Origin: Aliivibrio sifiae
Lineage (GTDB): Bacteria > Pseudomonadota > Gammaproteobacteria > Enterobacterales > Vibrionaceae
Length of the DNA: 64,000 bases
NCBI RefSeq assembly: GCF_002954715.1
Contig: NZ_MSCP01000002.1
Location: 127,010 to 191,009 of the forward strand
Direction of reading: 5' to 3'
The position numbers and the translations under genes were made by a program. Shown here piece after piece: positions 1 through 64,000 of the stretch; the first letter of the stretch is position 1, and each line of letters opens with the position of its first letter. Below the pieces are notes generated by a model, which saw only the letters and a list, made by a program, of their open reading frames with translations, ran no database searches and was not told the origin of the DNA.

Positions 1-2214
1 AATATCGGTTTGTCGTTCGCATCTGGCGTAAACGTGGTTGAAGTTGGTCAACGTGTTCAAGAAGAATTAACCTATTTAGAATCCATTAAGCCAGCTGGAT
101 TAGAATTGAGCTATTTCTATAACCAAGCACAAGAAGTTGATACGTCAGTTCGTGATTTTATTATCAGTTTAGGTGAAGCGGTTGCGATTGTTATCGTCGT
201 TCTATTGTTTGCAATGGGTATGCGAAGTGGTTTGATTATTGGTGTTGTATTACTACTGACCGTATTCGGCACCTTTATTCTAATGAGTTACAACAACATT
301 GATCTTCACCGTATCTCATTGGGTGCATTAATTATTGCGCTAGGGATGTTAGTAGACAATGCCATTGTAGTGGTTGAGGGGATTTTAGTTGGTCTTAAAA
401 AAGGTCGCACTAAAGTTCAAGCAGCAGCAGATATTGTAAAACAAACGCAATGGCCTTTATTGGGTGCAACCGTGATTGCCATTGCGGCATTTGCTCCGAT
501 TGGTCTGTCTGAAGATGCCACTGGCGAGTTCATGGGCGATTTGTATTGGGTGCTGTGTTATTCGCTATTTTTAAGTTGGGTAACAGCAATTACAATTACG
601 CCATTCTTAGCTAATTTATTACTGAAAGAAGAAGATAAAAATATTGGAGAAGAAGAGGAAGCATATAAAGGATTCTTATTCACGGTGTTTGGTTCTTCAC
701 TGAAGTTTGCTCTGCGCTTTCGTTGGTTAACCGTAGCGTCATTGGTTGGTCTACTTGTGGTTGCGGTGATTGCTTTTGGTAATGTGAAGCAGCAATTCTT
801 TCCCGCATCAAACACGCCAATGTTTTATGTAGATATGTGGATGCCAGAAGGTACAGATATTCGTGAAACTATTCTGCAAGCAGAGGCCGTCGAAAGCTAT
901 ATCAATAAAGAAAGTAATATTGAGTTTGTGTCAGCCTCTATTGGCCAAGGTATGCAGCGTTTTGCTCTGACGTATCAGCCAGAAAAAAGCTACGAAGCCT
1001 ATGCGCAATTCCAGATCCGTTCAACTGATCGTGAATCGATGTTCAGCTTGTTAGAAAGCCTGACTAACTCATTAGATAAAACGTTTGATAAGCCGACATT
1101 CCAATTCAAAATGATGGAATTTGGTCCATCGCCAGCTTCTAAAATAGAAGTGCGCATCTCGGGGCCTGATCCACAAATACTGCGTGAGCTAGCAACGAAT
1201 GTTGAAGATATATTATTAACCGACTCTGGTGCACGTAATATTCGACACGATTGGCGTGAACGAACAAAAGAGCTCACACCTGAATTTAACGAATCAAAAG
1301 CACGTCGTTTAGGGATTTCAAAAGAAGATTTATCCAACACATTGCAAATGGCATTCGGTGGTTCAACGCTAGGTATGCTACGTGATGGTACACATACATT
1401 GCCGATTGTAACTCGTTTACCTGAATCAGAGCGTGTGGACTTTGAATCACTACAAAATGTGAAGATCTGGAGTCCGTCACTGCAAACCTATATTCCAGTT
1501 GATCAAGTGATCGATGGTGTAAACTTGGATTGGAGTGAGCCTCTTATTCAGCGCCGTGACAGAAAACGCACTATTACGGTCATGGCTGATCATGACTTAT
1601 TAAGTAACGACACACCTGCAAGTTTATTCGCGCGAATTCACCCGAAAGTAATGGAAATGCCATTGCCAGAAGGGTATGAGATCACATGGGGTGGCGAATA
1701 TGAATCATCAAAAGATGCACAAGAGTCTTTATTTGGTTCGCTGCCGATGGGCTACTTGTTCATGTTTATCATTACAATGTTGCTGTTTAACTCCTTTAAA
1801 AAGCCGCTAGTGATTTGGTTTACAGTTCCGCTTTCTATTATTGGTGTTTCGTTTGGTTTATTGAGTACTAATATGCCGTTTAGCTTTACCGCGTTCTTAG
1901 GCTTATTAAGCTTGAGCGGTATGATTTTGAAAAATGGCATTGTATTGCTTGATCAAATCAACCTTGAATTAGCATCAGGAAAAGACCCATACATAGCGAT
2001 AGTAGATAGTGCGATCAGCCGTGTGCGCCCAGTGAGTATGGCGGCGTTAACGACAATACTAGGGCTTATCCCATTATTGTTTGATGCGTTCTTTAGCTCA
2101 ATGGCGATCACTATCATGGCGGGTTTAGGTTTTGCGACCATTCTGACACTGATTGTAGTACCTGTAATATTTGCGATTTTGTTTAAAGTGCACCCAACAC
2201 AAAGTCACACATAG
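1..2214 (+). CDS. RND efflux pump inner-membrane subunit (5'-truncated by window edge)
   Basis: This is the C-terminal 737 residues or so of an AcrB/HAE-type resistance-nodulation-division exporter; the family is about 1030 aa, so roughly 300 N-terminal residues lie upstream of the window. The reading frame is open from base 1, so the TTG at 10 is not a real start. It shows the TM4 segment GMLVDNAIVVVEG (355-393) and the TM10 segment with a conserved Lys (MILKNGIVLLDQ, 1921-1956), the two halves of the proton relay. In AcrB the TM4 motif carries two Asp; here the second is Asn, a variant seen in some RND subfamilies. Such pumps use the proton gradient to export drugs, bile salts or fatty acids through a periplasmic adaptor and a TolC-like channel. 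A strong hairpin terminator follows, so it is the last gene of its operon. Substrate cannot be predicted. Confidence 0.93.
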   Translation, partial: NIGLSFASGVNVVEVGQRVQEELTYLESIKPAGLELSYFYNQAQEVDTSVRDFIISLGEAVAIVIVVLLFAMGMRSGLIIGVVLLLTVFGTFILMSYNNIDLHRISLGALIIALGMLVDNAIVVVEGILVGLKKGRTKVQAAADIVKQTQWPLLGATVIAIAAFAPIGLSEDATGEFMGDLYWVLCYSLFLSWVTAITITPFLANLLLKEEDKNIGEEEEAYKGFLFTVFGSSLKFALRFRWLTVASLVGLLVVAVIAFGNVKQQFFPASNTPMFYVDMWMPEGTDIRETILQAEAVESYINKESNIEFVSASIGQGMQRFALTYQPEKSYEAYAQFQIRSTDRESMFSLLESLTNSLDKTFDKPTFQFKMMEFGPSPASKIEVRISGPDPQILRELATNVEDILLTDSGARNIRHDWRERTKELTPEFNESKARRLGISKEDLSNTLQMAFGGSTLGMLRDGTHTLPIVTRLPESERVDFESLQNVKIWSPSLQTYIPVDQVIDGVNLDWSEPLIQRRDRKRTITVMADHDLLSNDTPASLFARIHPKVMEMPLPEGYEITWGGEYESSKDAQESLFGSLPMGYLFMFIITMLLFNSFKKPLVIWFTVPLSIIGVSFGLLSTNMPFSFTAFLGLLSLSGMILKNGIVLLDQINLELASGKDPYIAIVDSAISRVRPVSMAALTTILGLIPLLFDAFFSSMAITIMAGLGFATILTLIVVPVIFAILFKVHPTQSHT

Positions 2215-2242
2215 AAAATACTGCCCTTGAGTAATATTTCTC

Positions 2243-2286
2243 ACCAACCACAATGGCTTTAGAGTTTATTGTGGTTGGTTTTTTTA
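2243..2286 (+). terminator. Rho-independent terminator of the RND operon
   Basis: An 11-bp perfect stem (2243-2253 with 2269-2279) is followed directly by a run of T. It lies 28 bp after the RND stop codon. Confidence 0.85.
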
Positions 2287-2429
2287 TATCTAATTTTCCT
2301 CAATGACAGGAATATTATTTTATTTGAATTGGTATTCGTTAAGAAGACGGTGTTAAAGCAAGGGTATCTTCCTAAGCTATCCATTGATAATATAACTAAG
2401 ATTTTTATAAAACCGCTTGGATATATATT

Positions 2430-2978
2430 ATGAATAAAACCCTAACAGTAGCACTACTACTAAGTGCTACTTTAGTTACAGGTTGTACTACAATGACACC
2501 AGAAGAGTGTCAGAATGCAAACTGGCAAGCCATTGGCTATCAAGATGGAAAGAATGGCTCTGATTACAGTCTACTTCAAACATATGTAGAAGAGTGCAAA
2601 GAAGCAGGAATTAGTGTCGATCAGAAAGAGTGGTTTGTTGGCCAAAAATCAGGGTTAAGGCTCTATTGTTTACCTGATAATGGCTATCGTGTCGGGCTTG
2701 CAGGAAACCACTATAATGGCGTTTGTGCAAATGGAGAATTTGTAGAGCAATATAATCTTGGTTATAAAACGTATCAAATTGAAAAAGAGATCTCTGAAGT
2801 AGAATCAGAACTCCAGCAGATAAATTGGCAGTTAGATGCTCTTGATTCAAAAGAAAAAGATAAACGCAAACAGTTAAAAGAAGAACGTAAGCGTTTAGAT
2901 ATGAAGCGGATAGGACTCATGTTTGAAAAAACTCGGCTAGCGAAGCCTCAATATGGCTTTTCATTTGAGTTCTACTAA
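2430..2978 (+). CDS. DUF2799 family lipoprotein
   Basis: A 182-aa predicted lipoprotein. The N terminus has a Lys, a hydrophobic stretch and a lipobox LVTGC with Cys19, so it should be lipidated and anchored in the envelope. The body has the aromatic and Gly-rich repeats of DUF2799 (NWQAIGYQDG near 31-40, NLGYKTYQ near 109-116), four further Cys, and a Lys/Glu-rich coiled-coil C terminus (about 117-172). DUF2799 lipoproteins are common in Vibrio and other gammaproteobacteria but have no established function. The gene is monocistronic, between the RND terminator and its own terminator. The family call rests on remembered motif patterns. Confidence 0.85.
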   Translation: MNKTLTVALLLSATLVTGCTTMTPEECQNANWQAIGYQDGKNGSDYSLLQTYVEECKEAGISVDQKEWFVGQKSGLRLYCLPDNGYRVGLAGNHYNGVCANGEFVEQYNLGYKTYQIEKEISEVESELQQINWQLDALDSKEKDKRKQLKEERKRLDMKRIGLMFEKTRLAKPQYGFSFEFY

Positions 2979-2987
2979 GTATAGTCA

Positions 2988-3014
2988 ATGCCGCTGAAAT
3001 CAGCGGTATTTTTT
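2988..3014 (+). terminator. Terminator after the DUF2799 gene
   Basis: A 10-bp stem (2988-2997 with 3000-3009, one G-T pair, tight loop) is followed by a T run, 10 bp after the stop codon. Confidence 0.75.
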
Positions 3015-3155
3015 AGAATAGTGCTTTATGATGATAAAATCATGAGCATGATGAGTGAGAATATTTCAAGAGTAAAAGCTATATTTTGCGTGATAACCCT
3101 GTATAATCCGCCGCCTATTTACCTTGTTTGAATAACCAATACTTAGGAATTCCTT

Positions 3156-3569
3156 ATGACTGAAGAAGAAAGAATTGAACTGCAACAGAACAACCCATTA
3201 CACGGTCTTAAGTTAGAAATCTTACTGCAAGAGTTGGTTGATCATTACGGATGGGAAATTCTAGATACCGCAATGCGTTTAAACTGCTTCAACACAAACC
3301 CGTCAATGGCGAGTAGTGTTAAATATCTAAAGAAAACACAGTGGGCAAGAGAGAAGGTTGAAAACTTCTACTTGTATCGTTTTAAACGTATGCCTAAAGC
3401 GTCTGATCTTGAATATCAAATGCCTCCACGTTCACGCACATTCGCTCATGGTCTTGAGCCTCGTGAACCAATGGAATTGACGGTTGAATCAATTTTGCTT
3501 TCTCAAGCTAAATCAGCGTCGGCACACCAAGCACGTTCTCAAAACCGTGGTGGTAACTACCGCCGTTAA
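3156..3569 (+). CDS. VF530-family (DUF2132) putative DNA-binding protein
   Basis: A 137-aa cytoplasmic protein. Residues 10-75 match the small VF530/DUF2132 fold: [22 protein letters not shown], then [26 protein letters not shown]. The family is named after a Vibrio fischeri protein of known structure and is thought to bind DNA, but no biological role is established. This member carries an extra basic tail of about 60 residues rich in Arg, Gln and Ser (ending [11 protein letters not shown]), longer than the 75-80 aa core. It is monocistronic with a strong terminator, and the ATG at 3156 is preceded by an AGGAAT Shine-Dalgarno-like element. Confidence 0.85.
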
Positions 3570-3927
3570 TTGGTATAACGAAATGAACGGGTGTTAATTA
3601 AAAGGCACGTTCAGTTAAGTTAAAAATAAAAAGCCAAACAAGGTTATCCCTGTTTGGCTTTTTTTATACCTGTGTTTATTCATTCTCTAGGGTAAAGCAA
3701 TGGATATTATTGGTATTTAAAATCTTGATTTTGAGAAATAACGACAAATGCTGTTTTTTTATACTTAATTTGCGACAGTGTTAAAAATTAACGATTCAAT
3801 TACTTATTTGGGTTAAATTTGACGGTATAATGTACCAATAATGATAAAAATAATATTTAGTGCGTTATATAATGGTAAATTATCTCGCTAATTTATAAGG
3901 CTATGTTTAATTTTTACGAAGATAAAT
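3570..3927. other. Intergenic region upstream of the pilin gene
   Basis: 358 bp without a gene. It holds the VF530 terminator (3626-3665) and then about 260 bp of very AT-rich DNA leading to the pilin start. A TATAAT hexamer lies at 3868-3873, 55 bp before the ATG, but no good -35 sits 16-18 bp upstream of it. No open frame with a ribosome site was seen. Confidence 0.5.
3626..3665 (+). terminator. Terminator of the VF530 gene, copy 1 of a repeated hairpin
   Basis: A 13-bp perfect stem (AAAAAGCCAAACA / TGTTTGGCTTTTT) around a 10-nt loop, followed by T. The 39-bp block 3626-3664 recurs at 4473-4511 with a single base difference, on the other side of the pilin gene. Confidence 0.9.
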
Positions 3928-4461
3928 ATGAAAAAACAAGTTGGATTTACTTTAATTGAGTTGGTCGTAGTTATTATATTGTTAGGTATTCTTGCTGTTA
4001 TTGCTGCACCTAAGTTCTTAGGCATACAAAAAGATGCCAGAGACGCTCGTCTAGAGGGAATGAAAGGTGCGATTGCTTCTGCATTAGAGCTTGGATACGG
4101 TGCAATGGTTATTGCCGGCTTAGAGAATAGAGCTTATGTGTCTAATACTGCAGATGATGGAAGCAGTGGGTTGCCAAAGCAGGATCTCCCGTTTGATGGG
4201 TGTGAAGTTGGAGGGCCAAATAGCTGTACTTTTAGATATGTTTACCCTGACGCAGACAGTTCGTCGTTACCGATTCTTGTTTCTAATTTATCTGATCAAG
4301 ATGAGACTGATTGGAAGATTTTACGTGACGGTAGTTCTAGTAACGTTGAAATTTTTATTGCCCCAAAAGAACATGATGATAAAACACAATGTGTTATTCG
4401 TTATGGCCCACCGACAAGTTTAGGTGGTGAATATATCCTAGATATTTTACCTTGCTTATAA
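3928..4461 (+). CDS. Type IV prepilin, MSHA-pilin-like
   Basis: A 177-aa type IVa prepilin. A short basic leader (MKKQVG) is followed by the processing site [11 protein letters not shown] with the conserved Glu5, so PilD-type peptidase should cleave after Gly6 and methylate Phe. Residues 7-30 form the hydrophobic assembly helix, with the phrase [16 protein letters not shown] typical of MshA/MshB pilins. The C-terminal globular part has four Cys (near 91, 99, 151 and 176), the last close to the C terminus as in a disulfide-bonded D-region. No assembly ATPase, platform protein or secretin gene is near, so assembly would need machinery encoded elsewhere. It stands alone between two almost identical terminators. 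It resembles MSHA major or minor pilins most; the exact assignment is uncertain. Confidence 0.88.
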
Positions 4462-4472
4462 AAGAAAAGACC

Positions 4473-4511
4473 ATAAAAAGCCAAACAAGATTATCCCTGT
4501 TTGGCTTTTTT
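4473..4511. terminator. Terminator after the pilin, copy 2 of the repeated hairpin
   Basis: 38 of 39 bases match 3626-3664. The 13-bp stem with A-rich and T-rich flanks could terminate both the pilin and the convergent SDR gene. Confidence 0.88.
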
Positions 4512-4566
4512 GTAACTTAATTTTTTATAGTGTAACTATAATATAGTTACGTTTAGTTAGTACTTA

Positions 4567-5286
4567 TTATGGTTGCTGTTTAGTTGGAGCTAAAGCAATT
4601 TCACGGATACAAACGTTTTGAGGTTGTTGGTAAGCAAAAGAAACTGCACGTGCAATATCATCAGCAGCTAGAACGCCACCCATGCTTTCTTTCCATTCGC
4701 CGTAACCGTCTTTAATGTCTTGAGATGTTGTATGAGACAGAAGCTCAGTTTCAACCGCACCCGGTGCAATCGTTGTAACGCGAACGTTTGATAATGCCAC
4801 TTCTTCACGTACGTTTTCAGAGATAGCGTGAACCGCAAATTTAGTACCACAGTAAGCCGCATGGCTTGGGAATGTTTTCTTACCAGCGATAGAACTGATG
4901 TTGATGATAGTACCTGTGTTGCGTTCCATCATAGGTGCTAGAACCGCTTGCATACCGTTTAGAAGGCCAATAACGTTTACATCAAACATTGTCTTCCACT
5001 CTTGTGCGTCTTGTGTGTCAATTTGACCAAGAAGCATTGCGCCTGCATTGTTGATTAGTGCATCAACAGGACCAAATTTAGCTTCGCCTTGAGCAATTGC
5101 GGCATCAAAAGACGCTTTGTTTGTTACATCCACTTTTACAGAAAGTGAGTTTGGTAGGTTTAGAGCTTCTAAACGCTCAATACGACGAGCAAGAAGAAGT
5201 AGAGGGTGACCTTCATCGCTTAAACGACGAGCGATTGCTTCACCAATACCAGAACTTGCACCTGTAATAACAACTAATTTTTTCAT
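4567..5286 (-). CDS. SDR-family NAD(P)-dependent oxidoreductase
   Basis: A 239-aa classical short-chain dehydrogenase. It has the nucleotide-binding motif TGASSGIG (residues 8-15), NNAG (79-82), the catalytic Ser at 131/132 (NISSIAG) and the YxxxK pair Tyr145/Lys149 (AAYCGTK). Arg34/Arg35 after the second strand suggests NADP(H). The length and C terminus are like the YdfG/3-hydroxy-acid dehydrogenase group, but substrate cannot be assigned. It is divergent from a LysR gene starting at 5449, with a palindromic operator-like site between them, so control by that regulator is likely. An AGGAAAT ribosome site precedes the ATG. Confidence 0.92.
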   Translation of the reverse strand: MKKLVVITGASSGIGEAIARRLSDEGHPLLLLARRIERLEALNLPNSLSVKVDVTNKASFDAAIAQGEAKFGPVDALINNAGAMLLGQIDTQDAQEWKTMFDVNVIGLLNGMQAVLAPMMERNTGTIINISSIAGKKTFPSHAAYCGTKFAVHAISENVREEVALSNVRVTTIAPGAVETELLSHTTSQDIKDGYGEWKESMGGVLAADDIARAVSFAYQQPQNVCIREIALAPTKQQP

Positions 5287-5401
5287 CTTCTATTTCCTCA
5301 ATAAATTCAATAAGCAAGCGAACTCAGAACCCTGTTTCGTTGCGATGGAGGTATATTACTGTGACTTGTATTGTTGATATATAGTCATTTACTTGAAACT
5401 C

Positions 5402-5419
5402 TGTTGCTGTGCTGCAACA
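5402..5419. promoter_or_regulatory. Candidate LysR operator (TGTTGC-N6-GCAACA)
   Basis: A perfect 6-bp inverted repeat with a 6-bp spacer lies in the SDR/LysR divergent gap, 29 bp before the LysR ATG. It fits the T-N11-A form of LysR-type boxes. Its role is inferred from position and symmetry. Confidence 0.45.
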
Positions 5420-5448
5420 ATAAGGGATATCTTTACTGTGGTGGCTTT

Positions 5449-6354
5449 ATGATCAACCAAATCAATCTTACTGATATTCGCTCTTTTGTACTTATTGCTC
5501 GTTTAGGCAATTTTACCAAAGCGGCAGAAACCCTTGATGTGTCGCGCTCACATGTTTCTCGTCAAATAAGCAGTCTTGAAAAACAGATGGGCGTGACGTT
5601 ATTAATTCGCACGACTCGTACTTTACGCTTAACAGAAGCGGGAAAGCATTTTTACTACCAGTGTGAGCAAGCTCTTCATACTATAGACCAAGCGCTGTTA
5701 TCTGCTGTTGATGATGTGGAAAAAGTACAAGGAGAGATAAAAGTGAACTGCGTAGGTGGGCATTTAGGTGAGGTTGTTATTGCTGAGATCGTAAATACGT
5801 TTATGAAACAATACCCAGATGTATCGATCAGTTTAGATTTTAGTAGTAACCGAGTCGATTTGATTGAGGAAGAGTTTGATATTGCGTTTCGAATGGGAGC
5901 ATTAGATGACTCAGGGTTTATCGCTAAAAAGTTATTAACCATAGAAATGGGAACATTAGCAAGTCCAGAGTATTTAGCTCAACGAGGCCGCCCGTTACAT
6001 CCTAAAGAGTTAAATCAACATCATTGTCTAACGGGTTCTGTGCGTAAGTGGCATTTTGAATCAATTAAGACAAAAGAACATTATGATGTGACGGTTAAAG
6101 GGAATTTACAGTGTAAAAATGGACGGGTATTAGTTGCTGGTGCAATAGCAGGTAACGGCATAATTCGTGTACCTCTGATTTATTGCCAACAAGAATTGGA
6201 TGAAAAGAAACTTGAACAAGTGTTTGAAGAGTGGGTGATCCCTAGTGTCGATTTCTCAGCCATTTATCATCGTGATCGTTATCAACCTAAGCGAATAAGG
6301 ACATTTATTGATTTTGTGAAACAGCATTCAGAGTTATTTACTCGCATAAATTAA
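5449..6354 (+). CDS. LysR-family transcriptional regulator
   Basis: A 301-aa LysR-type regulator when started at ATG 5449 (MINQINLTDIRSF). The upstream in-frame start at 5371 would add 26 hydrophobic, Cys-containing residues not typical of the family, so 5449 is preferred. The N-terminal winged HTH (about 5-64) contains GNFTKAAETLDVSRSHVSRQISSLEKQMG. The effector domain follows from about residue 90 and is of the CrgA/DsdC-like PBP2 type (FDIAFRMGALDDSGFIAKKL). It is divergent from the SDR gene and probably controls it and itself. The ligand is unknown. Confidence 0.93.
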   Translation: MINQINLTDIRSFVLIARLGNFTKAAETLDVSRSHVSRQISSLEKQMGVTLLIRTTRTLRLTEAGKHFYYQCEQALHTIDQALLSAVDDVEKVQGEIKVNCVGGHLGEVVIAEIVNTFMKQYPDVSISLDFSSNRVDLIEEEFDIAFRMGALDDSGFIAKKLLTIEMGTLASPEYLAQRGRPLHPKELNQHHCLTGSVRKWHFESIKTKEHYDVTVKGNLQCKNGRVLVAGAIAGNGIIRVPLIYCQQELDEKKLEQVFEEWVIPSVDFSAIYHRDRYQPKRIRTFIDFVKQHSELFTRIN

Positions 6355-6359
6355 AAAAC

Positions 6360-6389
6360 GCCATGAGACACATATGAGTGAGTCATGGC
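6360..6389. terminator. Hairpin between convergent LysR and XRE genes
   Basis: A 7-bp stem GCCATGA/TCATGGC with a 16-nt loop. A T-rich tail is present on the minus-strand reading, so it probably serves the DUF2975-XRE transcript. Confidence 0.5.
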
Positions 6390-6405
6390 TATTTATTATC
6401 GAATA

Positions 6406-6618
6406 TTATTCTTCTTCTGCTTGGTATTCTAAAATATCCGCAGGCTGACATTCCAAGTGTTTACAAATGGCTTCTAAGGTTGAGAACTTTATTGCCTTCG
6501 CTCTGCTATTTTTTAGTACAGATAAGTTTTGCTCAGTGATACCAATTAATTGAGCTAGCTGATTTGAGCGCATTTTTCGCTTAGCTAACATGATATCGAG
6601 GTTTACAACTATAGGCAT
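6406..6618 (-). CDS. Small XRE-family HTH regulator (Cro/CI type)
   Basis: A 70-aa protein that is almost entirely a helix-turn-helix domain: LAKRKMRSNQLAQLIGITEQNLSVLKN, then AIKFSTLEAICKHLECQPADILEY, the pattern of the YozG-type XRE group. It lies 11 bp downstream of the DUF2975 membrane gene and is almost certainly co-transcribed with it. DUF2975/XRE pairs are a recurrent bacterial arrangement in which the HTH protein is thought to control the membrane partner. Effector and targets are unknown. Its acidic C terminus (YQAEEE) is short. Confidence 0.9.
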   Translation of the reverse strand: MPIVVNLDIMLAKRKMRSNQLAQLIGITEQNLSVLKNSRAKAIKFSTLEAICKHLECQPADILEYQAEEE

Positions 6619-6629
6619 ACATACCGTCT

Positions 6630-7160
6630 CTAGATTGTGAGTTCTTGTTCTTCACGGATAAGGCTTGCTTCTTCCATCACTTTCGCGATAACTCGCACGA
6701 TTAAGCCAACGACTAACATACTGATTTCACTGTCTGAAATGTTAAACCCACCTTCTACATTATCCTCAGTATAAGAGAGAGCAATACTAAGGAGTATATC
6801 TGATAACACTTTAACAAATGGCATCATAATTAAGATGTTAGCGATTTTACGATATCTAATGGTGTTATCAAGCGTAAACACTTGCCCTTTCTTGTATAAA
6901 CGAAATAAAAGTATTAACTGCCATAAGATTGCGCAGGTTAATAGCGTTGGTAGCATGCTTGGCAGATAACCTAACGCTGAACGAGTGAAAGACAGTGGAA
7001 GAGTGACTTCAATAGGAAAAGTACTTTGGAATGATTGTGAGTTATAAAGGGTTGCGGCAAACCAAAGGGCAGTGTCCATTAATGGTAAGGCAACAAGCGC
7101 AAATCCAAAGACAATAAGCAGTTTTGAACTAAAAGATTGAATGTTATTTAAGTTATTCAT
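6630..7160 (-). CDS. DUF2975 integral membrane protein
   Basis: A 176-aa protein with four predicted membrane segments (about 12-34, 55-80, 105-125 and 140-165) in the DUF2975 arrangement, including a QLILLFRLYKKGQVFTLDNTIRYRKIANILI stretch between TM2 and TM3. Function is not established for the family. The repeated association with a small XRE regulator, seen again here (11-bp gap), suggests a membrane signal-transfer or self-regulating pair. It is transcribed away from the diguanylate cyclase gene at 7417. Confidence 0.88.
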   Translation of the reverse strand: MNNLNNIQSFSSKLLIVFGFALVALPLMDTALWFAATLYNSQSFQSTFPIEVTLPLSFTRSALGYLPSMLPTLLTCAILWQLILLFRLYKKGQVFTLDNTIRYRKIANILIMMPFVKVLSDILLSIALSYTEDNVEGGFNISDSEISMLVVGLIVRVIAKVMEEASLIREEQELTI

Positions 7161-7416
7161 GGTATTCCCTAATCATTATTTGTGGTGAGAATATATGGCT
7201 CTGGAAAATAAATGTCAATAAATATTTATCGTAAAACGATAACTTGTTATCGCCTTACGTTTTTTGTCTTTAAAGGTAAAAAGGAATATTTACCATCTTT
7301 ATTTATGAAAAAATGACATTGAGCCATTAATTTAAAAGATTTATTGTCAGTATTGTAGATAGGGTCTAGTATTCAGAATAACGGATTGTTAAATGTTTAT
7401 TATCAGGATTGATATA

Positions 7417-8739
7417 ATGAATGTTCGCTTAAAATTAGCTCTATTTCTTTTGGTTTTATTCTCTATTTCTATTGTTGGTTCTATATTGACCTTTAAATTG
7501 GAATCTTATGGTGATGAGAAGCTTGCTTGGGTGATTCATACCCATAATGTGATTACTGATTCTGAAAAGTTGCTTAGCAGCATGAAAGATGCCGAGACAG
7601 GGCAGCGAGGTTATTTGTTAACCCAAGAGATTACTTATCTAGAGCCCTATTACACTGGTATGTCGAATGCTCAAAAAATGTTTCAAGAGCTAAGGTTATT
7701 AACCAAAGATACCCCAGAACAACAGGCCGCTCTTGATAATATTGATAAGTCAATGAAACTAAAGTTTGATGAATTAGCGTTGACAGTAGAGTTGACTCAG
7801 TACGACAATTTATCCCAAGCACTTAAAGTGGTAAAAGAAGATCGAGGTAAAGATTATATGGATAGCTTAAGAGCTGATCTGACTCAATTTATCAACATTG
7901 AGATGATATTGCTTGAAAAGCGTAAAGGGGACTTTAAAGAAAATCGAACGCAATTAGTCACGTTAATTAAAATGCAGATCGTAGTATTAATCTTCTTAGC
8001 TATCGCCACTATTTCCTTTATGAAGCGTAACTTGTTTGATCCACTCAACCTTTTACTTTCAAGTACTAAAAAAATGCAACAAGGTGAAAAATTAGAGATT
8101 GCAGATGTTGTAGAAAAAAATGAAATGGGCAACCTGCTTGCGGCTTTCTTTAAAATGAATGAAGTGGTACATGAAAAAGCAGAAGTGCTGGCGTATAAAG
8201 CACATCATGATGAACTCACAGGGTTACAGAACCGAAGTATGGTGAATACTGAGCTGCAATGCGCTATTCATCATGGAGAGAAAACAAACACTAAAGTTGC
8301 TGTTTACTTCTTAGATTTGAATAAATTCAAAGAGATAAATGATTCTCTAGGTCATGATATCGGCGATCAAGTATTAATCAAAACATCACAACTTCTGGCT
8401 GAAACAATTCGATCTAAAGATAAAGTTTTTCGATTAGGGGGAGATGAATTCTTGGTTATAGGACAAGATATCTCACAGCATTCTGGAATAAAAAAGCTGA
8501 CATCTAAATTGTTAGAACAGTTCAAATTCCCCGTTATAATTAACGAGACTTCGATGCTTATATCGCCTTCGATTGGCGTGGCCATTTATCCCGATGATAG
8601 CGTCAAAGGAGAGGAGCTAATTAAGTTTGCAGACATTGCTATGTACGAAGCGAAAAAAGAGCAAGGCAATAGCTGTTGTGAGTTTGCTCCGTCAATGCTT
8701 AAAAGAGACGTAGACCAACCGCTTAATATTCATAAATAA
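7417..8739 (+). CDS. Membrane diguanylate cyclase with CHASE3 sensor
   Basis: A 440-aa GGDEF protein starting at ATG 7417; an in-frame ATG at 7393 would add eight residues. It has TM1 at about 5-25, a periplasmic CHASE3 domain (MKDAETGQRGYLLTQE), TM2 near 185-205, a HAMP-like linker, and a GGDEF domain from about residue 265. The catalytic motif is an intact GGDEF at 341-345, and an RxxD inhibitory site (RSKD, 332-335) sits five residues upstream, so an active, product-inhibited cyclase making c-di-GMP is expected. There is no EAL domain. Its 3' end overlaps the convergent diguanylate cyclase gene by 17 bp, with no terminator between them. The CHASE3 ligand is unknown. Confidence 0.93.
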   Translation: MNVRLKLALFLLVLFSISIVGSILTFKLESYGDEKLAWVIHTHNVITDSEKLLSSMKDAETGQRGYLLTQEITYLEPYYTGMSNAQKMFQELRLLTKDTPEQQAALDNIDKSMKLKFDELALTVELTQYDNLSQALKVVKEDRGKDYMDSLRADLTQFINIEMILLEKRKGDFKENRTQLVTLIKMQIVVLIFLAIATISFMKRNLFDPLNLLLSSTKKMQQGEKLEIADVVEKNEMGNLLAAFFKMNEVVHEKAEVLAYKAHHDELTGLQNRSMVNTELQCAIHHGEKTNTKVAVYFLDLNKFKEINDSLGHDIGDQVLIKTSQLLAETIRSKDKVFRLGGDEFLVIGQDISQHSGIKKLTSKLLEQFKFPVIINETSMLISPSIGVAIYPDDSVKGEELIKFADIAMYEAKKEQGNSCCEFAPSMLKRDVDQPLNIHK

Positions 8740-10723
8740 ATTCACTTTGTTGTCTTAAATGATAACGATTTTTCCCTAATAGTTTAGCGCGATACATCGC
8801 TTTATCAGCTTGTTGTAACGCGCTTTCTAAATCACTTCTGCTGTATTTATCCCAATAATAAACCCCAATACTTGCCGAGACTTTTGCTGTGTTATTTTTG
8901 ATTATGATTGGTTGATTAATCGTATCTAAAATATGCTGCAATACAGTATTAATATTATGGTCTTCAGTTGATGTTTCTTTCGATAAATAAATACCAAGTA
9001 AGAATTCATCACCAGATAAGCGCGCAACAAGGTCCTTTTGGCAAACGCAGTGCGTTAGTCGTTGAGCAATTACTTTTAATAGCTCATCACCACATTGATG
9101 TCCATAAGTATCATTTACGGCTTTAAAGCCATCTAAATCAACAAAGAGCAGATAAGCAGATTCTTGTTGTTGATGTGATTTTATTAGACGTTGATATGCA
9201 TTCTTACGGTTTGCTAATCCTGTTAACGCATCGTGATTGGATTCAAAACTTAGTCTTTTAAGTTCAAGTATTTGAGTTTGGTCACTGATTGAAACGATAA
9301 ATGATTCAACTTTATTATCACTATTCTTAATGGTTTTTATGGTAACTAAACAAGGCAGCCAAGCAGAAGTGTCTTTCAGGTTATTGGATAGCTCAGAGCT
9401 AGAGACTTCGGCATTGATTTTAAGAAATCCATGAGTGAGTAATTGTTTAAAAACAGAAAAATTCAGGCCGAGAGTTTGGCGTAAATAAAGCTTGTTTAGA
9501 TTATCAATATCACCAAAAATGCGAATGAATGCGTTGTTTTTTGTCTCTATGTTTAGCTTTCTAGTTAATACGATGACTGAGCTTGGATTTTGATCGAAAA
9601 TCATCTCAGCCATGCGTTGGCGTTGCTCTGCAAGATAACGAGCACTGATGTCTTCAATATGAATCAGTGAGTTGTTGACTCCTGCAATAGGGTAGGTCGA
9701 CACTTGGTATAACTGATTGGTCAGTTGATGACGAATTATGATCGGTTCTAAACGTTTGTGTTGTTCAATGTGTTCTTCTAGTGCTAATAATTTATTTATA
9801 GGTTCGAAATCATTGAATATGGCGCCAAGTGGGGCAGTGATAAGTTCAGTAGACGCATCTTGCTCATCATGGGTAATATAAGGCAATAATCGACGAGCAG
9901 CTGGATTGTAATAAGTGATTTTTTTATTTGGGGGAACAACTAATAATCCTTGTTCAAGAGAATCAAGCACTTGGTTTATATAATGGTTTTTATCTTCTAA
10001 ATGCTGAAATGCTTGTGATAATAAGCTATCTCGATGGCTAAGATTATCTAGCATGTCATTAAAACAACGAGTCACCATGCCAAGTTCATCTGGATGTATG
10101 ACTTCTAAGCGTTGGTTTGTTACCCCTTTTTTTATCACACTTTGCATCGAATGGAAGATAGATAATAAAGGGGTTGCGATAAGTCGATGTACTCGGTGAG
10201 CAAAAAACAAAGCAAATGCTGATAACAATACGCTTGTGAATAAGAAAATGGTGATTATTTGATTGCGTTGTTTAAACATCTTGTCTTTTGACGCCCACAC
10301 AGTAAGGTTTCCCAGATGTTCATTATCAAGTGTTATTGGGTGAGTGATGGCAAAAAATATAGAACTATGGCAGTTAATATTTTGATTAATCCATTGGCAA
10401 TTACTTGGCAAATTATCAAGCTTTGCAAACACTTCTTTGTTTGCGCCTTCGACATAGGCAGCAATGACTTCTGGGTCAAACGACAGAGCATCCATTTGGT
10501 CTAACCCTGTTTGCTTATCATTAAATATCAATGCGCCAGATAAGTTGCTTGCAATTCCTTGAGTTAAAATAGACGTTCGAGTGTATAAATTTGCACTGTG
10601 AGTAATTCCAACAAAATGAGCAACGCTGGCACCTAAAATGATGGTGCTAAGCGTTAACAGTGTCCAAATAGGATAAATGACTTTTTTGCGTAGTGGTAAC
10701 GCACTGAACCAATGATGGATCAT
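8723..10723 (-). CDS. YfiN-like diguanylate cyclase (CHASE8-HAMP-PAS-GGDEF)
   Basis: A 666-aa membrane protein. It has TM1 at about 14-36, a periplasmic CHASE8 domain of the YfiN/TpbB kind (IASNLSGALIFNDKQTGLDQM), TM2 at about 157-178, HAMP, a PAS-like region (about 250-480) and a C-terminal GGDEF domain. The catalytic loop reads SGDEF (570-574) rather than GGDEF; Ser in the first place is tolerated in some active cyclases. The usual RxxD inhibitory site is replaced by CQKD, so product inhibition is probably absent. It is the last gene of an operon with a TonB receptor and YfiR: its ATG overlaps the YfiR stop (ATGA). In Pseudomonas, periplasmic YfiR represses YfiN; the same partnership is inferred here. 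Confidence 0.92.
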   Translation of the reverse strand: MIHHWFSALPLRKKVIYPIWTLLTLSTIILGASVAHFVGITHSANLYTRTSILTQGIASNLSGALIFNDKQTGLDQMDALSFDPEVIAAYVEGANKEVFAKLDNLPSNCQWINQNINCHSSIFFAITHPITLDNEHLGNLTVWASKDKMFKQRNQIITIFLFTSVLLSAFALFFAHRVHRLIATPLLSIFHSMQSVIKKGVTNQRLEVIHPDELGMVTRCFNDMLDNLSHRDSLLSQAFQHLEDKNHYINQVLDSLEQGLLVVPPNKKITYYNPAARRLLPYITHDEQDASTELITAPLGAIFNDFEPINKLLALEEHIEQHKRLEPIIIRHQLTNQLYQVSTYPIAGVNNSLIHIEDISARYLAEQRQRMAEMIFDQNPSSVIVLTRKLNIETKNNAFIRIFGDIDNLNKLYLRQTLGLNFSVFKQLLTHGFLKINAEVSSSELSNNLKDTSAWLPCLVTIKTIKNSDNKVESFIVSISDQTQILELKRLSFESNHDALTGLANRKNAYQRLIKSHQQQESAYLLFVDLDGFKAVNDTYGHQCGDELLKVIAQRLTHCVCQKDLVARLSGDEFLLGIYLSKETSTEDHNINTVLQHILDTINQPIIIKNNTAKVSASIGVYYWDKYSRSDLESALQQADKAMYRAKLLGKNRYHLRQQSEFIYEY

Positions 10724-11313
10724 TGTTTTTCCTTAGCGCTAGCGATTTCTGAAACGGAAAGTAACTGTGAACGTAAAGAGAGTTCAGTTGGCGCTAGATT
10801 TTCTAAACTGATTAAGGGTTTGATTCGGTTATTCACTTTAATAAAAGCAATCATGCCCCCAGACGAAATGAAGGGTTTTCCATCACCGACTAAAATGGCA
10901 TGTGGTTGCGCTGTTTTAAATTTTTGAATTTTAAGTGGGTTATTGGAATTTGAATAAATGATATGGCAGTGATGTTGTTTAATATCATTTACTGATGAAT
11001 AAGGTATAAAAACGGCTTGAGCCGGTTTTTTATTGATTAAAGCTTCTAGGGTATAGCTGACATCTAAGGACGCTTCTGAGCAGAAGTTGAATTGCTTATT
11101 TGTGGGTGCAAAGTTTCCCCAAGAAGTTAAAAAGACGAATCTAAAGAGATAAACGGCTTTTAGCTCATGGTCTTGAATATTTTGGTTACTTGCTTGGAGC
11201 GAAAAACTACTGATTGGAAGAATGAGTAAAAGGATCAGGCACACCATCACTTTATGGCAAAAACCATAAAATGGTGGTGATAATGAACTTGCCCGTGCTT
11301 TTACTTTGAGCAT
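10720..11313 (-). CDS. YfiR/DUF4154 family periplasmic protein
   Basis: A 197-aa exported protein. After a basic, hydrophobic N terminus (signal-like segment about 23-42; an internal ATG at 11247 would give a cleaner signal peptide) it has the YfiR signature ELKAVYLFRFVFLTSW. Later come two Cys (FNFCSEA, HHCHIIY) that could form a disulfide, and the C-terminal HAILVGDGKPFISSGGMIAF and LRSQLLSVSEIA segments. YfiR binds the periplasmic domain of YfiN and holds its cyclase off; redox state or envelope stress releases it in Pseudomonas. Here it starts 2 bp after the TonB receptor stop and overlaps the cyclase start by 4 bp, indicating translational coupling of all three genes. A ligand passing through the receptor is an inference. 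Confidence 0.9.
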   Translation of the reverse strand: MLKVKARASSLSPPFYGFCHKVMVCLILLLILPISSFSLQASNQNIQDHELKAVYLFRFVFLTSWGNFAPTNKQFNFCSEASLDVSYTLEALINKKPAQAVFIPYSSVNDIKQHHCHIIYSNSNNPLKIQKFKTAQPHAILVGDGKPFISSGGMIAFIKVNNRIKPLISLENLAPTELSLRSQLLSVSEIASAKEKQ

Positions 11314-11315
11314 AG

Positions 11316-13526
11316 CTATATGAAGCTCCAGCTCAATTCAGCATAGTATTGAGTACCGTTAGCAAAAGGATTAAATTGTTCTGAGTATTCTTTTACTTGG
11401 TCATTTCCTAGGTTTTCAGCACTGATTTTTATGCTTGGCCATGTTGGTTTGTGTTGCCAGTGAATTGACATGTCGAGTGTAACTAACTCTGGCCATACAA
11501 GATAATCCTCGCCATAGCTTTGATATGCGGCTACCAATTTGTCATCAGGCTTAGAGGCTGAAACGTAGTTAACAACAGAAGAAACCCAAAGTGTTGGATG
11601 AATATCCCACATCAGGTGCAATGTTGCATAGTGATTTGGTGTGTTTTCAAGATCTAATATTGGTAGATCGTTTGAACCACAAACAGATCCAGAACACTCG
11701 CCTTTAATCGTTTTATAGCTGTAGTTGGCATTAACTTGCAATACGTTAATTGGCTGCCATTGCATACTTAATTCACCACCCATCGTCTCTTGAGAAAGAG
11801 GGTCGATGAGTTGGGCATACATATCATGAATGACAGTACCAATAGCACCGTTTGAATGATCTTGGGAGATATAAACAAATCCCCCCTGATTCTGATACGC
11901 CCTTACATTATCGTGTTGACTATAAAATAGGCTTACACTGAACTGAAATTGGTTATGTTGCCAATAGCGATATCCAATTTCATAAGTATCAACGGATTCC
12001 ATTTCTAGATCACGATTACCTAAGTATTTATAGGCTTGCAGATAATCAACAGGACCAATCGTGCCATTTACAGGTTTGTCATAAACATTTCCCGTTGCTG
12101 GGTCATAATAACCACATGAGCTACAAGAGTAATTTTCTTGAAACTGTGAATCTAACTCTAAACGAGCAGGTGTAATAACCGATCGACCCCAACCCATCCA
12201 TAAGCGTTGATTATCCGTCAGTTTTTGCAGCAATCTAGCTTGTGGTTGAGAATAAAGCTCTTCAGTTATATTGGTATGCTGCCAGCGATTACCTAATGTA
12301 ACCTCTGTTGATTCAGTAAGGTTTATGGTCCAGTTAGCATATAAACCATAGCTTTCATTTAAAAATTCATGCTCTTCAATTGTACGGACATAAGGCGATA
12401 GGTATTGTTCTTGCTCTGAAAATTGTGCGTATTCTTCATCGATAATACGTACGTTCGCACCAAGAGTCAGTATTCCCCAATCTTGAGTATTAAATGTATA
12501 ACGACTGTCTAAATCTATACGAGTAAAACTTGCCGGTTCATTGGTGCTATCAGAGTCACTGTAGGTTACCCAAACCTGATTCTCCCATTGGTCGCCATCT
12601 GATTTTTCATGAAGGTATTGAATGCCAGCAAAGAGTTCTTGAGAATTCATTTCTGTTATAAACGCATCATAATCATCTTGATATGATGCCGGATCCAAAA
12701 ATGCAGGAGTATAGGTTAACCATTGATAGTCTTCGCGTGATCGAATACCACCAAATTGAATCGAAACGGTATCTTGAAGATTTTGGTAGTCAGCACGTAA
12801 GCCAAATCGCTCAGTTTGTACTTTTAAGTCACGTAATTCTTTAAGGTGAGCGTCTTCATCGGTAAAAGGAGAGTGGTTTAATAATTCGATATAACCAGAG
12901 AGATGTGTGCTCTCGTTAAGTTGTATATTGTGATGCGCTTTGTATTCACGATAATCATAATTACCTACTGAGGCACTTACTTGTGCTTTAGGAGCACTTT
13001 CAGCATCTTTAGTGATGATATTTACAACGCCATTAACTGCGTTTCCACCCCACATAGTACCTACAGGTCCTAATACAACTTCAATGTGATCAACATTGTC
13101 TAAGCTTACAGGTAGAGTATCCCAATTTACGCCAGAGTAGAGGGGGTTAACGACACTGCGACCATCAATCATGACAAGTAATGTGTTGTTCTCACCTTGG
13201 TTTTTGCTGCGTGCAGAAATCGTCCAATCATAATCTGAGTACTTTGTGACATGAAGACCAGGAGCAAGAACTAATACATCTGCGATTGAGCGAGCACTAG
13301 AGCGCTCAATTTCTTTAGCGGTAATAACATGCACCGAAGCAGGGACATCAGATAAGCTCAATGACGTCTTAGTGACAGTGACTACCTTGGTGTCAGCTAA
13401 TGAGTCTAATGGCATATTCAGCAATGCGTCGAGCTCATCGAATCCATCCTCTGTATTGGCAATAACAGGAAAAGACATAAAGAGGCATAGAGCATACAAA
13501 AATGGGATTCGAGATAGCGTCGGCAT
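11316..13526 (-). CDS. TonB-dependent outer-membrane receptor
   Basis: A 736-aa receptor with a cleavable signal peptide (about 1-23, ending VIANTED), a TonB-box-like TKVVTVTK stretch near 46-53, a plug domain (LSDVPASVHVITAKEIERSS to NAVNGVVNIITKDA) and a 22-strand barrel ending in an aromatic residue (ELSWSFI), as usual for outer-membrane proteins. Two Cys pairs (SCSSCGYYD and GECSGSVCG) lie in predicted extracellular loops. It is the first gene of the receptor-YfiR-cyclase operon, so besides transport it may report ligand arrival to c-di-GMP signalling. No Fur box could be picked out with confidence; CRP-like sites lie upstream. The substrate (siderophore, vitamin or glycan) cannot be told. 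Confidence 0.92.
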   Translation of the reverse strand: MPTLSRIPFLYALCLFMSFPVIANTEDGFDELDALLNMPLDSLADTKVVTVTKTSLSLSDVPASVHVITAKEIERSSARSIADVLVLAPGLHVTKYSDYDWTISARSKNQGENNTLLVMIDGRSVVNPLYSGVNWDTLPVSLDNVDHIEVVLGPVGTMWGGNAVNGVVNIITKDAESAPKAQVSASVGNYDYREYKAHHNIQLNESTHLSGYIELLNHSPFTDEDAHLKELRDLKVQTERFGLRADYQNLQDTVSIQFGGIRSREDYQWLTYTPAFLDPASYQDDYDAFITEMNSQELFAGIQYLHEKSDGDQWENQVWVTYSDSDSTNEPASFTRIDLDSRYTFNTQDWGILTLGANVRIIDEEYAQFSEQEQYLSPYVRTIEEHEFLNESYGLYANWTINLTESTEVTLGNRWQHTNITEELYSQPQARLLQKLTDNQRLWMGWGRSVITPARLELDSQFQENYSCSSCGYYDPATGNVYDKPVNGTIGPVDYLQAYKYLGNRDLEMESVDTYEIGYRYWQHNQFQFSVSLFYSQHDNVRAYQNQGGFVYISQDHSNGAIGTVIHDMYAQLIDPLSQETMGGELSMQWQPINVLQVNANYSYKTIKGECSGSVCGSNDLPILDLENTPNHYATLHLMWDIHPTLWVSSVVNYVSASKPDDKLVAAYQSYGEDYLVWPELVTLDMSIHWQHKPTWPSIKISAENLGNDQVKEYSEQFNPFANGTQYYAELSWSFI

Positions 13527-13659
13527 AATGTTCCATTAACACCAAATATAATTAATTTAAATGCAGGGCATAAAGTAAATACCCATTTTGTGTATTTTGA
13601 ATTAAATCTTATATTTAAGATATTTTTCAGAAGTTTATTTCATTCAAAATGCGAGTGAT

Positions 13660-13675
13660 CGTGAAATAAATTACA
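13660..13675. promoter_or_regulatory. Weak CRP-like site (CGTGA-N6-TTACA)
   Basis: It matches 8 of 10 defining bases of the TGTGA-N6-TCACA consensus, 134 bp before the TonB receptor start. Confidence 0.35.
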
Positions 13676-13772
13676 TTTTAAAATGTTAATTATTTTGTGG
13701 CTTATATTTTAGGAGGAAGGAGTGACATTTATTGGTTATTTAGTGACAAAAAGAAGTAATAAATATAGCTAA

Positions 13773-13788
13773 AGTGATGATTCTCACA
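13773..13788. promoter_or_regulatory. CRP site candidate (AGTGA-N6-TCACA)
   Basis: It matches 9 of 10 defining bases of the cAMP-CRP consensus, with A/T-rich flanks (AAAGTGA...TCACATTA). It lies between divergent operons, 247 bp from the receptor start and 330 bp from the PTS IIA start. Confidence 0.6.
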
Positions 13789-13868
13789 TTATAGCCTTGA
13801 TTCATTAGGTGAATTAGAAAAGTAAAAAATGCCAGCTATCACAAGTTTACACCTGTCAATTGGTCAAG

Positions 13869-13884
13869 CTTGATTTGTATCACA
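13869..13884. promoter_or_regulatory. Weak CRP-like site (CTTGA-N6-TCACA)
   Basis: It matches 8 of 10 consensus bases and is the one nearest the PTS operon. Confidence 0.35.
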
Positions 13885-14118
13885 AAGTGGGTTTTATATT
13901 ATTTTACTGTAAATGTGCGTCATGTCGGATTTAGCTTATTGAAATGTAGTAAAAATAAAATATGTAATTTTATTTCATGTCTATTTTGAGGGTTGAGGCA
14001 TTTTAAAATGATTGACTCGTATTATTTGGAGAGGTTCGTCACAACTCTTGGTTCATTGCGGAGTGACCTCATATGTATTGATAATAGAACTATCAAATAC
14101 AAACCAAAAGGCACGCTC

Positions 14119-14562
14119 ATGTTATACGATTTAATTGACCATGATCTTATCGATGTTGTTAATCACAATAGTGATGCGTGGGAAGACGCAGTGAAAACGA
14201 CAACCAGTTACCTAGAGAAAAAAGGTTATGTAACTGCAAATTATGCCGAGGCGATAATTCAATCTACTTATGATAATGGACCTTATTATGTTCTTTGCCC
14301 AGGTATTGCTATGCCACATGCTCGCCCAGAAGCGGGAGTATTAAAAACAGGTTTAGGCATTCACATATTTCCAACCGCCATTGAATTTGGTTCTGACCTT
14401 GGTCCTGCAAATATCTTATTAACACTTGCTGCAACAGATCCAGATACGCATATTGAAGTCATTCAAGCGTTAAGTGAAATGTTAGTGGATGAAGAAAATA
14501 TCGCAAGATTAACCGCCGCCACTTCAAAAAATGAAGTGCTCGATATTATTAAAGCGTACTAA
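14119..14562 (+). CDS. cmtB: PTS mannitol/ascorbate-type EIIA component (CmtB-like)
   Basis: A 147-aa PTS EIIA of the mannitol-fructose/UlaC superfamily, carrying the phosphorylatable His67 in GIAMPHARPEAG. It passes phosphate from HPr to the IIB domain of the next gene. The start ATG 14119 is chosen because MLYDLI is the usual N terminus, an AAAAGG ribosome site lies 7 nt upstream, and the length then matches the family; in-frame upstream starts (TTG 13993, ATG 14008) would add 37-42 unlikely residues. It is the first gene of an operon resembling E. coli cmtB-cmtA-yggP-(yggF)-yggD-yggC. The true sugar is unknown; the homologous E. coli genes are described as a cryptic mannitol system. CRP-like sites upstream suggest catabolite control. 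Confidence 0.88.
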   Translation: MLYDLIDHDLIDVVNHNSDAWEDAVKTTTSYLEKKGYVTANYAEAIIQSTYDNGPYYVLCPGIAMPHARPEAGVLKTGLGIHIFPTAIEFGSDLGPANILLTLAATDPDTHIEVIQALSEMLVDEENIARLTAATSKNEVLDIIKAY

Positions 14563-14575
14563 GAAGGAACGTCAC

Positions 14576-15979
14576 GTGACAATAAATTTTAGAGCAAAAG
14601 TGCAAACCTTTGGTGGTCATTTGACCGCAATGGTGTTACCAAATATTGGAGCCTTTATTGCTTGGGGCTTTATTACCGCCTTATTTATTCCAACTGGTTG
14701 GATGCCAAATGAGCAGTTTGGTGAAATTGTTGGTCCTATGATTACCTATTTACTGCCATTACTTATCGGTTATACCGGAGGTCAGTTAGTTGGTGATAAA
14801 CGTGGAGCGGTAGCCGGTGCTATCGGTACGATGGGGGTTATTGTTGGGGCTGATATTCCGATGTTCGTTGGTGCAATGATCATGGGGCCACTAAGTGCTT
14901 GGGCGATTGTTCAGTTTGATAAAAGGGTTGAGCATAAAATCCCATCAGGTTTTGAAATGGTGGTTAATAACTTCTCATTAGGCATTATAGGCATGATTTG
15001 CTGTTTGGTTGCTTATGAAGTTGTTGGCCCTGCGGTAACTGCTGCGAATCTTTTTGTGAAATCAGGTATCGAAGCGCTTGTTGCTACAGGATTCTTGCCT
15101 TTATTAGCTGTAATTAATGAGCCTGCAAAAGTGCTCTTTTTAAATAACGCGATTGACCAAGGTATTTATTATCCTTTAGGTCTACAAGCTGCCGCTGAAA
15201 CCGGTAAATCTATCTTTTTTATGGTGGCATCTAACCCAGGGCCTGGTCTTGGTATGCTATTAGCGTACGCAAAATTTGGTCAAGGTTTAAGTAAGCGTTC
15301 AGCACCAAGTGCGATCATTATCCATTTCTTTGGTGGTATTCATGAATTGTATTTCCCATACGTATTAATGAAACCAATCATGATTTTGGCAATGATTGCC
15401 GGTGCAGCAACAGGTATTGCAACGTTTAACTTGCTAGGTGCTGGCTTAGTTGCGGGTCCTAGTCCAGGTTCGATTTTCTCTTACTTAGCGTTAACGCCAA
15501 AAGGTGGCTTTATCGCGATGATTGCAGGTGTTGCAAGTGCTGCGGTTGTCTCTTTCTTTGTAGCTAGTGCGATTCTTAAAATGAGTAAGAAAGAAGGTTC
15601 AGAAGATGAGTTTGAACAATCTATTACTAATATGAAAGAAATGAAAGCAGAAGGTAAAGCACAACCACAAGCAGTAACAGAAAAGGAGAATGATCGACCA
15701 ATCCAATTCGTCGCTTTTGCTTGTGATGCAGGAATGGGTTCAAGTGCTATGGGAGCATCGACTTTTAAGCGTAAATTGGTTCAAGCAGGGTATGACATTG
15801 AGGTTAAGAACTTCGCGATAGAAAAAGTGCCAAGCAATGCTGATGTGGTAATTACCCATGAAAGCTTAGAAGACAGAGCAATAAAAGCCACAGGCTTACC
15901 AGTAATTACAATTACTAATTTCTTAAATGACCCAGCGCTTAATGAACTGCTAAATAAGATTGAGCAGCAACAGGCCTAA
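14576..15979 (+). CDS. cmtA: PTS mannitol-type EIICB component (CmtA-like)
   Basis: A 467-aa sugar permease with a fused IIB domain. The IIC part (about 1-345) has eight or so membrane segments and the conserved GGIHELYFPYVLMKP motif. After a charged linker (about 345-376) the IIB domain holds the phospho-Cys383 in FACDAGMGSSAMGAS. It lacks the fused IIA domain of full-length MtlA, which is supplied by the preceding gene. The start is GTG 14576: AAGAAGGA lies 8 nt upstream, whereas the ATG at 14531 lies inside the EIIA gene without a ribosome site. It imports and phosphorylates a hexitol or related sugar; specificity is unproven. Confidence 0.9.
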   Translation: MTINFRAKVQTFGGHLTAMVLPNIGAFIAWGFITALFIPTGWMPNEQFGEIVGPMITYLLPLLIGYTGGQLVGDKRGAVAGAIGTMGVIVGADIPMFVGAMIMGPLSAWAIVQFDKRVEHKIPSGFEMVVNNFSLGIIGMICCLVAYEVVGPAVTAANLFVKSGIEALVATGFLPLLAVINEPAKVLFLNNAIDQGIYYPLGLQAAAETGKSIFFMVASNPGPGLGMLLAYAKFGQGLSKRSAPSAIIIHFFGGIHELYFPYVLMKPIMILAMIAGAATGIATFNLLGAGLVAGPSPGSIFSYLALTPKGGFIAMIAGVASAAVVSFFVASAILKMSKKEGSEDEFEQSITNMKEMKAEGKAQPQAVTEKENDRPIQFVAFACDAGMGSSAMGASTFKRKLVQAGYDIEVKNFAIEKVPSNADVVITHESLEDRAIKATGLPVITITNFLNDPALNELLNKIEQQQA

Positions 15980-16032
15980 CCTAAATTAATTTTTGAGAGG
16001 TGGACAGCACCTCTTTATTTGGAGATACGATC

Positions 16033-17304
16033 ATGGTTCAAACAACGGCTGCGGTTATTTGCGGTGAAAAAAATATCCAATTACGAACGTTCGATTTACC
16101 ACACATCTCAGCAGATGAATTATTAATTAAGAACATTTCAAACAGTATTTGTTTGTCGACTTACAAAGCCGCTTTGCTTGGCAGCAAGCATAAACGAGTT
16201 CCTGAAAATATAGCTGATGTTCCAGTGATTACAGGACATGAATATGCAGGCATTATTGTTGAGGTTGGTGAAAATTTAAAAGAACAATTTACTGCTGGGC
16301 AGCCTTTTGTTCTTCAACCCGCGATGGGATTACCGACAGGGTACTCCGCGGGTTATAGCTATGAAACATTTGGCGGTAATGCAACGTATTCGATTATACC
16401 TAAAATTGCGATTGAATTAGGCTGTGTGCTGCCGTACAAGGGATCATATTTTGCTGATGCCTCTTTAGCTGAACCAATGTCGTGCATTATTGGCGCTTTC
16501 CATGCAAGCTATCATACAACTCAGTATGTATATGAGCATGAAATGGGTATCAAAGAAGGTGGAACGCTTGCTCTATTAGCTTGTGCTGGTCCTATGGGCA
16601 TTGGTGCTATTGATTATGCAATTAATGGCCCAGTGAAACCAATACGAATTGTCGTTACTGATATTGATGAAGAGCGCCTGTCTCGTGCAGAAAGCTTAAT
16701 TCCAGTAAGTGCGGCAAAAGCTCAAGGAATTGAACTTATTTATGTTAATACTATTGAGATGGATGATCCTGTAACTTACTTAAAATCTCTGAACGATGAT
16801 CAAGGTTATGATGATGTCATGGTGTATGCAGCAGTAGCACAAGTACTTGAACAAGCTGATGATCTTCTGGGAAATGACGGTTGTTTAAATTTCTTTGCTG
16901 GTCCAACAGATAAAGCATTTAAAGTCCCATTTAACTTTTATAATGTGCATTATGAATCAACCCATATTGTAGGTACGTCAGGAGGTTCGACAGGAGATAT
17001 GTTGGAATCCCTTGAACTATCAGCTAACAATAATATCAATCCATCTTTTATGGTTACGCACGTTGGAGGACTACAAGCTGCGCCTCATACTATTTTGAAT
17101 CAATTGGATATTCCGGGTGGAAAGAAACTTATTTATCCTCATATAGATTTGCCGTTAACTGCAATCGATGACTTTAAGTCACTCTCGGACCAAGACTCAT
17201 TTTTTACTGAGTTAGACGCAATATTAGCGAAGAATAACTATGTCTGGAATGAGCACGCAGAAAAAGCATTATTAGAGTTTTATGACGTGAGTTTTACGGT
17301 TTAG
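16033..17304 (+). CDS. yggP: YggP/SorE-like zinc-type dehydrogenase (sugar-phosphate reductase)
   Basis: A 423-aa medium-chain dehydrogenase/reductase related to L-sorbose-1-phosphate reductase and E. coli YggP. It shows the zinc-site segment VITGHEYAGIIVEVGENL, a Cys in NSICLSTYK at the catalytic-zinc position, the AEPMSCIIGA segment and a GPMGIGA nucleotide-binding turn in the second half. The ATG at 16033 is preceded by GGAGA; a frame starting at 16000 would add 11 residues and is less likely. It probably oxidises or reduces the sugar phosphate made by the PTS. Gene order (cmtB-cmtA-yggP-like) matches the E. coli locus and supports the assignment. Confidence 0.85.
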   Translation: MVQTTAAVICGEKNIQLRTFDLPHISADELLIKNISNSICLSTYKAALLGSKHKRVPENIADVPVITGHEYAGIIVEVGENLKEQFTAGQPFVLQPAMGLPTGYSAGYSYETFGGNATYSIIPKIAIELGCVLPYKGSYFADASLAEPMSCIIGAFHASYHTTQYVYEHEMGIKEGGTLALLACAGPMGIGAIDYAINGPVKPIRIVVTDIDEERLSRAESLIPVSAAKAQGIELIYVNTIEMDDPVTYLKSLNDDQGYDDVMVYAAVAQVLEQADDLLGNDGCLNFFAGPTDKAFKVPFNFYNVHYESTHIVGTSGGSTGDMLESLELSANNNINPSFMVTHVGGLQAAPHTILNQLDIPGGKKLIYPHIDLPLTAIDDFKSLSDQDSFFTELDAILAKNNYVWNEHAEKALLEFYDVSFTV

Positions 17305-17372
17305 TTCTATGAAGTTTATGTGGTAGCCTTGAGCCCTGCTGAGGTCGCCACATATAATAGAGAGGTTTTACG

Positions 17373-17891
17373 TTGATACAAAAAATTGAATTGTTAGAAG
17401 GGCTAGAGGCGTGTGAAAACGCAACTGATTTTCTTCTGGTTTCTAACAAATTAATTAATCTCAAATTAAAAGCATTACTTCCAAACGTCTTTGTTCAAGA
17501 CAAATTGGTTATGGAATATGCTGTGGAGCCTCTTTTAAAAGAAGATGGTCCGCTTGTGACGACTGATGTTATGTCTAAACTGATTTTAGCTATGGGTAAG
17601 ATTTCATTGGGAACTTACGCAGATATTGGTCTATATCATCAAGTGCTAGAATATGCAGAAAGTCAGTCAGATAAGGTGTCGTTTGGTCATGATATGGTTT
17701 ATGACTTTATTACAAATCAAGCGATACTCTCAACACAGCAAGATAGTTTTTATATTGAATCAATCAATCAATTAAAGTTTTCTTCTTTTGAAATTTTCTC
17801 TCAAATGAGATACGAATCTCTGATCAAAACGGTACTTAAGCTGTCTTGTGAAATGTTGCTAGAAAAAATCGAAGAGGAAATAACGAAGTAA
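17373..17891 (+). CDS. yggD: MltR/YggD-family regulator
   Basis: A 172-aa protein of the mannitol operon repressor MltR / YggD family: EYAVEPLLKEDGPLVTTD, then LILAMGKISLGTYADIGLYHQV and a FITNQAILSTQQD segment. MltR-type proteins are helical, do not bind DNA in a well-defined way, and are thought to act as co-repressors. The start is TTG 17373, with AGAGG 7 nt upstream; no ATG is available at the proper N terminus. It lies inside the PTS operon, 68 bp after the dehydrogenase, as yggD does in E. coli, and probably tunes that operon. Confidence 0.85.
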   Translation: MIQKIELLEGLEACENATDFLLVSNKLINLKLKALLPNVFVQDKLVMEYAVEPLLKEDGPLVTTDVMSKLILAMGKISLGTYADIGLYHQVLEYAESQSDKVSFGHDMVYDFITNQAILSTQQDSFYIESINQLKFSSFEIFSQMRYESLIKTVLKLSCEMLLEKIEEEITK

Positions 17892-17900
17892 GGTTTCGTA

Positions 17901-18635
17901 ATGAAAGTGAACTTAAACGTGAGTGGTTTTGATACAGAAGCATTTTTTTCGAATAAAGACATAGCTAAAATTCATAAGCCCTTAGTTGAGAAATTTACTC
18001 GTTTATATCAAGAGCAAGAAGAGAGGGTGATAGTCTTCTTATGTGCGCCTCCCGGCAGTGGAAAGTCGACCTTAGCGGCATTTTGGGAATACTTATCTCA
18101 GCAGTCACCTCAATTAGAACCACTACAGGTCCTTCCTTTTGATGGATTTCATTACACTAATGAGATTTTAGAAAGTAATACCATTCAACGAAACAATGAA
18201 ACAATATCACTTAGAAATATTAAAGGGGCTTCTGAAACATTTAATTTGACGGATCTCATCGATAAATTAAAGCAGCTCCAAACACGTTCGCCAAAGTGGC
18301 CATATTATGATCGTAATCTACATGATCCCGTTGATGATGCAATTCAAGTGGATAAGAATATTGTTGTTGTCGAGGGGAATTGGCTATTACTAAATGAACC
18401 TGTGTGGTGTGATTTATATAAACTTGCTGACTTTACTGTTTTTATTGATACCGATGCTGATTTTCTAAAAGAACGCTTAGTAAATAGAAAGGTGAGAGGT
18501 GGTGCATCAGAACAAGAAGCGGTTACTTTTTATGAAAATTCGGATGCCATTAATGTCAATAAGGTCTTAACCCAATCTGTTCGGGCTGATCTGAATTTAT
18601 ACATGAATAAGAATGGTTCGTTTGAGATTCAATAG
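17901..18635 (+). CDS. yggC: YggC-like P-loop sugar kinase
   Basis: A 244-aa kinase of the uridine kinase/pantothenate kinase-like superfamily. The Walker A motif is CAPPGSGKSTLA (about 49-60), followed by LPFDGFHYTNEIL (substrate Asp and catalytic region) and a VVEGNWLLLNEPVW Walker B segment, with RKVRGG in the lid. Family members phosphorylate small hydroxylated compounds; fructose kinase FrcK is a related case. It starts 9 bp after yggD with GTAAGG upstream and is followed 9 bp later by the PHP gene, so the three are one unit. The substrate is probably a sugar derived from the imported one, an inference from context. Confidence 0.85.
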   Translation: MKVNLNVSGFDTEAFFSNKDIAKIHKPLVEKFTRLYQEQEERVIVFLCAPPGSGKSTLAAFWEYLSQQSPQLEPLQVLPFDGFHYTNEILESNTIQRNNETISLRNIKGASETFNLTDLIDKLKQLQTRSPKWPYYDRNLHDPVDDAIQVDKNIVVVEGNWLLLNEPVWCDLYKLADFTVFIDTDADFLKERLVNRKVRGGASEQEAVTFYENSDAINVNKVLTQSVRADLNLYMNKNGSFEIQ

Positions 18636-18644
18636 GAGATTGTC

Positions 18645-19391
18645 ATGAATATTGTTGTAGATACCCATACTCATACACTTGCCAGTGGTCATGCTTATAG
18701 TACGATTATTGAAAATGCACTTTCAGCACAGAATAAGGGGTTAAAACTTCTTTGTACAACAGATCATGCTCCTGAAATGCCAGGTGCCCCCCACTATTGG
18801 TATTTCAATAACCAAAGAATTTTACCCCGCTTTCTTCATAATGTAGGGATCCTACGTGGCGTAGAAGCGAATATATTAAATGTAAAAGGTGAGATTGATT
18901 TACCTGCATCTTCTGATCAACATTTAGATTGGGTCATCGCAAGTTTACATGAACCAGTATTTGCTCCAGCAAGTGAAGCGGAACATACAGCAGCTCTTAT
19001 TAATGTGATTAAGAGTGGGCGTATTGATGTATTGGGCCATTCTGGAAATCCAAACTATCCGTTTGATATAGAGAGAGTACTGCAATGCGCTAAAGAATAT
19101 AATGTTGCGGTAGAAGTTAATAATACATCGCTCACAGGAAAGAGCCGAAAAGGAAGTGATGTTCGCTGCGATAAAATAGTAGCAATAGGAAAAGAGGTAG
19201 GAGTGTACTTTACAACAGGATCTGATGCGCATTTTTGTGAAGAAATTGCACAGTTAGATTTGGCAGTTACATTACTAGCAAAGTATGGTGTTGAAGAGAA
19301 TAAAATACTTACAACGTCGACTTCTCGTTTTCTTAATTTTTTATTATTAAGAGGAAAATCTGCAATTCCAGAGTTTGAAGATCTTTATTAA
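18645..19391 (+). CDS. PHP-domain phosphoesterase (YcdX-like)
   Basis: A 248-aa PHP-superfamily metal-dependent phosphatase close to E. coli YcdX. Metal ligands are visible in order: [14 protein letters not shown] (7-20), [10 protein letters not shown] (about 39-48), GVEANI (Glu, about 75), [10 protein letters not shown] (His), DVLGHSGNP (His) and TGSDAHF (Asp and His near 193-198). Such enzymes hydrolyse phosphate monoesters with three metal ions. It is the last gene of the PTS operon, 9 bp after the kinase. The E. coli relative of this operon has the class II FBPase-like YggF instead, so this may be a non-homologous phosphatase filling the same step. A clear terminator follows. Confidence 0.88.
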
Positions 19392-19453
19392 CATTAGTTT
19401 TAGTAAGTAGAATTGTGACCTAATTATTGAGTTGATATCAAACCTTCAAATAA

Positions 19454-19496
19454 CAAAAAAGCCGATACGCGTTATAATGTATCGGCTTTGTTTTTA
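19454..19496. terminator. Bidirectional terminator between PTS operon and MFS gene
   Basis: The stem AAAAGCCGATAC / GTATCGGCTTTG, with an A-run on the left and a T-run on the right, sits between convergent genes, so it can end both transcripts. Confidence 0.9.
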
Positions 19497-19504
19497 TTTG
19501 AAAG

Positions 19505-20713
19505 TTAGGCTGTTTGTAATTTCAGTCTTTGTATTGGCTTATCATTAATTGGTAAGTGAATTAACGCCGCACAGAAAGCCAGAACAACCGTAGACCACCA
19601 GATTGGTTCGTATGAGCCATAGTAATCGTAAATACGACCGCCAGCCCAAGCGCCTAAAAAGCTACCAACCTGATGAGTAAAGAACACTAAACCATACAGA
19701 GTTGATAGGTAATGAGCACCAAAGATCTGACGAACTAAGCCAGATGTTAATGGCACTGTACCTAACCAACAGAAGCCAATTGCGCCACCAAAGATAGCCG
19801 CTGTGTGTTCAGTAACTGGTAGCGTTACAAATGCACCAATCACAATAGTACGGACAAAATACAGAGCAGACATTACGTGTCGCTTGCTGTACTTATCGCC
19901 CATTACACCCCAGAAATAGGAACCGAAGATATTAAAAATACCTACATAAGCTAATGCCATTGCCGCACTTGAAGCGGGCAGATCCTTATCAGCTAAGTAA
20001 CTAGGTAAATGCGTAGCAATGAACATCACATGAAAGCCACATACAAAAAAGCCGGCATGAATTAGCCAGTAGCTTTTGTTAGAAAATGCTTCTTTTAACG
20101 CTTCTGTTAGGGTTTGTGTATTTTCTTCTTCTGTTTGTTTTTCTGATGGCTTTGCTGTCTTCATAAACAAAGCAAAGGTAATAATAAGCGTACATAGCAT
20201 GGCGAATATTTGTAATGCAAATTGCCAGTTAAAATCATGCATTAAAGTTTGAGCACCAGGAATAACAGCAAACATACCAAAAGAGCCCGCTGCGGTTGTT
20301 AAACCAAAAGCTTTTGCTGCGTGTTCAGCAGGAACGACTTTAGCGACAGCACCTAAAATAATCACATAACTTGTGGCACTTAAACCAAAGCCGACTAATG
20401 CGCCAAGAGATAAATACAACATGCTTGGCTCAGTCGCTACTGATGTGAGAGCAAGCCCTAAAGCATAAGCAACAGCTCCTAACATTATAATGCGCTTAGA
20501 GCCCCACTTATCTGATGCCATACCAACAAATGGCTGGAAAACACCAAATAATAGGTTTTGTAGCGCGATAGCAAAGCTAAAAAATTCACGTCCAGTTTGG
20601 AAATGGTCTGAAATTGGCATCATGAAGATGCCGAATGATTGTCTGATCCCTAGACTGATAATTAAAATCCCGATCCCAAGCCATACTAGTGGTGGAAAGC
20701 GAAAAATACTCAT
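19505..20713 (-). CDS. MFS transporter
   Basis: A 402-aa major facilitator with 12 predicted membrane segments and a hydrophilic central loop (about 190-205, KPSEKQTEEENTQT). The loop 2-3 signature GMASDKWGSKRIIMLG and its repeat GVMGDKYSKRHVMS are clear. The N terminus (LGIRQSFGIFMMPIS) and general pattern resemble the monocarboxylate/oxalate-formate antiporter group, but the substrate is unknown. It starts 9 bp after a small His-rich membrane protein gene, so the two are co-transcribed. It shares a terminator with the convergent PTS operon. Confidence 0.9.
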   Translation of the reverse strand: MSIFRFPPLVWLGIGILIISLGIRQSFGIFMMPISDHFQTGREFFSFAIALQNLLFGVFQPFVGMASDKWGSKRIIMLGAVAYALGLALTSVATEPSMLYLSLGALVGFGLSATSYVIILGAVAKVVPAEHAAKAFGLTTAAGSFGMFAVIPGAQTLMHDFNWQFALQIFAMLCTLIITFALFMKTAKPSEKQTEEENTQTLTEALKEAFSNKSYWLIHAGFFVCGFHVMFIATHLPSYLADKDLPASSAAMALAYVGIFNIFGSYFWGVMGDKYSKRHVMSALYFVRTIVIGAFVTLPVTEHTAAIFGGAIGFCWLGTVPLTSGLVRQIFGAHYLSTLYGLVFFTHQVGSFLGAWAGGRIYDYYGSYEPIWWSTVVLAFCAALIHLPINDKPIQRLKLQTA

Positions 20714-20722
20714 AATGTGCTC

Positions 20723-20905
20723 TTAATGGTGGTGATGAGAGTGGTGGTGGTTATCGTCTTGACCTGTTTGCTGATGGCACCCACTATTTACTGCTTGTTG
20801 AGCTAATAAGTTCAGCAAAGCAGGTGAGTTATGAACGGCAATAAGGGATAAAACTAATAACACACTCATTCTGATCAATTGAGCGAAAATGGATTGTGAA
20901 AACAT
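20723..20905 (-). CDS. Small membrane protein with His-rich tail
   Basis: A 60-aa protein, not recognised as a named family. Residues 8-33 form one hydrophobic segment; a single Cys follows (NSGCHQQTG), and the C terminus is DDNHHHSHHHH, eight His in the last eleven residues plus His44. Such a tail would bind Ni, Zn, Cu or Co. It is the first gene of a two-gene unit with the MFS transporter (9-bp gap, AAGAGC ribosome site for the downstream gene inside the end region). It may be a metal-binding helper or regulator of that transporter. The arrangement argues it is a real gene. Confidence 0.65.
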   Translation of the reverse strand: MFSQSIFAQLIRMSVLLVLSLIAVHNSPALLNLLAQQAVNSGCHQQTGQDDNHHHSHHHH

Positions 20906-21033
20906 GCTGCGCTCTTAGGGTTAAAAATAAGAGCGCGAATAGTAGGGAAAGGGAGACTATGAAGCAAATGACTATTTGTAACGATAACTATGATTTTTGT
21001 GCATAGATTCTATAGAAGCATTGTCTTATTTTA

Positions 21034-21498
21034 TTAATCGATTATTTCACCAACAACAACGTCTTCTACTTTGCTGTTTAGAAATAAATTACGTTTAATA
21101 ATAGGTTCTACCGCAGCTAATGATGCAGTTACACCAGGCCAACCATCGGTATGTGCCGCTAGCTCTACATAAGCTACGTTATCTCTTATTCTAAAGTGTG
21201 TTACTCGACCTGAGTTTTTATAATTTGAAATTAAAATATCTTTTGCGCTACGCTCAGCAAGTTCTTTAAATGAGGTTTTAGGTATGCATTCACTCACAAA
21301 TTGAACTGAGTTTAATGGATTCTCGCCACCCTCTTGCGAGAAAGTCGCCATAGAATCTCTATAATCTAAAATATGCTTTGGTAATGAAAAAAGGAATTCA
21401 TCCTTGTTGCATACAACGGTTTCAGATTCAATCTCTTGCTCTAATTGGCAACCATTAAGAAAAAGTAAGAATGGAATGAGAGACAGTAATGTTTTCAT
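21034..21498 (-). CDS. Uncharacterised lipoprotein
   Basis: A 154-aa predicted lipoprotein. The signal peptide MKTLLSLIPFLLFLNGC ends in a lipobox-like FLNGC with Cys17; Asn at the -2 position is unusual but tolerated. The mature part has two more Cys (VVCNKDE, SECIPKT) that could pair, then a compact alpha/beta-looking C-terminal half (VAYVELAAHTDGWPG). I do not recognise the family. It stands alone, transcribed toward the MFS pair, with no shared promoter evident. Confidence 0.75.
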   Translation of the reverse strand: MKTLLSLIPFLLFLNGCQLEQEIESETVVCNKDEFLFSLPKHILDYRDSMATFSQEGGENPLNSVQFVSECIPKTSFKELAERSAKDILISNYKNSGRVTHFRIRDNVAYVELAAHTDGWPGVTASLAAVEPIIKRNLFLNSKVEDVVVGEIID

Positions 21499-21689
21499 GA
21501 ATTGAACTCGAATGATTTATATATTCTATTAATAATATTAAGTCTATAGGATTACGTAAAAAAAGAGTGCCTTTATTTTAATAATTGTTCAAATAAAAGT
21601 AAAATAGAGACAATTCTTACTTTGATTTGTAGTCTGTAGTCTCAAAACTATTATGATATGAAGGTACGCAGATAAATAAAGGAAGAACG

Positions 21690-21785
21690 ATGAAGTTTAT
21701 TTGGTTAAAAATCGTAATTACTGTACTGGTTTTTGTTGCACTGTTTGGTGTTGTTTTTTATAAAGTGCAGAGTGGGGTTATGTAA
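21690..21785 (+). CDS. Microprotein, 31 aa, single membrane segment
   Basis: A short frame starting at ATG 21690: a Lys-containing N terminus, an uninterrupted hydrophobic stretch (IVITVLVFVALFGVVFY) and a short polar tail. An AAAGGAAG ribosome site ends 4-5 nt before the ATG, which is the main evidence for translation. It is followed 2 bp later by a zinc-ribbon microprotein gene on the same strand, suggesting a two-gene operon. It is probably an inner-membrane small protein; no family is recognised. Confidence 0.55.
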   Translation: MKFIWLKIVITVLVFVALFGVVFYKVQSGVM

Positions 21786-21787
21786 TT

Positions 21788-21928
21788 ATGGGCTTTATAC
21801 ATTGCTTAATGATATCGAATCAAGGCGACTTATGCCCAAATTGTGGGGTAATTATTAGTATGCCTCCGAACCTAATGACTAACTGTTTAGGTTGCGGTTA
21901 TGATTTATCTAAAGAGCAATTATCATAA
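21788..21928 (+). CDS. Microprotein, 46 aa, zinc-ribbon type
   Basis: A frame starting at ATG 21788, 2 bp after the preceding microprotein stop. It contains two knuckles, CPNCG (16-20) and CLGCGYDLS (33-41), spaced 13 residues apart: the classical zinc-ribbon layout. Similar tiny ribbons occur alone or as appendages of membrane and nucleic-acid-binding proteins. The ribosome site is weak (GGGG about 12 nt upstream), so translation may be coupled to the upstream gene. An internal ATG at 21809 would still keep both knuckles. Function unknown. Confidence 0.6.
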   Translation: MGFIHCLMISNQGDLCPNCGVIISMPPNLMTNCLGCGYDLSKEQLS

Positions 21929-21960
21929 CCGCTGTAACGTTATTTTTACTGTGAATATTA

Positions 21961-22497
21961 TTAGAAGCTGGAATTAGGCAGAGAAAGAAATATTAGTTCT
22001 TCAGTTGTACTTTTTCTGTCTAAAATCGCGTTACGGTGGGGGTAGCGGCCAAATCGGTCGATAATCTCTTTATGTTTTAACTCAAAGTCATAATTATTTT
22101 TGTTATCTAGAGAGTTAAAAAGAGCCAGCGCCTCTTTGTGAATCACGTTTGATTCACTGTGCATAAAAGGCATATAGAGAAAACTGCGCTGTACGTCGGA
22201 TAAATGGGAATCAATTCCGAGGGATATGGCTTCTTGTGCAAGAGCTAATGCAAGAGGATCTTGAGAGAAAGCGTAAGGAGTGTTCCGGTAAATATTACGT
22301 GAAAACTGATCGAGGACGATAATTTCTGCTAATCGGCCTAATGGTTCTTTTCGCCATAAAAAAAGCTCTGCTTGAGAGGCTTGTTGTAAAATGGGTAAGA
22401 ATCGATTTTTAATCATGTTATCAACGTCTTCATTGCTAACAAACCAGTCCTTAGGTTGTAATTCAGCAAACCAAAAATCAATAATTTCTTGATGCAT
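21961..22497 (-). CDS. DUF924 family protein
   Basis: A 178-aa soluble all-helical protein of the DUF924 family. Signature segments are the N-terminal IIDFWFAELQPKDWF, then GRLAEIIVLDQFSRNIYRNTPYAFSQDPLAL, RSFLYMPFMHSE and the C-terminal IIDRFGRYPHRNAIL. The family has a TPR-like fold and is widespread in proteobacteria, but its role is not established. An in-frame ATG (MHQEII) with AGAGAGGGA upstream supports the start. It is convergent with the microprotein pair and divergent from hnoX. Confidence 0.9.
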   Translation of the reverse strand: MHQEIIDFWFAELQPKDWFVSNEDVDNMIKNRFLPILQQASQAELFLWRKEPLGRLAEIIVLDQFSRNIYRNTPYAFSQDPLALALAQEAISLGIDSHLSDVQRSFLYMPFMHSESNVIHKEALALFNSLDNKNNYDFELKHKEIIDRFGRYPHRNAILDRKSTTEELIFLSLPNSSF

Positions 22498-22702
22498 ATA
22501 TCCCTCTCTTTAGAATGATGCTTACTGCTTAAGTGCACTTTAAAATAGTATGTTGCTGGGTTTTTATAAAAAATACAGGTTTCATGTCTAGTAAATGACA
22601 AAAACAGAATAAATATCAGTATATCAATTACCTTCTATTGCTATTTTTACCTAAGCTTAAGAGGTGAAATAATAAAAATATAAAGCGATAAAAGGGCGTA
22701 AT

Positions 22703-23236
22703 ATGAAAGGAATTATATTTTCAGAGTTTTTAGAGTTAGTTGAAGATACATTTGGGCTGGAAATTTGCCAAGAAATGCTCGATCAGAATAATGATGAAGG
22801 GGCTTATACCTCGGTTGGTACTTATGATCATAAAGACTTAGTTAAGTTGATCATTTCATTGAGTAAATTGACAGGCATTAGTATTGAAGATTTACAAGAA
22901 GTCTATGGTAAATCAATATTTTTAACCTTGTTTAATAGCATGCCAGGTTTGCATGGTAAATCCTCTTCGACGTTCGATTTTATTAGACAGGTAGAAAACT
23001 ATATTCATATTGAAGTGAAAAAGTTATACGCTGATGCAAATCCTCCTCAATTTATCTTCATTTCAAATACCGACTCCGAAATGGTAATGGACTACATTTC
23101 AGCACGATGCTTCTCTCATGTTTGTTTTGGCCTAATCCAAGGGTGCGCAGAGTACTTCAATGAAAATATAGATATTCAAATGCAGGCGATACAACAAGAT
23201 GGTTCTCAAGTTCGTTTTACCTTAAAAATGCAATGA
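22703..23236 (+). CDS. hnoX: H-NOX heme nitric-oxide sensor
   Basis: A 177-aa stand-alone H-NOX protein. The proximal heme ligand is His102 (ENYIHIEV), with the conserved Pro115, and the propionate-binding YxSxR motif is Tyr131-Ser133-Arg135, all at canonical positions. Position 140, where O2-binding members have a distal Tyr, is Val, which fits an NO sensor that excludes O2. H-NOX proteins bind ferrous heme and, on binding NO, change the activity of a partner kinase or cyclase. The partner here is the hybrid histidine kinase starting 19 bp downstream. Hosts and hypoxic sediments are known NO sources for symbiotic vibrios. Confidence 0.96.
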   Translation: MKGIIFSEFLELVEDTFGLEICQEMLDQNNDEGAYTSVGTYDHKDLVKLIISLSKLTGISIEDLQEVYGKSIFLTLFNSMPGLHGKSSSTFDFIRQVENYIHIEVKKLYADANPPQFIFISNTDSEMVMDYISARCFSHVCFGLIQGCAEYFNENIDIQMQAIQQDGSQVRFTLKMQ

Positions 23237-23255
23237 TGTGTGTTAAGAGGTGATT

Positions 23256-25013
23256 ATGGATAATGATAAAATGGTCGAGCTATTAAACCGGAAAATGCAA
23301 CGAGAAAAAGCGGCTCGTAAGGCAGCAGAAATGCTGCTTGAGCAGAAGAGCCGTGAGCTATTTATGGCTAAGCAATTAGTGGAAGAAACCTTACTTGTTG
23401 TACAAGAAAAAGCAGAAAAAGACGTCGCATTACTCCAATTGAAAGGGTATTTAGACGTTATTTTATTAGATTATAACCAAGCTTTTTTGAAAGCCGAACC
23501 GTCAAGTATACTCCTACAGCGTTTGTTGGACGATTTAGCTAGTATTGATGGGATTTCTGCATTATGTCTCACTGTTTTTCCTGAGTTTAACCTCCATGGG
23601 CACCTTCAATCTGTATTAATTGCCGGTGAATATTCACAATGTGATGATGAATTAGCGCATTCTAGTGCTGAGTTTAACTGGAGTCAGAATGGGGCCCATA
23701 TCATTGTTTACTTGCATCATAAGAATGAACGATGCGGTTCACTACAATTTACGTTTAATAATCCACCAAGTAAGACATGGCATCAAACGATTGAAAAGCA
23801 ATGTCGTTTGTTTTCTGAGATGTTAAGTGCCGCATTTATACGTCAACAACTGCTTGAAAAAACAATGATAGAAAAGCAGAGAGCAGAGAACTCGGAGCAA
23901 TCAACCCGTGATTTTGTTGCCATGATAAATCATGAGTTACGGACGCCGCTTAATGGGCTTTTAGGATCTGCGGAGTTGATGGAAGACACTGAAATAACGA
24001 GTTATCAGCAAACGTTATTAACGACTATTCATCAATCAGGTGAGATGTTAAGGGTGATTATTAATGACCTACTTGACTTTAGTAAAATGAATGCAGGGAT
24101 GCTTAAGTTAACGAGTATTCAATTTGAACCCGCGATATTGATTCAAACTATTAAACATATTTTTGCTCATCAGATAGAAGAGAAAAGGTTGAGTTTTGTT
24201 GTTGATATTGAAAATACATTACCCGTTGAATTGTGGGGCGATGTCGATCGAATTCAACAGATATTAGTAAACTTGATTGGTAACGCGATTAAATTTACGA
24301 AAGAAGGTGAGATCCGTTTTTCTATTTCTTGGCATGAAAATGCGTTGCGTTTTATTGTATCGGATAGTGGGTGCGGTATACCACTTGAAAAACAAGCGAC
24401 ATTATTTGATCCATTTACTCAGGTTGATAATTCAAGCCAACGACAGTTTGAAGGTACTGGCTTGGGGCTTTCTATTTGTAAATCACTCGTTGATAAAATG
24501 GAGGGTGAGTTAACGTTAAAAAGTGAGTTAGGTAAAGGCGCAGTATTTACGGCTATTATCCCACTAATTGTCGCTTCTGAAAAAAAACTGGAATTGAAAG
24601 AATGCACGGATTGTACTCATTCAATTGATGGACTTTCAGTCTTGGCTGTCGAAGACATTAAGATGAACCAAGTCATTTTGAATATGATGTTAGCTAAAGT
24701 TAATATACAGCCCGATTTTGCTAATGATGGTCAAGAGGCGTTAGGTTTCTTAGATCAGAAAGAGGTTGAGATTATCTTAATGGATTGCCGAATGCCAATA
24801 ATGGACGGTTTTGAAACGACCAGAAAATTGAGAGAGCAAGGATACAGTAAACCGATAATTGCCTTGACCGCGGGAACAACATCAACAGAAGTAGACAGCT
24901 GTATGAGTGCTGGAATGGATGATATTTTACATAAGCCATATAAAGCAAAAGAGTTAGAGAAAATGCTAATGAAATGGAGTTGTTCTTCTTTTTCTGGTAA
25001 CAAAAATACATAA
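23256..25013 (+). CDS. H-NOX-associated cytoplasmic hybrid histidine kinase
   Basis: A 585-aa kinase, started at ATG 23256 (AAGAGG 5 nt upstream; a GTG at 23250 overlaps the ribosome site). Residues 1-60 form a charged coiled coil. A sensor region of about 140 residues follows (no transmembrane segment), then HisKA with phospho-His226 (AMINHELRTPLNG), an HATPase domain (NLIGNAIKFTKEG, VSDSGCGIP, GTGLGLSICKSLV) and a receiver domain with phospho-Asp510 (IILMDCRMPIMDGFE). The co-operonic H-NOX protein should control its autophosphorylation; NO-bound H-NOX usually inhibits such kinases. No HPt domain is fused, so a separate phosphotransfer protein is needed. A strong terminator follows. Confidence 0.95.
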   Translation: MDNDKMVELLNRKMQREKAARKAAEMLLEQKSRELFMAKQLVEETLLVVQEKAEKDVALLQLKGYLDVILLDYNQAFLKAEPSSILLQRLLDDLASIDGISALCLTVFPEFNLHGHLQSVLIAGEYSQCDDELAHSSAEFNWSQNGAHIIVYLHHKNERCGSLQFTFNNPPSKTWHQTIEKQCRLFSEMLSAAFIRQQLLEKTMIEKQRAENSEQSTRDFVAMINHELRTPLNGLLGSAELMEDTEITSYQQTLLTTIHQSGEMLRVIINDLLDFSKMNAGMLKLTSIQFEPAILIQTIKHIFAHQIEEKRLSFVVDIENTLPVELWGDVDRIQQILVNLIGNAIKFTKEGEIRFSISWHENALRFIVSDSGCGIPLEKQATLFDPFTQVDNSSQRQFEGTGLGLSICKSLVDKMEGELTLKSELGKGAVFTAIIPLIVASEKKLELKECTDCTHSIDGLSVLAVEDIKMNQVILNMMLAKVNIQPDFANDGQEALGFLDQKEVEIILMDCRMPIMDGFETTRKLREQGYSKPIIALTAGTTSTEVDSCMSAGMDDILHKPYKAKELEKMLMKWSCSSFSGNKNT

Positions 25014-25054
25014 AAAAGCCCAACGCTCATTACGAGTGCTGGGCTTTGTCTTTT
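25012..25054. terminator. Terminator after the hybrid kinase / shared with POT gene
   Basis: The stem AAAGCCCAACGCT / AGTGCTGGGCTTT, with one mismatch, is flanked by A-run and T-rich sequence between convergent genes. Confidence 0.85.
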
Positions 25055-25064
25055 AAATCAAGCG

Positions 25065-26537
25065 TTATGCATTTGATTCAGATAACGCGATTTCTGCTTG
25101 TTTACTGCTTTCAAGCATTTTACGAATAACAAACGAAGCAACAAATGCGACTACTACCATCACAACAGCAAGTATTGTTAATAACTGGAAGTAACTACCG
25201 TAAACCGTTTGCACAAACTCTTGTGTAATCACTTGGCCCTTTTCTTGAGCGATAGAGGTTGAGAATACGGCACCTACGATACCACTCAGAGCGATAGCAA
25301 CAGAGAATAAGCTTACAGAGAAGTTCTCAATGTGCTTTGGTGCTACAGACAAGATGAATGCGACGACTAAACTACCCACAATAACTTCAGCGAACGCTTG
25401 GAAGAAGTGGATAAGTAAGAACACTTCAGGGCGAATAATCGCATCTTCACCAACACCCATAACCGCCATGGTTAAAATACCAAATGCAATTGCCGTTAAG
25501 ATAAATGCAAAGCCAATTTTCGTTGCTGTTGAAAGGTGAATGTCACGCTTTTCAAGTGCAGAGAAAATCATAGCGATCACAGGACCGGCAATGATACACC
25601 ATAATGGATTCATTGCCATTGATGCTTCTGGTGCGATAGGAATAAGATCAAACAGATCACCACGCATTGTATTAATGGTTACCATTGTCATTGATGTCAT
25701 CATTTGACCATAGTAAACAAAGAATGCAGTGGTTAAGGCTGTCATAATAAGGATTGTGCCCATTTTTAACGCATCTGATTTTTCAGATTTAAGCATTAAG
25801 AAAATGAAATAACCAATTGCAGCTAAACCAATGGCATAAACGATGTTTTGGCCAATATCCATGTTGGAGAACATGAAGAACACAAGAGCGATCATCGCTG
25901 CAGAAGTAACTAAGAATGAAATCCAATTTTTAGAGCTTACTGGCTTCTGATCAATCTCTGCACCTACCGTTAATAGAGATTTACGGAAAATAACTAAAGT
26001 AGCTAAAGCGAAAAATGCCAAAATGGAAGATAACAAGAAGCTTCCGTGGAAACCAAGAACAAGCACAAACATTGGGAATAAGTATTGACCCAATAGAGCA
26101 CCAACGTTATTAACCGAATAGTTTACAGGATAGCAATTCTCAAAGTGTTCTTGAGTATCAAAGGTACGTTTGTAAAGGCTAGGGTAAGACGGCGACATTA
26201 AACCACGAGCGTAACTTGCTAATGCGATACCACATAGTGCCATGGGTACATTCGTAGTGTACGAGCCAAGAACCAATAAAGCATAACCCGTAGAAAAGCC
26301 AAGATAACTGATCGTTAGTGAGCGATAAGCCCCTAAGAATTTATCAGCAATGAAGCCACCAGCAATAGCAAATAAAGGACCTATTGATGAGAAAGCACCA
26401 ACCACCATCATGGTATCAGCTTCGCTATAGTTTAGCTCTTCAAGGAAAAAGCGAGTTAAAATGACCATTACGCCATAGAATGATAAGCCAAACATCATTT
26501 GGCAAAACATCATGGACTTATTTAGTTTGTTCCACAT
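25065..26537 (-). CDS. Divergent POT-family (proton-dependent oligopeptide) transporter
   Basis: A 490-aa transporter with about 14 membrane segments. The POT signature GGFIADKFLGAYRSLTISYLG lies near residues 60-80, and the second conserved block runs YPSLYKRTFDTQEHFENCYPVNYSVNNVGALLGQYLFP. The TM1 motif ExxERFxYY, central to proton coupling in this family, reads QxxFGLxFY here (QMMFGLSFYG), so both acidic residues and the Arg are missing. The protein is therefore a divergent branch, possibly with another coupling mode or substrate. It would import small peptides if canonical. It lies downstream of an M14 peptidase gene on the same strand, separated by 264 bp with a long hairpin. Confidence 0.88.
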   Translation of the reverse strand: MWNKLNKSMMFCQMMFGLSFYGVMVILTRFFLEELNYSEADTMMVVGAFSSIGPLFAIAGGFIADKFLGAYRSLTISYLGFSTGYALLVLGSYTTNVPMALCGIALASYARGLMSPSYPSLYKRTFDTQEHFENCYPVNYSVNNVGALLGQYLFPMFVLVLGFHGSFLLSSILAFFALATLVIFRKSLLTVGAEIDQKPVSSKNWISFLVTSAAMIALVFFMFSNMDIGQNIVYAIGLAAIGYFIFLMLKSEKSDALKMGTILIMTALTTAFFVYYGQMMTSMTMVTINTMRGDLFDLIPIAPEASMAMNPLWCIIAGPVIAMIFSALEKRDIHLSTATKIGFAFILTAIAFGILTMAVMGVGEDAIIRPEVFLLIHFFQAFAEVIVGSLVVAFILSVAPKHIENFSVSLFSVAIALSGIVGAVFSTSIAQEKGQVITQEFVQTVYGSYFQLLTILAVVMVVVAFVASFVIRKMLESSKQAEIALSESNA

Positions 26538-26728
26538 AAGGATTCTCTTTTAGATAATTACTCTTTGTATTTTACCATCAAAAGAATGTAACAAAGTACG
26601 TTATTCTTAAAGTTCCATTATGTAAATAGTGTAAGTAAGGGTATTTTTTAGGGTTTTATTTTATTAAATAGTAATAAATGTTTACATTATGTTCCTATTG
26701 ATGAGTAAGTAATCAATAGTTAAATGGG

Positions 26729-26779
26729 AAATAGATGAATCATTCAAAATTTGGATTTCTTGAGTGAGTTCATCTATTT
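26729..26779. repeat. Long imperfect hairpin downstream of the M14 peptidase gene
   Basis: The arm 26729-26747 (AAATAGATGAATCATTCAA) pairs with 26760-26779, giving 19 bp with one G-U pair and one bulged G around a 12-nt loop. It lies 23 bp past the M14 stop codon (minus strand) and lacks a clear U-tract. It may be a terminator, an RNA-stability element, or an operator for the POT gene. Confidence 0.6.
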
Positions 26780-26801
26780 TCTAAATACGAGAACGTAATC
26801 G

Positions 26802-27722
26802 TTAACGTTGAGCTAGTAGGTACTCTAATGCGCCAATAATTGCAGCAACTTGAGCATCATTACACTCTTTATCTGTCACTTTATCACTGTCAGGATAAAC
26901 TTCTGTTGTCGAAACAAAATCCGCATCGGTTAATCCTGCACATAATCCCAATTTCTTTGTTGGGTAGTTTATTACACCTTCTTGTTCGACATCTGAACCA
27001 ATGATTTGGTTGTTCTCATCAGGTGGTGCAATGTGCGTTACAGTGCGAACTGAATCGATGATTGCTTTTTGAAATTCAGGCGCAGGCTTATCTGTATCCC
27101 CTACAGTATAGAAACCATCAGGAATATAACCTTCGATGTACTCTAATCCATCACGCGCGGCTAATGCAGGGCGAAACTCTGTTTCATCACTGTCGGTCGT
27201 TTCATGTAAATCGATATGAGCAAATACAGGCGTTTCTAATGAAGCGACTAATGCCATTAAACCAGCAGACTCTTCTGCTGGTGTGTCAGCGTAGAATGAA
27301 CGGTTAGGATCGGTTGCTGTAGGATTCCAACGATTAATGACCTCGTAGCCCCAAGGGCTAACACAAGGTGCAACGACAATATTGAACCATTGACTGTAAT
27401 GTTCTGCTTTAGTGTCTACAAATTGTAAGGCACCATGAACACCTGATGTTTCATAGCCGTGAACACCACCACTGATTAGAAGTGTCGGTTTCGCATTATC
27501 CCATTGGCGAGTTTTTATGCATAACAGTGGAAAGCGTGCTTTGTCGTACGATAATGCACCATATTGAGATACATCGAAACGATCAGAAAGCGCATTAATT
27601 TTGGTTACTACTTCTTCCTGATAAGAACGTTTGACTGTCATAGTAACAAGCCATGCTGCTTTTTCTTTTTCGTTCCAAGCTTGACCCGGAGTACCAATTG
27701 GATAGATGTAATCGTTTTTCAT
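26802..27722 (-). CDS. M14-family zinc carboxypeptidase / aspartoacylase-like hydrolase
   Basis: A 306-aa soluble enzyme with no signal peptide. Zinc ligands are visible as His88 and Glu91 in SGGVHGYETSG and His173 in HIDLHETTD. The general-base Glu is in the STTEVYPDS segment near the C terminus, and Asn/Arg substrate residues are in TDPNRSFYAD. This fits M14 metallocarboxypeptidases of the succinylglutamate desuccinylase-like cytoplasmic type, which cleave peptides or acyl-amino acids. It starts 60 bp after mshQ on the same strand and precedes a POT transporter, so a role in using imported peptides is plausible; membership in the msh operon is possible but functionally odd. Confidence 0.88.
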   Translation of the reverse strand: MKNDYIYPIGTPGQAWNEKEKAAWLVTMTVKRSYQEEVVTKINALSDRFDVSQYGALSYDKARFPLLCIKTRQWDNAKPTLLISGGVHGYETSGVHGALQFVDTKAEHYSQWFNIVVAPCVSPWGYEVINRWNPTATDPNRSFYADTPAEESAGLMALVASLETPVFAHIDLHETTDSDETEFRPALAARDGLEYIEGYIPDGFYTVGDTDKPAPEFQKAIIDSVRTVTHIAPPDENNQIIGSDVEQEGVINYPTKKLGLCAGLTDADFVSTTEVYPDSDKVTDKECNDAQVAAIIGALEYLLAQR

Positions 27723-27782
27723 GGAATTTCCTTTATTCTTATGTGGCTTTGATGCCGTAGAGCAAACTGAGACATAATAACA

Positions 27783-30700
27783 CTAATTCAGTTGCTCACG
27801 GCTCCATATAATACGATCGCTGCCTCTATAAATTCCGAAATGAATAATGGCTTGAATGGAATCTTCAAATGAGTCATTTCTGTCTGCATCTTGTTGTAGC
27901 CAAGGTAATTCAAGCAAAGAAAGAGTTGGGATTACTTTCCCTTGGTTACCATTACCTGGCGCACTAAACGTCATACTTGTTAAGCCATTATTAACGCTAG
28001 TGTCAGTCAAACTTGCTGATGTTGTTCCTTTTCCTACTGGTAATGCAGCAGGATCATTTCCTACATCAAAGGTGAAGTAATTCGGTTTTAGAGCCGTGCA
28101 ATTGTCGCTATTCTTTTCAAAACGTCCTGCAATGTATGATTCTGTTGTTATTTTTGATTCTAAAGATGAAAGTTCAGAACCATAAGAATCAGCCATAGTA
28201 ATACGTCCCCATTCTTGGCGATGCGTCGATGTGGCAGGGAAATGATAGTTAAGACACGTGCCTGATGAGTTTACTTTATAACAAATGCCATCAGCATCTT
28301 TTAAATCATCAGCCGTTAAGGTTAGTGTAATGGCATCATTAGTTGGCGCATGAGGAGCAAAAGGTTTCTTATAGCGTAATTCGGCATCTTGCAGTTGAAC
28401 TTGATTTTTGTTCGTTAGTTTCACTACATTGCCCGGTTTAGCAAATCCACTACGGCGGTTAAGAATAGATAGACTGTCCGTATCGATAACTTCAATTCCA
28501 GAAGGCGCTGCGGCGTACGTTCTAAAATCCCATCCATTGCGGTATAGCCACCAATCACCAATGTTGTAATTTTGAAGCTGTCCACCAGTTTGAGAAAGCG
28601 GTGTTATTTCAAGCGTGGGAAGATCATCAAATTCAAAGGTTTGCCCCATGTAAGTATAAGAGCCACAGGCATCGGTAATGCTTGGTTGTTCAGCTGACAT
28701 TGCAAAATAAGCAGGCGTAAAACGGCCAACACTGCCTGTTGATGCTGATTGAATTTGATAAGCGGTACTGCCAAGATAATTATCTGGCGGTGTTATTGAT
28801 ATATCAAAAACGCCGACTTCACTGATGCTTTGTGTAATGCGATAAGTACCATCTTGTGATGCGATGTGGTTGTATTCATTGACTAATAAATTACCAGCAT
28901 TACCACCTGATGACGCAATAGGTGCGATCAATTGGTGATCAAGTAACAGCATGTTTTGTGCATAGTTAGGCGTTGTTGGGTTGTTTGCAATATAGATATC
29001 ACTATCGCTTACCCATGCGTGCGCTTTTACATATAAATTAAATTCTTCTCCTGCATGAGCGAATATGGTGCAAGTTGGATCTTCTGAAGGGCAGCGACTA
29101 TTCGCCGTTGAATTATTACTGTCAGCCACAAATGCACTCAATCCAAGAGGGAAGCTTACAAAAGTATCACTGCCTCTAATGATTTGTTGCTGAGGTAGAG
29201 TGTGTTTTACATTTAATTGTAATTGACCTGCATCAGAGTAATTTAGAGGGAGTTTCGCTTCGTTATTTACAAAATTTAAAGAAACGGACGTTGCTGACGA
29301 TTCGGTATTTCCTACTGTTTTCCATGCATTATTTTCAACAATAGAGACGGTTGGCGAGCCAATAATATTCGCAGTGTTTGGGTTTATATAATCAGACCAT
29401 AACTGAATTTGTTTGGTGCCAGTAAAAGTGTTACCACATCCTTTAATCGTCGCATACACAGGTTTATTTGCTAGCTTATCTGGAACAATAAGAGTTAACC
29501 CTTCAGGTTTGAACGTTAAAGAACAATTATTCTTACTTAATGACTGACCATTAATACTACACAAGGTATCACTAAATGGTTTGGTTGATGGTTCAGAACT
29601 CACAACGCCCAAGGTTACATTACCTTGAGTCGGTTTTCCGATAGATAAATTAGCAACGCCGTTACGCATGGTAATATGATTGCCATTTAACCAGTAACCA
29701 TCACTGCCTAGATTTGAGGTATTTAAAGTAACATCAACATCATCAGTAAATAAAGTCGAGCAAGATTCATCAGCACAAGCTCGTAAAGTCACATCAGAGA
29801 CATCACAAGTAGATCCTTCTCCTGAATGATCAAATTCAAAGTGATCTATTTGTTCTCCAATCGGCTTTGAGTACAAAGCACACACTTTGAAGTTGTCGAT
29901 TTCATGAGTGTTATACAGTTGCCCTGTCGAGCCGGTTAGCGACATGATGAAATTTTCAGGAACCGCTGCTTGATTGTATTGAGGAGCAAGCACGTTGATA
30001 GGGCCGATAATTGTGCCAAAACGAGGGCTATCCCCTTTCCATTGGACACTGCGTTCAACTGTGACATTTGCAGTATTCCTGTTTCTTGAATCGATAGTAA
30101 TACGGTAGCGATGTGTTTTGCTATTGCCGTTATTATTATCAATGTCAGGGGTTACTTTATTACCACTAATATAATTATAACCAGCGAAACTTTGCCCCGA
30201 ACCTCTTAATACAACAGATTGATCAGTTGAATTTGAATTACGGTTTACTGAGCCGCCTTCTTTAGAGTAGTTACCATATTCATCAAGACCAATACCAAGC
30301 CAACCACCAGTAAAACCGGGCTTTACTGCCTCATAGTTTTTTTTGAATCCATAACCTAAAGGCCCACCAAAAGCGCCGGCTTGAGGGGTTATATTTGCAT
30401 CAGAAAATACAATAGCAAGGCCATCAGCACCATTACCGCCATACGCCATATAATCAAATTCAACTTCAATCTTGTTACCAAGAGCAGGGTAAAGGTATTG
30501 ATAAGATGATGCGGTAGATTGCGCCCTTTGCGCCTGTGTTAATTGTAAGCGACCATTAATAATTCTAGGGATAAAGTTACCACTACTCGCACTCGTTACC
30601 CAATTACTGTCGAGATTTCCATTGTTGAAGTTATCTTCGTAACAGGTCGGTAAGATATTATCTGGGCATGGGTGACGAAATTCATACAATTTATGAATTT

Positions 30701-32198
30701 GTGCATTACTTAATGCTTGGTCAAAAATATTCACTTCATCGATTAGACCATCAAAGGTACGAGACAAATCATAGTCATTAGCTACTTGTACCGGTTGAGT
30801 ATTTTCTTTTAGGTGTCGTAATGGTTGCACGTCTTCAACAATCGATTTTACTTCTTGTCCATTAATAAAAATGGATGCTTTATTTCTATTATGTGCGTTA
30901 TAGCGAATCGCAATATGAGACCAGCGATTTTCAGGAATGCTTTGGGAAGTAGTCAGGTTCATTGGGTAATTGGTGTTTTTTAGTTCCCAATACCAATTGA
31001 TTTGACCACGAGAATTTAAATGAAATTCATAGTTACCATTTTTAGAAACTATAGTATAGAGCCTACCATTATGTGGATAAGAGCGAGGATTTACCCATGC
31101 ACTCACTGTAATCTCGTCTTCGTTCGATAATTTACTGTTATGAGGCACTTCAATATATTGTGCCTGAGCGTGGTTAAAGTTGCCGTAACCACAGGTGCCC
31201 ATTTTATTGATATCAATAGGTAGAGCTGGGTTGTCTTTTCTTGGTTGAGGTGAATTTTTAGTTGTGCCGTTAAAGCCATTTCCTGAGCTATCAAGCACTT
31301 CTCCATATGAACCATTCCAACTGTCTTCATCTAGGCGAAGTGATAATACTGGGAAAGCTGTCGGTTCAGGGGGAGTAACTTCATCATTGATACGGCTATC
31401 GCCTTCCATAAATAGTTTTTTACTTGAGACTCGTCCATTGATATAGCTATCATTATTTAATGAAAGAAGGCCATTTGCATACACATCACCTTCTAAAGAG
31501 GAGTCATTGTTTAGCTGTACATCATTAAATCCAACAACGGTCAGCGACGCACCTTGTTCAAGTGTGATTTTAGTGTCGTTATTCAAAAGAAAATCATAAT
31601 AAACAAATAAACGTACGTCTCCGGAAATCTTAATATGCGCATCGTCACTGGTTGATATTTGAACGATCCAATAATCACCAGATGATAAGGTGAGGGTTGC
31701 GTCGTCTTCAAGAGCTAAACTATTGAGGTAAGTTGTGCCGCTTGAGTTTTTAAAGCTAGCGCGACATGAATTACGGAGTTCAACCTGATTATATTTTCGA
31801 TTAGTAAATTCCTTTGAACCTGAATGACACTCTCTGTATTTAGAGGAGCTTTGGGTTTGGAAATAACCTAACGCTAAAGAGGGAGTGTTATAACCTGTGA
31901 TTTCACATGATTGATAACCACCATGGCCATTATCGCAACTGTCACTTGGTAATCCTGCTCCTTTATTACTGGAGCAATAATTTAACGCCGCACCTTGAGT
32001 CTCATTAATTTTAGCTGAATTATTGAGTTCTAATTGAGCGTACTGGCAATTTCCATAATAACTTCCGTGCCCTTGAGCAATACCAGGAAAGTAAGTGTCA
32101 CGATCGATATTTTGAAAAGCGTGTGCATTTAAAGAAAAAAAACATATACCAAGGAAAAACGATAAAAATCCGATTTTAGAAGACAAATTAGCTTGCAT
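27783..32198 (-). CDS. mshQ: MSHA biogenesis protein MshQ
   Basis: A 1471-aa exported protein. It has a signal peptide (about 1-27, ending NAHA), a polymer-like region of short repeats rich in Asn/Asp/Ser (about 170-270), a LamG/concanavalin-like domain (about 335-505, DEDEITVSAWVNPRSYPHN), a second lectin-like domain (about 520-775) and a long C-terminal region of the DUF6701 type, ending AIIHFGIYRGSDRIIWSREQLN. MshQ is the large last gene of MSHA pilus loci and is thought to be a surface or tip-associated protein. It overlaps mshP by 11 bp. Lectin-like domains suggest glycan binding. No other MSHA assembly gene lies in this window. Confidence 0.93.
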   Translation of the reverse strand: MQANLSSKIGFLSFFLGICFFSLNAHAFQNIDRDTYFPGIAQGHGSYYGNCQYAQLELNNSAKINETQGAALNYCSSNKGAGLPSDSCDNGHGGYQSCEITGYNTPSLALGYFQTQSSSKYRECHSGSKEFTNRKYNQVELRNSCRASFKNSSGTTYLNSLALEDDATLTLSSGDYWIVQISTSDDAHIKISGDVRLFVYYDFLLNNDTKITLEQGASLTVVGFNDVQLNNDSSLEGDVYANGLLSLNNDSYINGRVSSKKLFMEGDSRINDEVTPPEPTAFPVLSLRLDEDSWNGSYGEVLDSSGNGFNGTTKNSPQPRKDNPALPIDINKMGTCGYGNFNHAQAQYIEVPHNSKLSNEDEITVSAWVNPRSYPHNGRLYTIVSKNGNYEFHLNSRGQINWYWELKNTNYPMNLTTSQSIPENRWSHIAIRYNAHNRNKASIFINGQEVKSIVEDVQPLRHLKENTQPVQVANDYDLSRTFDGLIDEVNIFDQALSNAQIHKLYEFRHPCPDNILPTCYEDNFNNGNLDSNWVTSASSGNFIPRIINGRLQLTQAQRAQSTASSYQYLYPALGNKIEVEFDYMAYGGNGADGLAIVFSDANITPQAGAFGGPLGYGFKKNYEAVKPGFTGGWLGIGLDEYGNYSKEGGSVNRNSNSTDQSVVLRGSGQSFAGYNYISGNKVTPDIDNNNGNSKTHRYRITIDSRNRNTANVTVERSVQWKGDSPRFGTIIGPINVLAPQYNQAAVPENFIMSLTGSTGQLYNTHEIDNFKVCALYSKPIGEQIDHFEFDHSGEGSTCDVSDVTLRACADESCSTLFTDDVDVTLNTSNLGSDGYWLNGNHITMRNGVANLSIGKPTQGNVTLGVVSSEPSTKPFSDTLCSINGQSLSKNNCSLTFKPEGLTLIVPDKLANKPVYATIKGCGNTFTGTKQIQLWSDYINPNTANIIGSPTVSIVENNAWKTVGNTESSATSVSLNFVNNEAKLPLNYSDAGQLQLNVKHTLPQQQIIRGSDTFVSFPLGLSAFVADSNNSTANSRCPSEDPTCTIFAHAGEEFNLYVKAHAWVSDSDIYIANNPTTPNYAQNMLLLDHQLIAPIASSGGNAGNLLVNEYNHIASQDGTYRITQSISEVGVFDISITPPDNYLGSTAYQIQSASTGSVGRFTPAYFAMSAEQPSITDACGSYTYMGQTFEFDDLPTLEITPLSQTGGQLQNYNIGDWWLYRNGWDFRTYAAAPSGIEVIDTDSLSILNRRSGFAKPGNVVKLTNKNQVQLQDAELRYKKPFAPHAPTNDAITLTLTADDLKDADGICYKVNSSGTCLNYHFPATSTHRQEWGRITMADSYGSELSSLESKITTESYIAGRFEKNSDNCTALKPNYFTFDVGNDPAALPVGKGTTSASLTDTSVNNGLTSMTFSAPGNGNQGKVIPTLSLLELPWLQQDADRNDSFEDSIQAIIHFGIYRGSDRIIWSREQLN

Positions 32199-32619
32199 CG
32201 CGAATACCTACTTCAATAATACGTTGTAAGGTGGTGGAACCAAATTTACATTGAGCTGTACTGACCAACTGGTGGACGACTATCCCAGAATCTAACTTGC
32301 CATTATTTGAGCAGGTCACACTTGCGCTGCACTGAGACAAGCCATCGCCTTCAAAGGTATAGGTAACTGCGGTGTCTTTTGGAACGAAGCAGCTGCCTTC
32401 ACCTGACATATAAAAAGCACTAATATCAAGTTGTACGCCCGATTGGGCAGCCATATTAGTGCGAGTACCCATAACGGCAGTGACTGTATGAGAGTTCACT
32501 TTTTGCTGGTTTTTCATCATCATTAGAGCAATAAAAGCCACAACAACAAGAATAAATACAGTAAGAATTAGGGCTGAGCCTTGTGAGCGACTAGGGCGTG
32601 TTGAAGATAAGAACATCAT
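32188..32619 (-). CDS. mshP: MSHA biogenesis protein MshP
   Basis: A 143-aa pilin-like protein. A basic leader (SSTRPSRSQG) is followed by the hydrophobic helix SALILTVFILVVVAFIALMMM, without the conserved Glu5, as expected for a PilX/MshP-type minor pilin. The periplasmic part has five Cys (SCFVPK, SQCSASVTCSNN, AQCKFG). It overlaps mshO by 29 bp and mshQ by 11 bp, so translation of the block is coupled. Start: the first of two adjacent ATGs is chosen; a GAGGTGAG ribosome site lies upstream. Confidence 0.92.
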   Translation of the reverse strand: MMFLSSTRPSRSQGSALILTVFILVVVAFIALMMMKNQQKVNSHTVTAVMGTRTNMAAQSGVQLDISAFYMSGEGSCFVPKDTAVTYTFEGDGLSQCSASVTCSNNGKLDSGIVVHQLVSTAQCKFGSTTLQRIIEVGIRDAS

Positions 32620-33388
32620 GATCTAATCTCACCTCTTCGTTATTATCGCTAAAAATAAATTGCAACTTAATTAAACCATTACGAACTAAAGAAGGATGCT
32701 CTATTTGGAATGAGGCAGTTTTGATATTGTCTGACATCAATTGACGTTTTCCGCTAGATAACCCAGTAGGGGATAATTCGCTACGCGATAATGGATAATC
32801 TGAATATCTAAATAGTTGAGACCCTTCTAAACAGTAAGCAAGTGGCGTTCGATACATATATAAACGATGGGCTGGTGAGTTGACCTCAAAACTCGTTGTT
32901 TGAGTTAAGGGAACATTGACCATTGTTGCATTCTCACCAGCGGTAAAGTCCACATCTTGTTTAACTTGAGCCATTCGTCCAGTACCATTTGTAGGAAGTG
33001 CAGATAATAAATTTGCTGCAGAGGTTGGCATGACAACCAGTCTGTCACCAAGTTTGATGGCTCTTTCTGGTAAAACCCGAACAGAAGTTGAACTCATTGG
33101 CGTTATTGGTAGACTTTCATAAACAGCAGTATTGACTATAGGTAACCACTCAATGCAGGTTTCTGTAGAGTTAACCTGAAGGCTATTTGGAACTGCGTCG
33201 CGGATCTCCTTATGCATGCGCTCTGTGACAAAGCGACCTTGGAGGATAAGTTCTTCTCTGTCAGTAGTATCAGCATACATTGTCATACTGTGTTGGATTA
33301 TGGCACCAAGAGAAAGGCCAATGACGGCAAGTAATACAATTGAAATCGTCATCTCAATTAGAGTGAATCCACGATTAGATAAGCGCAT
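32591..33388 (-). CDS. mshO: MSHA minor pilin MshO
   Basis: A 265-aa prepilin. The leader MRLSNRG is followed by FTLIEMTISIVLLAVIGLSLGAIIQ, with Glu5 and the PilD cleavage site after Gly7. The large globular domain is of the PilW/MshO kind and includes a Cys-containing TCIEWLPIV and a LAYCLEGSQLFRYSDYP segment. Minor pilins of this sort prime pilus assembly or form the tip. Its ATG overlaps the mshD stop by one base (TAATG), a tight translational coupling. Confidence 0.93.
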   Translation of the reverse strand: MRLSNRGFTLIEMTISIVLLAVIGLSLGAIIQHSMTMYADTTDREELILQGRFVTERMHKEIRDAVPNSLQVNSTETCIEWLPIVNTAVYESLPITPMSSTSVRVLPERAIKLGDRLVVMPTSAANLLSALPTNGTGRMAQVKQDVDFTAGENATMVNVPLTQTTSFEVNSPAHRLYMYRTPLAYCLEGSQLFRYSDYPLSRSELSPTGLSSGKRQLMSDNIKTASFQIEHPSLVRNGLIKLQFIFSDNNEEVRLDHDVLIFNTP

Positions 33389-33951
33389 TAAAAATTGCCT
33401 CTAATAACAGAGAACACATAATGTTGCCCACTTGGATCCGTCACATCAACAACAATACGCTTGCTGTTACCTGAAATAACATCAGGAACGCCATCCAGTT
33501 TTCTATTGATATTAGCATCATAGAAAACACGAATAGAAATAGAAAAATTCGGGTAGATTTGAGCTAAATCATCGCCTAATACATTTCTAACGCTGCCTGA
33601 TAATCCATTAAAATCATCGACATCGTTAAATAAGGTGCGATCGGGAATACCATTGATAATCTCGGCAGGATCAGGACCTAGCTGAGCGGGAACTGTGCAG
33701 GTTTTACCTAATAGACTATTACATTCAGGTACTCCGCCATTTGGGCCGCTGTTCTCATCGTATTTGCGTCCGATGATTTCATCCATTACCGCAGCGCCTA
33801 ACTCTGCCGCTTTAGTTGAATGAATAAGTTGAGCGCTGTCTTGAGCGCGTGGAAATAGCAATACAGTTAATGTCATCAATGCAAAACTAATCAGAATAAT
33901 TGAAAGCACAATAGAGATTAAACTAAAGCCTGTTTGTTGATTAGCATGCAT
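33388..33951 (-). CDS. mshD: MSHA minor pilin MshD
   Basis: A 187-aa prepilin from ATG 33951 (MHANQQTGFSLISIVLSIILISFALM), with GGAAG 8-9 nt upstream. A frame from 33999 would prepend 16 basic residues and is less likely. The cleavage site is G/FSLIS, and Glu5 is replaced by Ser, as in some MshD proteins. The globular part has a Cys pair (PECNSLLGKTCTV) and ends in NRKLDGVPDVISGNSKRIVVDVT, typical of MshD. It overlaps mshC by 11 bp. Confidence 0.9.
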   Translation of the reverse strand: MHANQQTGFSLISIVLSIILISFALMTLTVLLFPRAQDSAQLIHSTKAAELGAAVMDEIIGRKYDENSGPNGGVPECNSLLGKTCTVPAQLGPDPAEIINGIPDRTLFNDVDDFNGLSGSVRNVLGDDLAQIYPNFSISIRVFYDANINRKLDGVPDVISGNSKRIVVDVTDPSGQHYVFSVIRGNF

Positions 33952-34468
33952 GGATATAGCCTTCCGTCTCAATACATATTTTTTGTGTTGATATACCATA
34001 AATAATTATTTCACAGCGCGTATTTGAGCATTGTTTAACTCTTCCTATTGAATCGAAATCTAATGCATAAGGTGTAGTTGGCGTGATTAAATTTGAATCA
34101 ACCTTTAATGCAAAAATAGCATTATATTTTGCTAGCGAAGCAACGTAAGTGACATCTTGATTTTCAAGATATTCATCACTTTTTTGTGTATTAGGGAATG
34201 CAGTTGAGCAATTATCTGGTTTTTTATCTAGGTCGATTTGCTGTGCTCTATGTTCGTTAATTAACCAGCGATTACAAAAACCGTTTCTATTCATAGCTCG
34301 GATTTGTGTTAAGCGTAGTGAATGCAGTAATTCTGTTTTTAATGTTTGCGTCGATACGCTACTAATTCCGGAGAAATAGCTATTAGCACTGAGAGATACG
34401 ATTGAGATTAAAACGATGACCGCAATAAGCTCAATTAAGGTGAATCCATGTATATGATTACGAGGCAT
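33941..34468 (-). CDS. mshC: MSHA minor pilin MshC
   Basis: A 175-aa prepilin and the first gene of the mshC-D-O-P-Q block. The leader MPRNHIHG precedes FTLIELIAVIVLISIVSLSANSYF with Glu5. The globular domain has several Cys (GFCNRWLI, DNCSTAF, QCSNTRCEI, KICIETEG, and the C-terminal Cys), suggesting disulfides. MshC is a GspH/FimT-like minor pilin. In complete Vibrio MSHA loci it follows mshB and mshA; here neither they nor the assembly genes precede it, only a LysR gene. Confidence 0.9.
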   Translation of the reverse strand: MPRNHIHGFTLIELIAVIVLISIVSLSANSYFSGISSVSTQTLKTELLHSLRLTQIRAMNRNGFCNRWLINEHRAQQIDLDKKPDNCSTAFPNTQKSDEYLENQDVTYVASLAKYNAIFALKVDSNLITPTTPYALDFDSIGRVKQCSNTRCEIIIYGISTQKICIETEGYIHAC

Positions 34469-34884
34469 TTTTTTCGTTACAAAACATTAACCGTATGAAA
34501 GTTTGACAGTCTACGGATAAAAGTTTTTAAGAGAAGTAAAATAAGCATAAATTTAGTGAGTACTTTCCTATTTTTATGTATATCCAATGTGAAGCATTTT
34601 CATATTCACAGTGTTTATTTGCGAGTTGCTTCAAATAATTTCCGATAATGCTTTATTGCTCACTTTTTGTTAACAGTCAATAAGTATTTTTTATAATCTG
34701 TATAAGATCTCGGTTTTGTTTGTTTTATTTGGCTTTGATTGACTTTAAAAAGAATTATTTTTCTCGGAATCTTGTCGTTGAGGTAAGTTTAATTAAATAA
34801 AGAGTTGTGATCGTGGCGATGAAGTTTGTACGCTCTACATGTCTTATTAGAGCGGTACAAACGGCGTGTATTTTGTAAAACGTT
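34469..34884. other. Intergenic region upstream of mshC
   Basis: 416 bp without a gene. It should hold the promoter of the orphan msh block (minus strand). A hairpin with one bulge (34825-34861: TTTGTACGCTCT against AGAGCGGTACAAA) lies 24 bp past the LysR stop, but no U-tract is present on either strand. No small frame with a ribosome site was seen. Confidence 0.45.
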
Positions 34885-35799
34885 TTACTGATTGAGTTGA
34901 GTATTTACTAGTGTGGAAATTGAGGTGTTCAACCATTTTAATAGAGGGTCATTACGCCATTTTACTGCATATACAAACCCAAAATTACCCTGTGGTGTGT
35001 CTAATTTATTATCAAATTCAATATAACTAAAACGTTCTTCAAGGCTTTGTGCTAAGTGCTTAGAGCAAGGTAAGAGCATGTCTGATTGCTCAATTGCCTG
35101 TAAAATAATATTTAAATGTGAGCTACGCAGTTTAATGGACGGCATGATATCCATTGGTGTTAATATACGAGAAAGGTGGTCTTTTTTATCATTCCAATCT
35201 TGTATAACGTGAATGGCAATTGGGTAATGTTGGAAGTCTATTGCACTCATGACCTTACCAACATGTTCATGTTCTTTTCTACATACTAATACAAAAGAAT
35301 CGATGCCTCCTTTTTTCTGTATTAAATGTTTCGGTAATTCCATAGGGAAGTAATTAATACCGTATTGCACGTTTCCTGCGGCGATATCATCAGGAGATGA
35401 TTCAGTCCAATCAACAATGGTTAAAGATAGGTTTGGAGCAATGTGTGATATATGTTGAATTAAAATAGGCGCAAACCATTGAGCTATTGAAGAATTCATT
35501 GCAATAATGACATTACTTGATGCTGCTAGCGGTTCAAAAGGTTCGGCATTCCACATCAGTTCATCAATATCATTAAAAATGGCAGGAAGCGCTTGCGCTA
35601 ATGCTTCTGCTTTAATGGTTAATTCAAAGCGTCCACTCTTTCTAATTAATAAATCATCTTGAAATAAATCACGCAGTTTACGAAGTGAACGGCTAATGGC
35701 TGATTGGCTTGTATGTAATCTTTCTGCGGTAATTGTAGTACTGCGAGTCTCTAATAAGATGGTTAAAATTCGCAATAAATTTAAATCAAAATTCTTCAT
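34885..35799 (-). CDS. LysR-family regulator
   Basis: A 304-aa regulator of the LysR class closer to the NodD/LeuO-like branch: N-terminal FDLNLLRILTILLETRSTTITAERLHTSQSAISRSLRKLRDLFQDDLLIRKSGRFELT (HTH about 4-62), then a PBP2-like effector domain. It is divergent from the tandem DUF1254 genes beginning at 35939, with 139 bp between, and most likely controls them. The effector is unknown. Confidence 0.92.
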   Translation of the reverse strand: MKNFDLNLLRILTILLETRSTTITAERLHTSQSAISRSLRKLRDLFQDDLLIRKSGRFELTIKAEALAQALPAIFNDIDELMWNAEPFEPLAASSNVIIAMNSSIAQWFAPILIQHISHIAPNLSLTIVDWTESSPDDIAAGNVQYGINYFPMELPKHLIQKKGGIDSFVLVCRKEHEHVGKVMSAIDFQHYPIAIHVIQDWNDKKDHLSRILTPMDIMPSIKLRSSHLNIILQAIEQSDMLLPCSKHLAQSLEERFSYIEFDNKLDTPQGNFGFVYAVKWRNDPLLKWLNTSISTLVNTQLNQ

Positions 35800-35938
35800 T
35801 TAACATATCCATACTGATTTTAGGTTTAAGGCACTATATCAAATTAGATATAATCCGTATCAAAACTTGCTATTCGTTTTTTGTGGTTAGAGTTTTTATA
35901 GTGTAACGACTTAGTTGCGAACACGTTGGAGTAATAGA

Positions 35939-37243
35939 ATGAAATTAAAACATATGATCGGTGCTGCTTGTTTAGTTGTTGGTAGTACAAATGCAGCATT
36001 TGCGCAGATCCCAGAGAAACTTGCAGAAGATGCATATCTTTATGCTTATTCAATGGATGAAGCGTACCAGTTTTTTTATGAAACAGCGGTAAAGTCTGAT
36101 TATCCATTAAATCGTTTTCAAAATATTCGCAATTTGGCGGATGATACTTATACAGCGCATCCAACCATTAACAATGACACATTACATTTAATGGGTTGGT
36201 TAGATGTAGCGCAAGAACCGATTATTGTTAGTGTACCGAATATGAACGATGACAGGTATTGGATCCTTCATACTATGGACATGGGTCATTATACAGACAG
36301 TATGTTTGGTTCTCGTACTCGCGGTAAAGAAGGTGGACAGTTTATGTATGCTTCACCGACATGGAAAGGTGAAGTACCAGCTTCTGTTGATGAAGTGGTT
36401 AGAGTGGACTCAAATTTTGTGAAGCTGATGGGGAGAATCATGGCAAATGGTCCAGAAGATACTAAAATTGCTCAGTCGTATATGGACCAATGGAACATTC
36501 GAACATTATCTGAATACCTTGGTAAGAATGGACCAAAACCATTGGTTCGCCATTATCCAGATCCAGCGACATCTACATGGTTAGAAACAACAAACTTTGT
36601 ACTGTGTGAAGGAAATTTAGCTCAGGCAGATAAACAGTGGTTACAACAATACAAATCAGTCGGCTTAGAAGCTTGTAAATATGAGTTCAATAATGAACAA
36701 CTTAAAATGCAAACTATTGGTAAAGAGCAAGGTTTGAAACGTATCGCGGAATTATCAAATAAAGTAACAGATGCTCGTTTAATTTTAGGTACGCGCAAAA
36801 GTTTGGGTGATTCTAAACGTGGTATTTTCTCTGTTGGAACTTATGTTGGTCAGTGGGGCTTACCACCAGAAGAAGCTGCTTATCGTAAATTAGAAAAAGA
36901 TCCTCAAGGCAATAAGTTAAATGGCGCAAAACACAGTTACACCATGCGCTTTAAAGCCCCTGATGTGAGTGAGTTTTGGTCAGTGACTGTTTATGGTGCT
37001 GATAATCGTTTAATGGCAAAAAATGATTTAAACAGACATAGCCGAGGAGATCGAACGTTAACCGCTGACAAAGATGGATACTACACTATCACGTTAAGTG
37101 CAGATGAGAAGGCAAACAAAAATAAATCGAATTATCTTCCGATCCCTGAAAAAAATTTCTATTTAGTTATGCGCCTATATGGTGCGAGTGAATCGGTACA
37201 AAAAGGGGATTATCAAATGCCTGAAGCGACGATTTCAAAATAA
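35939..37243 (+). CDS. Exported DUF1254/DUF1214 protein, copy 1
   Basis: A 434-aa periplasmic protein: signal peptide MKLKHMIGAACLVVGSTNAAFA, then the DUF1254 domain (about 25-150, AYLYAYSMDEAYQFFYETA, ISVPNMNDDRYWILHTMDM) and the C-terminal DUF1214 domain (about 300-420, MRFKAPDVSEFWSVTVYGADNRLMAKNDLNRHS). Start ATG 35939 with TTGGAG upstream; a frame from 35915 adds eight residues without a ribosome site. The family is widespread and mostly uncharacterised, with occasional links to lipid or acid responses. It is 15 bp upstream of a second, lipoprotein copy, under likely control of the divergent LysR. Confidence 0.9.
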   Translation: MKLKHMIGAACLVVGSTNAAFAQIPEKLAEDAYLYAYSMDEAYQFFYETAVKSDYPLNRFQNIRNLADDTYTAHPTINNDTLHLMGWLDVAQEPIIVSVPNMNDDRYWILHTMDMGHYTDSMFGSRTRGKEGGQFMYASPTWKGEVPASVDEVVRVDSNFVKLMGRIMANGPEDTKIAQSYMDQWNIRTLSEYLGKNGPKPLVRHYPDPATSTWLETTNFVLCEGNLAQADKQWLQQYKSVGLEACKYEFNNEQLKMQTIGKEQGLKRIAELSNKVTDARLILGTRKSLGDSKRGIFSVGTYVGQWGLPPEEAAYRKLEKDPQGNKLNGAKHSYTMRFKAPDVSEFWSVTVYGADNRLMAKNDLNRHSRGDRTLTADKDGYYTITLSADEKANKNKSNYLPIPEKNFYLVMRLYGASESVQKGDYQMPEATISK

Positions 37244-37258
37244 TATAGGAATAGAATC

Positions 37259-38743
37259 ATGAAATTAAATAGAATTTGCTTATTATTACCATTTGCTTTG
37301 TTGATGAGTGGTTGCCAAAGTACGAATGCTGCTGAAAATAATCAAGATGATATCTTACCTCCATCATTATCTTATGAACAAGGAGCAAAAGGGCCTACAG
37401 GTTCAATTATGACAGAAGGTTATGCAAGAGCCGTTGCAAATTATGCATATGCTTGGGGTTGGCCGATGGTCAATATGCATAACCGTCGTGAAGCCTTTAA
37501 GTTAGTGCCATATCAAGGGTATTTAGGTGGTGCAATGCCTGCCGCTCCTATTAATTATTTAACTATGTTGTCTGATTATATTTCACCCAATATGCGAGAC
37601 ATTGCTCACCCTAATCAAGATGTTGTATATGGGCTTGGTATGCTATCTCTGGATAAAGAGCCCGTTGTAATACAGGTTCCTGATTTTGGTGAACGCTTTT
37701 GGACTGTAATGGCTGAAGATCAAAGAACGGATAGTTTTGCGCAGTTAAGTAGTATTTATGGTTCTAAACCGGGGTTTTATATGATTGTGTCGCCTGAATG
37801 GGATGGTGAGATACCTAAAGGTATTAATCAAGTATTCCGTTCATCAACAGATCTTGCCGTCGTTATTCCACGTGTCTTTATGAATGATACAGCAGAAGAT
37901 CGAAAAGCAATTCAACCTTTAGTGAATCAACTAGCTACTTACCCGTTGTCTGAATTTACAGGAACCATGAAAATTACAGACTGGAAAACATTGCCAGATA
38001 TTCCTGAAGAAAAACAGACTAAGTCTGAGAAAAAATGGGTTAATCCAAATACGTTCTTTAGTGCAGAACAACTTGGCAGAGTGTTAGAAGAAGTCCCACC
38101 TCTTTCTGGTGAGGAAGCGATGTACGCGCAATTTCAAGAGTTATTAGTACAAGCCAAAGGTAATCAAGAGTTACAAGACATTTTGAACGATGTTGCTAAC
38201 AAAGCAGAAACGGACATGGTAGATCCGTTATTCCGTTTAGAGAATGTAGGTAAAGAGATTAATAATTACTGGACCCGTCCGCAGGATAATGGGCGATTTG
38301 GTACTGATTATTTAACACGATTAGCAGTAGCTAAATCAAACATTTTTACTAATGATGTTACAGAAACCAGTTACCTTTACCAGTATAAGGATGGTAGTGG
38401 AGCTCGTATAAATGGAAATAACAATTATACGTTAACTTTTAAAAAGGGAGAGCTTCCTCCTGTGAAAGGCTTTTGGTCTTTAACTATGTATAACGCTAAT
38501 CATTTCTTTGTATCAAATGATATTAAACGTTACTCAATTGGCACTAAGAATAAAGAGATGAAATACAATAAAGATGGTTCATTAACTATATATATTCAAA
38601 ATAAAAAGCCGACTGAAGATAAGGTAGGTAATTGGTTACCTGCACCAAAAGATGATATAGCGATGACAATTCGTGCTTATGGTCCAAAAGACACAATGTT
38701 AAGTGGTGCTTGGCAACCACCTGCTGTTGTTAAAGTAAAATAA
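37259..38743 (+). CDS. Lipoprotein DUF1254/DUF1214 protein, copy 2
   Basis: A 494-aa paralogue-type partner of the preceding gene. It has a lipoprotein signal MKLNRICLLLPFALLMSGC with Cys19, so it is membrane-anchored, while copy 1 has an ordinary signal peptide. DUF1254 (about 60-190: YAYAWGWPMVNMHNRREAF, VIQVPDFGERFWTVMAEDQRTD) and DUF1214 (about 380-490: LTFKKGELPPVKGFWSLTMYNANHFFVSND) are both present. The central part contains an insert of helical sequence (about 270-330). Close spacing (15 bp) and a shared terminator make this a two-gene operon; the proteins may work as a pair. Confidence 0.9.
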   Translation: MKLNRICLLLPFALLMSGCQSTNAAENNQDDILPPSLSYEQGAKGPTGSIMTEGYARAVANYAYAWGWPMVNMHNRREAFKLVPYQGYLGGAMPAAPINYLTMLSDYISPNMRDIAHPNQDVVYGLGMLSLDKEPVVIQVPDFGERFWTVMAEDQRTDSFAQLSSIYGSKPGFYMIVSPEWDGEIPKGINQVFRSSTDLAVVIPRVFMNDTAEDRKAIQPLVNQLATYPLSEFTGTMKITDWKTLPDIPEEKQTKSEKKWVNPNTFFSAEQLGRVLEEVPPLSGEEAMYAQFQELLVQAKGNQELQDILNDVANKAETDMVDPLFRLENVGKEINNYWTRPQDNGRFGTDYLTRLAVAKSNIFTNDVTETSYLYQYKDGSGARINGNNNYTLTFKKGELPPVKGFWSLTMYNANHFFVSNDIKRYSIGTKNKEMKYNKDGSLTIYIQNKKPTEDKVGNWLPAPKDDIAMTIRAYGPKDTMLSGAWQPPAVVKVK

Positions 38744-38762
38744 CTATAATTTTTAAATTTGA

Positions 38763-38797
38763 TAATCCCCACTCAAATATGAGTGGGGATTTTTTAT
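38763..38797 (+). terminator. Terminator after the DUF1254 pair
   Basis: A perfect stem AATCCCCACTCA / TGAGTGGGGATT with a 6-nt loop and a T run, 19 bp after the stop codon. Confidence 0.9.
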
Positions 38798-38812
38798 TGG
38801 TCTGTAGAAGTA

Positions 38813-40567
38813 TTATTGAGCTATCACTTTACCCTCACGGCGAGGATCAGCAGCACCCACAAGAGAATTCCCTTGCAGTTTAATCGCTTGAACCCCTGAG
38901 TTTAGCTCCTTAACTTGGATGGTAAATCCAAGCTTTTCTAACTTAGGAACCCATACTTCAGCGGTGGTGTCTTTTTCTATTTCAAATGCCCCAAATCGAT
39001 TATTCATATTAGGTAAATCGATGGCTTGTTGTAGGTTTAAGCCCCAATCAAGATGAGCAACTAGAGTCTTAGCCACATAACCAATGATTTGACTGCCTCC
39101 CGGAGAACCAATCGCCATGTACGGTTTGTTGTTTTCCATGACAATGGTGGGTGCCATAGATGAACGTGGACGTTTCCCCGGTTCAATGCGGTTGGCAATA
39201 GGTACGCCATCAACTTGGCTGCGGAAAGAGAAATCGGTTAATTCATTATTTAATAAGAACCCACCGACCATTAAACGAGAGCCAAATCCATTTTCTATTG
39301 TGGTGGTAATTGAAACCACATTACGGTCTCTATCGACAATGGATAAATGACTGGTTGAAGGTAACTCAATCGCTTCATCTAATGCGTAATTCTTGGCATG
39401 AGACCACGGAGGTGATCCCGCAGAGGTTTTCGTTAATGCCTCTTTCCCTTTGAGTAATTCAGCGCGTTTTTCTAAATAATTGCTATCTAATAAGCCTTGA
39501 GTTGGCATTGGCACATAGTCACTGTCGGCCATGTATTTACCGCGATCAGCAAAAGCTAGGCGAGAAGCATCCCCTAATAACCTCCAACTTTGCACATTGT
39601 CTTTACCCATGCTAGAAATTGGATAATGGCTTAATACTCCCATTATTTGTCCAAGCGTCAATGCCCCTGAACTTGGCGGCCCCATCCCACAAATAGAGTA
39701 TTGGCGATAAGGAGCACAAACCGGTTCACGCTCTTTTACTTGATAAGCAGTAAAATCGATTAGATTAAGTACCCCAGGGTTTGAGGTCTCATTTCTTACA
39801 GTGTTAACAATATCTTGTGCAATTTTGCCTTGATAAAAAGCCTTTGCGCCTTGCTCTGAAATTACTTGTAATGTTTTGGCATAATCAGGATTTTTAAGTT
39901 GTTGTCCTGCCTTAATTGGAGAACCGTCTTGATTAAAGAAGTAGGTTTTAGCGGCAGGAGAGCGTTGTAGAAACTCTTGGTCATTATCAACCAATTTTGC
40001 TAAACGAGGACTTACGGTGAATCCATTAGTTGCAAGCTCAATAGCTGGTTCAAACAAGGCTTTCCAATCCAGTTTACCTAGTTTTTGATGAGTATCCCAC
40101 ATCAATTTTATTGTGCCAGGAGTACCAACAGATCGCCCCCCGACTACGGCATCATAAAACTTAAGAGGTTGGCCTTTGTCATCTTGAAATAATTGAGGCG
40201 TCACTTCTAATGGTGCTGTCTCTCGCCCATCAAAGGTTGTGAGTTCTTGCTGTTTTCCATCCCAATATACAAGAAATGCACCGCCCCCAATACCTGATGA
40301 TTGCGGCTCTACTAGCCCAAGAACCAATTGCGTTGCAACCATGGCATCAATCGCATTACCACCTTTACGTAGCATCTTAGCCCCCGCTTCACTGGCATAA
40401 GGGTTTGCAGAGGCGATCATCCACTCTTTTCCTTCAACGAGGTTCTGCTTGGTTAAGCCCGTTGCGGCTTCAGGGGCGACATTATCGGTCGTTTGAGCTG
40501 CAAATAAGGTTGGGACCATAAGAGAGGTTGAAACCAGTAACGCAAGAGTTGATGCTTTCCATCGCAT
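38813..40567 (-). CDS. ggt: Gamma-glutamyltransferase (glutathione hydrolase)
   Basis: A 584-aa Ntn-hydrolase. It has a signal peptide (about 1-23), the N-terminal large-subunit region with GGNAIDAMVA and SGIGGGAFLVY, DGRETAP (substrate Arg), and the autoprocessing site before Thr405 in ELPSTSHLSIVD, which becomes the catalytic N-terminal nucleophile of the small subunit. The oxyanion/substrate segment RPRSSMAPT and GSPGGSQIIG follow. It cleaves gamma-glutamyl bonds of glutathione and related peptides in the periplasm. It is monocistronic and convergent with the DUF1254 pair. Confidence 0.97.
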   Translation of the reverse strand: MRWKASTLALLVSTSLMVPTLFAAQTTDNVAPEAATGLTKQNLVEGKEWMIASANPYASEAGAKMLRKGGNAIDAMVATQLVLGLVEPQSSGIGGGAFLVYWDGKQQELTTFDGRETAPLEVTPQLFQDDKGQPLKFYDAVVGGRSVGTPGTIKLMWDTHQKLGKLDWKALFEPAIELATNGFTVSPRLAKLVDNDQEFLQRSPAAKTYFFNQDGSPIKAGQQLKNPDYAKTLQVISEQGAKAFYQGKIAQDIVNTVRNETSNPGVLNLIDFTAYQVKEREPVCAPYRQYSICGMGPPSSGALTLGQIMGVLSHYPISSMGKDNVQSWRLLGDASRLAFADRGKYMADSDYVPMPTQGLLDSNYLEKRAELLKGKEALTKTSAGSPPWSHAKNYALDEAIELPSTSHLSIVDRDRNVVSITTTIENGFGSRLMVGGFLLNNELTDFSFRSQVDGVPIANRIEPGKRPRSSMAPTIVMENNKPYMAIGSPGGSQIIGYVAKTLVAHLDWGLNLQQAIDLPNMNNRFGAFEIEKDTTAEVWVPKLEKLGFTIQVKELNSGVQAIKLQGNSLVGAADPRREGKVIAQ

Positions 40568-40856
40568 AGGAATTCCTTAATTGTATTGGTAAGGTATTGG
40601 TAAAAGTGCAGAGATGTAAAATGAAGCCAGAAAAAGAGTGGCAGAGAAAATAAATGACGTCGAATAAGTTATAAGTGTTCTTGGTAGGTGTTCACATTTT
40701 AAACGAATTTGTCGTAGCAATCTTACCAGTTGAAGACGCAACTCCGATAGACATCACATCAATCAAGCATATCGCTCTTTGTTCCTCATATTAAGGGTGA
40801 TAATTGAATGAAAAATACCCTATTATTGTTTGATATTGTGCTTATGGATGAACTTA

Positions 40857-41858
40857 ATGAATCAAATGGATTTTTTGCGATGTGCCAGTGTTGGAGTACT
40901 TTTCAGCCTTACCGGCTGTTCGTCAAATTCTGTCAGTGATATTGATAGGATTGAAGAACCAAGCATGTTAACAAAGCAAACCTTACATATTGAAGGTTTA
41001 AAACACTGTAATAATGCCAATGATGACAGTATTCACTTAAACCCAGATGAGCCATTAACGGTTATTGTTCATGGCTGCTTCGCTTCTGCAGGTCAATTTA
41101 AAACCTTAGCGGATGTTTATGGTTTATATGATCAACAAGCTATCTGTTTTGAATATGATGACAGAAAAAGTTTAGAAGAAACCTCTGGGGAGCTTGTTTC
41201 TGCTTTAAATCAATTATCAGATGAAAACCCTGAACAACCTCTGCATATTATTGGCCATAGCCAAGGTGGATTGGTAGCTCGTAGAGCACTTACGGTTGAT
41301 AGAGAAGATGAGAAAAAAGTCGCCACAAAACAACTGCAACTTACCACTGTATCTTCCCCATTTAATGGCATTGAAATATCGTCACATTGTGGCATGACTT
41401 CTCTACGGATTTTGTCTTTGGGGATTGTTGATTTGATCTGTTATGCAGTGACGGGAGAAAAGTATCAACAGATCCCACCAAACGCAGATTTTATTGAACA
41501 ACCGGGTGATCTTCTTTCTTCTGTTTCTCAGCATTTAGTGATAAAAACGGATGAGCGTAATACGTGTCGAAGAACGAATGATGAGGGAATATGCGTCGAA
41601 GATGATTACGTTTTTAGCGTTAATGAACAGTCGAATCAAGAAGTGGATGATATTGTTAATGCGAATCCAATAACGGTGCAAGCAGGTCATGTTGAAATTG
41701 TTGGTAGTGGAGATTCTGTTCCGACGGATTTAATTGATATTTTAAAAGATCAAAAATTGCTGATTGATAATGGAAAAATTGACCAAGTAGAGCAAGCCCG
41801 TTTAGTTGAACAGCTTTATTTTCAAGAAGAAAGTTTTAATCAGTCTATATTGAAATAA
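40857..41858 (+). CDS. Lipase-like alpha/beta-hydrolase lipoprotein
   Basis: A 333-aa protein. Starting at ATG 40857 (MNQMDFLRCASVGVLFSLTGC) it has a short lipoprotein signal with Cys21; ATGs at 40848 and 40866 are possible alternatives. The mature part has an HGCFASAGQF oxyanion-like loop and the nucleophile elbow GHSQGG with Ser135 (LHIIGHSQGGLVARRAL), so it is a serine hydrolase of the alpha/beta fold resembling triacylglycerol lipases and PGAP1-like hydrolases. Cys pairs (SSHCGMT, NTCRRTNDEGICVEDD) may stabilise it. It is located in the envelope. Substrate not known. The gene is convergent with the M3 oligopeptidase. Confidence 0.82.
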   Translation: MNQMDFLRCASVGVLFSLTGCSSNSVSDIDRIEEPSMLTKQTLHIEGLKHCNNANDDSIHLNPDEPLTVIVHGCFASAGQFKTLADVYGLYDQQAICFEYDDRKSLEETSGELVSALNQLSDENPEQPLHIIGHSQGGLVARRALTVDREDEKKVATKQLQLTTVSSPFNGIEISSHCGMTSLRILSLGIVDLICYAVTGEKYQQIPPNADFIEQPGDLLSSVSQHLVIKTDERNTCRRTNDEGICVEDDYVFSVNEQSNQEVDDIVNANPITVQAGHVEIVGSGDSVPTDLIDILKDQKLLIDNGKIDQVEQARLVEQLYFQEESFNQSILK

Positions 41859-41860
41859 AT

Positions 41861-41882
41861 AGGGTGGCATAAATACCACCCT
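41861..41882. terminator. Hairpin between convergent lipase and oligopeptidase genes
   Basis: The stem AGGGTGG / CCACCCT has an 8-nt loop. There is no strong T-run, so it is a weak terminator candidate. Confidence 0.35.
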
Positions 41883-41891
41883 GAAATAGAC

Positions 41892-43739
41892 TTATCGTCC
41901 GTAGGTTTCCATAATATACGCTTCAAATTCATCACACATTTTTGCGTTTGATTCAGCGTTACTTGCTAATGTTTTTGCACCATCAATCACCGTGATATTG
42001 GCATGTAATGGCGAAATGTCAGCTTGAGCACGTGTGTTCATGTCTGCAATCTTTTGTTGTTCTGTTTTCCAAGCATCTTCCACTGATAGATTACATTCAT
42101 CCGCTAAGTATTTAGCATTAAATCCCTCACCAGTTAGGGCAATAATAGAATCATTATGATTTACGCTGTTGCCTGCATTCCAATAATGTTTCGCAAGTAA
42201 AGGCCCGATCTTAGGGTTATCTGCTAAGAAGCCGAATTTCTTAGTAAAGTATGCACGTGTTTGATAGACCGCCATGTGCGCCAACAAATAACCATGATAA
42301 GCACACGAAGCTTCATCAGACACTAAGTGTGGAATCGCCATTAATGGGCGAGGGCTGCATTCTAAGCCAAGAATCTTTTTCTCAGAAGCACGAGCTAACT
42401 TGGTGATGTTTTCTGGTGTTAAGTTTGAATCGCTTAGCTGGTATAAAGCACGTTCAAAATACGGCACGACTAAAATACTGCGCTCTTGGTACGCTTTAAA
42501 CGGTTGTTTACTGTTGATCATCGCTTTAATGATACCGTCAGGCACTGGTTTTCCATCAGTATCTAACGCGTATTGTTTTAACCAATCAGCATCGGATAAT
42601 AAGCTGTCACAAAACATAGATTGTGTTTCAGCATAAGCCATTGACGTAGGAGCAAATTCTTGTGAAAAGCATGGTGCATTCATCTTCACGTTAGAGAAAT
42701 GTGCCGCATGGCCGCCTTCATGGAATAAGGTGTTCATACCGTCATAACCACTGCCAACTTGGTCTGGTTTTGCGTTGCTAGTAAAGTTAACTTTAGCGGC
42801 AACCCATTGGTCCTGATTATAAAAAGAAGGAATAGGACCGTGACAAAAACCATTCGGGTATTTGCCTTTACGGTCGAGTAAATCAAGGGTTAATTCTGCG
42901 CCTGAGAATTCAATATTTAAACGACCAAACGATTCTACCCAACGACGTAGTGATTTTGAGAACGGTACGTAAGGGTCTAAATCACGCATTACATCGCCAG
43001 CAAACGAAAATACAAAGTTGTGTGCGAGCAGTGATTCGTTTCCTTTGTTTGTGGCAAGTTGGTCTAAGCTGTTTTGATGACAATCGCGTGTGCGTTTCTC
43101 AAAGTCATCCAAAATAGTAAACAGCTCATCTGCGCTCATTTTCTCTTTTTTAGTGACTGAATAATCAAAAAAAGTATCAAACCCTTGAGAGCGAGCAAAT
43201 TTGTTACGAAGTTTAATTAATTCAATAAAGCCGTTTTGTAATAACCATTGCTCTAAACCAAGAAACGCTTGGTGAGCTGATTGACGTGTTGCGGCATTAG
43301 CACTGGTGCGAACAATAGATGCTAACACAGGAAGAGAGCCTTCAACCGTGTCGCCTTCTTCGTTTACATACGTCATGGTGTGGTTCTGTTTTTTCTCAAA
43401 CAAACCGGCTTCAAATTTGATCAGTTCTGCTTTGATATTTTGAGCTTGTTCTGATTCAATTGCATGAGATTCAAACGTGGCTAACCAACCTTGAAGGCCA
43501 ATAATGGTTTGTTTTTTTTCTTGTTCATCAGCAATGTTTTCTGCGTGAGTTAGTTGCTCTCTGATGGCAGATATTTGTTCTGCATTACTCAAAAATTGAG
43601 TCCATGCCGTTTCTGCTTTAGTTGAGCCTTGGTGATCATCACTCAACCCCATATAGGTATCCCAAAAGAAATTTTCTTTAGTGCGATGAATAGAGAGATA
43701 GCGTTGGTTTAAATCATTAAGGTAAGTAGTGGCAGTCAT
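41892..43739 (-). CDS. M3-family oligopeptidase
   Basis: A 615-aa cytoplasmic metallopeptidase of the M3 (oligoendopeptidase F-like) family. The zinc motif HEGGH is at His340-His344 (NTLFHEGGHAAHF), with the downstream Glu ligand expected in the MAYAETQSMFCDS segment about 25 residues later. The start at ATG 43739 is preferred: AAAGGG lies 6-7 nt upstream of it but directly abuts the in-frame ATG at 43745, too close to serve that one. Such enzymes degrade short peptides in the cytoplasm. It is monocistronic. Confidence 0.93.
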   Translation of the reverse strand: MTATTYLNDLNQRYLSIHRTKENFFWDTYMGLSDDHQGSTKAETAWTQFLSNAEQISAIREQLTHAENIADEQEKKQTIIGLQGWLATFESHAIESEQAQNIKAELIKFEAGLFEKKQNHTMTYVNEEGDTVEGSLPVLASIVRTSANAATRQSAHQAFLGLEQWLLQNGFIELIKLRNKFARSQGFDTFFDYSVTKKEKMSADELFTILDDFEKRTRDCHQNSLDQLATNKGNESLLAHNFVFSFAGDVMRDLDPYVPFSKSLRRWVESFGRLNIEFSGAELTLDLLDRKGKYPNGFCHGPIPSFYNQDQWVAAKVNFTSNAKPDQVGSGYDGMNTLFHEGGHAAHFSNVKMNAPCFSQEFAPTSMAYAETQSMFCDSLLSDADWLKQYALDTDGKPVPDGIIKAMINSKQPFKAYQERSILVVPYFERALYQLSDSNLTPENITKLARASEKKILGLECSPRPLMAIPHLVSDEASCAYHGYLLAHMAVYQTRAYFTKKFGFLADNPKIGPLLAKHYWNAGNSVNHNDSIIALTGEGFNAKYLADECNLSVEDAWKTEQQKIADMNTRAQADISPLHANITVIDGAKTLASNAESNAKMCDEFEAYIMETYGR

Positions 43740-43816
43740 TTTCATCCCTTTAAATACAGCGTATGCAAAGGATTATTATGACATAGATGATATGGGTATG
43801 AGGAGATTAAAATAGA

Positions 43817-43843
43817 AAGCTCAATCTATAACCGATCGAGCTT
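43817..43843 (-). terminator. Terminator after the GST gene
   Basis: On the minus strand the stem AAGCTCGATC / GATTGAGCTT (one G-U pair) is followed by a T-rich stretch, 13 bp past the GST stop codon. Confidence 0.55.
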
Positions 43844-43855
43844 CATAAAATAAGC

Positions 43856-44467
43856 TTAGTATTGCGCTTCTAATTGGTCGGCTTTATTTAGTGCGGGATG
43901 CGTCTCTAATTGTTCAGAATAAGCACTGATATTAGGAAATAAGCCAAGCTGCCCACGTTGCTTTAGAATATCAACAATGAACGACATCATGATATCTGCA
44001 CCAGATAAGGTATCACCCACAAGGTAGCGTTTATCGGCGAGTGAAGATTCAAAATAGTTAAGCACTTTACTCGTTTCTGCACTGGCATAAGCGGGTAAGA
44101 AGTTCATTTCAGCGCCGTCTTTCTCTACAAAAAGAGTTAGCAGTAATGGAAGCATGGCTGAGCTTTCAGCAAAGTGCATCCATTGTGAATATTCTACATA
44201 GTCGTTACTGCCTGCTTTTGGTGCTAGTTGAGTATTGTACTTATTAATCAAATATTCAGTAATGGCACCCGACTCCGCAATAATTAATCCATTATCTTCA
44301 ATGACAGGGGATTTACCAAGTGGATGAATATCTTTTAATTCCTGTGGTGCAAGTTGAGTAACTTTATCTCTTTGATAGCCTTTAATCTGATAATCTACGC
44401 CCAACTCTTCTAGTAACCAGATAATGCGTTTTGAGCGTGATTTATTCAGGTGATGCAATGTGATCAT
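43856..44467 (-). CDS. Glutathione S-transferase
   Basis: A 203-aa cytosolic GST. The thioredoxin-like N-terminal domain contains HHLNKSRSKRIIWLLEELGVDY, then HPLGKSPVIEDNGLIIAESGAITEYLI (Pro and Glu-Ser-Gly glutathione-binding residues). The C-terminal helical domain has the conserved GDTLSGADIMMSF N-capping segment. It lies 40 bp downstream of a DJ-1-like gene, and the two are probably one operon divergent from a LysR gene, consistent with a response to electrophiles or oxidants. Confidence 0.93.
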   Translation of the reverse strand: MITLHHLNKSRSKRIIWLLEELGVDYQIKGYQRDKVTQLAPQELKDIHPLGKSPVIEDNGLIIAESGAITEYLINKYNTQLAPKAGSNDYVEYSQWMHFAESSAMLPLLLTLFVEKDGAEMNFLPAYASAETSKVLNYFESSLADKRYLVGDTLSGADIMMSFIVDILKQRGQLGLFPNISAYSEQLETHPALNKADQLEAQY

Positions 44468-44507
44468 GTGGATGTCCTATCTTTTTAATCGTGGTAATTA
44501 TTGGATT

Positions 44508-45197
44508 CTATAGAGCAAGTAATAGCTTTTCAGCCGTGCTTTCAGAACTTGCTGGGTTTTGTCCAGTAATGATAAGACCATCTTGAATAACAAAAGATGC
44601 CCAATCACTGACTTTTTGATAGTCGCCGCCTTGTTTCTTAAGCTCATCTTCTAATAAAAACGGCACAATGTCTGTTAAGGCAACTGCTTCTTCTTCCGTG
44701 TTACTGAACCCCGTTACGGCTTTGTTTTTTACTATCGGTTGACCAGCAGTATTTTTTGCGTTCAATAATACCGCACCGGCGTGACAAACGGCGGCAACGG
44801 GTTTGTTGTTGCTCAGTAGTGTTTCAATAAGGGCAATAGAGTTTTTATCATCAACTAGATCCCATAATGGTCCGTGACCGCCTGGGTAGAATACAGCATC
44901 AAAATCATCAGCCTTGATGTCGTTTAGCGTGTGAGTACTTGCTAACTGTTGTTGTGCTGATTCATCGTTATCAAAACGACGAGTGGCTTCAGTTTGAAAG
45001 TTTTCTAATTCACTGTTTGGATCGATAGGTGGTTGTCCACCCAGTGGAGAGGCGAGTGTGATTTCAATGCCTGCATCCAGAAATACGTAATAAGGTGCCG
45101 CAAACTCTTCAATCCAAAATCCTGTTTTTTCGCCAGTATTACCAAGATCAGAATGTGAAGTCAGAACCATCAAAATGCGTTTTTTATGTGTTGTCAT
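44508..45197 (-). CDS. DJ-1/PfpI-family protein (Hsp31-like)
   Basis: A 229-aa member of the DJ-1/PfpI class I glutamine amidotransferase-like superfamily. The nucleophile elbow is AAVCHAGAVLL with Cys138-His139, and a conserved Glu lies in GFWIEEFAAPYYVF near residue 30. YPGGHGPLWDL is the usual preceding loop. Such proteins act as glyoxalase III, deglycase or chaperone-like stress proteins. It is divergent from LysR (143 bp) and upstream of GST, forming a small redox/electrophile-defence set. Confidence 0.92.
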   Translation of the reverse strand: MTTHKKRILMVLTSHSDLGNTGEKTGFWIEEFAAPYYVFLDAGIEITLASPLGGQPPIDPNSELENFQTEATRRFDNDESAQQQLASTHTLNDIKADDFDAVFYPGGHGPLWDLVDDKNSIALIETLLSNNKPVAAVCHAGAVLLNAKNTAGQPIVKNKAVTGFSNTEEEAVALTDIVPFLLEDELKKQGGDYQKVSDWASFVIQDGLIITGQNPASSESTAEKLLLAL

Positions 45198-45340
45198 TAT
45201 TCTATTCCTTTAATTATTGGTTGACCCTTGAAGAGATGAATCAAGGCATGGATAAAATATAGAGTGTAAACCTCAGTTAGACAATGCAGATTAATTTGAT
45301 TACATTGATTTAAAAATTCGACTAATAAGGTGAGATAACA

Positions 45341-46261
45341 ATGAAGTTGTCGTTTGAACAACTAAAAAGCATGGTGGTATTCACACATGTAGTGGATCAG
45401 GGTAGCTTTAGTGCGGCAGCAAAGCAGTTGGAATTATCACGTACCGTGGTTAGTTATCACATTAAGAAATTAGAAACGAACTTAGGAGTGACATTAATCA
45501 ATCGTTCGACGCGAAGTTTGTCACTCACTGATGCGGGAATTGAATTTTACAGCAGTTGTCGGTTGATCTCAGAGCAAGCGCAATTTGCGAATCAGAAAAT
45601 GGAAAACTATAAAAATGAACCTGAAGGGGTATTAAAAATAACGTGTCCTGTGAACATGGGATTACAGGTCATTGTGCCTGCATTGAACGTCTTTAAAGCG
45701 CAGTTTCCTAAGATTGAGTTGGATTTAATTTTGTCTGATGAGGTGATTAATATCATTCAAGAAGGCATTGATTTGGCCATTCGAGGAGCTGCATTGCCTG
45801 ACTCTGGCTTAAAAGCTCGTAAGCTCTCTTCTTTACCTACTTGCTTATGTGCATCCCCAAGTTATTTAACTCGCTGTGGTAAACCGCTTACTCCTGCTGA
45901 ACTAGAGCAGCACAACTGGGTGATGTATAAGTTGGGATCGCCAACGCTAGAGCTGACAAAAGGGACAAGATCCTATCGCATTAAAATGAGTGGCGATATC
46001 ACCACCAATAATGCCGCAGCACGAACCGCTTTTGTTGAGGGCGGACACGGCTTAGGACGAATACCTGTTTATGATGCGATGCCTAAAATTAAAGAAGGCA
46101 CGCTACAAACCTTATTAGATGATTATGAACTGGCAGATATTGAGGTGTATGGTGTGTACCCACCTGGTGCAACGGATTCTAAAAAAGTACGTTTATTGTT
46201 GGATTTTTTAATTCAATATTTTGATAGTGCGCACCCAAGAAGCTCAATGTTATTGGGATAA
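45341..46261 (+). CDS. LysR-family regulator
   Basis: A 306-aa LysR-type regulator: HTH in GSFSAAAKQLELSRTVVSYHIKKLETNLGVTLINRSTRSLSLTDAG (about 21-65), then a CrgA/PBP2_8-like effector domain (IDLAIRGAALPDSGLKARKL). An AAGGTGAG ribosome site precedes ATG 45341. It is divergent from the DJ-1/GST pair and probably regulates it, with a reactive or aromatic electrophile as plausible signal. Confidence 0.93.
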   Translation: MKLSFEQLKSMVVFTHVVDQGSFSAAAKQLELSRTVVSYHIKKLETNLGVTLINRSTRSLSLTDAGIEFYSSCRLISEQAQFANQKMENYKNEPEGVLKITCPVNMGLQVIVPALNVFKAQFPKIELDLILSDEVINIIQEGIDLAIRGAALPDSGLKARKLSSLPTCLCASPSYLTRCGKPLTPAELEQHNWVMYKLGSPTLELTKGTRSYRIKMSGDITTNNAAARTAFVEGGHGLGRIPVYDAMPKIKEGTLQTLLDDYELADIEVYGVYPPGATDSKKVRLLLDFLIQYFDSAHPRSSMLLG

Positions 46262-46411
46262 TATTGAACACTGGCTATTTAATTAATAAGAATAGTGATA
46301 AAAAATGAGATTTATTTTTGGTTGAATTTTAGGTGTTTTTGTATAAAAAATACATAAATTACTTTTTTTTCATTTACTTATCTTATTATTGTAAGTGATT
46401 GTAATATCGTG

Positions 46412-46427
46412 ACGACAACGATTGCTT
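46412..46427. promoter_or_regulatory. PurR-like operator upstream of the purine permease
   Basis: ACGACAACGATTGCTT matches the ACGCAAACGTTTGCGT PurR box at 12 of 16 positions, including the central AACG core. It lies 83 bp before the permease start; guanine/hypoxanthine permease genes are PurR targets in E. coli. Confidence 0.5.
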
Positions 46428-46509
46428 ATTTATATTTCTCTCAATTTGTGCAAAAATGCGCGCAGAAAATTAATCGCACTTTTATGCTACTTAGTTTAAG
46501 GAATGTTCC

Positions 46510-47880
46510 ATGTCTCAGGGCAATGCGCAAAATACGGCACCACAATCCAATATGGATAGAAAACTTGATGGTTTCTTTAAAATTTCAGAACGCGGAAGTA
46601 CCGTAAAAACTGAAATGATTGCGGGTCTTACGACATTTTTAGCAATGGTATATTCAGTCATTGTTGTTCCAAGTATGCTCGGTGCTGCAGGATTTGATAC
46701 GGGTGCTGTTTTTGTTGCAACGTGTTTAGTTGCGGCTTTTGGTTCATTATTGATGGGCTTGTGGGTTAACTTACCAATGGCGATTGGTTGTGCAATATCA
46801 TTAACTGCCTTTACCGCTTTTAGCTTGGTATTAGGGCAAGGTGTTAGTATTCCTGTTGCTCTTGGTGCTGTCTTTATTATGGGTGCATTGTTTACGTTAA
46901 TTACAGTAACCGGCATTCGCCAGTGGATTTTAAATAACTTACCAACCGGTATTGCTCATGGTACAGGGATTGGTATTGGTCTGTTTCTTCTATTGATTGC
47001 TGCTGATGGCACAGGTCTTATTGTTAAAAACGCGCATGCTGGTTTACCTATTATGTTAGGTGATATCACGTCGTTCTCAGTAATGATGTCGGTACTTGGT
47101 CTTGCTGCTATTTTTGGCTTAGAAAAAAAACGTGTTCCGGGCGGTATTCTATTAGTGATTGTCGCTATTTCTATTATTGGTTTAATCTTCGATCCAAGCG
47201 TAACTTACAATGGCTTCTTTGCTTTACCTAGCCTAGAAACGGCAGATGGTGGTTCATTGATTGGTTCTATGGATATCATGGGCGCATTAACTCCTGCGAT
47301 TCTTCCTGTTGTTATTGCACTCGTCATGACGGCGGTATTTGATGCGACAGGTACAATTCGTGCATTAGCAGGCCAAGCTAATTTATTAGATGAAGACGGT
47401 AAAATCATTAACGGCGGTAAAGCATTAACGGCGGATTCAGCAAGCTCAATGGTTGCAGGTTTAGTGGGTGGTGCTCCAGCAGCGGTTTACATCGAATCAG
47501 CAGCAGGTACAGCGGCTGGTGGTAAAACGGGTTTAACAGCAACGGTTGTTGGTGTTTTATTTCTTGTTATGATTTTCTTATCTCCAGTAAGTTACCTAGT
47601 GCCAGTTTATGCGACAGCTCCTGCATTAATGTACGTTGGTCTATTAATGCTAAGTAACGTGTCTAAGTTGGATTTTGATGACTCAGTAGATGCGTTATCT
47701 GGCCTTGTTTGTGCCGTATTCATTATTTTATCTGCCAACATCGTAACGGGTATTATGATTGGTTTTACTACGTTAGTTGTAGGTCGTATCTTTGCTGGTG
47801 AGTTTAAGAAATTGAATGTAGGGATTGTTTCAATCACGATTGCGTTGATTGTATTTTATGTCGGTGGTTGGGCTATTTAA
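46510..47880 (+). CDS. ghxP: NCS2/AzgA-type guanine/hypoxanthine permease (GhxP-like)
   Basis: A 456-aa transporter with 12-14 membrane segments of the nucleobase-cation symporter 2 family, AzgA subgroup. It strongly resembles E. coli GhxP/GhxQ from memory: [27 protein letters not shown] at the start, [42 protein letters not shown] and [23 protein letters not shown]. These import guanine and hypoxanthine with protons. AAGGA precedes ATG 46510. A PurR-like box upstream suggests repression when purines are plentiful. It is monocistronic with a good terminator. Which of the E. coli paralogues it corresponds to is uncertain. Confidence 0.92.
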
Positions 47881-47908
47881 CGCTTAATATAACAAACGAT
47901 GATGATTG

Positions 47909-47940
47909 AAAAACGGATGCTTAATCGCATTCGTTTTTTT
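47909..47940 (+). terminator. Terminator after the purine permease
   Basis: The stem AAAACGGATGC / GCATTCGTTTT (one G-T pair) is followed by a T run, about 30 bp past the stop codon. Confidence 0.85.
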
Positions 47941-48084
47941 ATGCATGTAATAAAAACATCAGTATTAAATTGGTTTATTTTTTAAGCGTGTCCTATCTTT
48001 TAGATCAGATACTTGTACCAGAGCAAAGCACTTTTAAAAGTGATTAATGGTAACAATGAAAGTAATTAAAGATAAGGAATCATT

Positions 48085-49581
48085 ATGAATAGGATGTTCA
48101 AGAATTTGTCGGTGACCGCTGCACTTTCATTTTCATTGGTAGCGAATGCAGCGCAAGAAAAGCCCAATATATTTGTTATTTTTACCGATGATATCGGCAT
48201 TTCAAACCTCAGTGCTTATCACAATGGCGTAATGAGCAGTGATACGCCAAACATTGATAGCATTGCTGAAAAAGGGATGCTACTTACCGACTATTACGCT
48301 CAACCTTCTTGTACCGCTGGTCGCTCTGCCTTTTTGACTGGACAATTACCTGTGAGAACAGGGATGCACTCTGTTGGTTTACCCGGCGGCCCTGTCGGTC
48401 TTAATCAAGATACGCCAACGCTTCCTGAAGTATTAAAAACCCTTGGCTATACAACCGGTCAATTTGGTAAAAACCATTTGGGGGATAGAGATGAATTTCT
48501 ACCCACAATGCATGGTTTTGATGAGTACTGGGGATGGCTATATCACCTAAATGCGATGGAATACACCGAAGATCCTGATTGGCCACAAGATGAAGCATTT
48601 CAAAAGTTTGCTCCACGCAATGTGATTCACTCCACCTCAGATGGTAAAGGCAATCAAACCATTAAAGACGATGGACGATTATCCACTGAACGGATGAAAA
48701 CCTTAGATGATGAGGTGAACAAACACGCCATTAACTTCATCGAAAAAGCGGTTAAGAATAATAAACCTTTCTTTACTTGGTATTGCCCATCGAGAGGTCA
48801 TGTTTGGACTCATTTATCTCCTAAGTATGAAAAGATGCTAGGAAAAAATGGATGGGGACTACAAGAAGTCGTGATGAAAGACTTGGATGATCATGTTGGT
48901 GAAATGCTCGCAAAAATTGAAGAATTAGGCATTTTAGATAACACCATTATAATCTTTACTGCCGATAATGGGCCTGAAATCATGACATGGCCAGATGGTG
49001 GTATGACGCCTTTTCGTGGCGAAAAAGGAACAACTTGGGAAGGGGGAGTACGTGCGCCTTTCTTAATTCAATGGCCCGATAAGATCCCGAAAAATACGGT
49101 GCATAACGGCATGTTTGATGGTATGGATTTGTTACCAACATTAGTTGAAGCTGCGGGTGGTCCGGCGGATGTCAAACAACAAATGTTGAAAGGTTACAAA
49201 GGCTTTAAAGCACATCTAGATGGTTACAACCAAATGGAGATGTTAACCACAGATGGTGAGTCGAATCGTAAAGAGTTGTTTTATTATGAAAGAGACAAGC
49301 TGCAAGCGGTACGTGTCAACGATTGGAAAGCACACTTTGTGGTGCAAAATCATGGCTGGAGTGGCGCTAAAGAAGAGTTAAATGCCCCATTACTGTTTAA
49401 CTTACGTCGTGATCCTTATGAGCGTACCGCGGAAGAATCTGGCATGTATTTAAAATGGATGGGACAAAAAATGTGGGCGTTCGGTCCAGCTCAAGCAGCC
49501 GTTGGTCAGCACTTAGAAACATTTAAACAATGGCCGCCAGTTACTTCGGATACCGTAACCACTGGTGGTGTGGGCAACTAA
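48085..49581 (+). CDS. Exported sulfatase (arylsulfatase-type)
   Basis: A 498-aa periplasmic sulfatase. It has a signal peptide (about 1-22, ending ANA), a metal-binding FTDDIG motif, the formylglycine site PSCTAGRSAFLTGQ (C-x-A-x-R, Cys76), GKNHLGD, and the second metal/active-site stretch FTADNGPEIMTWPDGG with FRGEKGTTWEGGVRAPF. Cys76 must be oxidised to formylglycine by a maturase (anSME or FGE type), none of which lies in the window. It releases sulfate from sulfate esters, perhaps algal or host glycans. It is monocistronic. The substrate is unassigned. Confidence 0.94.
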   Translation: MNRMFKNLSVTAALSFSLVANAAQEKPNIFVIFTDDIGISNLSAYHNGVMSSDTPNIDSIAEKGMLLTDYYAQPSCTAGRSAFLTGQLPVRTGMHSVGLPGGPVGLNQDTPTLPEVLKTLGYTTGQFGKNHLGDRDEFLPTMHGFDEYWGWLYHLNAMEYTEDPDWPQDEAFQKFAPRNVIHSTSDGKGNQTIKDDGRLSTERMKTLDDEVNKHAINFIEKAVKNNKPFFTWYCPSRGHVWTHLSPKYEKMLGKNGWGLQEVVMKDLDDHVGEMLAKIEELGILDNTIIIFTADNGPEIMTWPDGGMTPFRGEKGTTWEGGVRAPFLIQWPDKIPKNTVHNGMFDGMDLLPTLVEAAGGPADVKQQMLKGYKGFKAHLDGYNQMEMLTTDGESNRKELFYYERDKLQAVRVNDWKAHFVVQNHGWSGAKEELNAPLLFNLRRDPYERTAEESGMYLKWMGQKMWAFGPAQAAVGQHLETFKQWPPVTSDTVTTGGVGN

Positions 49582-49705
49582 CTGACTAGAATCAATAAGT
49601 GATAGCAAAGGTGTAGGTATGTTTTTTTTCATTGTGATTAAGAATGTAAATACACCTTTATTTTTATGTATAGAGTAATATATACCAATATATAGGAAAT
49701 ATAAT

Positions 49706-50089
49706 ATGAATCGATTATTTTTACTTTCAGCGTCTTCTGGGTTAATCGTAATAGCGCTTGCCTATGGATTAATGCCTGCGCAATCTCTGCCTTTTCTGTT
49801 TGATATTGATCCAACACCAATTAATGTCACGCATATCTTCCGAGCCGTTATGGGGTTGTATTTAGGATTTGCTATGCTTTGGTTAGTCGGAGCATTCAAT
49901 CAAAAATATCAATTATCAGCCTTGTATAGCTTAGTTGTTTTTATGGTTGGATTGGCGTTTGGACGTTTATTAAGTATGACTCTTGATGGGGTGCCAAACG
50001 GATTGCTTCTTTTCTATCTGTTTTTAGAGTTTGGATTTGGTATTCTAGGGGTTATTCTGATTAAAAACACAGAGAAAAACGCTGTGTGA
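49706..50089 (+). CDS. DUF4345-like membrane protein
   Basis: A 127-aa integral membrane protein with four hydrophobic segments (about 4-24, 42-64, 72-92 and 98-120). A central THIFRAVMGLYLGFAMLWL and FMVGLAFGRLLSMTLDGVPN fit the DUF4345 family of small four-helix proteins. No function is known. It is followed 35 bp later by an NAD(P)-binding protein and then a LysR gene on the same strand, so a three-gene unit is possible. Confidence 0.82.
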   Translation: MNRLFLLSASSGLIVIALAYGLMPAQSLPFLFDIDPTPINVTHIFRAVMGLYLGFAMLWLVGAFNQKYQLSALYSLVVFMVGLAFGRLLSMTLDGVPNGLLLFYLFLEFGFGILGVILIKNTEKNAV

Positions 50090-50124
50090 TTCTATTCTCA
50101 ATTAAGGTTGAGTAAGGGCATATT

Positions 50125-50802
50125 ATGAAGGAACCGTCATCTATCATTATTGCTGGGTCTACTGGTTTGATAGGACATCATTTATTGAATGAAGCCTTAA
50201 AAAACGAAGAGATTCAACACGTTTATAGTCTCACTCGCCGACCTCTTGATGATATATGCTCGAAGCTAATTCAGGTGATCAATCCTGAATTGACGATTGA
50301 TAAAGAGCAAGTTAAAGATAATGTACCTAAGGTCGGTTTTATTACGCTAGGCACAACCATTAAAAAGGCTGGCAGTAAGGCTAGATTAAAAGCGATTGAT
50401 GTTTCGCTAGTGGTGGACGTAGCTCAATCTATGCATGATATTGGCGTTGAGCGTATTTATGTCGTTTCTTGTGTTGGGGCATCAAGCTCTGCGTTTTCGC
50501 ATTATTTAAAATGCAAAGGGGAAATGGAAGAAAAGGTATCTGCGATTGGTTTTAAAAATGTCACGTTTATGCAGCCAGGTCCTTTGTCAGGAACAAGAGC
50601 AAAAACACGATCCGACGAAGCGTTATTACAATGGATCATGAAACTCTTTAATCCATTGATGAAAGGCTTTTTATTAAACTATAAGCCGATCCATGGAGAA
50701 ATTGTTGCTCAAAGTATGCTTGATTTAGCATTGAGAAATAGTGATAGCGAGGGGGGTTATCGATACACCTCAAGAGACATGTTTGCATTAATAAATAAGT
50801 AG
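50125..50802 (+). CDS. NAD(P)-binding Rossmann protein (YbjT/HTATIP2-like)
   Basis: A 225-aa atypical short-chain dehydrogenase. The N-terminal IIAGSTGLIGHHLLNEAL carries the GxxGxxG nucleotide-binding pattern. Later come FITLGTTIKKAGSK and YVVSCVGASSSAFSHYLKCKGEMEE, where the Tyr-x-x-x-Lys site is partly retained (YLKCK), and a MQPGPLSGTR segment, as in oxidoreductases of the HTATIP2/NmrA-like group. It may act on an electron acceptor or simply sense NAD(P). It lies between DUF4345 and a LysR gene on the same strand. Confidence 0.85.
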   Translation: MKEPSSIIIAGSTGLIGHHLLNEALKNEEIQHVYSLTRRPLDDICSKLIQVINPELTIDKEQVKDNVPKVGFITLGTTIKKAGSKARLKAIDVSLVVDVAQSMHDIGVERIYVVSCVGASSSAFSHYLKCKGEMEEKVSAIGFKNVTFMQPGPLSGTRAKTRSDEALLQWIMKLFNPLMKGFLLNYKPIHGEIVAQSMLDLALRNSDSEGGYRYTSRDMFALINK

Positions 50803-50846
50803 TGTTTCACAGTGTATATTGTGATGAATAAAGGAATGGACAGTTA

Positions 50847-51773
50847 GTGCAGCAATTTGATTATAACTTACTAAATACGCTAGAAGTCTTATTAGAAGAA
50901 CAAAGCGTAACCTCTGCTGCTTTACGATTGCATCTAAGTCAATCTGCAGTCAGCAAGCAGCTAGCTAAATTGCGTGAAGTCTTTGGTGATCCATTATTTG
51001 AGCGGACGTCTTATGGATTACGGGCAACCCCTAGAGCAAAGCAATTAGCACCAGAGTTACGTCAAGTATTACAACATCTGGAGCTATTTACTCGACCACA
51101 GCATTTTGAACCCAGTGAAAGCCAAAGAACGTTTGATATTCACATGGTTGAACCTGCATATTCTTTAACTTACCCTCATTTTATGCCTGAGATCTTAAAG
51201 CAAGCCCCCCAAGTCAATGTGCATGCAAAAACATGGCGTCGTGATAGTTTAGATCAATTATTACGCTGTGAAATTGATATGGCAATAAGTTGCTGGGAAT
51301 GGGACTCACGCTCTAAATGGCATATGGAGAATATTCCCAACGAATTGAATTATGTTGAACTAGTTAAAGATCATGCGGTGTGTTTGGTACGAGAAGAGCA
51401 TCCGCTATTTCAAGAAAAATGGGGATTAGATACCTTCTTAAAGTATCGTCACCTACAAGTGGTTTTTGGTGGTATCGAGCAATGGTTGTTGGATGACATT
51501 CTAAATTTAGAACACCTAAAACGAGATATTGCCGTTAATTTAACAGACTTTCATTCTGCCATGGAATTGTGTGAACACAGTGATTTAATTTTATGTGCGC
51601 CAGCAAAATACGTAGGCAACATGTTGAAAGGTTCACCGCTAAAAATATTATCAGCACCTGTAGAAATGGAAGCCGGCTGTTATGTTCTTATGTGGCATAA
51701 GCATTTTGATTTTGACCATTCACATCGTTGGTTTAGAGAGTTGATTATTGATCGAGTAAAAGCAGAGTATTAA
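50847..51773 (+). CDS. LysR-family regulator
   Basis: A 308-aa LysR-type regulator starting at GTG 50847; no ATG fits the family N terminus (QQFDYNLLNTLEVLLEEQSVTSAALRLHLSQSAVSKQLAKLREVFGDPLFERT). AAAGGA lies about 12 nt upstream, rather far. The effector domain is NodD/NocR-like. It follows the NAD(P)-binding protein by 44 bp and converges on the GH2 gene. Its target may be its own upstream genes. Confidence 0.9.
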   Translation: MQQFDYNLLNTLEVLLEEQSVTSAALRLHLSQSAVSKQLAKLREVFGDPLFERTSYGLRATPRAKQLAPELRQVLQHLELFTRPQHFEPSESQRTFDIHMVEPAYSLTYPHFMPEILKQAPQVNVHAKTWRRDSLDQLLRCEIDMAISCWEWDSRSKWHMENIPNELNYVELVKDHAVCLVREEHPLFQEKWGLDTFLKYRHLQVVFGGIEQWLLDDILNLEHLKRDIAVNLTDFHSAMELCEHSDLILCAPAKYVGNMLKGSPLKILSAPVEMEAGCYVLMWHKHFDFDHSHRWFRELIIDRVKAEY

Positions 51774-51789
51774 TGATATTACATGAGAT

Positions 51790-51814
51790 TGGAGGTACAG
51801 AAAACGTACCTCCA
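51790..51814. terminator. Hairpin between LysR and mannosidase (convergent)
   Basis: A 9-bp perfect stem TGGAGGTAC / GTACCTCCA with a 7-nt loop between convergent genes. U-tracts are weak on both sides. Confidence 0.45.
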
Positions 51815-51828
51815 TGTAGAAATAAACC

Positions 51829-54237
51829 TTAGTAGCTATTAGATAAATCGTAGATACGCAAAGAGTGAGTTAGTGTCTCTAAATCGTCTCCCAAGTACTC
51901 CACTGTTATTGGTTCTTGAGGTAAAAGGGTAAAACTTGAATCACTGAACCTGCCTTTTCCATCGTGCTCTAAATGCACAAAGAAAGCAGGATAATCAGAT
52001 TGCAGAGTAATACGATTATCTTCCTGAGTTACTTCAATATTGGCTTTTTTAATCGTCAGTTGTTTGATTGTTGGTGTAGCAAACCATGTATTTTGAACTT
52101 TCTCGCCATTAACCGTTATTTCAACAAAGAAAAAACTGTTATTGGCGCTGACTTGAAATTTCTCTTTTGTTAATGACCAAATGACATCATTACCATCTTC
52201 TTCAATAGAATAATTGATTGTCCACTGACCAAGAACCTCCCCATTGAAGTCCATCCAATACACATTACCGTCGATATGGTTTTCAAATCGGGAGTCATTT
52301 ACGACTCTGATTTGAACTTCTTTATCGGTTTCTTCAAAAGGAATGTAGGTCGGTGCAAAAAATCGCTTCGCATGATAATGAAGTTGTTTCCAACGACCGC
52401 TGTATTCAATGCTAGACCAAGAACTTACTGGCCAGTTGTCATTTAATTGCCAATACAACATACCTCTGCAAATAGGACTTATCGCTCGCCAATATTCACA
52501 GCCTGTTTTAATCGCAATAGATTGCTGCACTTGGCTTAAGTACAGCATCTGCTCAAAATTGGATGGGAAGCGGAAGTAACGAGTAAACATTTCTGTGATG
52601 ATGCTGTTCCCACGACCATTTTTTTGGTGCGCCTCAAATGTAGGTGAGGTGACGTTCCAATCATGCTCTGGAACAAAACGTTTTACTTCAGCAAAAGAAG
52701 GCCACGATTGAAACCCAAACTCTGAGCAAAAACGCGGTTTAATGTCTAAATAAGCACTGAATGATTTACCCGAATGCCAGACATCCCAGAAGTGCATATC
52801 ACCACGATTATCGTTGTGCCATGCGTCACCAAAATCCATGTCACCATTACAAGGAGAGCTTGTCCAAAAACGTCGGCTAGGATCTTCTTCTGCAATCCAT
52901 TGTGCGATATTACGGTTTAGACGGTCATAATTAACGGTGTAGGTTGTTTTGTTATTTTTGGATTCATCATACCAACCAATAGCACCAATCACTTCGTTGT
53001 CACCACACCAAAGTACAATCGATGGGTGGTCTTTAAGTCGGTTTATTTGTTGGCGGATTTCAGGTTCAACTTCGCTTAAGAAAGCCTCTGTCGAAGGATA
53101 GAGTGAACATGCAAACATCATATCTTGCCATACCATCAGACCGAGTTCATCACAAATCTCATAGAAGGTATCTGACTCGTATTGACCACCGCCCCACACG
53201 CGGATCATATTCATACTCGCGTCTTTTGCACTGCTTAACAATTCACGATAACGAGCTTCAGACTCTAAGCTTGGCATGGCATCCATCGGGATCCAATTAG
53301 CCCCTTTTGAATTGATAGGGAAGCCATTAATCACAAATTCCATTGCAGACCCAATGGTATCTACTTTATTGTTTAAGGTGAGTTGGCGAAGCCCTATTTT
53401 TTTAGAGATTGATTGAGTATTAAGATCAACATGCAAAGAGTATAATGGTTGTTCTCCGTATCCTGCTGGCCACCAAAGCTCTGGGTCTTCAATATGGAAA
53501 TTAACGACAGTGAGCCCAGACCCACAAGTAGTGGTCATTTGTATTTGATCACCGAATGTCACTGTGAGTTCATGATCACTTATCTGGTCGTGATGAACTA
53601 CAGCACTGACATCAACGCTTCCTTGCTGCCAAATCTGCTCAGTATGAACGGACAGTAACGTAATTTGATCAATCACTTCAATATAAACAGGATCGTAAAT
53701 ACCAGAAACCAATAAACAAATTCCCCAATCCCAGCCTGAGTGACATTGGGTTTTACGGATAAGATTCATGTGCGGAACTTGGTTGTTACCTACCGCCCAA
53801 GGAATTGGCATTGGCAGGGTATTAGCTCGTTGTTTGCCTTCTTCATTTACGCGCGAAAAATGCACTTCAATATGGTTCTCACCGAGTATTGCAAAAGGTT
53901 TGATATCAATTCGGTGTTGTTGGAACATATTTGTACTGCGTAATGCTAACTCGCCATTAATAAAAACATCAGCAAGAGTATCGAGACGGCTTAGGTTTAA
54001 GAGTAGTGAAGAAGCGCTGAGTTCTGATGATGAAAGAGAGAAAGTACGAGATAAATGCCAGTCGCATTCTCTTACCCATTGAACCTGTTTTTCATTGGTT
54101 TCTTGGTAAGGATCGGCAATGAGATTTGCACTCAATAATGCGTGATAATTATCTCCAGGAATAGACATTGGAATAGAGAGCTGAGAGTGTGTAGGCGAGG
54201 TTAGTGTCCAATCACCATTAAGAGAAACCTGCGACAT
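51829..54237 (-). CDS. GH2-family beta-mannosidase
   Basis: An 802-aa glycoside hydrolase of family 2. Started at ATG 54237 (MSQVSLNGDWTL, AGAAGGA upstream); a frame from 54327 would prepend 30 unlikely residues. It has the sugar-binding domain (about 1-170), the immunoglobulin-like domain, and a TIM barrel (about 275-560) with acid/base Glu415 in VLWCGDNEV and nucleophile Glu506 in FCSEFGFQSWPS. C-terminal beta domains follow. No signal peptide, so it acts on intracellular oligosaccharides, removing beta-linked mannose from mannans or N-glycan cores. No transporter for such sugars is adjacent. It is close to known Vibrio beta-mannosidases in layout. Confidence 0.94.
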   Translation of the reverse strand: MSQVSLNGDWTLTSPTHSQLSIPMSIPGDNYHALLSANLIADPYQETNEKQVQWVRECDWHLSRTFSLSSSELSASSLLLNLSRLDTLADVFINGELALRSTNMFQQHRIDIKPFAILGENHIEVHFSRVNEEGKQRANTLPMPIPWAVGNNQVPHMNLIRKTQCHSGWDWGICLLVSGIYDPVYIEVIDQITLLSVHTEQIWQQGSVDVSAVVHHDQISDHELTVTFGDQIQMTTTCGSGLTVVNFHIEDPELWWPAGYGEQPLYSLHVDLNTQSISKKIGLRQLTLNNKVDTIGSAMEFVINGFPINSKGANWIPMDAMPSLESEARYRELLSSAKDASMNMIRVWGGGQYESDTFYEICDELGLMVWQDMMFACSLYPSTEAFLSEVEPEIRQQINRLKDHPSIVLWCGDNEVIGAIGWYDESKNNKTTYTVNYDRLNRNIAQWIAEEDPSRRFWTSSPCNGDMDFGDAWHNDNRGDMHFWDVWHSGKSFSAYLDIKPRFCSEFGFQSWPSFAEVKRFVPEHDWNVTSPTFEAHQKNGRGNSIITEMFTRYFRFPSNFEQMLYLSQVQQSIAIKTGCEYWRAISPICRGMLYWQLNDNWPVSSWSSIEYSGRWKQLHYHAKRFFAPTYIPFEETDKEVQIRVVNDSRFENHIDGNVYWMDFNGEVLGQWTINYSIEEDGNDVIWSLTKEKFQVSANNSFFFVEITVNGEKVQNTWFATPTIKQLTIKKANIEVTQEDNRITLQSDYPAFFVHLEHDGKGRFSDSSFTLLPQEPITVEYLGDDLETLTHSLRIYDLSNSY

Positions 54238-54398
54238 AAAGAATCCTTCTGATGCCGTTGATATAGGGAGTATCAGAGAAGTGTATGTCTGAGTAGAAAA
54301 TAAAAACGTGATGGCACTCTCGAACAAAACAAGAGTAAGTCGTTTTATTTATACAAATTAGATGGTTAGCACAATTATTTTTTGTTATTTTCACAACA

Positions 54399-55040
54399 TT
54401 AACAGAGTTGAAAAAATTGACTGATTTCTTGCCCTGTTGCGACTTCTCTGTGACTTTCTTTTATTAACCAATTTAATGGATTTCTCACCCAAGGTTGAGG
54501 ATCTTTTACAGGAAAGTCATCTACACAACGTAATCCAACAACATTCCAACCTTGTTGCTTACAGGTATTGATGCAGCGTTTCGCATGCCAAGATTGGGCA
54601 ACGACCACAACATTACGTGAATGAATGTTGTTTAAGGCCTTACGCGCAATATCTGTGGTGGTTTGGTAATCCTTATTTTCAATAACACTGATTTGTCTGT
54701 CTTTAGGGAAGTGGAGTGCAATTTCTTGTTGAAGTTGTACATGTATATTGGGATGTAAATGCTGGATATTTGCAGCCAGTTCACTTAGTTGAATGTTTAC
54801 ATCAGGGCTGTCACCAAATGAGAAGGCAATTAAAGTGTCAGCTTGATTTAGATCCCCAAAAGGTATTAGAAACGGTTGACCTAAAGCAAGGTAATTTTCT
54901 AAGCGTTGTTTTGATGGTATTGGTAGTTGGTATGATGGATTACAGTAGCTAAATACTTGAGGATTAAGGCGTAAGGAAGAAGCAAAATCGTGGTGGATTT
55001 TGATATCAGAGTTTGAAAAGTAATTCATAAGATCACGCAT
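54399..55040 (-). CDS. DUF218/YdcF-like protein
   Basis: A 213-aa soluble protein with a YdcF/ElyC-like look: TLIAFSFGDSPDVNIQLSELAANI (nucleotide-like loop and helix) and, later, YQTTTDIARKALNNIHSRNVVVVAQSWHAKRCINTCKQQGWNVVG, where the His in SWHAKR fits the conserved His-Arg pair of the family. The C-terminal part is specific. DUF218 proteins are thought to bind nucleotide or sulphate-like ligands; some act in envelope maintenance. No signal peptide or TM is seen. The family assignment is moderate. Confidence 0.6.
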   Translation of the reverse strand: MRDLMNYFSNSDIKIHHDFASSLRLNPQVFSYCNPSYQLPIPSKQRLENYLALGQPFLIPFGDLNQADTLIAFSFGDSPDVNIQLSELAANIQHLHPNIHVQLQQEIALHFPKDRQISVIENKDYQTTTDIARKALNNIHSRNVVVVAQSWHAKRCINTCKQQGWNVVGLRCVDDFPVKDPQPWVRNPLNWLIKESHREVATGQEISQFFQLC

Positions 55041-55515
55041 TGCTTTATCCTTTTGAAAGAATGATAGCCACTGAGATTAACAATCCGTTGTTATATAATT
55101 AAGGCTAACAATGAAGCGATATTATGAGTAGAAATTAATCAACTAATGCGCTTTAATCTTATAAATTAAACTTTATTTTTGTAAGGTTATTTTGTTGTCA
55201 GAATTTATATTATTTAAAAAATCCATAGTATCACTTACTCTTATTGCTACATGGCTAGAAATAAGAATTAAAAATGGAAAGGTAATGTAACTTTGGGAGG
55301 TCAAAATTTAATGATCATAAATCAAGATGAAAACACTTAAACTAATGAACGTAATGTGATGAACGCCTCTTTTATAAAATAATTACATTGATAGCTAGGG
55401 TGTAAGTGAATACATTTATTCACATAGCTTATAAAAACTATTAACTCTAAAAATAAAATATCACACCAATTTCAAACCATTTTTGAGACGTTTTATTTAA
55501 ATAGAGGAAAGTCAC
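55041..55515. other. Intergenic region before the uncharacterised gene pair
   Basis: 475 bp without a gene of any size on either strand; very AT-rich. It contains a perfect operator-like inverted repeat GTGAATA-N4-TATTCAC at 55406-55423, 93 bp before the next start codon. A nine-codon frame at 55311 with GGGAGG upstream was seen but is too short to call. Confidence 0.45.
55406..55423. promoter_or_regulatory. Palindromic operator-like site
   Basis: GTGAATA / TATTCAC arms with a CATT spacer. The half-sites resemble CRP half-sites, but the spacing (10 bp between GTGA and TCAC) does not fit CRP, so another regulator is likelier. Confidence 0.35.
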
Positions 55516-55809
55516 ATGGCTAAGTATCAATTTTTTTGCATCCCTAATAGCGATCGCAAGCAATATACCTTTCTTGATATGAGTTCAAGCACATTTCTAC
55601 GAGAGAAAACCGCGATATTAGATCAAGGTTTTGAGGTCGAAGATGATGTCATCTATGCCGATACTCCAGAAGAAGCGGTTGAAAAATTCAAATCAAACTT
55701 TATTTATGCTGTTGATGAATATGGCAAAACGAATCCTAGCTATGGTTTTGCTGTGTTTTTCCAATCCCTTTATAAAATGATTTTTACTAAGAAAGTAAAT
55801 AATAAATAA
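55516..55809 (+). CDS. Uncharacterised protein, 97 aa
   Basis: A 97-aa soluble protein I do not recognise. It has an alternating hydrophobic N-terminal strand (YQFFCIPNSDRKQYTFLDM), a charged middle (VEDDVIYADTPEEAVEKFK, helix-like) and an aromatic C terminus. AGAGGAAAG precedes ATG 55516. It lies 14 bp upstream of a two-TM protein gene, so the two are co-transcribed, probably under the palindromic site upstream. The gene has normal codon use and a clear ribosome site, so it is likely real. Confidence 0.7.
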   Translation: MAKYQFFCIPNSDRKQYTFLDMSSSTFLREKTAILDQGFEVEDDVIYADTPEEAVEKFKSNFIYAVDEYGKTNPSYGFAVFFQSLYKMIFTKKVNNK

Positions 55810-55823
55810 GAAGGGTGAGAGTT

Positions 55824-56249
55824 ATGGATAACATATTGTTTGAATCGGAAAAATTTAAATTAACAAGGACGAATTTCACTTATCAAGGACATAAAGAAGA
55901 AATAGAAAATATCTTAAGTCTGAATGTTATTGAATGGAGTAAAAAAGATCGAATCAAGTATGGAATGGGGCTGGGTATTTTCAGTATTATTATGTTTTAT
56001 ACTATTGGTTGGTTTTTAATATTACCTGTACTTGGGGCTCTAAGTGAGGATTTTTCATCATATTTTGTTGAAGCAACAACGTCTGTCGTATTTATCTTTT
56101 TCAGTGTGTTAGGTTACCTTTCTCGTAAAGGGTATACATTAGAATTAGAACGCAGTAATGGGAACAAAGGTACGATTGGAAAGAGTATTAAACGGTCTGA
56201 TTTTGACCCGTTGCTCTTGGCGTTTATGCAAGCTAAAGCATCAAAATAG
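55824..56249 (+). CDS. Uncharacterised two-TM membrane protein, 141 aa
   Basis: A 141-aa protein starting at ATG 55824 with AAGGG about 9 nt upstream (an in-frame GTG at 55815 is the alternative). A charged N-terminal domain of about 50 residues, with YQGHKEEIENILSLNVIEW, precedes two membrane segments (about 56-78 and 89-110). A short basic tail with SNGNKGTIGKSIKRSDF follows. No family recognised; it resembles small signalling-linked membrane proteins with a PH-like N terminus, but that is speculation. It is the second gene of a pair and overlaps the convergent gene by 9 bp. Confidence 0.7.
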   Translation: MDNILFESEKFKLTRTNFTYQGHKEEIENILSLNVIEWSKKDRIKYGMGLGIFSIIMFYTIGWFLILPVLGALSEDFSSYFVEATTSVVFIFFSVLGYLSRKGYTLELERSNGNKGTIGKSIKRSDFDPLLLAFMQAKASK

Positions 56250-56726
56250 GTCGTCGAATGATAACTGAAGATGGTGCATGAAAATCACCCCCTTTGAGTC
56301 AGGCACAATCCCGTTTACGAGAGATATGGAGATTGTGTCTGTTACAGGGTAAGAAAGAGTAAGTTGAGGGATTAAATAAAGGCTAATGTCGTCATTAATA
56401 TAAGTAATTATTTGTTCTTGTTCATAGCCTGTTACTACACCAACCATCGCTCCTAAACGAAATGACAACTTCTGTATTTTAAGGTCATTATCCATTCTAA
56501 AGTTCCAGCCAATAAGAGTGGAGTTATTATTATAAGAATTGATAAAATGAGCAGCACTAAAGCCATTGTTAATGCTAAAACCAATCAGTTTATGATTTTC
56601 ATTATAATCATAGTTTCGGTCTACATGATGGTTACTGTAGCCTAAAAAAGCAATTTGAAGTGACACTGCAGAAGCGCCAAATGAATATAAAAATAAACAA
56701 AAGCTACATATTGAAATCCATTTCAT
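56241..56726 (-). CDS. Small exported beta-barrel-like protein
   Basis: A 161-aa protein with a signal peptide (about 1-20, GASA) and alternating, aromatic-rich beta segments (SLQIAFLGYSNHHVDRNYDYNE, LIGFSINNGFSAAHFINSYNNNSTLIGWNF). The C terminus is Phe (LSFDDLF), as in outer-membrane barrels. The NGFSAAHFINSY stretch recalls PagP-like and phage-associated small proteins, without a firm match. Its 3' end overlaps the convergent membrane-protein gene by 9 bp. Possible role: small outer-membrane barrel or periplasmic enzyme. Confidence 0.6.
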   Translation of the reverse strand: MKWISICSFCLFLYSFGASAVSLQIAFLGYSNHHVDRNYDYNENHKLIGFSINNGFSAAHFINSYNNNSTLIGWNFRMDNDLKIQKLSFRLGAMVGVVTGYEQEQIITYINDDISLYLIPQLTLSYPVTDTISISLVNGIVPDSKGVIFMHHLQLSFDDLF

Positions 56727-56795
56727 ATTATTCCCTAAGTTAAGAGCTATGAAATATAATAATAGTCAGAAAATATTGATTTTGCTTAATTTTTG

Positions 56796-56903
56796 CTATG
56801 CAATAAAAATCACATGCCCACAAATACAGTACCAAATACAGCTTGTTTCGCTATAAAACCACTCTTGATGTTGACGGCAGCATGGGCAAACTAACTTATT
56901 CAT
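56796..56903 (-). CDS. Cys-rich microprotein, 35 aa, zinc-knuckle type
   Basis: A short frame on the minus strand from ATG 56903, with AGAGGA ending 3-4 nt upstream. The protein has knuckles VCPCCRQH (5-12) and YCICGH (25-30) spaced like a zinc ribbon, plus another Cys at 22. The C terminus is hydrophobic. It lies upstream of and in the same direction as the beta-barrel-like gene (69-bp gap). A zinc-binding role is inferred only from the Cys pattern. It is too short for standard gene callers. Confidence 0.55.
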   Translation of the reverse strand: MNKLVCPCCRQHQEWFYSETSCIWYCICGHVIFIA

Positions 56904-57162
56904 ATATCCTCTATCATTCTTATTATTTATAGATTCAGTATGGGATCTATTTATGTTTAATCAAACCAATATCTGGGTTCGTCGGGCTCATTTAGACGTA
57001 AGCAACATTTATATGTAATTGTTACAAATAATGGTCAGGATATTTGATTTTTCGTCGTATTTTTATGTGCAAATTGCTCATGATTTTGGCCGCAGTCACA
57101 TTATATATACCTTGTTATGTTTAAAATGAGTGACCGAAAAGAAATTTGCTCAAGGAGGAGTT

Positions 57163-57285
57163 ATGTTGATATCGGAAGGGTTAAGTCCACTAACAGAGTT
57201 GGTTATTTGGATGAGCTACGCAGTGACTATTGTTTTAGCAGTACTTGCTGTTGGTATCGTACTTGAACTCAATAAAAAGGAATAA
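57163..57285 (+). CDS. Microprotein, 40 aa, single-TM
   Basis: A short frame with excellent translation and termination signals. AAGGAGG ends 4 nt before ATG 57163, a near-perfect Shine-Dalgarno. The protein is MLISEGLSPLTELVIW followed by a membrane segment (about 14-36) and the tail ELNKKE. A strong hairpin terminator (57306-57338) follows 20 bp after the stop codon. Such monocistronic small membrane proteins often regulate larger membrane partners. No family recognised. Confidence 0.75.
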   Translation: MLISEGLSPLTELVIWMSYAVTIVLAVLAVGIVLELNKKE

Positions 57286-57305
57286 TCTTCCTTCTTATTT
57301 TATAT

Positions 57306-57338
57306 AAAGCACCTTATTTTAGAAAGGTGCTTTTTTAG
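57306..57338. terminator. Terminator after the 40-aa microprotein
   Basis: The stem AAAGCACCTT / AAGGTGCTTT with a short loop and T-run lies between the microprotein gene and the convergent chemoreceptor gene, and can serve both. Confidence 0.85.
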
Positions 57339-57352
57339 TTATGTATGAAGGG

Positions 57353-59134
57353 CTAACTTGTTTTAAATTGTGAAACTTGCTCTTTCATTTCTTCTGCTTG
57401 CTTTGCAACCTGTTGGATCTCTGTAAGGCAAGCTTGCGCAGAATGAATATTACTTTCGGTTAAATCATTGAGTTCTGTGATGGTCTGGCTAACTTCATTC
57501 GTTGTTGTATTTTGCTCTTCAATCGCAGATGCAATTTGGATTGATGAATCAGAAATCGTCGCCATATCAATAATTATTTTATTTAAGATAGCTTCTGCGC
57601 TGCTTGCTTTTTCTACTGAATTTTCACCTTGTATACTGCACTGTTCAATATTGGTGACGACTTTGTCTGTTTGGGTTTGAATTGATTCAATGATAGCTCG
57701 AATCTCTTCAGTGGATGCCTGAGTTCGAGTTGCAAGAGATCGTACTTCATCTGCAACAACAGCAAATCCGCGTCCTTGCTCACCTGCGCGAGCGGCTTCA
57801 ATCGCGGCGTTTAGAGCAAGTAAGTTAGTTTGTTCAGCAATGCTTTGAATCATTTCGACAACACTACCCACCTGACCAACAAATTCACTTAAACGAGATA
57901 TATCGGCTTGGCTTGAAGATAAGGTGCCAGATAGTTGAGAGATCTCTTGAGATGCGGCCTGAAGTACGGCTTGACCTTCGGTGGCATTTTGATGAGATTG
58001 GGTGGCATTGGTCGCTGCTGCTTCTGTGTTATTTGCAATTTCAGCAACGGTTAAGCTCATTTCATTTACAGCCGTTGCCATCATCATTGTATGTTGTGAT
58101 TGCATGTCAAAATCGCGTAATACACCTTCTAATTGAGTTCGCATTTCTGATGCACTTCCAGCTAAGTTGATAGATTTGAGTTGAGAATCACCAACTAAAG
58201 ACTGAATTTTGTCTAATAAAACGTTAAAGCTTAGACCAATTTGACTGATCTCATCATTACTCATATTTTCAGTGCGAAGCGCGATATTATTAGTGTCTGT
58301 AATTTTTTTTATTACATTGGCTTGGTTTGTAATACGACGAACAATAACTAAGGATAAAGCAATAGAAAGTGAGATTAGTGAAATAATTAATAGGGCTGAG
58401 ACAATGTATTGTTGCCAGTTTAGATAAGTAAGATGCTCATTCACTTTTTCATCAAGTTCTTTGGCAAGCAAAGAGAAGTTTTGCTCTACCTCAGCAGAGT
58501 GTAAGCGAGTTTGTCCTTTTAGGCCTTGATCGTATTTTAACCCTAGCTTGGTTTTTTGTTGAATAATTGAGTTTGCATAAGAGGCTAAATTAAATAATTC
58601 CCCCGCATAATTTGCCGTTGTAATCGGTATACCTTTTGCGATGCTGTCATCAAAAAAGAGTATTCCCTCTAGTAAAGTGACGTTCTGTTGGCGAAACGCT
58701 TTAGAGAAAAGCCCTTTTCTATTATCGTAATATTTCCCGAGTAAGCCATCTTTTTGGGTAAGACCAAGCTCTTGATAGGCAGAGACTAAATTCATAAACG
58801 TTACTTTATATTCTTCAAGTTCATTTTGGATGATGTCTTTTCGATTAAGGACGATTCCAAAGCTATCAAGAATATGAGAAATTTCTTGGTTCTTGTTGAT
58901 AAATACCTGAGAGTTTTTTTCAAAAGTGGAGAGGTATTTTAAATTCATTCGAGCCATAAAATCTTTTTCATTGCGGCGCATATTTAACAGGCTGATTTCT
59001 AATTCAGCTAAGTCGAGGCGAGCCTGACTCAGTTGGTTGGAGTCTTGAGTAATTTTATATGCATATCCAAGTGTAAAAATCATGCCTAGCACACCAACAA
59101 GGCACAAAGAATAAAGTATGTGTTTAATTTTCAT
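57353..59134 (-). CDS. Methyl-accepting chemotaxis protein (HBM-type sensor)
   Basis: A 593-aa chemoreceptor. TM1 about 6-25; a long helical periplasmic domain (about 30-240) with [23 protein letters not shown] and repeated helices, fitting the helical bimodular (HBM) kind; TM2 about 242-265; HAMP (about 266-325); and the signalling domain with [37 protein letters not shown]. The C terminus lacks a CheR-tethering pentapeptide, as usual for Vibrio receptors. It senses small molecules, possibly organic acids as in other HBM receptors, and controls CheA/flagella. It is monocistronic. Confidence 0.95.
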
Positions 59135-59393
59135 CTAATGATTATCCATAATATTGATTATTTTGCGACCATACGTGCTATTTTGTTAATTATCAATAGT
59201 GAGAATGCAATGGTGTGACGTATTTGGCTAGTTTATGGTTTGGCGTGTAAAGTGGTTTATTTTATATATAGGCTTATTACTTTAAAGGGTAATTAATAAA
59301 CTTGCCGTATATCATATAGATAATGTTTTTTAAATTATGCTATAGCTAAATGGCCTGTAAATAAGACCATTTAGTAAGGGGATTATATTTTTA

Positions 59394-60083
59394 TTACAGA
59401 ATTCGGTTATCACCACAGCTATAGGCAATGATTTGGCTTATTTCAGATAAACTACGACCAGATTCACTCTTCCATTGTGAAAATGCCTTATTTGCTGCTT
59501 GCTGTGCTCGTTTAGTATCTCGCCCGCTGTCTATAATTCCGCAATTACGTAAATGAGATTCTACATCTGATGATAAAATAAAAGTATCAACGCCCATTTG
59601 ACGTAAAGCGTATGCACCAGTATTTCCGCCTAAACGTTTCCCGTTTTTCTTTAAATATCCCCATAGACCAGTAATGTCATCACTCGGCCAGTTTGCGACC
59701 ATTTTTCCAAAAGATCCGTATTTAAGACTTGCAATATTAATCATCATTGCATTGGCAGGGACCGTCATTACTTTTGTTAAGTGGCGGATAATTCGAGGAT
59801 CTTGGGCTTTCTTTTCCCATGCTTCATCAGGTTGAAGTAATAATGGTTGAATTCGAAATTGGAAAAACACATCTTCAAATTCTGGCCATTTTTTGCGAAC
59901 TACATTCCATGAGATACCACATTGAAATACCTTTTCTGTAAATGCAGCCAACCAACGGTCATCTGGAATTGTCGCTATTTCTTGTGGAGATAATGGCTTA
60001 TGCAGTAGTTGTTCTAATTGTGCTTCTCCACCCTTACGTTCTGCTGCTCGTTGGTAGATGGATTCAAATTTTTCGATTGTCAT
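59394..60083 (-). CDS. DNA-3-methyladenine glycosylase I-like protein (Tag family)
   Basis: A 229-aa member of the Tag-type base-excision glycosylase family. The active-site segment is FTEKVFQCGISWNVVRKKWPEF (catalytic Glu, aromatic Trp), followed by the HhH-type core IIRHLTKVMTVPANAMMI and WGYLKKNGKRLGGNTGAYALRQMGVDTFILSSDVESHLRNCGI. The N-terminal Cys of the Tag zinc snap is not present at the start (MTIEKFESIYQRAAERKGG), and the protein is longer than E. coli Tag (187 aa), so it is a divergent branch that may lack the zinc site. It would excise alkylated adenine. It is divergent from a Gfo/Idh/MocA oxidoreductase gene. Confidence 0.85.
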   Translation of the reverse strand: MTIEKFESIYQRAAERKGGEAQLEQLLHKPLSPQEIATIPDDRWLAAFTEKVFQCGISWNVVRKKWPEFEDVFFQFRIQPLLLQPDEAWEKKAQDPRIIRHLTKVMTVPANAMMINIASLKYGSFGKMVANWPSDDITGLWGYLKKNGKRLGGNTGAYALRQMGVDTFILSSDVESHLRNCGIIDSGRDTKRAQQAANKAFSQWKSESGRSLSEISQIIAYSCGDNRIL

Positions 60084-60172
60084 GGTGTTCTCATCTAAAA
60101 GAGGCGATGGGGAGATTGAACCATAAATGGCAATTTTTTTGTATGATTTGTAATGAATTTTTCTCCAATAAC

Positions 60173-60197
60173 TTTTAACATTCCAAGAATGTTAAAA
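60173..60197. promoter_or_regulatory. Perfect inverted repeat in divergent promoter
   Basis: TTTTAACATT-N5-AATGTTAAAA, 10-bp arms, lies between the Tag-like and Gfo/Idh/MocA genes, 41 bp before the latter's start. Operator function is inferred from symmetry and position. Confidence 0.5.
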
Positions 60198-60238
60198 TAA
60201 TTTAAATTATACTGAAAAAAGAATAAATAAGGACAGAC

Positions 60239-61168
60239 ATGAAAATTGGAATCATCGGTTTAGGGGATATTGCGCAAAAGGCTTATTTACCTATTATTAC
60301 TCAGCGTCAAGATGTTCACCCTGTATTTTGTACTCGAAATGCAGATACATTAAAACAGTTATCATCGAAATACAGAGTGGATCAGATTTGTCGTGATTAC
60401 CAACAATTGCTTGGTATGGGGGTTGATGCGGTGATGATCCATGCTGCAACCAACGTTCATTTTGATATTGCTTCTTTTTTCTTAAAAAATGGCATTCCAA
60501 CATTTGTAGATAAACCATTAGCCGATTCAGCTGAAGAGGTTGAACAACTTTACGCTATTGCTGCACAACAAAACCAACCACTTTATGTTGGTTTTAATCG
60601 TCGTCATATTCCGCTTTATAATCAGTCTTTACCTGAGCTTGCGAAGGGAAAAGTGGGAGATTTAAGATCGTTTCGTTGGGAAAAGCATCGCCACGATCTT
60701 CCTGGAGATCTTCGCACGTTTATTTTTGATGATTTCATTCATCCTCTTGATAGCATTAACCTTAATGCTCAATCATCAGTTGATGATCTTTATATTACTC
60801 ATCAACAAAAAGGGAACCAGTTGTCGAGATTGGATGTGCAATGGCAAGCAGGGAACACACTTTTACATGCATCAATGGACCGAAATTTTGGTATTACTAC
60901 TGAGCGAGTCTCAGCAAGTTATGATAACTGTGCGTATGAATTTTCCTCTTTTACAGAAGGGAAAGTGTGGAAGAATAGTAGCGAACAAAAACTTAACTTG
61001 AAAGATTGGACTCCGATGCTTGCTAGTAAGGGGTTTGATAATATGCTTAAAGATTGGATTACAGTGATTGAAAAAGGCAGTATGGCGACTCATGTTATTG
61101 ACCGTAATATAGCAAGCCACCAGTTAGCTGAACGTATTTATCAAAAAATACGTAATCAAATTAAATAA
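60239..61168 (+). CDS. Gfo/Idh/MocA-family oxidoreductase (MviM-like)
   Basis: A 309-aa NAD(P)-dependent sugar-type oxidoreductase. The Rossmann motif GIIGLGDIAQKAYLP at the N terminus resembles the YceM/MviM group, followed by HAATNVHFDIASFFLKNGIPTFVDKPLADSAEE with the family's EKP-like Lys (DKPL). NRRHIPLYNQS and an Asp/His segment (FIFDDFIHPLDSIN) give the likely catalytic residues of the C-terminal domain. Function in the group is largely unknown. It is followed 50 bp later by a LysR gene on the same strand and is divergent from the Tag-like gene; a palindromic site upstream may control it. Confidence 0.9.
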   Translation: MKIGIIGLGDIAQKAYLPIITQRQDVHPVFCTRNADTLKQLSSKYRVDQICRDYQQLLGMGVDAVMIHAATNVHFDIASFFLKNGIPTFVDKPLADSAEEVEQLYAIAAQQNQPLYVGFNRRHIPLYNQSLPELAKGKVGDLRSFRWEKHRHDLPGDLRTFIFDDFIHPLDSINLNAQSSVDDLYITHQQKGNQLSRLDVQWQAGNTLLHASMDRNFGITTERVSASYDNCAYEFSSFTEGKVWKNSSEQKLNLKDWTPMLASKGFDNMLKDWITVIEKGSMATHVIDRNIASHQLAERIYQKIRNQIK

Positions 61169-61218
61169 TCGCACTCAGATTTCGGGCACTTTACTTCTAT
61201 AGAATAAAAGGAACATTC

Positions 61219-62190
61219 ATGTCACTGGTTAATCAGCTCTCGCTTTTTATTGATGTTGTGCAACAAGGCTCATTTACTAAAGCTGCGGCATTACATGATA
61301 TGGATAATTCGTCATTATCTAAGCAGATTAAAAAGCTAGAAACTGAGCTTGGAGTACAGCTGCTTAACCGTTCTACTCGTTCCTTCTCTTTAACTCCAGC
61401 AGGTGAAGAGATCTTAGAGCAAGCTCATAATTTAGTGAGCACTATTGGGCATGTGCAAACCATTGCTGATTCTTATCATGCAGAGCCAAAAGGACGTATC
61501 CGAATTACTGCGCCATTGCATATCGGACAACACTATCTGCAACCTGTAATTAGTCAATTTATGAAGCGCTATCCTGAAGTGGAGATCGTCCTTTTGATGG
61601 ATGATAAACGTTCAGATATCATTTCAGATCACTTCGATGTGGCTTTTCGATTAGGTCGATTAGATGACTCGAGTTTAATCGCGAAAAAAATTGCAGATAT
61701 TCGCGCTGTTGTATTAGCTTCCCATGATTTTATTGCTCAATATGGTGAGCCAAAAACACCTGAAGAGTTAGTGAGTCTACCTTCGGTAATTTACAGCAAT
61801 GGTTCATTGACTGTTGATGTTGTTAGATGCAGTGAAACACCAGATTCAGGTGTGTTTAATAATTATAAAATGAAAGGAAATTACAAGGTGAATGATGTAA
61901 GTACTTTGCTTACAGCAGTTCAAGATGGGTTAGGTTACGCTACGATAGCATCATCTAACTTGGCTCGTTCAATAGACGAAATGCAATTAACGCCATTATT
62001 AACAAATTACACTATTTGTAATCAAGGGTTAGCGGTTTATGCTATCTACCCACACAGACAGCAAACAGCTTTAGTTCGTGAGTTTATTGCAGCCGTTCAA
62101 TCTTATATTGGTGAATCACCACGCTGGGAGCAACACATCCCGAACTTTGACACCATGTACCAAATAAATAAGAACGTAATAAAAAAATAA
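61219..62190 (+). CDS. LysR-family regulator
   Basis: A 323-aa LysR-type regulator with HTH GSFTKAAALHDMDNSSLSKQIKKLETELGVQLLNRSTRSFSLTPAGEEI (about 17-67) and a CrgA/PBP2_8-like effector domain (FDVAFRLGRLDDSSLIAKKI). AAAGGAAC precedes ATG 61219. It follows the Gfo/Idh/MocA gene by 50 bp and converges on the old yellow enzyme gene. Targets are not evident; the neighbouring oxidoreductase genes are candidates. Confidence 0.93.
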   Translation: MSLVNQLSLFIDVVQQGSFTKAAALHDMDNSSLSKQIKKLETELGVQLLNRSTRSFSLTPAGEEILEQAHNLVSTIGHVQTIADSYHAEPKGRIRITAPLHIGQHYLQPVISQFMKRYPEVEIVLLMDDKRSDIISDHFDVAFRLGRLDDSSLIAKKIADIRAVVLASHDFIAQYGEPKTPEELVSLPSVIYSNGSLTVDVVRCSETPDSGVFNNYKMKGNYKVNDVSTLLTAVQDGLGYATIASSNLARSIDEMQLTPLLTNYTICNQGLAVYAIYPHRQQTALVREFIAAVQSYIGESPRWEQHIPNFDTMYQINKNVIKK

Positions 62191-62214
62191 CCCCACTCAA
62201 AAAAGCAGGGTTAT
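62187..62214. terminator. Hairpin between LysR and OYE genes
   Basis: The stem ATAACCC / GGGTTAT has a 14-nt A-rich loop between convergent genes, with an A-run to the left that gives a U-run on the minus strand. It partly overlaps the end of the LysR gene. Confidence 0.4.
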
Positions 62215-62241
62215 AGATTATTTTCAATAAGATAGGCTTAC

Positions 62242-63342
62242 TTAGATTGCTTGATATTCAGGGTAATCAAGTAAGCCTTTTTCAGCCCCACCAAATAACG
62301 TGCTTGGCTCGTGATTTGCTAATGGGTAATCGTTTTTGATGCGGCTTGGTAAATCAGGATTGGCAATAAATGGACGACCAAAGCCAACCATATCTGCAAC
62401 ACCACTGATCAATGCTTGCCCAGCTTTATCTGTATTATAACGGCCAGCATAAATAATGGTTCCTGTATAAGCTTCACGAATCGCTTGTTTAAATTCTGAC
62501 GGTGTATCTGGCGCATCGTCCCAATCAACTTCAGCAATGTGCATATAAACCACATTTAGGTAATCGAGTAAAATAGCTGCAGCAGTGTAGGTTTCAACCG
62601 GTGCCTTATCTACTGTGCCATTGAGTGATGTAAATGGCGCGAGACGAACACCTACACGATCAGTGCCAATAGCATCGACCATTGCTTCAATAACTTCGCC
62701 TAAAAAACGTAGACGATTTTCTATACAGCCACCGTATTCATCATCACGATTATTTGCTTCTGAATCGATGAATTGATTAATCAAGTAGCCATTAGCCGCA
62801 TGAAGTTCAACACCGTCAAAGCCAGCTTCAATTGCATTTAATGCCGCTTGACGATACTCAGCGACGACATTTTTAATATCTTGTTTTGTCATTTCACGTG
62901 GTTCAACAACATCAACAAAACCGGGCTCATCAGTACCGTTATCGATAAATACTTTTACATTCTCTGCTTTGATAGCCGAAGATGAAATTGGCTGTTGACC
63001 ACCAATGTTGTCTGGGTGTGTTACACGACCGACATGCCAAAGCTGAGCAAAGATAGCTCCGCCTTTTGCGTGGACAGCGTCAGTTACTTTTTTCCAACCT
63101 GTGATTTGTTCTTGAGAGTAAATACCCGGAGTCCATGCATAGCCTTGAGCCATTGCTGATATTTGAGTTCCTTCAGCAATAATAAGGCCAGCACTTGCTC
63201 GTTGAGCGTAGTATTCAGCCATCATATCGTTAGCAGCATTACCAGGTTGGCTTGCACGAGAACGCGTCATTGGTGGCATTACAATACGGTTTTTAAGTGT
63301 AAGGTTACCAAGTTGCATTGGTTGGAAGAGTGCGTTTTTCAT
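62242..63342 (-). CDS. nemA: Old yellow enzyme family alkene reductase (NemA-like)
   Basis: A 366-aa FMN-dependent ene-reductase. The N-terminal FQPMQLGNLTLKNRIVMPPMTRSRA is followed by AEGTQISAMAQGYAWTPGIYS, QLWHVGR, and the catalytic/flavin segment GFDGVELHAANGYLINQFIDSEANNRDDEYGG; GFGRPFIANPDLP near the end binds FMN phosphate. Such enzymes reduce activated alkenes, N-ethylmaleimide and nitrate esters with NADPH. An AGAGGATC stretch precedes the start. It lies beside a nitroreductase and LysR gene, forming a xenobiotic/electrophile reduction cluster. Confidence 0.95.
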   Translation of the reverse strand: MKNALFQPMQLGNLTLKNRIVMPPMTRSRASQPGNAANDMMAEYYAQRASAGLIIAEGTQISAMAQGYAWTPGIYSQEQITGWKKVTDAVHAKGGAIFAQLWHVGRVTHPDNIGGQQPISSSAIKAENVKVFIDNGTDEPGFVDVVEPREMTKQDIKNVVAEYRQAALNAIEAGFDGVELHAANGYLINQFIDSEANNRDDEYGGCIENRLRFLGEVIEAMVDAIGTDRVGVRLAPFTSLNGTVDKAPVETYTAAAILLDYLNVVYMHIAEVDWDDAPDTPSEFKQAIREAYTGTIIYAGRYNTDKAGQALISGVADMVGFGRPFIANPDLPSRIKNDYPLANHEPSTLFGGAEKGLLDYPEYQAI

Positions 63343-63474
63343 TGGTAGATCCTCTTATTTTACTCATAAATGGGTTCGCAAATTTTAAAAGAGGATATCG
63401 TGTTGGATGATAAAACTGAAATTATGATTTTTTATCGATTTAATAATGTTCTGTTATTATTTATTACGGTGAAC

Positions 63475-63504
63475 ACAAAAAAGGTCAGACATCTGTCTGA
63501 CCTT
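63475..63504 (-). terminator. Terminator after the nitroreductase gene
   Basis: A perfect 10-bp stem AAGGTCAGAC / GTCTGACCTT with a 4-nt loop, followed on the minus strand by a T-run. Confidence 0.85.
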
Positions 63505-63541
63505 CTATTTCTATGATTAGCACATAGGACTGCTTTGTATA

Positions 63542-64000
63542 TTATAGAACAGTAATTACGTCTTCCATTGGTAGACGTGCTTTTGGAAGACCGTAGTTAT
63601 AATCTTCAACGTCTTTGTGGTAACCCAGAGCAAGAGCAAAGTCACAAACGTAACCATCAAGCTCATCTTTAAATGTTTCGCCAATTAGCTGTGCATCAAC
63701 GCCTTCCATAGAAGTAGAAGCGATACCCATACGAGCAAGCGTATGTAGTGTGTTGCCTAAAGCAATGTAAGATTGTGCTTTAGTCCAATTGCCGTTAAAG
63801 CCAGTTTCATCAGTATTTAATTCAACAAAACCGTACGCACCATCAAGCATATCGTTGTAACGTTCAGCAGGAAGGTGGCCTGAACTTACTTCTGCATCAA
63901 CCACTTTTCTGTATTGGTCTTTATCAAACTTAGGGTTGTGTGCAAATAAAATCGTATGTGATGCTTCTTTTGCGTGCGGTTGGTTAAATTGGAACATGTT
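63542..64000 (-). CDS. nfsB: NfsB/FRase I-type nitroreductase (N terminus outside window)
   Basis: The C-terminal 152 residues of an oxygen-insensitive NAD(P)H nitroreductase / FMN reductase. The frame stays open to the window edge, and the ATG at 63997 is internal: the text around it (N-M-F-Q-F-NQPH) matches the FANMxQFNQPH stretch of Vibrio fischeri FRase I, so about 65 residues lie beyond. Visible family segments are NWTKAQSYIALGNTLHTLARMGIASTSMEG and the C-terminal LGYHKDVEDYNYGLPKARLPMEDVITVL, which carries FMN-phosphate-binding Lys/Arg. It reduces nitroaromatics, quinones and flavin; in light-producing vibrios such enzymes can supply FMNH2. It differs from classical FRase I at many residues, so it is probably a paralogue or a divergent orthologue. 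Confidence 0.88.
   Translation of the reverse strand, partial: NMFQFNQPHAKEASHTILFAHNPKFDKDQYRKVVDAEVSSGHLPAERYNDMLDGAYGFVELNTDETGFNGNWTKAQSYIALGNTLHTLARMGIASTSMEGVDAQLIGETFKDELDGYVCDFALALGYHKDVEDYNYGLPKARLPMEDVITVL

Follow-up and report, generated by a model that had tools for sequence, protein, structure and literature searches.

The operon and its products

Positions 14119-19391 of the window (the whole 64,000-nucleotide stretch of Aliivibrio sifiae DNA that was analysed) hold six reading frames, all open and intact and oriented in the same direction. The intergenic gaps from the EIIA gene to the PHP gene are 13, 53, 68, 9 and 9 nt. The genes and the signals that accompany them are the following.

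14028..14043, + strand: CRP-like site GGAGAGGTTCGTCACA, 8/10 core bases, 91 nt upstream of the EIIA start
14119..14562, + strand: EIIA of the mannitol type, CmtB-like, 147 aa; ORF with PTS_EIIA_2 domain, 41% identity to E. coli CmtB
14576..15979, + strand: EIICB (CmtA), 467 aa, GTG start; PTS_EIIC and PTS_IIB domains, NNAIDQG motif
15995..16015, + strand: hairpin in the EIICB/yggP gap, 8-bp stem and 5-nt loop, without T tract
16033..17304, + strand: YggP, zinc-dependent MDR dehydrogenase of the SorE/YggP family, 423 aa; ADH_N and ADH_zinc_N domains
17317..17354, + strand: hairpin in the yggP/yggD gap, with compensatory changes across Vibrionaceae
17373..17891, + strand: YggD (MtlR family), 172 aa, TTG start; MtlR profile, yggD equivalog
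17901..18635, + strand: YggC, P-loop kinase with PRK/uridine kinase/pantothenate kinase fold, 244 aa
18645..19391, + strand: predicted PHP phosphatase of the YcdX family, 248 aa; PRK09248, nine metal ligands
19458..19489, + strand: intrinsic terminator, 12 bp stem and T tract

The Pfam matches are PTS_EIIA_2 (7.6e-30) for EIIA, PTS_EIIC and PTS_IIB for EIICB, ADH_N and ADH_zinc_N for YggP, MtlR (8e-46), PRK (4e-8) and PHP (8.5e-7) for the last three products. In NCBIfam the fourth gene scores 235 bits against the yggD equivalog (cut-off 167), the fifth 414 against a YggC-type kinase equivalog (cut-off 228) and the sixth 354 against PRK09248, the YcdX-type PHP family (cut-off 264); EIIA scores under the cut-off of the equivalog NF007358, PTS mannitol transporter subunit IIA (130.7 versus 192 bits). 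Identity to the E. coli proteins amounts to 41% for CmtB, 66% for CmtA, 66% for YggP, 33% for YggD and 44% for YggC. Comparison with the E. coli operon proteins gave no YggF match among those of the window operon, and the sole YggF relative in this genome is a GlpX-like gene on another contig.

A preliminary description of the window had proposed a six-gene operon (EIIA, EIICB, YggP, YggD, YggC, PHP) closed by a terminator, which is borne out by the reading frames, the Pfam and NCBIfam assignments and the terminal hairpin. The E. coli gene order cmtB-cmtA-yggP-yggF-yggD-yggC given there was likewise confirmed from the locus. Its statement that E. coli has no PHP gene is correct for the operon but not for the genome, where ycdX is found at another locus. 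The operon is a real, well-conserved variant of the known E. coli cmt/ygg operon.

Distribution of PHP and YggF

YggP was the marker of a survey in which the Vibrionaceae were represented by 247 species genomes, and it is present in 31 of them. At each of these 31 YggP loci the PHP gene is the sixth gene, directly 3' of yggC, and none of the 31 operons includes YggF. The PHP-bearing loci span the genera Aliivibrio, Vibrio and Photobacterium, and a separate scan of GTDB contigs revealed the same pattern in more named Vibrio, Photobacterium and Aliivibrio records. The gap between yggC and the PHP gene is 9-38 nt in the Vibrionaceae loci, one frameshifted record excepted, while conservation of the flanking TonB receptor and MFS genes does not extend beyond Aliivibrio. 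Because this close linkage is kept while the flanking genes differ, the PHP gene travels with the operon; that it is a chance neighbour is ruled out.

The Enterobacteriaceae sample consists of 26 operons that were fully read (order and family samples) and five from a genus search. YggF is found in 23 of the 31, neither enzyme in eight, and PHP was seen in none. The fully read operons comprise 22 with YggF between yggP and yggD and four with neither enzyme, none having PHP; among the five from the genus search, in which the region past yggC is partly covered, one has YggF and four do not. Tabulating the neighbourhoods and searching them for YggF and PHP side by side had been suggested in the preliminary description, which considered their co-occurrence to be the contrary finding. 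No operon with both genes was found among the 31 Vibrionaceae and 31 Enterobacteriaceae operons.

The phosphatase-free Enterobacteriaceae operons come from two genera, and neither enzyme is thus obligatory in cis. Inspection by eye of the gap and of the operon neighbours in L070 and L106-L108 recognised no third phosphatase type. In one of the two genera the yggP-yggD gap (L107:6114-6265, L108:7183-7335) is ~150 nt long, occupies the place that YggF has in others and has a strong predicted fold (-43 kcal/mol); it may be what a deletion left behind, or an RNA element with a regulatory role. A further Enterobacteriaceae operon (L073) gives a cmtA match of 66 residues only, possibly a broken gene, and its remaining genes are intact.

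The PHP protein and its origin

Along its full length the sixth protein aligns with E. coli YcdX (PDB access code 1m65; E 7e-64). YcdX is also the best structural match of its AlphaFold model (pLDDT 88), and superposition of the model on 1m65 gave 42% identity and a TM of 0.88. The metal ligands H8, H10, H16, H41, E74, H102, H132, D194 and H196 were mapped through the YcdX alignment from the ligand positions of the YcdX trinuclear site. They are invariant throughout a set of 66 sequences, and the retention of all nine rules out a pseudo-enzyme. Between operon PHP proteins and housekeeping YcdX the same set features conservative changes only, with no fixed active-site difference. PHP belongs to a Pfam family separate from the class II FBPases (YggF/GlpX) and has no homology or YggF match to them.

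In a tree of these 66 PHP proteins the operon copies group together, nested within Vibrionaceae YcdX (the wider clade has support 100/99, the branch with all operon copies 99/97), a position that rules out horizontal gain from outside the family. Standalone PHP genes L112-L116, L029 and L030 are placed immediately outside the operon clade and, from this position, look like the source lineage of the operon gene; L023, L024, L028 and L117, also standalone, branch inside it. Operon-type PHP is found alone, in unrelated neighbourhoods and as the sole YcdX of the genome, in the Vibrionaceae L112-L118, L029 and L030.

In Vibrio aquaticus (L024:7700-8000, L111:6106-6400) the last 72 yggC codons remain ahead of an intact PHP gene and the other operon genes are absent, a remnant showing that the operon decayed while PHP was kept. 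The three operon-loss genomes that keep PHP have no further YcdX above the search threshold, whereas 28 of the 31 operon genomes do (p 0.003 in Fisher's test, relatedness ignored). Judged by sequence and model, the operon PHP very probably has YcdX chemistry and would be able to stand in for YcdX.

Intergenic hairpins and regulation

Two conserved intercistronic hairpins are absent from the preliminary description. Each of the larger gaps has one, located 3' of the upstream stop codon and 5' of the next ribosome-binding site. For the yggP-yggD hairpin, 96.7% of cells are paired in 19 sequences and five pairs are changed on both sides; its covariation score was reached by 0 of 500 shuffles, and sliding the partner lowered pairing to 21-61%. 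The EIICB-yggP gap forms a GC-rich stem whose sequence varies and whose pairing is retained in 22 of 23 Vibrionaceae gaps. The lack of a T tract behind either stem shows that these hairpins are not terminators; their likely roles would be to stabilise the upstream message or to set the dose of YggP and YggD. An Rfam search of the window gave no matches. The E. coli locus has no equivalent hairpins, its cmtA-yggP gap being 14 nt long and its yggP and yggF genes overlapping.

Of 81 upstream regions, 47 have a CRP-like site with at least 8/10 core bases between -120 and -81, more than in any other bin. In Vibrionaceae relatives the site tends to lie at -89 to -97; the window site is weak (8/10). 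CRP activates E. coli cmtB (PMC3105977, PMC12412646), and CRP control of the window operon from the predicted site is plausible.

The assignment of the fourth product to MltR/YggD holds for the family, as the protein is an MtlR-family member and a yggD equivalog, but a regulator role is doubtful: E. coli YggD displayed no DNA binding by ChIP-exo and was reported as fumarase E (PMC8464067). MtlR, a relative of YggD, works through HPr (PMC6763467). RefSeq labels E. coli YggD (L038:9644-10153) as fumarase E despite its MtlR-family membership, and the operon setting makes this label worth checking. In the Vibrio splendidus group (L015, L016, L025, L054, L055, L059-L061, L063) YggD is only 63-64% identical to the window copy, whereas most of the other Vibrionaceae operons reach 71-84%; the remaining proteins of the group keep their usual identity. 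This suggests, from the identities, a replaced or fast-evolving yggD.

A possible pathway

The reading preferred here, whose prospects are about even, starts from a five-gene core (EIIA, EIICB, YggP, YggD and YggC) that each family extended with its own phosphatase. A hexitol-like substrate would enter as its phosphate through a PTS of the mannitol family with altered specificity and would then be oxidised. The ancestor of the Vibrionaceae operon would have been extended at the 3' end by a copy of the host's YcdX-type trinuclear-metal phosphatase gene, and the Enterobacteriaceae would separately have gained the GlpX-type YggF between yggP and yggD. Both added enzymes would most likely strip phosphate from a sugar phosphate of the pathway. 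Gene content, order and linkage, the intact metal site and the origin of PHP are observed features of the operon; from them we infer every reaction, the substrate and the action of PHP and YggF on one compound.

The PTS would deliver hexitol-1-P, which the SorE-like YggP would oxidise at the carbon adjoining the phosphorylated one to yield ketose-1-P. YggC would then transfer a phosphate from ATP to the opposite end, giving ketose-1,6-bisphosphate, from which YggF, PHP or GlpX in trans would take off the 1-phosphate to leave ketose-6-P for central metabolism. Such a bisphosphate scheme uses both a kinase and a phosphatase, which would account for their sharing an operon, and since it needs just a bisphosphatase, PHP, YggF or trans-acting GlpX would be interchangeable.

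SorE interconverts L-sorbose-1-P and glucitol-6-P and acts beside the phosphorylated carbon. YggP relatives with ~40-43% identity are located in L-sorbose operons with a mannose-family PTS, where they are named SorE. YggC has a sugar/nucleoside kinase fold, and its closest solved relative carries a fructose transport system kinase annotation; the confidence of its model is modest (pLDDT 72) and the overall fold alone was used. Hydrolysis of fructose-1,6-bisphosphate by YggF is reported in Brown et al. 2009, as cited in PMC8719807.

The EIIC loop reads NNAIDQG in all CmtA-type proteins found and NNAINHG in three MtlA paralogues. NNAINHG is the substrate-loop motif of MtlA. Because NNAIDQG replaces it in CmtA-type EIIC, the operon substrate is probably not plain mannitol but another hexitol. 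The literature searched contained nothing on this operon in Vibrio, nor on the substrates of CmtA, YggP or YggC.

PHP and the step of YggF

On the YggP tree the states PHP, YggF and neither require only three changes, and the split between PHP and YggF coincides exactly with that between Vibrionaceae and Enterobacteriaceae, with about one gain of each gene. The pattern therefore contains almost no independent events. The positions also differ, yggF lying between yggP and yggD and PHP last, after yggC, which rules out an in-situ swap of one gene for the other. A GlpX-type gene, 53-58% identical to YggF, is present outside the operon in 34/34 operon genomes tested. A second YcdX exists in 28/31 Vibrionaceae operon genomes, and YcdX is encoded at another locus in 10/10 Enterobacteriaceae operon genomes tested. 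As GlpX and YcdX are mostly present in trans, both activities are generally available and it is the co-transcribed one that differs.

The preliminary description took PHP for a non-homologous phosphatase of the YggF step. What stands of this is that PHP is a fixed operon member (31/31) with an intact metal site and never accompanies YggF, while the claim that the step is the same is weakened by a split that follows the family, the differing positions, the eight operons with neither enzyme, GlpX in trans and the absence of PHP specialisation. Replacement in the strictest form, with PHP and YggF as non-homologous isofunctional enzymes of a single dedicated step, is rather unlikely: the operon core is common to both families, both enzymes are of metal-dependent phosphatase families and they never share an operon, but the pattern is confounded with lineage, the two genes differ in position, eight operons do without either enzyme, GlpX and YcdX are supplied in trans and the PHP active site is unspecialised. 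Comparative evidence of this kind cannot separate replacement from plain co-option of YcdX. Replacement is a good hypothesis, which the co-occurrence check does not contradict. It is doubtful, though a degree less so, that PHP is a general house-cleaning phosphatase in the role of YcdX, co-regulated here by chance and guarding against the build-up of phosphorylated sugars or other esters rather than catalysing a catabolic step. Its match to YcdX at conserved sites, its retention as sole YcdX after operon loss in three genomes and the link of E. coli YcdX to swarming (PMC4464133) agree with that role, but the operon linkage is constant even though almost every operon genome retains another ycdX elsewhere, and this suggests a separate role for PHP.

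That the PHP substrate is not a sugar phosphate but, for instance, a nucleotide that YggC produces or consumes is very improbable. The YggC fold resembles uridine and pantothenate kinases, and uridine was the strong inducer of E. coli cmtA in a screen of 198 compounds, but it induced many transporters and its effect was possibly unspecific (PMC12412646); moreover, the nearest solved YggC relative has the fructose transport system kinase annotation, and the PTS and dehydrogenase indicate a polyol.

Returning to the five-gene core with an added phosphatase in each family, its most specific version is an unlikely one: the two families would have separately added unrelated phosphatases to one polyol operon for one bisphosphate-to-monophosphate step, the Vibrionaceae enzyme deriving from their own ycdX. 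If true, the step would belong to an undescribed pathway from hexitol-1-P through ketose-1-P and ketose-1,6-bisphosphate to ketose-6-P. That a GlpX-type enzyme, a PHP-type enzyme or supply in trans is tolerated narrows the missing chemistry of the E. coli cmt/ygg operon. YcdX, a widespread enzyme, gains a metabolic context, and the operon substrate and the role of YcdX become testable in one system.

Comparison with known systems

YggP is ~40-43% identical to SorE of L-sorbose utilisation, but the sor-type operons seen have a mannose-family PTS and carry no YggC, YggD or PHP genes, unlike the window operon. The mannitol operon (mtlA-mtlD-mtlR) is related through EIICB, 55% identical to the MtlA-type protein of the same genome, and through YggD, which is of the MtlR family. 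It differs in that the window operon has no MtlD and carries NNAIDQG in place of NNAINHG; the mtl locus of the genome is on another contig.

The PHP protein shares ~42% identity, the fold and nine metal ligands with the Zn phosphatase YcdX of E. coli (PDB access codes 1m65 and 1pb0). The window gene is part of a PTS operon, whereas E. coli ycdX is located elsewhere and its product is matured by YcdY (PMC4464133). The closest system is the E. coli cmt/ygg locus, with five orthologues (CmtB, CmtA, YggP, YggD and YggC) in the same relative order, and with reported CRP control that is matched by the CRP-like upstream site in Vibrionaceae. In the E. coli locus, unlike the window operon, yggF separates yggP from yggD, a PHP gene is absent and there is no space for the hairpins.
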